Source of the DNA: a virus | IMG/VR virus record: IMGVR_UViG_3300044655_001119 | Location: 1 to 32,769 of that record | Strand: one strand, 5' to 3' | Length of the DNA stretch: 32,769 nucleotides | Shown here: positions 1 through 32,769 of the stretch, piece by piece | Position numbering within the stretch: the stretch's first letter is position 1 | Layout of the letters: every line of letters starts with the position of its first letter | Position numbers and translations under genes: made by a program | Notes under the pieces: generated by a model | Told to the model about the DNA's origin: nothing | Database searches by the model: none | What the model saw: only the letters and a program-made list of their open reading frames with translations

Positions 1-14
1 CAACAATGCAAGGT

Positions 15-38
15 ATTCAGACAAAGAGTTGTCTGAAT
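15..38 (+). other. 10-bp perfect hairpin upstream of terL
   Basis: The arms ATTCAGACAA and TTGTCTGAAT pair perfectly around an AGAG loop. No T-run follows on either strand, so it is not a standard intrinsic terminator. It lies 15 bases before the preferred terL start. It may be an RNA-processing or stability element, or the end of an upstream unit that lies outside the window. Confidence 0.5.
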
Positions 39-53
39 CAGAAAAGAGATTCA

Positions 54-1667
54 ATGACGTTTGATCCTGTAGCTGAAGCGCTGGCTCCGTGGAAGGTTGA
101 GGATTACCTCAACGCCACGGATTACCAGCTCAATCCAAACTATGTGCCGAGTGAGTTTGCACTGGAGTTCGTGACGTTCATCAAGCTGGTCAATGGCCAG
201 CAGGGTGAGGAGCACAAGACTCCGCTGGTGCACTACCGCATGCTCGACACCCTGACCCAGGGCGGTAAGCGGGTGATCAACCTCTGTCACCGAGGCATTG
301 CCAAGACCACGGTGATGGGTGAGTACCTGTTCCTGTTCGTGGCCACCTATGGGGAGATCCCTGGCTTCGGCCGGATCGACCTGGCGCTCTACGTCTCGGA
401 CTCGATCGAGAACGGTGTCAAGAACATGCGGAAGAACTTGGAGTTCCGCTGGGACAACAGCGACTTCCTGAAGCAGTACGTCCCCGAGATCCGGTTTACC
501 GACATCCGCTGGGAGTTCAAGAACGCTGACGGCAAGGTGTTCATCGTCAAAGGCTACGGAGCCAAGACCGGTGTCCGGGGTGCCAAGGAGATGGGCAAGC
601 GGCCGCAGCTGGCGGTGCTTGATGACTTGATCTCGGATGAGGATGCCCGGTCGACCACGGTGATCGCTGCGGTGGAGGACACGGTTTACAAGGCGGTCAA
701 CTACGCCTTGCACCCGACCAAGAACATGATCATCTGGTCCGGTACGCCGTTCAATGCGAAAGATCCGCTGTACAAGGCAGTCGAGTCCGGAGCCTGGGCG
801 GTCAACGTCTTCCCAGTGTGCGAGCAGTTTCCGTGCGAGCGATCGGAGTTCCGTGGCTCATGGCCTGATCGATTCACGTTTGACTACGTGAAGGAGCAGT
901 ACGACAACGCTGTGAAGCTGGGCAAGGTCGAGACGTTCAACCAGGAACTGATGCTGCGAATCATGTCCGAAGAAGACAGAATGATTCAGGACGGCGACAT
1001 TGGTTGGTACAAAATCGACGCTGTGCTGCGGAACAAGAGCAAGTTCAACTTCTACATCACCACTGACTTTGCCACTTCGCTGAAGGACAAAGCCGACTTC
1101 TCGGTGATCAGTGTTTGGGCGTACAACAACGTGGGCGATTGGCTCTGGGTTGATGGAGTCTGCAAGCGCCAGCTCATGGACAAGAATATCGATGCACTCT
1201 TCCGACTTGCTCAACTCTACAAGCCCCAGTCCGTGGGTATTGAGGTTACTGGTCAGCAGGGTGGATTCATCCAATGGATCCAGGGACAAATGTTGGACCG
1301 GAACATTTACTTCCCTCTTGCATCGGAAGGAAATGACAGCAAACCCGGAATCCGACCCAACACCAACAAGATGGTTCGTTTTAACACCGTGGTTCCTTTG
1401 TTCAAGGCACGCAAAGTCTTCTTCCCGATAGAACGGAAGCAGGAAGATACAATGCTGGAAGCCATGAATGAACTGAGCCTGGTTTCTGTTTCTGGCTTCA
1501 GAAGTAAGCACGATGACTTCCTCGACACGATCTCGATGCTGTCGTCACTTAATCCATGGAAACCATCGGAAGAAGCCCCAATGGTCGAATCAGGAAAAGG
1601 TGAGGGAATGTGGGACATCGACACTGGTGATGAGCCCATTGACCGAATGGCGTCATACATCGTTTAA
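54..1667 (+). CDS. terL: Terminase large subunit (N4 gp68-like)
   Basis: This is the DNA-packaging motor ATPase and nuclease, which docks on the portal, pumps DNA into the prohead and cuts the concatemer. The ATPase half shows a Walker A-like HRGIAKTT (about residues 79-86), a Walker B LAVLDD (acidic pair at D190/D191) and the coupling motif SGT at 229-231. The RNase H-like nuclease half shows the expected acidic residues: D338 in YITTDFATS, E397 in VGIEVTG, and D487/D488 with D491 in SKHDDFLDTI. The 537-residue length is normal for the family. I chose ATG 54 because GAG precedes it by 5 bases; an in-frame ATG at 6 would put the 15-38 hairpin inside the coding region and shows no upstream ribosome site in the window. 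The next gene begins 9 bases after the stop. Confidence 0.95.
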   Translation: MTFDPVAEALAPWKVEDYLNATDYQLNPNYVPSEFALEFVTFIKLVNGQQGEEHKTPLVHYRMLDTLTQGGKRVINLCHRGIAKTTVMGEYLFLFVATYGEIPGFGRIDLALYVSDSIENGVKNMRKNLEFRWDNSDFLKQYVPEIRFTDIRWEFKNADGKVFIVKGYGAKTGVRGAKEMGKRPQLAVLDDLISDEDARSTTVIAAVEDTVYKAVNYALHPTKNMIIWSGTPFNAKDPLYKAVESGAWAVNVFPVCEQFPCERSEFRGSWPDRFTFDYVKEQYDNAVKLGKVETFNQELMLRIMSEEDRMIQDGDIGWYKIDAVLRNKSKFNFYITTDFATSLKDKADFSVISVWAYNNVGDWLWVDGVCKRQLMDKNIDALFRLAQLYKPQSVGIEVTGQQGGFIQWIQGQMLDRNIYFPLASEGNDSKPGIRPNTNKMVRFNTVVPLFKARKVFFPIERKQEDTMLEAMNELSLVSVSGFRSKHDDFLDTISMLSSLNPWKPSEEAPMVESGKGEGMWDIDTGDEPIDRMASYIV

Positions 1668-1676
1668 GGAATGCCC

Positions 1677-2423
1677 ATGAAACTTCAAGAAGTCTTTGAC
1701 CAGCTCACGCATGGCGAGCTATCCCAACTCAGCATCGGCGGCAATGAAGCAGGGGTGATTGCTCCTGCAAACTACAACCGTTTGGTTCCACATGTGAACC
1801 TGGGCCTGACGGCGCTGTACAAGCGATTTCCTCTGAAAGAAGGTCGTTTGATCTTGGAACTGCAGAGTGGTCGAACCACGTACCCGATCCACAGCAACTA
1901 TGCCGTGAGCAGCCGGACTTCCAGAGAGACGGTTCGCTACATCAAGGACAGCACTGCGGCTCCGTTCAAGGATGACATCCACAAGATCGAACGGGTGTAC
2001 ACCAGCCTGGGTCATGAGTTTGGCTTGAACGATGAGGCCGATCCTTACGGGATGTTCACGCCTAGTGCGGCGGTGCTTCGTGTGCCGGCCGACGTAGCTG
2101 CTCAGGTGATTGGTTTGCCGGATGAGCTGAAGTCTCCCCGTGTGGAGCTGGTCTACCGAGCCAACCATCCTCTGATCATCGCTGATGGTGCAGATCTGGA
2201 GCCCGATTCCCTGGAGCTCGAGTTGCCCTACAGCCACTTGGAGCCTCTCCTGTTCTACATCGCCAGCCGTGTGCACACACCGACCGGCATGACGAACGAG
2301 ACAAACATGGGGAACACCTACTTTGCCAAGTACGAGGCATCGTGCCAGCAGCTGGAGTTGGTCAACCTGCGTGTTGATCAGGGTGGTCAAGCCGACCGCA
2401 TCTCTCGCAACGGCTGGGTCTAA
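1677..2423 (+). CDS. Probable head-tail connector/adaptor protein (N4 gp67 position)
   Basis: The product is 248 residues, soluble, with no signal peptide or membrane segment. It has a helical N-terminus (MKLQEVFDQLTHGELSQ), then a mixed region with the phrase NLGLTALYKRFPL that is typical of small podovirus head-tail joining proteins. In N4 the roughly 30-kDa connector protein gp67 is encoded next to the terminase gp68, and this gene occupies that place. The start is the second of two close ATGs: AAGGA ends 6 bases before ATG 1677, whereas ATG 1671 touches it directly. A role in sealing the portal and joining the tail is inferred from position and size; I see no catalytic motif. Confidence 0.6.
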   Translation: MKLQEVFDQLTHGELSQLSIGGNEAGVIAPANYNRLVPHVNLGLTALYKRFPLKEGRLILELQSGRTTYPIHSNYAVSSRTSRETVRYIKDSTAAPFKDDIHKIERVYTSLGHEFGLNDEADPYGMFTPSAAVLRVPADVAAQVIGLPDELKSPRVELVYRANHPLIIADGADLEPDSLELELPYSHLEPLLFYIASRVHTPTGMTNETNMGNTYFAKYEASCQQLELVNLRVDQGGQADRISRNGWV

Positions 2424-2432
2424 GGAGAAACC

Positions 2433-2717
2433 ATGGCCGAGCGTGATCCCCGTCTTGAGCGTGCTGGTGTTTCTGGTTTCAACAAGCCAAAGCGAACGCC
2501 TGGCCATCCGACCAAGAGCCACGTTGTCGTGGCCAAGTCAGGTGTGCAGGTCAAGACGATCCGCTTTGGCCAACAAGGTGTTTCAGGCAGTCCCAAGAAA
2601 GATGGGGAGTCTGATTCCTACCGCAAGCGCCGTGAATCTTTCAAAGCCCGACATGCCAGCAACATTGCCAAAGGCAAGATGAGTGCAGCTTACTGGGCTG
2701 ACAAAGTGAAGTGGTAA
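2433..2717 (+). CDS. Small basic conserved phage protein
   Basis: The product is 94 residues and rich in Lys and Arg. The C-terminal half carries a pattern I recognise as conserved in many phage late operons: YRKRRESFKARH, then GKMSAAYWADKVKW at the very end. The biochemical function is unknown to me. Its basic charge and place between connector and portal genes would suit a nucleic-acid-binding or virion-associated protein, but that is inference. A TAAGGAGAAACC ribosome site gives ideal spacing to ATG 2433 and overlaps the stop of the preceding gene, so the two are probably co-translated. The gene ends just before a bidirectional terminator. Confidence 0.8.
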   Translation: MAERDPRLERAGVSGFNKPKRTPGHPTKSHVVVAKSGVQVKTIRFGQQGVSGSPKKDGESDSYRKRRESFKARHASNIAKGKMSAAYWADKVKW

Positions 2718-2753
2718 AAGAAAAGGCCTCTGATTGGGGCCTTGGTTTATTTC
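2716..2753. terminator. Bidirectional terminator between the 94-residue gene and dut
   Basis: The stem AAGGCCTC (2723-2730) pairs with GGGGCCTT (2736-2743) around a TGATT loop; one pair is G-T. The + strand continues GGTTTATTT. The - strand continues TTCTTTTACC, a better U-tract. It serves both the + unit ending at 2717 and the dUTPase gene ending at 2747 on the other strand. Confidence 0.75.
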
Positions 2754-3166
2754 CCGGAAGATCCGAATCCTCCTGATCCACGGTCCGTCTCATCAAGAGA
2801 ATCGACCAGTTCCAGCGTCACATCCGCAACCGGAACGATCATGAATTGAAGGATTCGATCTCCAGCTTCCCAGTGAAATGGGATGCCAGACTTGGTTCGT
2901 AAGGCAGCTTTCCACTCGCCGCGATAATCCGAGTCGATGACGCCACAGGTGTTGTTGAGTTCCATTCCGTGCTTGGCTCCGGTACTGGAACGCGGCAGCA
3001 AAAGACCGATATGGCCGGGGGGAACTGCAGCTGCAAACCCTAGTCCGACCATCTGAGTTGCCGCAGTTGCGGTGCCAGCATTGGGCATGAATACATCAAA
3101 GGCTCCTGCTTTGTCAGTTGCCTTTGTTGGCATAATGAATGCCTGATGAAGAGATTGAATGTGCAT
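2747..3166 (-). CDS. dut: dUTPase (trimeric Dut family)
   Basis: The enzyme hydrolyses dUTP to dUMP and pyrophosphate, keeping uracil out of phage DNA and supplying dUMP for dTMP synthesis. The 139-residue protein has all five trimeric dUTPase motifs: AFDVFMP (about 22-28), PRSSTG (58-63), GVIDSDYRGE (75-84, with the catalytic Asp), GDRILQFMIVP (102-112) and the glycine-rich C-terminal arm RGSGGFGSSG (129-138). The length is typical. ATG 3166 has AAAGAG upstream; an internal ATG at 3133 would also keep motif 1. It is the only - strand gene inside the late + strand region and is divergent from the portal gene, so it needs its own promoter within 3167-3223. I could not identify a convincing one. 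Confidence 0.95.
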   Translation of the reverse strand: MHIQSLHQAFIMPTKATDKAGAFDVFMPNAGTATAATQMVGLGFAAAVPPGHIGLLLPRSSTGAKHGMELNNTCGVIDSDYRGEWKAALRTKSGIPFHWEAGDRILQFMIVPVADVTLELVDSLDETDRGSGGFGSSGK

Positions 3167-3223
3167 TCTGTTGCTCTTTTGAGTTGATGGGGTGTTTACC
3201 GCTATTCGGAGAACGACTTAATT

Positions 3224-5392
3224 ATGAACCAACTGAACAAGACTTCGGAAGTGGAAACACCCCCACTCACCAATTGGAAAAACGCCCCGACTCTGGCAAA
3301 CCTGAAGCAGGATTTGCTGGATGCTCAGTCGGTGCACGATGCACAGGAAACCAAGATCAGCGAATGGCTGGACAACCTGAATGTCACAGGTAAAGCCAAG
3401 ATCCAGACAGCCAAAGGCAATTCTGCGATCGTTCCCAAGCTGATCCGCAAGCAAGCCGAGTGGCGCTATGCCTCTCTGAGCGAGCCGTTCCTCAGCACCG
3501 ACGACATCTTCAACGTCAAGCCTGTGACCTGGGAGGATCGCAATGCGGCTCACCAGAATCAGCTGGTTTTGAACCACCAGTTCAACACGGCGATCGACAA
3601 GGTTCGGTTCATTGACGAGTACGTCCGTGCTGCGGTGGATGAGGGCACGGTGATCGTTCGGGTGGGCTGGGAGTTCATTGAAGAGGAGTACGTTGGCACC
3701 TTCCCCAAGGTCGAATTCAGGGTAAACCCTGAGTTGGCCCCATTGCATGAGCACCTCCACCAGATGATGGAGGAGTCTCCCAGCGAGTACGAAACGGATG
3801 TTCCCGAGGAACTGAAGCAGGCTCACGAGCTGACGATGGAGCAGGGTCAGCCGATCGAGCCAGTGATCATCGGTGAGGTCGAGGAGAAACGGATTCGAAC
3901 GGTGGCCAATCGGCCGACGCTGGAAGTCTGTGACTACCGCAACGTGATCATCGATCCTACCTGCATGGGTGACATCGAGAAGGCTGGCTTCGTGGTTTAC
4001 AGCTTTGAGTCTTCGCTTTCCCAGCTGGAGAAGGAAGGCAAGAAGTACAAGAACCTGGACAAAATCAACATCTCGAACAGCTCGATCCTGGGTGTTCCGG
4101 ACCACCATTCTTCGGATGGTTCCAAGACCTTCAACTTCAGCGACGAGCCCCGCAAGAAGTTTGTGGTCTACGAGTACTGGGGCTACTGGGACATCGACGG
4201 CACCGGCATCGTCAAGCCATTTGTTGCCGCCTGGGTAGGGAATACCCTGATCCGTCTGGAAGAGAACCCTTTCCCCGACAAGAAGATCCCGTTTGTTGTC
4301 GAGCAGTACCTGCCTGTGCGCAAAAGCACGTATGGCGAGCCAGATGGCGCTCTGCTGGAAGACAACCAAAAGGTCATTGGTGCGGTCACTCGAGGAATGA
4401 TCGACATCATGGGTAAGTCGGCCAATGGCCAGACCGGTATCCGCAAGGACATGCTGGATACGACCAACAAACGCAAGTTCGACAAGGGCCAGGACTACGA
4501 GTTCAATGCCAACGTCGATCCTCGCCAGGGTGTGTTCATGCACACCTACCCTGAGATCCCTGCATCGGCTCAGTTCATGCTGGGTTTGCAGAATCAGGAA
4601 GCCGAATCGCTGACTGGGGTGAAGTCCTACTCGGCTGGCGTCTCTGGCGCTTCCCTGGGCGATGTGGCTGCAGGCGTTCGTGGTGCTCTGGACGCTGCTT
4701 CCAAGCGCGAGCTCGGCATCCTGCGCCGCCTGTCGAACGGCATCATCAAGATCGGCCGCAAGATGATCAGCATGAACGCCGAGTTCTTGTCTGAGAAAGA
4801 GGTTGTCCGAGTCACCAACGACGAATTTGCCGTGGTTCACAAGGACGATCTGCCTGGTCACTTCGATCTGCGCCTGTCGATCTCCACTGCAGAAGAGGAC
4901 AACAACAAGGCTGAGCAGTTGGCTTTCCTTCTTCAGACCGTGGGTCCGAATTCAGACCCAGAAATGATGAAGATGATCCTGTCGGACATCGCCAAGCTGC
5001 GCAAAATGCCTGATTTGGCCAAGCGGATCGAGTCGTATCAGCCTCAACCTGACCCATTGGCTCAGGAAGAAGCCCAATTGCGCATCGAATTGCTCAAAGC
5101 ACAGATTGCCAAAGAGAATGCACTTGCAATGCAGCACCAATCTCAGGCTCAACTGGACATGGCCAAGGCTGGAACCGAGCAAGTCAAGCAAGGAAACATC
5201 CAATCCGACACCGACATCAAGAATCTGGACTTTGTTGAACAGGAATCGGGTGTAAAACAGGAACGGGCCAAGGAATTGCACGGTGAACAGGCCAGAAGCC
5301 AAGCTCAATTGAAGCTTATGGACCGCCAATTTGCGATAGAAGACCAAGATCGTGATCTTCTCAAAGAGTACTTGCTGAAAAAGAACCAATAA
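3224..5392 (+). CDS. Portal protein (N4 gp59-like)
   Basis: This forms the dodecameric DNA gateway at one capsid vertex and binds terminase and connector. The 722-residue product is close to the large N4 portal (about 94 kDa). The N-terminus has KGNSAIVPKLIRKQAEWR and FLSTDDIFNVKP, a portal signature shared by P22- and N4-type podoviruses. The middle is a mixed alpha/beta core. Residues from about 620 to the end are Gln/Glu/Lys-rich and predicted coiled coil, matching the barrel-like C-terminal helix of long portals. GGAG lies about 12 bases upstream of ATG 3224, a rather long spacing. It is the first gene of a run that continues to the capsid gene. Confidence 0.9.
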   Translation: MNQLNKTSEVETPPLTNWKNAPTLANLKQDLLDAQSVHDAQETKISEWLDNLNVTGKAKIQTAKGNSAIVPKLIRKQAEWRYASLSEPFLSTDDIFNVKPVTWEDRNAAHQNQLVLNHQFNTAIDKVRFIDEYVRAAVDEGTVIVRVGWEFIEEEYVGTFPKVEFRVNPELAPLHEHLHQMMEESPSEYETDVPEELKQAHELTMEQGQPIEPVIIGEVEEKRIRTVANRPTLEVCDYRNVIIDPTCMGDIEKAGFVVYSFESSLSQLEKEGKKYKNLDKINISNSSILGVPDHHSSDGSKTFNFSDEPRKKFVVYEYWGYWDIDGTGIVKPFVAAWVGNTLIRLEENPFPDKKIPFVVEQYLPVRKSTYGEPDGALLEDNQKVIGAVTRGMIDIMGKSANGQTGIRKDMLDTTNKRKFDKGQDYEFNANVDPRQGVFMHTYPEIPASAQFMLGLQNQEAESLTGVKSYSAGVSGASLGDVAAGVRGALDAASKRELGILRRLSNGIIKIGRKMISMNAEFLSEKEVVRVTNDEFAVVHKDDLPGHFDLRLSISTAEEDNNKAEQLAFLLQTVGPNSDPEMMKMILSDIAKLRKMPDLAKRIESYQPQPDPLAQEEAQLRIELLKAQIAKENALAMQHQSQAQLDMAKAGTEQVKQGNIQSDTDIKNLDFVEQESGVKQERAKELHGEQARSQAQLKLMDRQFAIEDQDRDLLKEYLLKKNQ

Positions 5393-5410
5393 ATGCTTTA
5401 CATTACGGGC

Positions 5411-5432
5411 TTGAAGCACTTAGGTGCTTCAA
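5411..5432 (+). other. 9-bp perfect hairpin downstream of the portal gene
   Basis: TTGAAGCAC and GTGCTTCAA pair perfectly around TTAG. What follows (AACTCTATTAACTT) has no real U-run, so this is not a strong intrinsic terminator. It sits in the 73-base gap between the portal stop and the next ATG and may tune portal mRNA ends or processing. Confidence 0.5.
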
Positions 5433-5465
5433 ACTCTATTAACTTCAGAAAGCACTGGTAGACCC

Positions 5466-5813
5466 ATGAGTAACGCAACAATCCAAGCGATTGAAGACAA
5501 CATTCGGCAGGCACGAAAGATCGTTGAAGTTGGAGAGGCGCTTGAGCGACTCAAGAACAACAAGGATTTCAAGAAGGTCATGATTGAAGGCTACTTCGAA
5601 CAAGAAGCCATTCGACTGGTTCACCTGAAATCGGATCAGAACGTCCAAAGCCCTGACATGCAGAAATCGATCAACGCTCAAATCGACGCCATTGGTGCCG
5701 TGAGCCAGTATTTCAGCACCGTCCTTCACAAAGCCTCGATTGCCCGTAAAGCCATCACTTCGGATGAAGAAGCCCGTGACGAAATCCTCGAAGAGGAGTT
5801 GAACAATGGCTGA
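5466..5813 (+). CDS. Small helical capsid-region protein (N4 gp58 position)
   Basis: The 115-residue product is predicted almost wholly alpha-helical, starting MSNATIQAIEDNIRQARK and ending in the acidic DEEARDEILEEELNNG. No enzyme motif is visible. It lies between portal and scaffold genes, where N4 has gp58. I chose ATG 5466; an upstream GTG at 5424 in the same frame lies inside the 5411-5432 hairpin and has no ribosome site. The stop codon overlaps the next start by 8 bases, so translation of the scaffold is probably coupled to it. A role in head assembly is inferred from position only. Confidence 0.75.
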   Translation: MSNATIQAIEDNIRQARKIVEVGEALERLKNNKDFKKVMIEGYFEQEAIRLVHLKSDQNVQSPDMQKSINAQIDAIGAVSQYFSTVLHKASIARKAITSDEEARDEILEEELNNG

Positions 5814-6990
5814 TCCAACCACCGAAGCCGTCCAACCCTCCTACCTGGAGATGTCGGACGAGGAGATCATGAACAGCTCTTTCCCTGCAGAAGTTCCTGC
5901 AGCGCCAGCTGAAGAAGTGGTCGATGAAGCTGAAGACGAGCCTGCGGAAACTCCAGCTGCTGAAGCTGAAGCACCCGAGGCGACGGACGCTGACGATGAG
6001 GACGCCGGTACGGCGGCTGAAGAGGAAGCGGACGAAGCCGACGAGAACAAGGAAACACCGGAAGCAGAAGCGGAAGCTCCTGAATCTGATACCAAGAAGA
6101 AAACAGAAGAGAAAGCTGACGAGTCGGAGAAGAAACCTGATGAAGCAGCTGTCGATTTCGAAGCAGAGTACAAGCGTCTTCTGACTCCCTTCAAGGCAAA
6201 CGGACGAGAGATCGCCGTCAAGAGCGTCGATGACGCAATTGCCTTGATGCAGATGGGAGCCAACTACAACAAGAAGATGGCTGCTCTGAAACCGAATCTG
6301 AAGCTCATGAAGATGTTGGAAAACAACGGTCTTCTGAGTGAGGATAAGATTGGCTTTTTGATCGACCTGGAAAAGAAAAACCCAGCGGCGATCAACAAGC
6401 TGGTCAAGGACAGCGGCATCGATCCTATGGATCTTGACGCTGAAAAAGCAAGCGGATATAAGCAGACTGCTTACACTGTTGATGACCGCGAGATTGAGCT
6501 GGATACGGTGCTGGATGAAATCCAGGGAACACCTTCGTACAACCGGACGCTCGAAATTGTTAGCACTAAGTGGGATGCGGCAAGTAAACAGGTAATCGCT
6601 GGATCACCTCAACTGCTGAAAGTCATCAATGGCCATGTTGAAAGTGGCATTTACGACCTGATCAGCAAAGAGATGGAAAGCGAGCGCGTGTTTGGTCGCT
6701 TGAATGGTTTGTCAGACATCGAAGCCTATCGGCAAGTCGGTGATGCTCTCAACGCAAAGGGTGCGTTTAACTCGTTGGCTCAGGGTAGCTCCCCGACTCA
6801 ACAGAAACCAGCTACCCAGCCTGTTGTGGTCACTCCGAAACCAAAGGTCGAAGACGACAAGCTGAAAGACAAACGGCGAGCTGCAAGCTCCACGAAGCCG
6901 GCTGCGCCTGCATCCGTACCCAAGGATTTCAACCCCTTGGCTCTGTCGGATGAAGAGTTCACGAAGCTGGTTAACAAACAATTTCTGTAA
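5806..6990 (+). CDS. Probable capsid scaffolding/assembly protein (N4 gp57 position)
   Basis: The 394-residue protein lies directly before the major capsid gene. Residues from about 25 to 110 are extremely acidic and Ala/Pro-rich (long runs of Glu, Ala and Asp), followed by a folded middle part (FKANGREIAVKSVDDAIALM, then MLENNGLLSEDKIGFL) and a Pro/Lys-rich linker before a short C-terminal helix ending LSDEEFTKLVNKQFL. An elongated acidic protein with a short conserved C-terminal helix upstream of the capsid gene is typical of phage scaffolds, which bind the capsid shell through that end. GAGGAG lies 7 bases before the ATG, inside the preceding gene. The scaffold role is inference from position and composition. 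Confidence 0.7.
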   Translation: MADPTTEAVQPSYLEMSDEEIMNSSFPAEVPAAPAEEVVDEAEDEPAETPAAEAEAPEATDADDEDAGTAAEEEADEADENKETPEAEAEAPESDTKKKTEEKADESEKKPDEAAVDFEAEYKRLLTPFKANGREIAVKSVDDAIALMQMGANYNKKMAALKPNLKLMKMLENNGLLSEDKIGFLIDLEKKNPAAINKLVKDSGIDPMDLDAEKASGYKQTAYTVDDREIELDTVLDEIQGTPSYNRTLEIVSTKWDAASKQVIAGSPQLLKVINGHVESGIYDLISKEMESERVFGRLNGLSDIEAYRQVGDALNAKGAFNSLAQGSSPTQQKPATQPVVVTPKPKVEDDKLKDKRRAASSTKPAAPASVPKDFNPLALSDEEFTKLVNKQFL

Positions 6991-7008
6991 ACACGAAGGA
7001 TCACTACC

Positions 7009-8172
7009 ATGTCCATGCAATACAAAAACCCTCCTACCACCGCTTCGAGCGCTGGTCCTCAAATCAACACCCAGTACTACGAAAAGAAGGCCCTCATTGA
7101 GGCCCAAAAAGAGCAGTACTTCACCCAGCTGGCTGACGTTGCTTCCATGCCCAAGAACATGGGCAAGAAGATCAAGCGTTACCACTACCTGCCTCTGCTC
7201 GATGACGCCAACATCAACGACCAGGGTATCGACGCTTCGGGCGCAACCATCGCCAACGGTAACCTCTATGGTTCCAGCAAAGACATCGGCACCATCAGCG
7301 GCAAGATGCCTGCTCTGAGCGAGACCGGTGGTCGCGTAAACCGTGTTGGTTTCAAGCGTAAAGAGATCGAAGGCACTCTGGAGAAGTTCGGCTTCTTCGA
7401 CGAGTACACCCAAGAGTCTTTGGACTTCGACACCGACGCGGATCTGATGATGCACATCAACCGCGAGATGATCATGGGTGCCAACGAGATCACCGAAGAC
7501 GCTCTGCAGATCGACTTGCTGAACGCCGCTGGTGTGATCAAGTACGCCGGTAACGCTACGTCGAACGCCACCATCGGTGCCGACGACATCGTGACCTACA
7601 GCGATCTGATGCGCTTGTCGATTGACCTCGACAACAACCGCACTCCCAAGCACACCAAGGTGATCACTGGTTCGCGCATGGTCGACACCAAGACCATTCC
7701 TTCCGCCCGTGTTGCCTACATCGGCTCTGAGTTGCTGCCTACCTTCAAAGCCATGAAGGATCTGCACGACAACGCCGCTTTCATCAGCGTTGAGAAGTAC
7801 GCCGCTGGCGGTACGACTCTGGTTGGTGAAGTTGGTTCTGTCGATCAGTTCCGCCTGGTGGTGGTGCCTGAGATGATGAAGTGGGCCGGTGCTGGTGTGG
7901 CTGACGCTACCAACGCCACCTACGAAACCAACGGTCTGTGCGATGTGTTCCCGATCCTCGTGGTTGGTGACGAGTCGTTCACTACCATCGGTTTCCAAAC
8001 CGATGGCAAGAGCGTGAAGTTCAAGATCACCCACAAGGCTCCTGGCGAGGCTACTGCCGACCGCACTGATCCTTACGGTGAGACCGGCTTCATGTCGATC
8101 AAGTGGTACTACGGTTTCATGGCTCTGCGTCCTGAGCGCATCGCCTTGATCAAGACCGCTGCCAAGCTGTAA
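7009..8172 (+). CDS. Major capsid protein (N4 gp56-like)
   Basis: The 387-residue product forms the icosahedral shell and is expected to take the HK97 fold. It opens with a short arm, then [20 protein letters not shown], and ends with [20 protein letters not shown], the kind of ending I recognise from N4-like coat proteins. Codon use is more strongly biased (GGT, ACC, GAC, CGT) than in the neighbours, as expected for the most abundant virion protein. AAGGA lies about 10 bases upstream of ATG 7009. The gene is followed by a stable hairpin that should cut most transcripts, giving high capsid expression relative to the downstream genes. Confidence 0.92.
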
Positions 8173-8183
8173 TCAGCAAACGA

Positions 8184-8218
8184 GTGGGGATGATCTGAAA
8201 GGGTCATCCCCCTTCCCA
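8184..8218 (+). terminator. Terminator after the major capsid gene
   Basis: GGGGATGATC (8186-8195) pairs with GGTCATCCCC (8202-8211) around TGAAAG, with one G-T pair in the stem. It is followed by CTTCCCATAAA, a weak U-tract, so some readthrough into the gp55-like gene is likely. Confidence 0.65.
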
Positions 8219-8235
8219 TAAACCAAGGAACCGCA

Positions 8236-8793
8236 ATGTCATCCGATACCGACGAAATCCTGACTCAAGACGAGTTGACCACCCTCAAAGCCCGTGCAGA
8301 TCTGCTCGGCATCACCTATCACCCCTCGATTGGATTGGAGAAACTCCGTGAAAAAATCAATGCCGCAACCTCCGATGAAGTCCCCCAAGCCAATGCCGGC
8401 CAAGCCAGCCCCCAAGAAGAAAATGTGAATCAGAAGCGTGCACGCCTGAAGAAGGAAGCCCTCGAGCTGGTGCGTATTCGTGTGACTTGCATGAATCCGG
8501 CCAAAGCTGAGTGGGAAGGTGAGATCTTCACCGTTGGCAACTCTGCCATTGGTTCCGTCACCAAGTACGTGCCGTTCAACGCCGATGCTGGTTGGCATGT
8601 GCCCCGCATCATCTACCAACAGCTTGCTGAGCGTCAGTGCCAGATCTTCACTACGGTGACTGATTCCCGTGGCAACAAGAGCCGCAAAGGCAAGCTGATC
8701 CGTGAGTTCGCAATCGAAGTGATGCCTCCTCTGACTCCTGCAGAGTTGCACGAACTGGCTCAACGCCAGGCCATGGCCAAAGCCATCGATTAA
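8236..8793 (+). CDS. Virion-region protein with HeH/SAP-like N-terminus (N4 gp55 position)
   Basis: The product is 185 residues. Residues about 16-40 (LKARADLLGITYHPSIGLEK) look like a helix-extended-helix/SAP module that often binds DNA. The rest contains the phrases LVRIRVTCMNPAKAEWEGE, VGNSAIGSVTKYVPFN, WHVPRIIYQQL and EFAIEVMPPLTPAELHELA, which I recognise as a conserved phage head-region family without a known reaction. The position matches N4 gp55. AAGGAACCGCA precedes ATG 8236. It could be a head decoration or a DNA-organising protein; the sequence alone does not decide. Confidence 0.8.
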   Translation: MSSDTDEILTQDELTTLKARADLLGITYHPSIGLEKLREKINAATSDEVPQANAGQASPQEENVNQKRARLKKEALELVRIRVTCMNPAKAEWEGEIFTVGNSAIGSVTKYVPFNADAGWHVPRIIYQQLAERQCQIFTTVTDSRGNKSRKGKLIREFAIEVMPPLTPAELHELAQRQAMAKAID

Positions 8794-8818
8794 GTAGCAC
8801 CCAAGCCTGGATAGACCT

Positions 8819-9760
8819 ATGACCACCATTGCAGTAACAGACCTGACCTCAGCCACCCTTGAAGGTACGGGTGTCTTTGATGTTCTGATGCGAGCCAACA
8901 AAGCTCACCTTGAAGCCGAGTTCAACAAGAACCGCATCAAGGGTGCAGAGTACGCCACGGTCTATCTGGGCTCATTGACCCAAGTGATGCAGACTGCTCT
9001 GCAGTTCCTACTCACCAAAGAGAAGACCGATCTCGAAGCCCAGCTGCTTGAAAAGCAGATCCTGTTGGCTCAGAAACAGATCGACAAAGCCACCGCTGAA
9101 CTGACTCAGATCGCTGCACAGACCGAGCTGATCAATCAGCAGAAGGCGAACCTCATTGCCGAAGCAGCCAACATCCCCAAGCAAGGTTTGGTGTTGGATG
9201 CTCAGAAACTTCAGATCACCCAGCAGACAACCAACCTGCTGGCCGAGAGCTTGAACATTCCCAAGCAGGGTTTCCTGATCGACGCCAACAAAGCACAGGT
9301 CGTTCAGCAGACAGAAAATCTGGTGTCCACCAAGCTCCAGGTCGAAGCCCAGACGCTGCTGATCAACCAGCAGAAAGCCAATGCCGTCATCGAAGGCACT
9401 GTGCTCGTGGCTCAAGAATGCAAGCTGCGTGCTGAGTTCGATCTCATCACAAGCAACACCGTCAAGTCGGCTCAAGAAACTGCGTTGCTGACCCAGAAGG
9501 TAGTCACTGAGCGTGCTCAGGTCACTGCCATGGGCGTGGATGACAACAGCGTGGTCGGTAAGCAGAAGCTGCTCTACCAGGCCCAGACCGATGGCTTCAA
9601 GCGAGACGCGGAACAGAAAGCCGCCAAGCTGATGATCGACACCTGGAACGTGAGACGCACCACAGACTCTGACAACACATCTGCAACCAGCACCAACAAG
9701 TTGAGCGATGTGGATGTCGGTTCTGCAGTCGCCAAGATGTTGGCAGGTGTAGGGGTCTAA
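8819..9760 (+). CDS. Coiled-coil internal virion protein (N4 gp54-like)
   Basis: The 313-residue protein is dominated by long Gln/Ala/Leu helices. A 28-residue direct repeat is visible: ANIPKQGLVLDAQKLQITQQ is followed by LNIPKQGFLIDANKAQVVQQ, and INQQKAN recurs before and after. N4 gp54 is a virion component of about this size encoded at the same place. The C-terminal 50 residues are Ser/Thr/Asp-rich and probably flexible. The ribosome site is weak (GGATAGACCT). A strong terminator begins 18 bases after the stop. A structural, probably internal, virion role is inferred from N4 colinearity. Confidence 0.8.
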   Translation: MTTIAVTDLTSATLEGTGVFDVLMRANKAHLEAEFNKNRIKGAEYATVYLGSLTQVMQTALQFLLTKEKTDLEAQLLEKQILLAQKQIDKATAELTQIAAQTELINQQKANLIAEAANIPKQGLVLDAQKLQITQQTTNLLAESLNIPKQGFLIDANKAQVVQQTENLVSTKLQVEAQTLLINQQKANAVIEGTVLVAQECKLRAEFDLITSNTVKSAQETALLTQKVVTERAQVTAMGVDDNSVVGKQKLLYQAQTDGFKRDAEQKAAKLMIDTWNVRRTTDSDNTSATSTNKLSDVDVGSAVAKMLAGVGV

Positions 9761-9775
9761 GCCAACACCAAGCCA

Positions 9776-9803
9776 ACAGGGGAGCCTAGTGCTCCCCTTT
9801 TTC
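9776..9803 (+). terminator. Strong intrinsic terminator after the gp54-like gene
   Basis: GGGGAGC (9779-9785) pairs perfectly with GCTCCCC (9791-9797) around CTAGT and is followed directly by TTTTT. This is a textbook rho-independent terminator on the + strand. Confidence 0.93.
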
Positions 9804-9825
9804 ATATCAGGAGTCAGGACACAAC

Positions 9826-12030
9826 ATGGGACTTTTCAGTAGCAAATATGTGACCCAGGTTGGTACGTCTGTGACTCGGGTCATGGAAGACGACGCGCTT
9901 CCAAACGCCATCAAGACAGGTTCTCTTAAAGCGTTCTTCAGAGAAGGTGAGCTGACCGAGTACGTGATGGAAGAGCTGGCATCCAGCATTGGTGTTCGTG
10001 CCGAGCGGATGTACGACTACGCAGAGAACCACTACGTCCATGGTTTGCCTTCAGGCGAGATCTACTCAGCAACCCAGGGCAGGGCACAGGTAGAGGCCAT
10101 CATCGAAGCTGCAGAGGGTCAGCAAGTTCTGATGAAGTACTCCAACTTCGGGCCACCCAACACCTTGCACATCGGCTGGATGAAGCTCATCAGCCAGTAC
10201 GGCTACAACACCGTCACCAATGAGCTGGCTACGTTGTCTGCTCAAAAGGGCAAGACCGTCTACCTGGAAGACATGGTGGTCGTGGTTCCAGAGAGTCAAT
10301 TCGACACGCTGGAATCGAGTGCTCTTGAGCTCTGGGGTACGTCACCTACGGCCGGCTACACGCCCAAACGAACGCTGAACATCAATGGCTTGGGTGAGCG
10401 ATCGGTCTTCTCCCCAATCGTCAAAAGCGCGACTGCTATCGAAGTGCAGCTCAAGGTGACGTATGTGTGGGAAACCACTCCCAACAATTTCAGCACCGAA
10501 TCGCTGACCATTTCGATTGCTGAATACGATCCTGCGGTTGACTACTTCCATGCAAAGTACGAAGTGAACGGTCAGCCCAAATACTGGATCTACGAGAACG
10601 ACACCGGCACCTATCCAACCTTGGATGCAGTGTTCACTGAACAACCTGCTGTGTCTGGCTCGTATTTCCCGTTTGCCTACTTCCGGTACAACAAGCAGTC
10701 GGTGATCCAGGACAAGACAACCGATGCCTACAAGACCTCGAAGAAGATGGTCGAGTACATCGGAATGGACTACGACATGATGGCTGAGACCATCAACGAG
10801 AACCCTGACATCGCTGATGTCGAGCAAGCCATGCTGGTCATGGCAGTGTCTGCAGTCTCCACCGACAAGATCGAGTGCCAATACCTGTTCGATTACTTCG
10901 ACACCCTGCATTACGACATGGATGGTGGAACGTCTGCTGCCGTTTCGAATGTTGGTTCAAGGGTTTTCAGGAGAGCTTCTGAAAGCCGGTCGATTGTCAT
11001 CAAGGACAAGCAGTTCAAGATGGCGCTTCAGAACACCGGCATCTACAAGCGCTTGGTAGCCGGGACGATTGGTTCTGTCGGCACCTGCACCAGTGCCTAT
11101 GTAACGACATCGGAAGAAAGAGAAGTCGTTGATCAAGAGACTGGTCTTGTGTCTTCGGTGTCGGTGCCAAACAAACGGCATGTCTACAAGAAGCAGATTG
11201 CACCTGGCTTGTGTGAAGAGATCACGGTCACAGATCTGAGGATGGTGTACTGGATCTTTGGTGAGTACACGACCACGGGTGATGAGAACGACGACATTCT
11301 CCTGATCCCGATCGACAGGACTATTTCAAGACGTTATCCGATGGGAGAACGTGAGCATTTGTATGCTCGGTCATTGCACTTCGTTTTCAACAGCCGGGTG
11401 GTCACGAAGGTCAAGTGGTATCAGACCGGTGTGTTCAAAGCCATCCTGATCATCGCTGCAGCGATCATGTCGCTGTATGACGGTGGCTGGACTCTGGCAA
11501 CGATTCTTACGACGGCAGGTATCCAGGCATTGATTGTCACCATCATCGTGACGATGGTTGTTGGTGAGATCTTTGCAACTGTCTTTAAGCTGTTTGTCAA
11601 AGTCTTTGGTGCTGACGTTGCAATGGTGCTGGCCATTGTTGCCGTGCTGTATGGCGGCTACCAGATGATTCAGCATGGCTCGATCGCTGGTGCACCGTTT
11701 GCATCTGAGTTGTTGATGCTGTCTTCTGGTTTATCTCAGGCAGCACTGAGCGCCAAGATGAATGATCTGATGGGCGAAGCAGAAGCCTTTCGTTTGCTGG
11801 CTGAAGAAAAAACTGAATTGTTGGATAAAGCAGAAGATCTGCTGGACAACACTTCGTTTCTAAGTCCATTTGTGATCTTTGGCGAGAAGCCAGAAGACTT
11901 TTATAATCGGACTGTGCATTCCGGTAACATCGGAATAGTGGGTATCAATGCAATCTCCTATTACGTGGACATCGCACTCACCCTTCCCAAATTGAATGAC
12001 ACGTTAGGAGAAGAAATCTATGCCACCTAA
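9826..12030 (+). CDS. Large virion protein with membrane segments (N4 gp53-like, probable ejection protein)
   Basis: The 734-residue protein has a soluble N-terminal three quarters with no enzyme motif that I recognise. It then has a hydrophobic block from about residue 536 to 616 with three likely membrane helices (AILIIAAAIMSLY, LATILTTAGIQALIVTIIV, VAMVLAIVAVLYGG). It ends in a helical tail with MNDLMGEAEAFRLLAEEKTE. AGGA lies 6 bases before ATG 9826. The gene heads the gp53-gp52-gp51-vRNAP cluster. Membrane helices in a protein made from a virion operon suggest it is stored in the head or tail and inserted into the host envelope on infection; that role is inference. The stop overlaps the next start by 11 bases. 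Confidence 0.8.
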   Translation: MGLFSSKYVTQVGTSVTRVMEDDALPNAIKTGSLKAFFREGELTEYVMEELASSIGVRAERMYDYAENHYVHGLPSGEIYSATQGRAQVEAIIEAAEGQQVLMKYSNFGPPNTLHIGWMKLISQYGYNTVTNELATLSAQKGKTVYLEDMVVVVPESQFDTLESSALELWGTSPTAGYTPKRTLNINGLGERSVFSPIVKSATAIEVQLKVTYVWETTPNNFSTESLTISIAEYDPAVDYFHAKYEVNGQPKYWIYENDTGTYPTLDAVFTEQPAVSGSYFPFAYFRYNKQSVIQDKTTDAYKTSKKMVEYIGMDYDMMAETINENPDIADVEQAMLVMAVSAVSTDKIECQYLFDYFDTLHYDMDGGTSAAVSNVGSRVFRRASESRSIVIKDKQFKMALQNTGIYKRLVAGTIGSVGTCTSAYVTTSEEREVVDQETGLVSSVSVPNKRHVYKKQIAPGLCEEITVTDLRMVYWIFGEYTTTGDENDDILLIPIDRTISRRYPMGEREHLYARSLHFVFNSRVVTKVKWYQTGVFKAILIIAAAIMSLYDGGWTLATILTTAGIQALIVTIIVTMVVGEIFATVFKLFVKVFGADVAMVLAIVAVLYGGYQMIQHGSIAGAPFASELLMLSSGLSQAALSAKMNDLMGEAEAFRLLAEEKTELLDKAEDLLDNTSFLSPFVIFGEKPEDFYNRTVHSGNIGIVGINAISYYVDIALTLPKLNDTLGEEIYAT

Positions 12031-12592
12031 TTACATGAGCATGTCTGGCTATGGCCAGGGCTATCAACCTTTGGCCCCATTTGCCTTGACGCAACCTCAA
12101 GCGCTTCCTTTGACCCAACCAGGTGGCTTTCCCAGCTGGATGCCTGAGCCTGTTGCACCCGTTCAGCGGTCTTTTGCTACCGCTGCAGCAGTTGCTCCGG
12201 CGTTTAACTACGAGACGGACATGGCTGGCTTGATGCCTACGTCAACGCCTTTGGGTGGTACTGATCTGAGCAACGCTCAAATACTGCAGTCTGTAAATGC
12301 TCCCGGAAGCGGAAGCATGTGGGACAGGTTCTTTAACACTCGAGACCAACAGGGTTGGGGTGGACTGGCTTTGCAGGGTGCCTCGTCTTTGGCCAACCTG
12401 TACATGGGCATGAAGCAGTACGGTCTGGCAAAGGATCAGTTGAACTTCCAGAAAGACTCGTTCAACAAGCAGTACGCTGCCAACCAACAGTTGACCAACT
12501 CCCGTCTGGAAGATCGTCAAGCACGCCGTGTGCTTGAGAATCCAAACGCTACTCCAGTGGCTGACTACATGTCCAAGTGGGGAGTCAAATAA
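12020..12592 (+). CDS. Virion protein (N4 gp52-like)
   Basis: The product is 190 residues. The first 65 are Pro/Ala/Gln-rich and probably disordered. A C-terminal helical part (LANLYMGMKQYGLAKDQL, then YAANQQLTNSRLEDRQARR) has the pattern I recognise in short internal virion proteins of podoviruses. N4 gp52 is a small virion protein at the same map place. AGGAG lies about 9 bases upstream, inside the previous gene, and the stop shares one base with the next ATG (TAATG), so the gp53-52-51 genes are translationally coupled. No catalytic residues are evident. Confidence 0.8.
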   Translation: MPPNYMSMSGYGQGYQPLAPFALTQPQALPLTQPGGFPSWMPEPVAPVQRSFATAAAVAPAFNYETDMAGLMPTSTPLGGTDLSNAQILQSVNAPGSGSMWDRFFNTRDQQGWGGLALQGASSLANLYMGMKQYGLAKDQLNFQKDSFNKQYAANQQLTNSRLEDRQARRVLENPNATPVADYMSKWGVK

Positions 12593-14142
12593 TGGCCCAA
12601 CCCATCACATGGCAGACCATCAACGCACCCAGCTTTGGTGAGGCTAACCGCCTCATGGGGCTGGCTCAGCAGTCGATCCTTGGTTCCTTTGATGGCGCCA
12701 AGACTGCATTGGCTGACTCCCAGGCCTTTGACAAAGAGCTGTGGAAACGTCAAGACCAGGAAGCTACGCAACAGGTCTTGGGCAAAATCTACCAAGCCAA
12801 GACGCTTGATGAGTTCAATGCTTTGAGGCAGTCAGGCGCATTGAATCAAACTGTTGCTGCAAACGGTGCTCGTATCGATCTTGCAGCTGTCAACGCCTTG
12901 GGCGATACCCGGCCTGGCGAGCTTCAGAAACGCGCTGTCGCTGATATTCAGTTCCGAGACACCATGCTGGATGACGCTCAAGCCGGTGAAGTGCGTCGCA
13001 TCAATACTTTGGCCCTGTCCAATCCAAAAGCTGCTGCTGACGAGCTGGCCAAAAATCCGAATCTTCGCAAGTCCTTTGAGATTGCCAAGAACATTGATAC
13101 CCAAGCAAATACCTTGGAAGAGCGTCAGCGTGCACGAGATCGGTTTGGCTTTGATCAGAATGAAGAAAAACGTAAGGATGCTGCTGAAGCACAACGTGCT
13201 TTGCTTCGACCAATTGAGCTGGAAAGCGCGCAGCTTGGTAATCAAGGCAAACGCATGCAAAACAGCTTGACTGGTTTGCAAATCAACGAAGCTAAGCTAT
13301 CTGCGGCCGATAAAGCTGAAGCTCGCAGGCTTGACAACACTTTGGCCGCTGCTCAGCAAAATTACCTCACCAGCCGCGATGCTACTGGTCGAGACATGGG
13401 CGTGCTTGCTCAGCAACTGAGTTTGCCCATGACTTCTGTTGGGCATCCAGATTTTTCAAACATGACCCAAGATCAATTGGATCTATATGACAAGGCCGCT
13501 GCAGCTCTACCAAACAAGCTGCCCTTGTCAAAAGATTTCATGACTGGGGACACAAAGGTAGCCAATCAGTTTTATCAGAGCTTAGTGGATTCCAAACAAT
13601 ACACGCCTGCAACTTTGAAAAAGTTCAAAGACAGTATTCGTGGTGCTTTTGATACCAATGCGATTGGTGGTCGTGTCGGTAATGATGCCTATAACCGTGA
13701 TTTGGCTGCTGCACAGAACCAGGTGGCATTTGACGCAATGAATGCCAATAACTGGTACGCCCCTGGCTCTCCCAATGCACTCAAAGACTATGACAATCTT
13801 GCCAGGGAAGTGGACAAGATGTTTGGTCCAAATGAAAGAGAAGATCTGCCGGATGTGCAAAAGTACTTGTCTGAGTTGGCTACCAAAGGCGTGGTTGTCG
13901 GTAAAGACAGCAAAGGAAAAGACATTGTTGTTACCCCTTCGGTAAACGATGTGCTTGGCGCTGTACGGAGTACTTACGAAGGCTGGAACATTTTCAATAG
14001 CGGACGAAAAAAGGACATCAAGAAGACACTGGAAGCTGCCCTTAAAACTCCCGAGGCTGCTACTCGATTCCAGCAAGGACAAGACGCAGAAGCGTATCGT
14101 CGTAAGCAGGCTGTTACGAAGATCCTTGGCGGCGAAAAATAA
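12592..14142 (+). CDS. Helical internal virion protein (N4 gp51-like)
   Basis: The 516-residue product is predicted mainly helical, rich in Ala, Gln, Asp and Lys, with long charged stretches around residues 170-260 (RQRARDRFGFDQNEEKR, AKLSAADKAEARRLDNTL). I see no membrane segment or enzymatic motif. It lies directly before the vRNAP gene, like N4 gp51. Together with the gp52- and gp53-like products it is a candidate for the set of proteins delivered with or ahead of vRNAP. I chose ATG 12592, which overlaps the previous stop and has GGGGAG upstream; a GTG at 12577 in frame is less likely. A strong terminator follows. Confidence 0.8.
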   Translation: MAQPITWQTINAPSFGEANRLMGLAQQSILGSFDGAKTALADSQAFDKELWKRQDQEATQQVLGKIYQAKTLDEFNALRQSGALNQTVAANGARIDLAAVNALGDTRPGELQKRAVADIQFRDTMLDDAQAGEVRRINTLALSNPKAAADELAKNPNLRKSFEIAKNIDTQANTLEERQRARDRFGFDQNEEKRKDAAEAQRALLRPIELESAQLGNQGKRMQNSLTGLQINEAKLSAADKAEARRLDNTLAAAQQNYLTSRDATGRDMGVLAQQLSLPMTSVGHPDFSNMTQDQLDLYDKAAAALPNKLPLSKDFMTGDTKVANQFYQSLVDSKQYTPATLKKFKDSIRGAFDTNAIGGRVGNDAYNRDLAAAQNQVAFDAMNANNWYAPGSPNALKDYDNLAREVDKMFGPNEREDLPDVQKYLSELATKGVVVGKDSKGKDIVVTPSVNDVLGAVRSTYEGWNIFNSGRKKDIKKTLEAALKTPEAATRFQQGQDAEAYRRKQAVTKILGGEK

Positions 14143-14160
14143 ACCGCAATGGCCTGATAA

Positions 14161-14194
14161 TAGGGGAGCATAGGGAACTGTGCTCCCTTTTTTA
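14161..14194 (+). terminator. Strong intrinsic terminator before the vRNAP gene
   Basis: GGGAGCA (14164-14170) pairs with TGCTCCC (14181-14187), followed by six T. The interior can extend by two more pairs. It separates the gp53-gp51 cluster from vRNAP, so vRNAP is made by readthrough or from a promoter I cannot recognise in the 37 bases after it. Confidence 0.9.
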
Positions 14195-14230
14195 TTGGGA
14201 GTGTTTGCTGACCACCCCAGAAAGAACACC

Positions 14231-17200
14231 ATGGCTACTGATTTCAGAGACTACTTCAACAATCGGATCACCCAAGAAATAGAGAAGAATGCTCAGTTGG
14301 GCATCTCCTCAAGGTACGACCGGCTTCAGCAAGCAAGCCAGGAAAAAGCCGCTCAGCTCGCTGAGTTGCGAGAGCAAAGACTCAAGCTGCGGCAAATTCA
14401 GGAAGCTACGTTTGGTGCCAAACTTGGGTTGGATCCAGATGGGGTTGCCAACGAAGCAGTCAACTTGGTTGATTCGGTCTGGCAAGGCACCAAGAACACC
14501 GCTCGAGCTCTTGGCGCAGCAGGCAACACGCTGATTGGGGATCTCTCGGGTGTTGACGAATACGCTGCAGCACAAAAAGCAGATGCGGACGGCGGACCTA
14601 CAGCCAAGATTGAGTTGCTGGCTGAAATCGAGCGCCGCAAACAAGCCGATGCAAATCCTGGCGTGGTTTCTGCAGTACAAAACGTGACCGGTGCGATGGT
14701 TGACAGTCCATCCGGCAGTGCTCAATTCATTGCAGAACAGCTTCCAAACAGTGTTGTTTCTTTGGGTGCTGGCGTCGCTGGTGCCAAAGCAGGTGCAGCA
14801 GGTGGCGCTGCTCTGGGTTCAGTGGTTCCAGTGGTTGGTACTGCTGCAGGTGCAGCGGTTGGTGGAACTCTTGGTTTCTTGGGTGGCATGTTCTTGGGCA
14901 ACTCTTTGCTTGAGACTGGCGGTAAAGCCATGGAGAAAGCCCAAGACGGTGGAATGACCAAGGAAAAAAGAGTCGAAGCTCTGAAAGAAGGCGCAATCAA
15001 AGGCGGCGTGATTACTGCTGTCGATGCTGCAACTCTTGGCTTGGGAGGCAAGGTTGCAAAAGGTCTCAACAAAGCAGCCATTGACGCAGGCGCACGAGCT
15101 GAAGCAAGGGTGTTGGCAAATGCTGGGATCGACATTACTGATCTGAAGGCCATTGAAAGTGCTTTGGCAGATCCCCTGCTTCGTAGCGCAGCCAGAACCG
15201 CAGGGTTGTCTGCAGCTCAACAGACTTCAAAGATCGGTACTAGAAGCGCGACTGCTGCAACCGGTTTGACCATGGAAACGGTAGGCGAGGGCGCTGGTGA
15301 ATACCTGGGCGAACTTGCAGCTACCGGGAAAGCGGACATCTATGACGCTGTGCTTGAGGCTGCAGCAGGCTTTTCTCAAAGTGTTCCTGAAACAGCCTTC
15401 AACATTCAAAGCGCACAGGGCAATGACTTAAACGCCAAAGGCATGTCTTCGGCGGACTTGTCGATTCCTGATCCTGTACAACCAAAGAAGGTAGCCGACG
15501 CCACCCGTTTAGAGGCCGTCAAAGCCGCGATCGAGTCAGGTGATGTCAGTGCCTTGGTTGATCCCAAGAGCGCTGTCTATGCCCCGGATCAGGCCATTGC
15601 TGCACTGTTTGGTAACAGCCAGAAACAAGGCGTCACGCCTGAGATCAAACAAGCCAACTTCGAGCAAGCCTCGAAGATTGTGTCTGAGCTGGAAGCCGAG
15701 CGTGCCAAGGCTCAGGAAGCCTACAACGAAGTTTCTCCGGAAGGCATTGCCCAGTACCAGAGTCAGCTGGCTCAAGCCAAAGCCGAAGGCAACCCAGAGA
15801 AAGCGGCTTTGCTGGAACAAATCGTTGCTGATGCGGCAAACAATCCTAAAGATGCTGAACGTCTGCAGAAGCAGATCGCTCGAATCGATCAGCAACTGGG
15901 CCGTGCTCAGGAAGTCCTGACCACGTTTGCTCAAGCAAACCAACCCAAGGATCTGGATGTTGAGGCTGAGGTTGCCAAGATTACGTCTGCTGATCCAGTG
16001 GCTTCACAAGATGCTGCGAACCGCATCATCAATTTGTCGATGGCTATTCCTGAGAGCCTGTCTACGGGTGTGGCGTCTTCACTGGCATCCGACCTGTCCA
16101 ACGGTTTGTCGGAGTCTCAGCGTTCCTACCTGAGGACGTTTTCCAAAGCCCGTGCTGCAGAAAGCAAACTGAAAGACCTGGGGCTAGTTTCTCAGGAGAT
16201 CTACCGTGGAAGCCCTAAGGGCGCACCTGGCATCAAGTACGTTGGCTTGACCAACTACCGAGCCAATGTGACCACGGCTTTGACGGCAGGCAATCAATCA
16301 GCTGCAGACAAACAACTGGGCATGCTGACTCGATTTGAAGCCAGTCACCAAGGCAAGGCTCAAGCGGCTTCTGAAGCGCTGGCTGCATTCGAGAATGACG
16401 GCATCAATCGCCGCATCGTTCGAAACAATTACGGCAGTTGGACTGTCGAACAAGGCTTGTGGCCTAGCGAAAAGCAAAGAGCATTGAACGGCGGTTTGAA
16501 CATCAATGCCAATGCTGAAAAACTGGTTTCAGAAACCAAAACAGAAGCGGCCGCTATTTCAGCAACTGCTGCCGAATTGAAAGCAGCTTATGCAGTAAAG
16601 TTTGGTTCAGGTAATGCCGGTGGAGCCAGTAATGTCCAGAACGTACCGCAAGCACTCGAAGGAATTCAAAGAGCCGAAACGGAGCTTCGATCCGAAGCCC
16701 CGACGCAAGATGGAACCGCTGAGGGAGTTGCGACTACCGGAGGAGGAGCCGCTGCCGATGTTTCGGCCGATGCAACAGCTGGAACTGATGCTGTAGCAAC
16801 TTATGACAGCATGCAGCCAGGTCAGCAAGTAACGCTGTACCGTGGTGAAGGGGTAGGCGTTGGTGGGAATGGCAACGACGCTAACGGTCAGTGGTGGACT
16901 ACTGATCGAGCCAAGGCTGAGCGGTACGGCACCGTAACTGAAGTTACTCTTCCTGCCGAAATCATTGCTCAGAACGCTGCTCGTGGAGACAAGAGCAACA
17001 ACGAATTTGTTTTTCCGAACAAGCGTCCGGCTGAGCTTGCTGCTGCAGCAACTGAGGAGGCTCCGTCCTCTGCTGCGAGCACTGTAGGAACTGCTCAACT
17101 GCAGTCTACTGAGGAGACTACCACCTCGTCTGAAGGGGTCGTTCCGGGATCTGAAGCGGTCGCAGAAGCTGTGGAGCCTCAAGGGCTTACCGCACTCCAA

Positions 17201-20200
17201 CAGAAGTCCCTGGAGGGGACAGCTCACGGTGACAAGAAGCTGGGTGATTTTTTCACCCAGTCTGCTGGCAAGGAGACCGATGGCTCCAAGCGTCCTCTGG
17301 TCGCCGTCAAGAACTTCATGTCAGCTGTAGCTCTGGAGACTGTGAAGATCAGTCAGTACCTCAAGGATCAGAACCTGGGTGATGGTCCCAAGTTGCTGGT
17401 ATGGACCAAGTTCGTGGAAAAGGCTGCAGCCTGGGCACCGATCATCACTCGCAACCTGAAACCAACTCACAACGAGAAGTTCAACTACGAAGATCCTATG
17501 CGCTTCCTGATCCAGTCACTGACAGTGAATGGCAGGACAGTGGCCGATGTTGAGGAGAACGTGAAGACCGCGATCTCTGCTGCAGTGTTTGGCTACACCG
17601 CCGATCAAGCAGGGCGTGCAGAGCTGAATGACGACAAGGCGATCAACAAGATACTTAACCGTGCTCCAGATTCTCCGGTCAGTTCCGATGCAACTGCAAT
17701 GCTTGCTGATGTCGGTGTTTACCAGTCGCAAGTGATCGACTCTCTTGGTTCGGCTGTCATTGATGCGCTGGGTTTGAGACTGGACCGAAATGCACCTAAA
17801 GACATGCTGGCCAAGATGCAGGTGTCATTGGGCGCACATGCACTGAAGCTGATGGAAGACGCCGAGCTGCTGGTTCGCAGCGAGCGCACCAACGATGAGA
17901 TAAACAAGCTTCGTTCAGAAAAGTTGTTTGAAGACAGCGAGTCTGGTAACCAGACAAATGAAACAGCTTTCTCCACTGACAATACTAAAGGCCATATTTT
18001 CTACAAGCTGACTCGAGATAGCTCAGGTCAGCCCGTTGGTAAAGCCAAAGAGATTGCTGATGCAATCAAAGGCTCACAGAGCTTGATCCAGAACCTGTTT
18101 GGTATTGAGTCGAGCCTGTCGTTCCCAAGCCTTACACCGCCCAAGGGTTTGCAGAAGGAATCTGATACAGGCATGGGCTTGCCTGGTTTCATCAAGAAGG
18201 TGTTCAAGCTCAATCAGACTCGTCCCTGGAAAGCCAACAAAGATCCATTGAAGGTGCTGAGTTTCTTCTCTGAGGAAGAGGGCTTGACGATGGCCGGCGT
18301 TGAGGATTCAAGTGAACACACTCACCGACGCAACCTCAACAGCAAGCGTGCAAAGAACGACGGCTTGATCCGTGAGTTCCGCAACTTTATGGAATTCGTG
18401 GGAGAACTGGCTACGGGTGAAAAGGGTATGGATCAGGAGTTCTTCCTGAGCCAAGAGATGTGGAAGCAGCAGCGTTCGGGCTACAAGTCCAACACTGTCA
18501 ATCCCAACACCAGCAAGATTGTTCGCTGGCTTGTGGCTCCTGATGCTTGGAGCACAGACATCGATCTGAACAACAAAGCCCAGCTGCAGTCTTTTATGCT
18601 GCGTGCATCGGAAGGCTTTGGCATCAAGCCAGAGAAAGCAGACAGCCAGAAGGCAGTCGATGATCTGACTGCAATGATGCAGACCCCGGCAATGCAAGCT
18701 GCAGTGAAAGCACTGCAAGCAGTTTTGTTCTCGGACAATGCTCAGCCTACTGAACAGCAACGCACTGACATCATGCAAGCAGTGGCTGCTGGCAAACAAA
18801 AGCTGCACACGCTGGCTTCATTGATTGCCTATGCGCGCTACCAGCAGGCCGTGGACACCAAAGCAGACAGCTTCACCACCAACCTAATGGGTGAAGTCGA
18901 TGGTGTGTCGAACGGTTCGATCCTGAACTCGATCATGTACGGTGCTGCTGCAACCGCAGAGCAACTGAACATGCTGCTTGAAAAAGGCGGCATCTACACG
19001 CTGGGCAGCAAGTTCCGCCAGTACAACCTGTGGAGAGGTACTCCAGGCCACCAGGACATCTACGAGTCCAACGCTCAAGACTTGCACACCTACGTCAACT
19101 CGATGCCTAAAGGCACTCAACCTGTGACAGCTGCGATCTGGAACACTGCTGGTTCCCCGATCGACGCTGCAATGGAAGCAACGAAAGACGGCCGTGATCT
19201 GCTCAAGGGCCCAATCAACCCGCTGAACTACGGTGGTGGCTTCAAGAGCATCATCGGCAAGATGGCCTACAACTACGTGGACACCATCTACGAAAAGCTG
19301 GAAGGCTTCTCACGCAAGGGTGCTGATCAAGCCACGGTCAACGAGTTCGTGCGCAACGTGAACGTGCTGCTTGCTGCAGTCCGTGCACCTCAGATGCCAA
19401 CCGGCAGACCGATTGCTTTCTACTTGGGGTACACGTTGTCCAAGGCACAGGAAGCCGCTTTGCGTAAGGCTTACTCCGACACGATCGGTGTGGCTGCAAA
19501 GGAAGTGGTCGGTGCCAACTTCAAGCCATTCCTGGATCGAAGCAAGCTGGTGACGCAGACAGTCAACCTGACCTATGGCTTGTACGAATCTGTTTACAAC
19601 GCTTCCCGTGAAGCGATGATAAAAGAGATGGGCATCCCTATGTTGAAGGGTGAGCCTATCCATGATCTGACCGTGGCTCAGGAAGCAGAACTGGCCGAGC
19701 GACTGAAGGCCATCCTGCCTGTCATGCACACGGCAATGTCCAAGGACGAAGGCAATGTCGACAACGGCATCTTGCTGGCCAAGAAAGGCCGCAAGCAGAA
19801 CAACAGTGCACCATACAAGGTGGCAGTTGGTTTTGGCTCCAAGCTTGGAAACGGTGCAAGCCAGCTGACTGCATCTGGTCGTTCGATGGTTCAGACCGAT
19901 CCCGGTGTGATTGCCATCTCCGGTACGACACACGCTCTGGATAGTGCTGTCTCCCACGAAGCACAGGAAGCCAACCATGTTCTGAACAACCACGATGCGG
20001 TGGGTGCTGGCATCAATGTGCTGGCTGAATCAGCCGAGCTGCTGAACAAGAGCACCTGGTCCAAGACGCTCAACTACTCTCCGCTGAATGAAGCCCACGA
20101 TGCACTGATGCGTGTGGTTCAAGGCATTGTTGCCATGGATCAGCGTGGTGAGTTGACGCCCGAGATCAAGGCAGCGATCAAGGAGAAGCTGAAAGAGCTT

Positions 20201-23200
20201 TCCAAGAAGAGCCGTGGCAGCAAAGTCGAGTCGATTGTAGACACGACTGCGTTCAACATCTTCAGTGAAGCTTTGGAAGCCAACCGCATCAAGTTTGGTG
20301 CGATGGCTCAATGGGCTGTGGTCGATCAGTACCCCATGGACGGCGGCAGCTACCAAGTCACCGATGCCGATCGTCAGGAAGCTCAGGCCAAGCTCGATGC
20401 GTTGAGCCCGGTTCGTTCAGAAGCCGATCGTCAAGCACTGGATGCTTTTGCTGCTTCGTTGTTCGGTTCGGGAGCCGTGAGCGCCGCGCCGGTGGCACCG
20501 GCACCGGCAGCGGCTGCTCCCAAGGCGACCGTCACCAGTTTGTTTGGTTCGATCGGTACTCCGGCCATTGCCAGCGACACCGACCTGGTGGAGTTCTTCG
20601 AAAGTAATCCTGAAGCGTCGGCTGCTGAAGTCATCAAGCTGCTGGGAGCCGAAGGACGGATGAATGCCATCAACCGCAAGATTCTGGGTCTGGTGGCTCG
20701 TGTAGTGAGCCCGGACCTGAAGATCAAGTTCGTCACGCCTCAGACGGCACCAAGCATGGTGTTGGAAAAACCAACCACCAATGCTCGTGGCTGGTTCGTG
20801 ATCAAGGATGGCCAGGAAGAGATCTACGTTCTGAGCCCTGAGTTCGTGAACTCCGGTCTGACGACTGAGACCTTGCTGCACGAGCTGGTGCACGCTGCAG
20901 TGGCCCGTGTCATCGACAAGCCTTCCAAGGAAGCCGAAGCACTGGTAGCCGAGCTCGAGGCTCTCCGAGTCAAAGCTCAGGAATTTGCAACGGCCAATGG
21001 CCTGACTCAGTACGGACCAGCTTTGGCCAATGTGCAGGAGTTCGTGGCTTGGGGCATGAGCAACTTGGGTCTACAGCGTGATGTGCTGACCAAGATCACA
21101 ATGCCTTCCAAGACAGGTTCAAACCGTCTGGTCAACGGCATGCAGAAGTTCATCTCTGCGCTGACTGGTCTGCTGTTCAAGAAGCCCGATGCCAACATTG
21201 ACAACGGTCTGGCCGTACTGGTCAGCAACGTGTCTGGTTTGTTCTTCGAAGCCTCTCAGGTCAACGCTCGTACCGGGACCAACCTAAACCTGGCTCAGGA
21301 GACGGTTGCACCGATCGATGCCTACACGACCCTGGACATCCACCAGGCGCTCGATAACGGCACGCTGGAGCCATCGTTCAAGGCCCACCTAGCCAACCTC
21401 CTCGGCGGCATCGTTCAGAGCCTCCACGGCCCGTTTGGTGCGTTTGCGGCATCCATGCGCAAGACCGAGGCTGGCAACCCTCTGGCGGTATGGCTCAAAG
21501 CCATGGAGACAGGGCAGGCACCGTTCGCCTCACGGATCGTGGCATCCGGTTTTGCAGGGTCTGCACAGGAAGATTTTGCAATGCAGCAGGTGGAAGCCAC
21601 TGTCAAAGCCGCACTGGATGGCAACGAGGCGCTGACCAAGATTGCCTACAAGCAGCTCTCCGACCTCTACACCGAGGTCAAAGGCAAGTTGAAGCCGTTC
21701 GACTTCAAGTCTCAGGCAGACTACGATTTCGTCTTCAAGCTGGAGAGCGACAACGGCGATCGGTCGGACTACCTGGCCCGCTTTGCAGCGTTGGGTCTGG
21801 CCAATCAGCAGTTCAATTCCATGCTGAAGATGGCTACTGAGCGTGACACACGACGCTTTGGAGAAGGCCAGACCTTCACTGAGCGACTGGAGAACATCTT
21901 CGAGAAGATCGTAGCGTTCTTCACTGAGAAGGTAACGAAGACTTTTGCTGGCCAGAATGCCGATGCAAAGCTGGAAGCACTGGTTGGTCAGCTGGTGGAC
22001 ATCGAAGCCAAGAAGCGCCATCTGATCAAGCGCAACGCCACACGCATCAACTATCTGGCTCCGGTGGAAGATGGTGCACGCAAAGCTACTGAAGCCGTTC
22101 GTTCAGTTGTGGGTCGCGCTGCGGACTCAGACTTTGTGCGAAACAACCGCTTAGCTACGGTCCGTGCTGTGGGCAGTTTGGTTCGGACTGTTGCTGATGA
22201 TCGGGTTGATGGTTTCCTGGATACCCTGCAGCGTTACAGGGACTCGACCTACGAAGGTCGCCAAGGCATTACTGCTGGTTTGATCTCGGATTTGAAAGGA
22301 CCGCTGAATCACTTCGCTGCGTTGTTGCGTGAAACCAAGCGCCATGAAGGTGAGCGCAAAGCCATCATCACCCAGCACTCTCAGCTGGCGCTGAGCACGT
22401 TCATCAATGCAGGCAAAGACCTGAGCAAGGAAGCCAAAGCAAGCATCTCGTCTGTGTTCCTGCGGACTGGTGCACACAACCTGTTAGACACCATGACGCT
22501 GGCCGAGATCGAGAAGCTGATTGGTGATCCGGCCGAGTTGAACAAGGCCATTGCATCTGTGGAAAGCCAACTGACTGGCAAGCTCAAGGATCGTTACATT
22601 GAGCAAGCCAACGCACTGGGTTACTACAAAGCAACCGGCAAGTCCCGCAATCCTGTACTGATGCTGAACTCTTACCTGATTGCTCGTATGGCAGGCACTC
22701 AGTTCAAGAAGCAGGTGACAGAGCAGCAAGCAAAGCAAGCTGAGCCGATCATTGCTTCACTGGTTTCGTTGTACGCCTTGAAGTATTCCAGCGTTCAAGA
22801 CCTGGCTCAAGCCAAGCAGGTGTTCCGCACAGAGAACAACCGGCCGGCCGGCAACGGTGTGGAGTTTGTGCTGAAACTGCACAAGCAGATGGAAGCAGAG
22901 TCTTTGGCTCGTCTGTTCAAGGGCAACCCTGCACTGATGATCCACGGCTACACGCCTGAGATCTTGAACCCTCACACAACCATTGCGATTGCTGATGCAG
23001 CCGAAGGTGCGAACCTGGAAGCCCAAGGCTACTCCAAGGGCGGTTTGGTGACTCAGGATATGGCTGACCCTGACAAGTCCAGCAAGCGGATCTATGTACT
23101 GCGTGATGGTGGTTTGGCTCCGTACCTGACAGGGGTGTTTTCACTGACTGGTTTGCAGGCCAAAGGCACTAAGAAGCAAAGCGGCTATGTGAACGTCAAC

Positions 23201-24766
23201 ACCCAGGCTGGACTGGACAACGCAAATCTGCAGGCCGAGATCACCAATGCCAAGCTGCAAACGCTTCAAGGCAAGAACGATCCACGCCGAGATCTGTCTC
23301 AGCAGTCTGGCAACCACCTGGTGCCTGTCTTCAACGAGGTGGGTGACATCGTGAACTGGCGCTACATGATGGCCGAGTCCACCAAGAACGATCTGCTGGA
23401 ACGAGACAACCGGTTTGAGAACATTTTGGGTGCGTTGGCTGGTTCGGTCTATGACAAAGAGACTACGCAGCAGCAGAACTTGAAGGCTGTCGAAGTCTTG
23501 CTTCAGCAGTTCAACGATGAGTTTGCAACCCGGAGCGAGTCGTACATCGAGGTAGGTGAGAACAGCTCTGATCCCGAGATGCGAGCCATCTGGAATTTGT
23601 TGCCGGATGTTACTAAGCGTGATGTGAAGAAAGTCTGGGGACGCAACGGGATGAAGGTCCGTGTTGATGCACTGGATCTGATGTTTGGATACCGCAAGCT
23701 GTCTGCAGCCGAGTTCTTGAGGAACGATCCTGCGACGCTGCAAGGTCTGCAGAAGATCCTGCGCGAGTGGTTCAACACCTACGCACGGTCTCGCGGCATG
23801 AACGAGCAGGAAGCCGACAACTATGCCAAGCGTCTCGGTTTGGCTTTGACCAAAGGCGAACGTGCATGGCAGGAGCTGGTCCGGGAAGCCAAAGACATCA
23901 TCGTGGTGAAGACCGGTATCGTGATGCTGGGCAACATCTGGTCGAACATCTCCTTGCTGGCGATGTCTGGTGTGCCTCTCAAGGACATGATGCAGCACCA
24001 CTTGGTGGCCATGAAGGGGGCTACGGCCTACCAGCGGGACAGTGATCGTCTGGCTGAGCTCGAGACTGTTCTGCAGGTGGGCTACAGCGCCAACGACGAG
24101 CAGAAGATCCGTGACGAGATCGTCCGCTTGAAAGACTCGCTGGCACGCAACCCAGTTCGTGAGCTGATCGAGGCTGGCTTGATGCCGACCATCGTGGAAG
24201 ACGTTGCGGCCGAGGAAGACATCTACTCGTACAAGAGCGCCTTGGCACGCAAGACAGAGCGGTTCACCGAGAAGCTCAACCCGAACATCCTGGCAGCAGG
24301 ACGGTTTGTCTACATGTCACACGACACGAAGATGTACCAGTCGTTGAGTCGTATCACGCAGCTGTCTGACTTCGTGGCTAGATACACGCTGTACCAGCAC
24401 CTGACGACGCGCAGCAACAATCCGCTGAGCCAAGCCGACGCAATCCAAGAGGCTTCTGATGCGTTCGTGAACTACGACATTCCGATGCACCGTGGCATTC
24501 AGTTCACCGATGACATGGGCTTTACACCGTTCACCAAGTACTTCCTGCGCATTCAACGTGTGCTGTTGAAGCTGGCTCGTGAGAATCCAGCGAGAGTCTT
24601 AATGGCGCTTGGTTTGAACAGCTACATGGATCTTGGGCCCATCGTTCTGGATAGCTCGTTCACGCACAAGATCGGGAACAATCCCTTCAGGTCTGGTGCA
24701 TTTCAATTCCCTGGGGCACTGGATGATTTGGCTACAGTCAGTGCAGGCATGGCACTGATCAAATAA
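14231..24766 (+). CDS. Virion-encapsidated RNA polymerase (N4 gp50-like) with ART-like and zincin-like domains
   Basis: This 3511-residue protein is packaged in the head and ejected to transcribe early genes from hairpin promoters. Single-subunit polymerase motifs lie at about 1410-1960. The T/DxxGR-equivalent is QQRSGYKSNTVNPN (R1415). Motif A is GEVDGVSNG (D1557). Motif B is RDLLKGPINPLNYGG (R1655, K1659, Y1667, the same spacing as T7 R627/K631/Y639). Motif C is NEAHDALM (H1956-D1957). Other parts seen are a glycine-zipper hydrophobic stretch (174-228), a coiled coil (475-568), an ADP-ribosyltransferase-like segment (857-935; R871, WWTT at 888-891, E925) between low-complexity linkers, an Ala/Pro linker with TSLF (2084-2105), a zincin-like HELVH (2217-2221) with a possible third ligand E2270 in VQEFVAWG, and a long helical C-terminus. 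ATG 14231 was chosen; the in-frame GTG at 14180 lies inside the terminator. The ART assignment is tentative. Confidence 0.93.
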   Translation: MATDFRDYFNNRITQEIEKNAQLGISSRYDRLQQASQEKAAQLAELREQRLKLRQIQEATFGAKLGLDPDGVANEAVNLVDSVWQGTKNTARALGAAGNTLIGDLSGVDEYAAAQKADADGGPTAKIELLAEIERRKQADANPGVVSAVQNVTGAMVDSPSGSAQFIAEQLPNSVVSLGAGVAGAKAGAAGGAALGSVVPVVGTAAGAAVGGTLGFLGGMFLGNSLLETGGKAMEKAQDGGMTKEKRVEALKEGAIKGGVITAVDAATLGLGGKVAKGLNKAAIDAGARAEARVLANAGIDITDLKAIESALADPLLRSAARTAGLSAAQQTSKIGTRSATAATGLTMETVGEGAGEYLGELAATGKADIYDAVLEAAAGFSQSVPETAFNIQSAQGNDLNAKGMSSADLSIPDPVQPKKVADATRLEAVKAAIESGDVSALVDPKSAVYAPDQAIAALFGNSQKQGVTPEIKQANFEQASKIVSELEAERAKAQEAYNEVSPEGIAQYQSQLAQAKAEGNPEKAALLEQIVADAANNPKDAERLQKQIARIDQQLGRAQEVLTTFAQANQPKDLDVEAEVAKITSADPVASQDAANRIINLSMAIPESLSTGVASSLASDLSNGLSESQRSYLRTFSKARAAESKLKDLGLVSQEIYRGSPKGAPGIKYVGLTNYRANVTTALTAGNQSAADKQLGMLTRFEASHQGKAQAASEALAAFENDGINRRIVRNNYGSWTVEQGLWPSEKQRALNGGLNINANAEKLVSETKTEAAAISATAAELKAAYAVKFGSGNAGGASNVQNVPQALEGIQRAETELRSEAPTQDGTAEGVATTGGGAAADVSADATAGTDAVATYDSMQPGQQVTLYRGEGVGVGGNGNDANGQWWTTDRAKAERYGTVTEVTLPAEIIAQNAARGDKSNNEFVFPNKRPAELAAAATEEAPSSAASTVGTAQLQSTEETTTSSEGVVPGSEAVAEAVEPQGLTALQQKSLEGTAHGDKKLGDFFTQSAGKETDGSKRPLVAVKNFMSAVALETVKISQYLKDQNLGDGPKLLVWTKFVEKAAAWAPIITRNLKPTHNEKFNYEDPMRFLIQSLTVNGRTVADVEENVKTAISAAVFGYTADQAGRAELNDDKAINKILNRAPDSPVSSDATAMLADVGVYQSQVIDSLGSAVIDALGLRLDRNAPKDMLAKMQVSLGAHALKLMEDAELLVRSERTNDEINKLRSEKLFEDSESGNQTNETAFSTDNTKGHIFYKLTRDSSGQPVGKAKEIADAIKGSQSLIQNLFGIESSLSFPSLTPPKGLQKESDTGMGLPGFIKKVFKLNQTRPWKANKDPLKVLSFFSEEEGLTMAGVEDSSEHTHRRNLNSKRAKNDGLIREFRNFMEFVGELATGEKGMDQEFFLSQEMWKQQRSGYKSNTVNPNTSKIVRWLVAPDAWSTDIDLNNKAQLQSFMLRASEGFGIKPEKADSQKAVDDLTAMMQTPAMQAAVKALQAVLFSDNAQPTEQQRTDIMQAVAAGKQKLHTLASLIAYARYQQAVDTKADSFTTNLMGEVDGVSNGSILNSIMYGAAATAEQLNMLLEKGGIYTLGSKFRQYNLWRGTPGHQDIYESNAQDLHTYVNSMPKGTQPVTAAIWNTAGSPIDAAMEATKDGRDLLKGPINPLNYGGGFKSIIGKMAYNYVDTIYEKLEGFSRKGADQATVNEFVRNVNVLLAAVRAPQMPTGRPIAFYLGYTLSKAQEAALRKAYSDTIGVAAKEVVGANFKPFLDRSKLVTQTVNLTYGLYESVYNASREAMIKEMGIPMLKGEPIHDLTVAQEAELAERLKAILPVMHTAMSKDEGNVDNGILLAKKGRKQNNSAPYKVAVGFGSKLGNGASQLTASGRSMVQTDPGVIAISGTTHALDSAVSHEAQEANHVLNNHDAVGAGINVLAESAELLNKSTWSKTLNYSPLNEAHDALMRVVQGIVAMDQRGELTPEIKAAIKEKLKELSKKSRGSKVESIVDTTAFNIFSEALEANRIKFGAMAQWAVVDQYPMDGGSYQVTDADRQEAQAKLDALSPVRSEADRQALDAFAASLFGSGAVSAAPVAPAPAAAAPKATVTSLFGSIGTPAIASDTDLVEFFESNPEASAAEVIKLLGAEGRMNAINRKILGLVARVVSPDLKIKFVTPQTAPSMVLEKPTTNARGWFVIKDGQEEIYVLSPEFVNSGLTTETLLHELVHAAVARVIDKPSKEAEALVAELEALRVKAQEFATANGLTQYGPALANVQEFVAWGMSNLGLQRDVLTKITMPSKTGSNRLVNGMQKFISALTGLLFKKPDANIDNGLAVLVSNVSGLFFEASQVNARTGTNLNLAQETVAPIDAYTTLDIHQALDNGTLEPSFKAHLANLLGGIVQSLHGPFGAFAASMRKTEAGNPLAVWLKAMETGQAPFASRIVASGFAGSAQEDFAMQQVEATVKAALDGNEALTKIAYKQLSDLYTEVKGKLKPFDFKSQADYDFVFKLESDNGDRSDYLARFAALGLANQQFNSMLKMATERDTRRFGEGQTFTERLENIFEKIVAFFTEKVTKTFAGQNADAKLEALVGQLVDIEAKKRHLIKRNATRINYLAPVEDGARKATEAVRSVVGRAADSDFVRNNRLATVRAVGSLVRTVADDRVDGFLDTLQRYRDSTYEGRQGITAGLISDLKGPLNHFAALLRETKRHEGERKAIITQHSQLALSTFINAGKDLSKEAKASISSVFLRTGAHNLLDTMTLAEIEKLIGDPAELNKAIASVESQLTGKLKDRYIEQANALGYYKATGKSRNPVLMLNSYLIARMAGTQFKKQVTEQQAKQAEPIIASLVSLYALKYSSVQDLAQAKQVFRTENNRPAGNGVEFVLKLHKQMEAESLARLFKGNPALMIHGYTPEILNPHTTIAIADAAEGANLEAQGYSKGGLVTQDMADPDKSSKRIYVLRDGGLAPYLTGVFSLTGLQAKGTKKQSGYVNVNTQAGLDNANLQAEITNAKLQTLQGKNDPRRDLSQQSGNHLVPVFNEVGDIVNWRYMMAESTKNDLLERDNRFENILGALAGSVYDKETTQQQNLKAVEVLLQQFNDEFATRSESYIEVGENSSDPEMRAIWNLLPDVTKRDVKKVWGRNGMKVRVDALDLMFGYRKLSAAEFLRNDPATLQGLQKILREWFNTYARSRGMNEQEADNYAKRLGLALTKGERAWQELVREAKDIIVVKTGIVMLGNIWSNISLLAMSGVPLKDMMQHHLVAMKGATAYQRDSDRLAELETVLQVGYSANDEQKIRDEIVRLKDSLARNPVRELIEAGLMPTIVEDVAAEEDIYSYKSALARKTERFTEKLNPNILAAGRFVYMSHDTKMYQSLSRITQLSDFVARYTLYQHLTTRSNNPLSQADAIQEASDAFVNYDIPMHRGIQFTDDMGFTPFTKYFLRIQRVLLKLARENPARVLMALGLNSYMDLGPIVLDSSFTHKIGNNPFRSGAFQFPGALDDLATVSAGMALIK

Positions 24767-24801
24767 AAGAGAAGCCCCTGTCTCGAAAGAGCAGGGGCTT
24801 A
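24762..24801. terminator. Bidirectional terminator between convergent operons
   Basis: AAGCCCCTG (24772-24780) pairs with CAGGGGCTT (24792-24800). Inside, CTC-GAAA-GAG adds three pairs and a GAAA tetraloop, with one bulged T. The - strand continues CTCTTTTATTT and the + strand AGTTATT. It ends both the vRNAP transcript and the - strand replication operon. Confidence 0.88.
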
Positions 24802-24956
24802 GTTATTGGTGATCGTCTCTCCGATCTGTCAAGCCGTTCTGCTGGACTTCTGCTCTCCAGGCTTTCTCATGACGCAATTACAAACAATCCAGCTTGTGCG
24901 GCACCCCGTCTCTTGGGCCGACAAGGGCAAGCATTGCTGCCTGCGCGAGTAATTCA

Positions 24957-25060
24957 CTATCAGAACTGAGGACTGCTCACATAAAGCAGTGGTCTTTCAA
25001 CTTTTCAACGTGACGTTGCTACAACGGCGCTAACCCGTTGCCAGTCCTCAGATCTGATAG
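24957..25060. repeat. 19-bp imperfect inverted repeat enclosing smaller hairpins
   Basis: CTATCAGAACTGAGGACTG (24957-24975) pairs with CAGTCCTCAGATCTGATAG (25042-25060), with a single mismatch at 24965/25052. The 66-base interior holds two further hairpins. A third, ACTGCT/AGCAGT (24972-24990), competes with the base of the long stem, so two alternative folds are possible. No T-tract adjoins the long stem. Confidence 0.8.
25001..25018 (-). promoter_or_regulatory. Candidate N4-type vRNAP hairpin promoter
   Basis: CAACG-TGA-CGTTG on the + strand is a 5-bp stem with a 3-base loop. With the + strand as template, the loop centre (G, 25012) would be at -11 and +1 would fall on C (25001), giving a G start and leftward transcription. 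This reproduces the geometry of N4 early promoters as I recall them (5-7 bp stem, 3-base loop with central purine, template C at +1). The closing base pair and loop sequence differ from the N4 ones, and one such hairpin may arise by chance. Confidence 0.3.
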
Positions 25061-25127
25061 CCACACCTTACGGGTGTGAGTCGGTCTGCCGGATTTTATA
25101 GCCCTCCTGCAGACGCTGCCGGGCTTG

Positions 25128-25433
25128 TTACTTGATGAGGATTTCCTCAAGCTTTCCACCCTTCGCCAGGTGTGCTTCAACCCATTTGGGTTTACGTCCT
25201 CGACCGGACCAGGAGTTGGTTCCGGATTGATACTTCATGGCCACCTTGGCTCGACCAGTAGCAGTGATCTTGACTGGCTCACCGAAGCTCAAGTCTCGTA
25301 CACGGATGCCGTAGAATTTGATCTTTTCGTTGATGTCTTCGATCGCAGCAGATCTTTCCTTGGAAAGAAGAGCGTCTCGTTCTTTTTGTAGAGTCTCGAT
25401 CTGTTTCTGCAGATCATCGAGCTTGTTGGCCAT
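25128..25433 (-). CDS. H-NS-like DNA-binding protein
   Basis: The 101-residue product has an N-terminal coiled coil (about 1-40, LDDLQKQIETLQKERDALL) for oligomerisation and a C-terminal H-NS-type DNA-binding domain with YQSGTNSWSGRGRKPKWVEA at about 68-87, ending in LEEILIK. The WSGRGRxPKW version of the binding loop is the form I associate with betaproteobacterial H-NS relatives rather than the enteric TWTGQGRTP form. I chose ATG 25433, preceded by AAAGGAATACCG; an upstream extension in frame would run through the neighbouring gene and lacks similarity. It is the last gene of the - strand operon. It may silence host or phage genes, compete with host H-NS, or organise phage DNA; the sequence does not separate these. 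Confidence 0.9.
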   Translation of the reverse strand: MANKLDDLQKQIETLQKERDALLSKERSAAIEDINEKIKFYGIRVRDLSFGEPVKITATGRAKVAMKYQSGTNSWSGRGRKPKWVEAHLAKGGKLEEILIK

Positions 25434-25473
25434 CGGTATTCCTTTCGATTTGGGCGGTTCGTGGAAGAGGTTT

Positions 25474-25704
25474 TCAAGAGCCTTCTTGGGTTCCTCTTCC
25501 TTCGCCTTTTGACGGGCGAGATGGTACTGATTCGTGCTCACAGTATTCCTTGATACAGAGGGCAATGATCGCTATGACAGCTGCGCCCAACAGGACTGCT
25601 CCTGCTACGGCAACGAGTGCTGAGATGAGCGCACCTCCAACCAATAGTACAGTGAGAACGAGGATTGAGGCTAGGGTATAGCCGATCCCTTTGAGTACGC
25701 CCAT
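25474..25704 (-). CDS. Small two-helix membrane protein
   Basis: The 76-residue product has two adjoining hydrophobic helices (about 8-30, TLASILVLTVLLVGGALI, and 31-52, VAVAGAVLLGAAVIAIIAL) with a tight turn, followed by a polar Ser/Gly/Glu-rich tail. I cannot name a family. Small size and two helices would fit a holin-like or superinfection-related protein, but neighbours are replication genes and no lysis enzyme is in the window. The ribosome site is odd: GGAGGA lies directly against ATG 25704, with almost no spacer, which should reduce initiation. The gene starts 12 bases after the 111-residue gene ends. Confidence 0.7.
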   Translation of the reverse strand: MGVLKGIGYTLASILVLTVLLVGGALISALVAVAGAVLLGAAVIAIIALCIKEYCEHESVPSRPSKGEGRGTQEGS

Positions 25705-25716
25705 TCCTCCGACCTA

Positions 25717-26052
25717 TTAGTTAAACAGGCTGGTAGGGGTCTTTGCAACAGCAACTTCGTCCGTAGCAAACGGAGGCTCTTCAACCGCAGGCGCTTGTTC
25801 TTCAGCTGCTTTGGTTTCAGGAGGAGTGGGAACCACGGTCAACACAGGCTTGACAGAATCGTCAACCGAGTCTTCAAAGCCAGGGATCGGCTGACCAACA
25901 TCTTCGATCGAGATGTCGGCAGTGATGCCAGACTCTTTGCGGCCGGCAGTGAACGAGATATCCACGGACTTGCCGCTCAAGCTGATGCCTTGAGTGGTGA
26001 TGTACTGCTTCAGTGCAGCAATGATCTCAGTCTGTTTGAGCTGAATTTGCAT
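25717..26052 (-). CDS. 111-residue acidic-tailed protein ending in TSLFN
   Basis: A folded N-terminal half (MQIQLKQTEIIAALKQYI, then GKSVDISFTAGRKESGI) is followed by a Pro/Glu/Val-rich disordered tail of about 55 residues ending KTPTSLFN. I recognise similar small proteins in phage replication regions but know of no function. The last residues match the end of SSB (TTSLFA), and the DNA behind them shares ACCAGCCTGTT. ATG 26052 has AAGAAAG upstream within the recurrent operon leader; it overlaps the end of the RuvC-like gene by 26 bases. A role as an SSB partner or clamp-binding accessory is speculation based on the tail. Confidence 0.75.
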   Translation of the reverse strand: MQIQLKQTEIIAALKQYITTQGISLSGKSVDISFTAGRKESGITADISIEDVGQPIPGFEDSVDDSVKPVLTVVPTPPETKAAEEQAPAVEEPPFATDEVAVAKTPTSLFN

Positions 26053-26650
26053 TGGTTTCTTTCTTGGTTTGTGCCTTGATGAAAGGCAGCATTTGTTGAA
26101 AAGCGTTGCAGGATATGCCCGCATAGATGGCAGCAACAGCATCGGCCATGTGCTCGGCTTTTGCCTCACTCACGACGCTTGCACCGTTCTGCTTGTACAT
26201 GGGCCAATTGGCTTCGGGATGCTTGGCCATGGCCCATCGAATCATGTCTTGCTTTGAGGCTGTCTTGTTGCCTACAGAAGCAAGCTTTACTTCGTTTGGG
26301 GTCACTTCGAAGAAGGGGATACCGTTCGCTCTCAACGCCCCGAGGACGCCCACACAGACTCCATAGGAAGCCATTGCCCGAGCCGACTGGCTACCGACAG
26401 GAACTTCTACAAAGACTGCGTGAGCGCCCTCTGCTGCGGTGACGGCACCCTTGTACAGCTGGAATGCTGACTCGAGATCGGTGCTATTTTGACGAACCTG
26501 CTTGCCTGTAGGCAACACCGGATTTGTCAAGTTGAGCAACTCGATTGTGAGTTTTTTGGTTTCCAGGTTCAGGGTGCCAACCGCCAGACCCCAGTTCCGA
26601 AGACTGGGATCCTGCCCGACCACTTTGATGATGTCAGTGGACTGGCTCAT
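26027..26650 (-). CDS. RuvC-like Holliday junction resolvase
   Basis: The 207-residue product has the RNase H-fold resolvase pattern: GQDPSLRNWG with D14, VFVEVPVG with E82, ASKQDMIRW with K133, and the C-terminal EHMADA with E166/H167 and D170. These acidic residues bind the two metal ions that cut branched DNA symmetrically. In the phage it would resolve recombination and replication junctions before packaging. I chose ATG 26650 over an upstream TTG at 26674; it overlaps the end of the preceding gene by 17 bases. It sits in the replication operon between a 93-residue unknown and the 111-residue gene. Confidence 0.88.
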   Translation of the reverse strand: MSQSTDIIKVVGQDPSLRNWGLAVGTLNLETKKLTIELLNLTNPVLPTGKQVRQNSTDLESAFQLYKGAVTAAEGAHAVFVEVPVGSQSARAMASYGVCVGVLGALRANGIPFFEVTPNEVKLASVGNKTASKQDMIRWAMAKHPEANWPMYKQNGASVVSEAKAEHMADAVAAIYAGISCNAFQQMLPFIKAQTKKETNANSAQTD

Positions 26651-26915
26651 CAGGTGCTGCGGGTGAGTCGTCAATCTCTACACCGAAGGGCAGAGTACCG
26701 AGCTCCATCAGGGCCAGTGACAGGCCCATCAGAAAGCCCTTGTGCAGATCGCCCGACAGGATTTGTGGGGCTTCGTTGTTGAAGGTGACTTCGACGCCTT
26801 CAGGCATGGACAGCATGTGCTCCAGGGTTTTGACCTTGGACTCATGCCAGCCACTCAACAGCTGGATGAACTGGTCAATGTCTGCAACCACTACGGTTTC
26901 TGGCTTCTGGTTCAT
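26634..26915 (-). CDS. 93-residue protein of unknown function
   Basis: The product begins MNQKPETVVVADIDQFIQLL, has a helix with WHESKVKTLEHML, a strand-like EGVEVTFNNEAP, another helix KGFLMGLSLALMELG, and an acidic Pro-rich end. I do not recognise a family. The last helix is hydrophobic but short for a membrane anchor. The start ATG forms an ATGA overlap with the stop of the Tad2-like gene, so it is translationally coupled; a TTG at 26927 in frame is less likely. It also overlaps the RuvC-like start by 17 bases. Confidence 0.75.
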   Translation of the reverse strand: MNQKPETVVVADIDQFIQLLSGWHESKVKTLEHMLSMPEGVEVTFNNEAPQILSGDLHKGFLMGLSLALMELGTLPFGVEIDDSPAAPDEPVH

Positions 26916-27433
26916 ACGAGCATCCAATCATCAGACAGCATGTCCGTTTGTGAAGCCAGCCAACCCATCAAGATGCCGACACGCCCGTGAGCGTTGACAG
27001 TCTTCATGGTGATCGCTGGCAGAACCAGAGCCTTGCCACCGTTGTCCGTTGCAAAGTCTGCGTTGTTCTTTGACCAGAAGTTCTCTGCAGCCACCAAATG
27101 GCCATCCAGAGAGCCTGACAACGACAACCACATGCCTTTGCCATTCCAGCCGGCTCGAGCAACCTTGTGACCCTTTTTGAGGGCTTCCAGTGCCAGGCCG
27201 AAGGTCATGCCATCGGTAGCGCCATAGGCGTTGTTGAAGACTTCTTTAGGACTCCAAGACACGTAGCCGTTGTAGTCTGGCGTGTTGGGAGAACCGCCAT
27301 CCAGATACTCGACCAGGAAGCCTTCGTCAGCACCGTTCTCGTTGGCTGGAAGATCCCAACCACGGAAGGTGTTGTACTCGGCCCGTGTCATGGGCTTGGC
27401 ATTGATCAGCTTGACACCGATGTACTGTTTCAT
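26912..27433 (-). CDS. Tad2-like (DUF2829) protein with N-terminal extension, candidate anti-Thoeris
   Basis: Residues 76-170 match DUF2829: MTFGLALEALKKGHKVARAG (76-95), WNGKGMW (96-102), ITMKT (141-145) and GWLASQTDMLSDDW (157-170). Tad2 proteins of this family bind and sequester cyclic ADP-ribose-type signals made by Thoeris defence; some relatives bind other immune nucleotides. The first 70 residues (YIGVKLINAKPMTRAEYN, then FLVEYLDG and YVSWSPKEVF) form a second conserved phage domain that I have seen fused to DUF2829 but whose role I do not know. The insertion of about 35 residues between WLSLSG and LPAITMK is longer than the minimal form. The gene is coupled by ATGA overlaps to the gp49-family gene before it and the 93-residue gene after it. 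The immune function is inferred from family membership. Confidence 0.85.
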   Translation of the reverse strand: MKQYIGVKLINAKPMTRAEYNTFRGWDLPANENGADEGFLVEYLDGGSPNTPDYNGYVSWSPKEVFNNAYGATDGMTFGLALEALKKGHKVARAGWNGKGMWLSLSGSLDGHLVAAENFWSKNNADFATDNGGKALVLPAITMKTVNAHGRVGILMGWLASQTDMLSDDWMLV

Positions 27434-27717
27434 GACAACCCCGCTTCAAAGCGGCGCTGCTTGAGCAGGTAGCCTTCCAGATCCCAGAGCTTCTCGAATG
27501 CGTTGTCATACGCAATCTTCTCGCCAATGGCTTGGTTGAAGTTGGCTGGGTCAACGCAAGCGCTGGTGCCAACCAAGGTGTAGCCGTTCTCCAAAGTGAT
27601 CTGGCAAACGGTCGTGGTGCTGTCAGGCAAGCGCGTGTAGGTAGAGGATTTCACCTTGGCTTGCATGTCGGCAACAGTGATCCGGTTAGGAATCACGTTC
27701 TCTTGGTTCTCAGTCAT
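27430..27717 (-). CDS. N4 gp49/Sf6 gp66 family protein
   Basis: The 95-residue product carries the family pattern TTVCQITLENGYTLVG, then SACVDPANFNQAIGEKIAYD and NAFEKLWDLEGYLL. The family (N4 gp49 / Sf6 gp66) is widespread in phages but has no established reaction. The conserved Cys-Val-Asp-Pro-Ala-Asn-Phe core suggests a compact binding fold. AAGAAAGATCAC precedes ATG 27717. Its presence near SSB and the resolvase fits the N4 map, where gp49 lies near gp45. The stop overlaps the next start (ATGA). Confidence 0.88.
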   Translation of the reverse strand: MTENQENVIPNRITVADMQAKVKSSTYTRLPDSTTTVCQITLENGYTLVGTSACVDPANFNQAIGEKIAYDNAFEKLWDLEGYLLKQRRFEAGLS

Positions 27718-27735
27718 GTGATCTTTCTTGACTGG

Positions 27736-27930
27736 TCACTCAGCAGCAGGAGCAGGCTCTTGTGCAACAGGGGCTTCAGCAGGCTGCAGTTGTGGAGCAG
27801 CTTGTTGCTGGATAGCGCCGATGAGACCGGCAACTTTGTCATAGGGCTGAGCGCTCAGAGCACCCAGAATGATGTTGGTCGCCTCGACGTTCAGCGTCAG
27901 AGTGATGGGAGTTTGCGGATTGATTTGCAT
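27736..27930 (-). CDS. 64-residue phage protein with Pro/Ala/Glu tail
   Basis: The 64-residue product starts MQINPQTPITLTLNVEATNI, continues ILGALSAQPYDKVAGLI and GAIQQQA, and ends in a Pro/Ala/Glu/Gln-rich tail. The pattern N-x-ILGAL-x2-QPYDKVA-x-LI-x2-IQQQ is one I recognise from small proteins in many phages, without a known role. I chose ATG 27930, with AAGGA 6 bases upstream inside the recurrent operon leader; an extension to 27975 would run into the SSB terminator. It is the first gene after that terminator. Confidence 0.8.
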   Translation of the reverse strand: MQINPQTPITLTLNVEATNIILGALSAQPYDKVAGLIGAIQQQAAPQLQPAEAPVAQEPAPAAE

Positions 27931-27948
27931 GGTTTTCCTTGTTGGAGT

Positions 27949-27978
27949 TGAAAGAGAAAGGATGGCCGAAACCATCCG
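27949..27978 (-). terminator. Terminator after ssb
   Basis: On the - strand GGATGG pairs perfectly with CCATCC around TTTCGG (27977-27960), followed by TTTCTCTTTC. It is 18 bases after the SSB stop and would reduce transcription of the downstream gp49/Tad2/resolvase genes relative to SSB. Confidence 0.7.
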
Positions 27979-27995
27979 TCAGGAGTCACCAAGAA

Positions 27996-28730
27996 TCAAG
28001 CGAACAGGCTGGTCGTAGGCTTCTTGGCTGCAGCTGCAGGAGCACCTGCGGCTTTGGGTGCACCAGGAGTGCCGGAAGCACCCTTGGCCTTCATCTTCAC
28101 GGTGCCGCTGTGCTTGGCATCCCAGGTGTCGATGAACGTAGCGCTCTCGGCTTGAGCACGGATCTCGGCAGTCGTCATGCGATCCTTTGCACGGAACAGC
28201 TTGTCGATCTCGTTCTCGTCACGAGTTTCACCAGTGGGCTCGTACACACCGGCATCGTTCTTCTTGGTCTTGTCGACCGTCTGACGCAGCACGCCGACGA
28301 TGATCTCTTTGCCCAGCAAGTCCATCAGCATCTCGACCTTGGTAGGCACTTCCGACTTGGCTTCGGCCGAGTAGACGTTGACCACCTTGGTTTCGGTGTC
28401 GAGCTGGGAGATCTCCTTGCCACAGGTCAACAGAGCCAGGCTGTTGGCGTGGTTGAAGCCAGGCAGGTAGAACTTCTCGCCGTCCTTCTCGTAGTAGTTC
28501 TTGCCACCCTTGGCAGTACCAGAAGTCATCCAGAGGGTTTGGCGAATCTCACGGCCGGCTTCGGTCTTGAGGTTCAGCACGAGACCCATGGCACCACCAG
28601 CGGACTTGGTGACGTAAGCCAGGGCTACGGTGGATTTGTACAGACCGGAGTCCAGGGGACCGCTGGAGCCTACCGAGTCTTTTTCTTCGGTGACGGAATC
28701 ATCGGTGGAGAGGTTTGCAAGCAGAGACAT
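27996..28730 (-). CDS. ssb: Single-stranded DNA-binding protein (N4 gp45-like)
   Basis: This 244-residue protein should coat single-stranded DNA in replication. In N4 the SSB also activates vRNAP transcription by keeping promoter hairpins exposed and recycling the template. The core (LYKSTVALAYVTKSAGGAMG, then LVLNLKTEAGREIRQTLWMT and NHANSLALLTCGKEI) has the beta-rich pattern of N4-type phage SSBs. The C-terminus is a Gly/Ala/Pro/Lys linker ending KKPTTSLFA. Unlike bacterial SSB tails it is basic and not acidic, and it shares TSLF with the 111-residue protein and with a linker in vRNAP. GAAAGAAAACATC precedes ATG 28730. The gene lies between the Sak4-like ATPase gene and a terminator. Confidence 0.85.
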   Translation of the reverse strand: MSLLANLSTDDSVTEEKDSVGSSGPLDSGLYKSTVALAYVTKSAGGAMGLVLNLKTEAGREIRQTLWMTSGTAKGGKNYYEKDGEKFYLPGFNHANSLALLTCGKEISQLDTETKVVNVYSAEAKSEVPTKVEMLMDLLGKEIIVGVLRQTVDKTKKNDAGVYEPTGETRDENEIDKLFRAKDRMTTAEIRAQAESATFIDTWDAKHSGTVKMKAKGASGTPGAPKAAGAPAAAAKKPTTSLFA

Positions 28731-28779
28731 GATGTTTTCTTTCAGGTTTGGTTAAAGGTTGGTTTTGGTTTTACTGTGC

Positions 28780-29505
28780 TCACGCATAGTATTCTTTCAG
28801 CCGGTCCAAGACCAACTGGATATTGTTGTCGATAAAAGTTTCCTTGGTATCGAACAACCCGAGTGGACCACGCAGACGTTCATTGACCGTCTCTTTGGTG
28901 ATCTTGGTTTGGAAGACGTACTTGAATCCAAGTGCTTCCTCTTCAGGAGTAATGGTCAGCATGTCTGAGCCATAGTCCTTCAGCGCTTTGAGTGCCACTT
29001 TCTTGCTGGCAATGACAACGGTGAAGTAGGACTCCAGGCCGTTGTTCTTCAAGGAGCCCTTCACAGGAACCTTGGTCTCCATCAGCATCTCCGATTCGTT
29101 CAACGTGTCAGAGGTGTGCGCAGTGAAGATGATCCGCTTGGTAGAGCGAGCCACGTACTGCTGCATCAGCGCTTTGAAGTACTGAGCGAACTGACCCCAG
29201 GCCTGCATGCCGTTGCTGGAATTCAGCACGTACAGGCTCTCGTACATGTCGAGCAGGTACGTAAGGGAGTCGATGATGATGGTGTGGATCTGAGGTTGAG
29301 TCTCAGCCCAGTCGAATGCCTCGTTGATCTGAAGCGGATCAGTGACCGTCTTCTGAATGAACTTGGCTCTGAATGGAAGCCGCTTGCCGGCCTCACAGTT
29401 CAGATACAGCACGCCTTCAGGATCTTTGAGACCCATCAGCGAGGATGATTTGCCGGTAGCAGATTTGCCACACAGCAGGACCAGATGGTCGTTGGTGTCG
29501 GACAT
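28780..29505 (-). CDS. Sak4-like RecA-family ATPase (N4 gp44-like)
   Basis: The 241-residue product has a Walker A GKSATGKS (13-20) and a Walker B HTIIIDSLTYLL (D79), plus VKGSLKNNGLESYF typical of the Sak4/AAA_24 phage group. These ATPases assist single-strand annealing or recombination together with the phage SSB. The adjacent ssb gene downstream and the primase gene upstream match the N4 gp43-44-45 order. AAGGA lies 6 bases before ATG 29505. I see no helicase-specific motifs, so a recombinase-mediator role is more likely than replicative helicase. Confidence 0.88.
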   Translation of the reverse strand: MSDTNDHLVLLCGKSATGKSSSLMGLKDPEGVLYLNCEAGKRLPFRAKFIQKTVTDPLQINEAFDWAETQPQIHTIIIDSLTYLLDMYESLYVLNSSNGMQAWGQFAQYFKALMQQYVARSTKRIIFTAHTSDTLNESEMLMETKVPVKGSLKNNGLESYFTVVIASKKVALKALKDYGSDMLTITPEEEALGFKYVFQTKITKETVNERLRGPLGLFDTKETFIDNNIQLVLDRLKEYYA

Positions 29506-29520
29506 GGTTTTCCTTGTTTG

Positions 29521-29555
29521 GTTTACCGCAGGAGCGCCGGAGAGCGCTTCCCGAT
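29521..29555 (-). other. GC-rich hairpin between primase and Sak4-like genes
   Basis: On the + strand GGAGCGC and GCGCTTC pair (one G-T) around CGGAGA (29531-29550). No T-run follows on the - strand, so it is more likely an RNA-stability or processing element than a terminator. Confidence 0.4.
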
Positions 29556-31697
29556 TTAGCGTTTCGACAGAGCCTTGGCCACTGTGATCATGATGGTGCT
29601 CATGACCTCGGCTTCGTCCAGCTTGTCAGCGATCTTGTTGTTCAGCGTCATGACTCGCTGGCGGATGTTTTCGAAGTCGAAACCACCATCCAAAAGAATC
29701 ATTGCGTAGCGCAACAGCATGTTGTTGCGGTTGCCGTCACCGATGTTGTTGATCACCCAGCGCTCCAGGTTGTCCATGGATTGCTGCGAGTTCATCAGCT
29801 CTTTGCGCTCTTCGTTCTTGCTGGTCTTTGGAATGAAGGGCAGGGCGTCGAGCACATCACCTTCGTTGTACTCATAGGTGCCGTCGTGAGACAGCCACTT
29901 GCGTGCACGTTGGTTCGTTGCTGTGTCCACTTCGAATGGGAGCCATTCGTAGATGTTGGACATGAACTCTTTGTAGTCCTTGGCATCCATGGCCAACTCG
30001 TAGTTGATTGGCAGGATGATGCGGAACCGGTTCTCTTCTTCAGTGTGGCGCTTGGTCGTGTAGATCAAGAACTTGTAGTTCTTCATCAACAGCTTGACCG
30101 TGCTCATGCTGACACCGCCATCAACGTCGATCACCACCAGGTTGAAGCCTGGGATGCAGTTTTCTTCGTTGCGGTAGCCACCATTCAAGTGATGCGCAAC
30201 CCAATGCAAGCCAGGGGCTTGAGTGAGTTGGTGCAGCTTCTCGAACGGTGCGTACTCGTTGCGGTAGTCAGTTGTGATGTCGGTGCTGTAGCTCAACACC
30301 ATCTTGGACAAGTCAGTCTCTTTGAGCGTCTCGCCCCGCAGGAACTCGATGCCGTCAGAGAACGACTTCTTGATGATGATGTTGTTCTTGTAGCCATAGG
30401 CAATGGCCAGAGACAGCATCTCCGACTTCTGGCCTGTGGCTCCACGGTAGAACGGCAAGTCTTCGACCAGATCAGCCTGGGTCACATCACGCTTGCAAGT
30501 AGCGATGTACTTGGCCAGCTTCACGTAGGGACGGTCACGGGTCAGCAGCTTGTTGAAGGCGTTGCCTGACTCCTCGGCCAGCTTGATGGCTTGGTACAGA
30601 TGCTCCTGGGTCAACTCGGGAGAGTCGTCAATGAAGGCATAGGCACCGGCCAACTTCAGGGCCTTGAAGTAGCGGTGAGAGATCTCGGCCTTCTTGATCT
30701 CTTCGTGCTCTGGGTAGAGCTCGGCTTCACGCTCACACTTCAAGCGGTACTCGATCAGCAGCAGACTGGTTTCCTTGCTGACGATGAGGCGCTTGTTGAC
30801 GTTGATGATGTCGGCCAGCGCTTCCAGCTTGTCCGACAGCTCGTCCAGGTAGGTGTTGCTGTCCTGGTTTGTCAGCTGGACGTAGACCTCTTCAGGTGTC
30901 ATCTCAGTGGACTTGTTGGACGCTCGGCTGTAGCCGAAGAAGCAGCGGCGTGCGTAACCGGTCTCGAGCATGGAGTACAGCTCTTCCTCGGTCTTGCTGC
31001 CGTTGAGCAGTTTGGCTGGGGTGCCAAACAGCATCATGTTGGTCGGAGTGCGACCAACGATCTCTTCGTTGCGAACGCTGTCAGCGGTGTTCTTGATCAG
31101 CTTCTGCTTGACCAGGCCTACGTCGTACAGCTCCAGGAACGTGTTCAAAATCTCGACGTTGCCAACCAGGTTGGAACCAATCTCATCGATCTGCAGGTTC
31201 ATCGAACCCGCATCAGCCATGAGCAGCTTGTGGCGCATCTGCTTGACCGCAGGTGCAGTACCTGAGTCGAAGCTGAACATCAGCGAGCCAAGGCTGTCGA
31301 ATTCCTTCTGCACGCGCACCAGCTCTTCATCGGGGTCAGTGCTCTTGCGGTTGGCTCGTTTGAGTGCCAGCTTTGGCAGGTTGTTTTCAGCCAGGATTGG
31401 GAACGTCTCTTCGAGGAAGCGTCCACGGAACTGGTTGATCACCTGGTTCTCCATGATGTTGGTGGAGAAGCCCTTGCCGGAACCTGATGTGCTCAGGTTC
31501 AAGGCATACATGTTCACAGGGATGTCCCCACGATCATGGGTGGCAATCGTGGTTCGCATCATCGAAGCCACCAGGCTGAAGTAGTAGCCCACCAGCACAC
31601 GGAAGAACAACGGGTTGCTGTTCTGGGTCTTGCTGCACAGGATCTGCACCAGTTTTTCTGAGGCTGGGTGGTACTCCATCTCGTCAAAGGTTTTCAT
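29556..31697 (-). CDS. Replicative ATPase-primase (N4 gp43-like; DUF3987-type plus AEP-type primase)
   Basis: The 713-residue protein combines an N-terminal P-loop ATPase with a C-terminal primase. The Walker A is STSGSGKGFS (about 69-78) and a Walker B-like NLQIDEIG follows, in the style of DUF3987 helicase/ATPases. Near residue 520 is LVVIDVDGG, the DxD of archaeo-eukaryotic-type primases, followed by KRHTEEENRFRIILP near 550, matching the second primase motif. It should lay primers and perhaps unwind DNA at the fork. The order ATPase then primase reverses the common primase-helicase arrangement. I chose ATG 31697, with AAGAAAG upstream; a TTG at 31739 is in frame but overlaps the preceding gene. 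Confidence 0.88.
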   Translation of the reverse strand: MKTFDEMEYHPASEKLVQILCSKTQNSNPLFFRVLVGYYFSLVASMMRTTIATHDRGDIPVNMYALNLSTSGSGKGFSTNIMENQVINQFRGRFLEETFPILAENNLPKLALKRANRKSTDPDEELVRVQKEFDSLGSLMFSFDSGTAPAVKQMRHKLLMADAGSMNLQIDEIGSNLVGNVEILNTFLELYDVGLVKQKLIKNTADSVRNEEIVGRTPTNMMLFGTPAKLLNGSKTEEELYSMLETGYARRCFFGYSRASNKSTEMTPEEVYVQLTNQDSNTYLDELSDKLEALADIINVNKRLIVSKETSLLLIEYRLKCEREAELYPEHEEIKKAEISHRYFKALKLAGAYAFIDDSPELTQEHLYQAIKLAEESGNAFNKLLTRDRPYVKLAKYIATCKRDVTQADLVEDLPFYRGATGQKSEMLSLAIAYGYKNNIIIKKSFSDGIEFLRGETLKETDLSKMVLSYSTDITTDYRNEYAPFEKLHQLTQAPGLHWVAHHLNGGYRNEENCIPGFNLVVIDVDGGVSMSTVKLLMKNYKFLIYTTKRHTEEENRFRIILPINYELAMDAKDYKEFMSNIYEWLPFEVDTATNQRARKWLSHDGTYEYNEGDVLDALPFIPKTSKNEERKELMNSQQSMDNLERWVINNIGDGNRNNMLLRYAMILLDGGFDFENIRQRVMTLNNKIADKLDEAEVMSTIMITVAKALSKR

Positions 31698-31713
31698 GAG
31701 TTTCTTTCTTGGT

Positions 31714-32715
31714 TCAAAGGATGAGATCACCCGCTGCAATCAGTTGATCTTTTTGGGTGCACGCTGCAAATGCAGGGCAGTACTTGCATGCAGTGACTTG
31801 GCCAGGAACCTCTTTGACGATGCCGACGTTGCCGTCTTCTGAAAGACGGATGATTGCGTCTTGCATCGTGTCGAAGTTCTTGGTGCTGCGAGCAGTCTTG
31901 TCAGGGTTCTTGTAGTACTTGAAGACCGGCTCACTGCGCCACAGCTCTGAGTCATCACATTGAGGAATCTCTTCTTCAGGTGCATCCCAGTACTGTTCGA
32001 TCAAAGCCAGCTTCTTGCGGATGTAGGCTTCGGTCTCGTTGAGTGACAGCAGATCAAATGACTGCTTGTGGAACCGACGAGGTGGATAGCCTGGATCGGT
32101 TTTGACCATTGCACCTTTCCAGTCGGTGAAGATGTAATGAATGTCCATCTGATCCTGGTGGATCTTCTTGGGATCAAGCCAGCGGTAGATGCTGCCTTGC
32201 AGTGGAAACTTGTCAGCACCGGTTTGGTTCTTGTAGGTGAACACTGAGGTGGACTTGAAGTCCTGCACTCGGCCTTCACCAATGAAGTCAAACTTGCCGG
32301 TGATTTTCCACTTGCCCAGTTGGCGGCTGAGTCGCTGTTCCAGGTAAATTGGAATTGACTCGACGCCATCGGCTGCAAGGTCTTGCAACTGTTCGTCAGT
32401 TGGGTTGATTCGGATCTTGTCGATGACTCGCTGAGGCAAGCCAATGTTTTGCATGGCTTGCTTGTAGTTCGACATCCACGCACGTTCGATGCCGTCGTGA
32501 ATGGCAGTACCCATCCGGCTGTTCATCATGTCGGCCAGGTTGACCAGGCCTTCACCTGGAGGAACTCGAGTCGGCAGAATGATTTGTCGGAGTGGTTTCA
32601 GCAGTGTAGTTGCGCTGATGGTATTGGGATCATTGTCATGATCGTAGTGATCGGTGGCCAGGAATACTGCTAAGGCCAAAGGAACTTCGGATACGTTTGC
32701 GTAAATGGCGGACAT
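31714..32715 (-). CDS. PD-(D/E)XK nuclease, Cas4/RecB-like (N4 gp42 position)
   Basis: The 333-residue product has H73 in GTAIHDGIE, D143 in GKFDFIG, D152-F-K154 in VQDFKST and Q173/Y177 in LQGSIYRWL, the complete RecB/Cas4 nuclease site. The C-terminus has C310-x2-C313-x5-C319 (ACKYCPAFAAC), with a further Cys at 253, which may hold a 4Fe-4S cluster as in Cas4 and AddB proteins. It would process DNA ends in replication or recombination, or degrade host DNA. AAAGG and the recurrent AACCAA leader precede ATG 32715. It is the first gene of the operon visible in the window; further genes may lie beyond the right edge. Confidence 0.88.
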   Translation of the reverse strand: MSAIYANVSEVPLALAVFLATDHYDHDNDPNTISATTLLKPLRQIILPTRVPPGEGLVNLADMMNSRMGTAIHDGIERAWMSNYKQAMQNIGLPQRVIDKIRINPTDEQLQDLAADGVESIPIYLEQRLSRQLGKWKITGKFDFIGEGRVQDFKSTSVFTYKNQTGADKFPLQGSIYRWLDPKKIHQDQMDIHYIFTDWKGAMVKTDPGYPPRRFHKQSFDLLSLNETEAYIRKKLALIEQYWDAPEEEIPQCDDSELWRSEPVFKYYKNPDKTARSTKNFDTMQDAIIRLSEDGNVGIVKEVPGQVTACKYCPAFAACTQKDQLIAAGDLIL

Positions 32716-32769
32716 GGTTTGCCTTTGTTGGTTTATCGAAGAAGCGGACGGAGCCGCGTGCTTGCTTAC

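What the first reader, a model, noticed from the sequence alone, without database searches (positions are those of the whole stretch)
16799..17035. ADP-ribosyltransferase-like domain inside the ejected RNA polymerase
Residues about 857-935 read LYRGEG (R871), GQWWTTDRAKAERYG (T890/T891) and SNNEFVFPNKRP (E925), the R / S-T-like / E order of ADP-ribosyltransferases with the common E-x-V-F-P ending. Low-complexity Ala/Thr/Ser/Glu linkers flank it on both sides, as if a module had been inserted. T4 Alt is a known precedent for an ART injected with phage DNA to modify host RNA polymerase. An ART fused to a virion RNA polymerase would let one ejected molecule both transcribe phage genes and modify host proteins. 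It could also relate to NAD-based immunity, which the Tad2-like gene in this window also targets.
Basis: partly seen in the sequence, partly recalled or inferred. Interest (0 to 1): 0.8.

Follow-up and report, generated by a model that had tools for sequence, protein, structure and literature searches.

The report
ADP-ribosyltransferase-like module in ejected polymerase
A giant RNA polymerase that an uncultured N4-like phage injects into its host carries a small swappable extra domain that looks like an ADP-ribosylating enzyme; the same domain turns up in other proteins that enter cells with phage or plasmid DNA, so it is probably a host-modifying tool that has been passed between them.

Summary
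Window 16799-17044 encodes an ~80-residue module in the linker between the N-terminal and polymerase domains of an N4-like virion RNA polymerase (vRNAP; phrog_2206, E=0). It is a conserved domain, not chance: about 21 other IMG/VR contigs, phages phiKT/PGT2 and one plasmid relaxase carry it. R, W-T and E are invariant, and dN/dS is about 0.13 in two diverged pairs. A sister phage whose vRNAP is 85.5% identical over the last 2576 residues lacks it cleanly.

The ADP-ribosyltransferase (ART) reading is supported by profile comparison: ART-PolyVal (0/100 shuffles) and, more strongly, a stand-alone YRG/SWT/ExE family. It is not proven. No Pfam or PDB sequence hit exists. Foldseek ranks ARTs first for one model (E 0.08, not significant) and not for the better second model.

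An ART fused to an N4-like vRNAP was published in 2017 (PMC5512222), for a longer H-Y-D type. New here is a short R-(W)WT-E type shared by vRNAPs, internal virion proteins, polyvalent proteins and a MobF relaxase, sitting where the N4 model puts a membrane-anchored, cytoplasm-facing linker. The proposed Tad2/NAD-immunity link fails: Tad2 occurs in module-less relatives and was not found in the other module-bearing vRNAP phage.

The parts
14231..24766 (+). N4-like virion RNA polymerase (3511 aa from ATG 14231; the open frame starts at GTG 14180)
   Evidence: phrog_2206 virion RNA polymerase E=0; match to N4 mini-vRNAP crystal structures E 3.7e-16
14780..14902 (+). Gly/Ala-rich hydrophobic stretch (aa 201-241), probable membrane-spanning part of the N-terminal domain
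   Evidence: weak Gly-zipper match E 0.015, below Pfam cut-off; N4 NTD has predicted membrane helices at 224-278 (PMC12633501)
16637..16795 (+). N-side low-complexity linker (aa 820-872; 23% Ala, 13% Thr, 13% Gly)
   Evidence: corresponds roughly to the N4 NTD-RNAP linker 907-1007 (PMC12633501)
16799..17044 (+). ART-like module (aa 874-955)
   Evidence: alignments of 15 and 20 homologues; hmmsearch of this ORF E 4.8e-35, aa 876-955, with a model that includes this sequence; absent in L039 and LUZ7
16841..16843 (+). R888 in LYRG (predicted strand 1), invariant
16892..16900 (+). W905-W906-T907 (predicted strand 2); W906 and T907 shared with the stand-alone SWT family
17003..17005 (+). E942 in NEFVFP (predicted last strand), invariant; lines up with the E-x-E region of the stand-alone family
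17045..17215 (+). C-side low-complexity linker (aa 956-1012; 18% Ala, 14% Thr, 14% Ser, 16% Glu)
17216..20428 (+). single-subunit RNA polymerase domain (aa 1013-2083)
   Evidence: alignment to LUZ7 vRNAP; match to N4 vRNAP 2po4/3c2p
20879..20893 (+). HELVH zincin-type motif (aa 2234) in the C-terminal domain
   Evidence: N4 C1 domain has the conserved HExxH (PMC12633501)

Best explanation
The module is a compact ADP-ribosyltransferase-superfamily domain of an R-(W)WT-E type. It has been inserted into the flexible linker between the membrane-associated N-terminal domain and the polymerase domain of an N4-like vRNAP. vRNAP is packaged in the virion, ejected through the ejectosome and left anchored at the cytoplasmic side of the inner membrane (published model for N4). 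The module would then be exposed to host NAD+ beside the entering DNA in the first minutes of infection. There it most likely transfers ADP-ribose to a host macromolecule, either a factor near the entering DNA or host RNA polymerase as T4 Alt does, to favour take-over or block a defence. Shown here: presence, conservation, insertion in the linker, occurrence in other DNA-entry proteins, profile similarity to ART families. Inferred: ART fold, catalysis, target.
For: Invariant R, W-T and E across carriers as little as 31-41% identical and in a plasmid MobF relaxase. Purifying selection, dN/dS 0.13 in two diverged pairs. Profile match to ART-PolyVal: score 21.8, 0/100 shuffles (max 15.5), 45 natural decoys (max 13.9), with YRG on YHG and WWT on the F-[FL]-T strand. 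Profile match to stand-alone YRG/SWT/ExE proteins, score 44.6, P 4.7e-8, 0/100 shuffles; those also match ART-PolyVal, 0/100 shuffles. AF2 models pLDDT 80.5 and 86.9. For the window model the seven best PDB matches by Foldseek are all ARTs. Context is DNA-entry proteins: vRNAPs, phiKT internal virion protein with SLT domain, LPD38/LPD1/ART-PolyVal/DarB-like polyvalent proteins, TrwC-type relaxase. The N4 NTD-RNAP linker is ~100 residues and RNAP/CTD refold in the cytoplasm (PMC12633501).
Against: No Pfam family matches any of the 15 members meaningfully and no PDB chain matches by sequence. Foldseek E-values are not significant (best 0.077), and the better model of a homologue does not rank ARTs near the top; its first ART is rank 35, although that has the highest TM-score (0.43) of the listed hits. 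The classical Ser of the STS motif is Trp here, and the first residue of the E-x-E pair is not conserved, so a standard arginine-specific transferase is not predicted. At ~80 residues it is shorter than most ARTs. No target or activity is known.
Confidence: 0.6

Rival explanations
1. It is an ART-fold NAD+ hydrolase or phosphorylase, or an enzyme acting on a small NAD-derived immune signal, rather than a modifier of macromolecules.
For: The second triad position is aromatic (W905) and the first E of E-x-E is not conserved. In the published survey R-S-E-clade RES proteins with a substituted Ser are NAD phosphorylases (PMC9503650). The phage also encodes Tad2.
Against: Tad2 and the module do not travel together: Tad2 is in module-less L039, L040, L041, L042 and L046 and was not found in module-bearing L011. 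A few vRNAP copies per cell would be an inefficient NAD+ sink (inference).
Confidence: 0.15
2. It is a conserved non-catalytic adaptor (an ART-derived or unrelated small fold) that binds NAD+, nucleic acid or a host partner.
For: Very small; Foldseek matches not significant; no curated family match.
Against: The strictly kept residues coincide with the ART catalytic positions R, the strand-2 T and E, rather than only hydrophobic core positions.
Confidence: 0.17
3. It is an ordinary spacer or linker segment of vRNAP with fortuitous motifs.
For: It lies inside a low-complexity linker.
Against: The sister vRNAP has the linker without it. Homologues occur in many unrelated proteins with invariant residues and purifying selection.
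Confidence: 0.03

Closest known systems
ART-PolyVal (PF18760, Tox-ART-HYD2 / N4-like ART) fused to vRNAP of Roseovarius Plymouth podovirus 1 and other Rhodovirinae
   Same: An ART domain N-terminal to the polymerase in an N4-like vRNAP; profile similarity over strand 1, strand 2 and the following helix. An Alt-like role was already proposed (PMC5512222).
   Different: ART-PolyVal is ~140 positions long with an H-Y-D active site (PMC5512222); this module is ~80 residues with R, WWT and E, is not recognised by PF18760, and can occur in the same polypeptide as a true ART-PolyVal domain (L012).
Stand-alone YRG/SWT/ExE phage proteins (Mesorhizobium phage Cp1R7A-A1 QIV65782, Mycobacterium phage DrLupo gp66 and others; phrog_4776 for Cp1R7A-A1)
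   Same: Best profile match of the module (P 4.7e-8); shares YRG, WT, A and E in register.
   Different: Separate small genes with a true S-W-T and E-x-E; function not annotated.
T4 Alt (PF03496)
   Same: Works-like model: a virion-packaged, injected ADP-ribosyltransferase (PMC5512222).
   Different: No significant sequence or profile match (7/100 shuffles score as high); Alt is a separate protein.

Membership tests
ADP-ribosyltransferase superfamily | Conserved catalytic triad in R-S-E or H-Y-E order | tested here: inconclusive
   R and E invariant in 20/20 rows; second position is WWT rather than STS, with T invariant.
ADP-ribosyltransferase superfamily | Split beta-sheet NAD-binding fold | tested here: inconclusive
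   AF2 pLDDT 80.5/86.9. ARTs are the top seven PDB hits for one model at E 0.077-1.5 but only rank 35 for the other.
ADP-ribosyltransferase superfamily | Profile similarity to an accepted ART family | tested here: met
   Module vs ART-PolyVal profile score 21.8, 0/100 shuffles, P 0.0042.
ADP-ribosyltransferase superfamily | NAD+-dependent transfer or hydrolysis | not testable with these tools
   Needs biochemistry.
ART-PolyVal (PF18760) | Match above the curated cut-off | tested here: not met
   No PF18760 match for the module or any of 15 members; the RPP1 vRNAP used as positive control matches at 9.8e-9.
ART-PolyVal (PF18760) | H in strand 1 (H-Y-D configuration) | tested here: not met
   R replaces H in all rows.
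T4 Alt/VIP2 ART (PF03496) | Pfam or profile match | tested here: not met
   No PF03496 match; T4 Alt itself matches at 5.8e-36; hhalign not significant.
N4-like virion RNA polymerase (carrier) | Homology over NTD, RNAP and CTD with N4-like gene order | tested here: met
   phrog_2206 aa 28-3517; TerL, portal, MCP, vRNAP, SSB, primase gene order.
Polyvalent-protein domain | Occurs in several unrelated large proteins delivered with DNA | tested here: met
   vRNAP, LPD38/LPD1/ART-PolyVal proteins, internal virion protein with SLT, MobF relaxase. Delivery itself rests on the literature.

The most novel reading that the evidence does not exclude
A previously unclassified minimal ART family with an R-(W)WT-E active site. 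It works as a transferable early-infection effector cassette swapped between phage vRNAPs, internal virion proteins, polyvalent proteins and conjugative relaxases. In vRNAPs it is held at the cytoplasmic mouth of the DNA-entry channel so that it modifies what meets the incoming genome.
Probability: 0.4. Interest if true: 0.72.

Novelty: new variant of a known kind. Interest (0 to 1): 0.52.

Why it matters
If active, one ejected polypeptide would both transcribe the early phage genes and modify the host at the point of DNA entry. The presence/absence pair (this phage and its 85.5%-identical sister L039) gives a natural comparison for asking what an ART adds to an ejected polymerase. The same small module in a plasmid relaxase suggests that phages and conjugative plasmids share a DNA-entry effector that the domain libraries searched here do not recognise.

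Tried and rejected
PF03496 search of the record: no match, and the control also failed to ring. Pfam, PDB and PHROGs for the module itself: nothing significant. Two genome-contig scans: no confirmed relatives. Weak tblastn hits in RcXuper (a HAD phosphatase) and Pantoea phage Survivor were rejected as not ART-like. Comparison with T4 Alt was not significant. A module tree cannot decide whether the two vRNAP modules form a clade (AU p 0.44; most branches unsupported). The Tad2 link was tested by co-occurrence and rejected.

Full report
What the window is. It is an uncultured viral record of 32,769 bases with an N4-like gene order: large terminase, portal, tape-measure-annotated protein, major head protein, further virion and unknown genes, then a giant virion RNA polymerase, followed on the other strand by SSB, Sak4-like, primase and exonuclease genes. 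The polymerase ORF 14180-24766 matches phrog_2206 from end to end (E=0) and the N4 vRNAP crystal structures in the polymerase domain.

The observation. All three motifs are at the stated place. The module occupies aa 874-955 (16799-17044) between two low-complexity linkers.

It is a real domain. Four scans of IMG/VR recovered about 21 other contigs with the module. In 15- and 20-row alignments R, W-W-T and E are invariant. Diverged pairs show strong purifying selection: dN/dS 0.13 for L009/L005 and for L010/L004.

It is inserted and dispensable. The vRNAP of Pseudomonas phage LUZ7 has only a short stretch at the corresponding place. The sister contig L039 is 85.5% identical over the last 2576 residues of vRNAP and syntenic at the DNA level, yet has linker sequence and no module. 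BLASTN breaks at 16722 and 17183, where the window is about 300 bases longer. Of 25 vRNAP loci from IMG/VR only one contig (L011 = L051) carries it. None of the 369 cultured-phage records that match the vRNAP region appeared when the module alone was searched; that search hit only phiKT and PGT2. In the vRNAP tree the window groups with L039 and L040, while L011 sits among other module-less vRNAPs, so the module came or went at least twice. The window module is closest to that of L010, an LPD38 polyvalent protein (70%), rather than to the L011 vRNAP module (62%). This suggests swapping between proteins, although the module tree is too weak to prove it.

Where else it occurs. Carriers include LPD38 proteins (L010, L019), a DarB-related protein (L009), an LPD1 plus helicase protein (L015) and a protein that also has a genuine ART-PolyVal domain (L012). 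It is also in the phiKT and PGT2 internal virion proteins; the phiKT one has a transglycosylase domain. It is in the MobF (TrwC) relaxase of plasmid pBPHYT01, E 3e-8 with the L011 module. Where the carrier could be identified, it belongs to a kind thought to enter the recipient cell with DNA. That is what Iyer et al. call a polyvalent protein (PMC5512222). Several carriers were not scanned for other domains.

Is it an ART? By single-sequence or HMM searches nothing is found. By profile-profile comparison the module aligns with ART-PolyVal over strand 1, strand 2 and the next helix (score 21.8; 0/100 shuffles; 45 vRNAP slices reach at most 13.9). It aligns much more strongly with a stand-alone phage family with YRG, SWT and E-x-E (score 44.6, P 4.7e-8), which itself resembles ART-PolyVal (0/100 shuffles). 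Residues Y-R-G, W-T, A and E are shared by the two groups in the joint alignment. The AlphaFold models are fairly confident (pLDDT 80.5 and 86.9). Foldseek gives seven ARTs as the best PDB matches of the window module at non-significant E-values, but not for the second model. I conclude ART-like with roughly three-in-four confidence in the fold and less in activity.

How it would work. In N4 the region between the membrane-inserting N-terminal domain and the polymerase is a ~100-residue flexible linker, and the polymerase and C-terminal domain are modelled to refold in the cytoplasm while still anchored to the membrane (PMC12633501). The module sits in that linker. It would therefore be a tethered enzyme facing the cytoplasm beside the entering DNA. 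Transfer to a host macromolecule is the most economical function, as already argued for vRNAP-fused ARTs (PMC5512222). The Trp at the Ser position and the missing first E of E-x-E leave NAD hydrolysis or a small-molecule target open.

The NAD-immunity idea. The Tad2-like gene is real (PF11195, 26912-27433 minus). But it is found in module-less relatives and was not found in the other module-bearing vRNAP phage. The two are not linked.

What is known and what is new. ART fused to N4-like vRNAP is known since 2017, and roseophages in the public collection show it. The present module differs in active site, length and family, and none of the libraries searched recognise it. It is a new variant of a known kind.

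Noticed in passing
window 25128-25565 (-): Small protein with an H-NS C-terminal DNA-binding domain (PF00816, E 8e-11), possibly a phage-encoded H-NS-like modulator.
   Followed up: no
window 26912-27433 (-): Tad2-like Thoeris anti-defence protein (PF11195, E 2e-22), also present in five of the seven related records searched.
   Followed up: partly
L077 3961-8421: MobF relaxase of plasmid pBPHYT01 carries a segment matching a phage endolysin family (phrog_938, E 3e-63) next to the ART-like module, as if a phage virion protein piece had been built into a relaxase.
   Followed up: partly
L012 4943-12325: One polyvalent protein holds both the short module (aa 451-525) and a PF18760 ART-PolyVal domain (aa 800-940).
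   Followed up: partly
L102 1243-1980 and L104-L108: Stand-alone phage and plasmid proteins with YRG, SWT and E-x-E motifs; L102 has no significant Pfam match. Likely an unannotated ART family (phrog_4776 for L102).
   Followed up: partly
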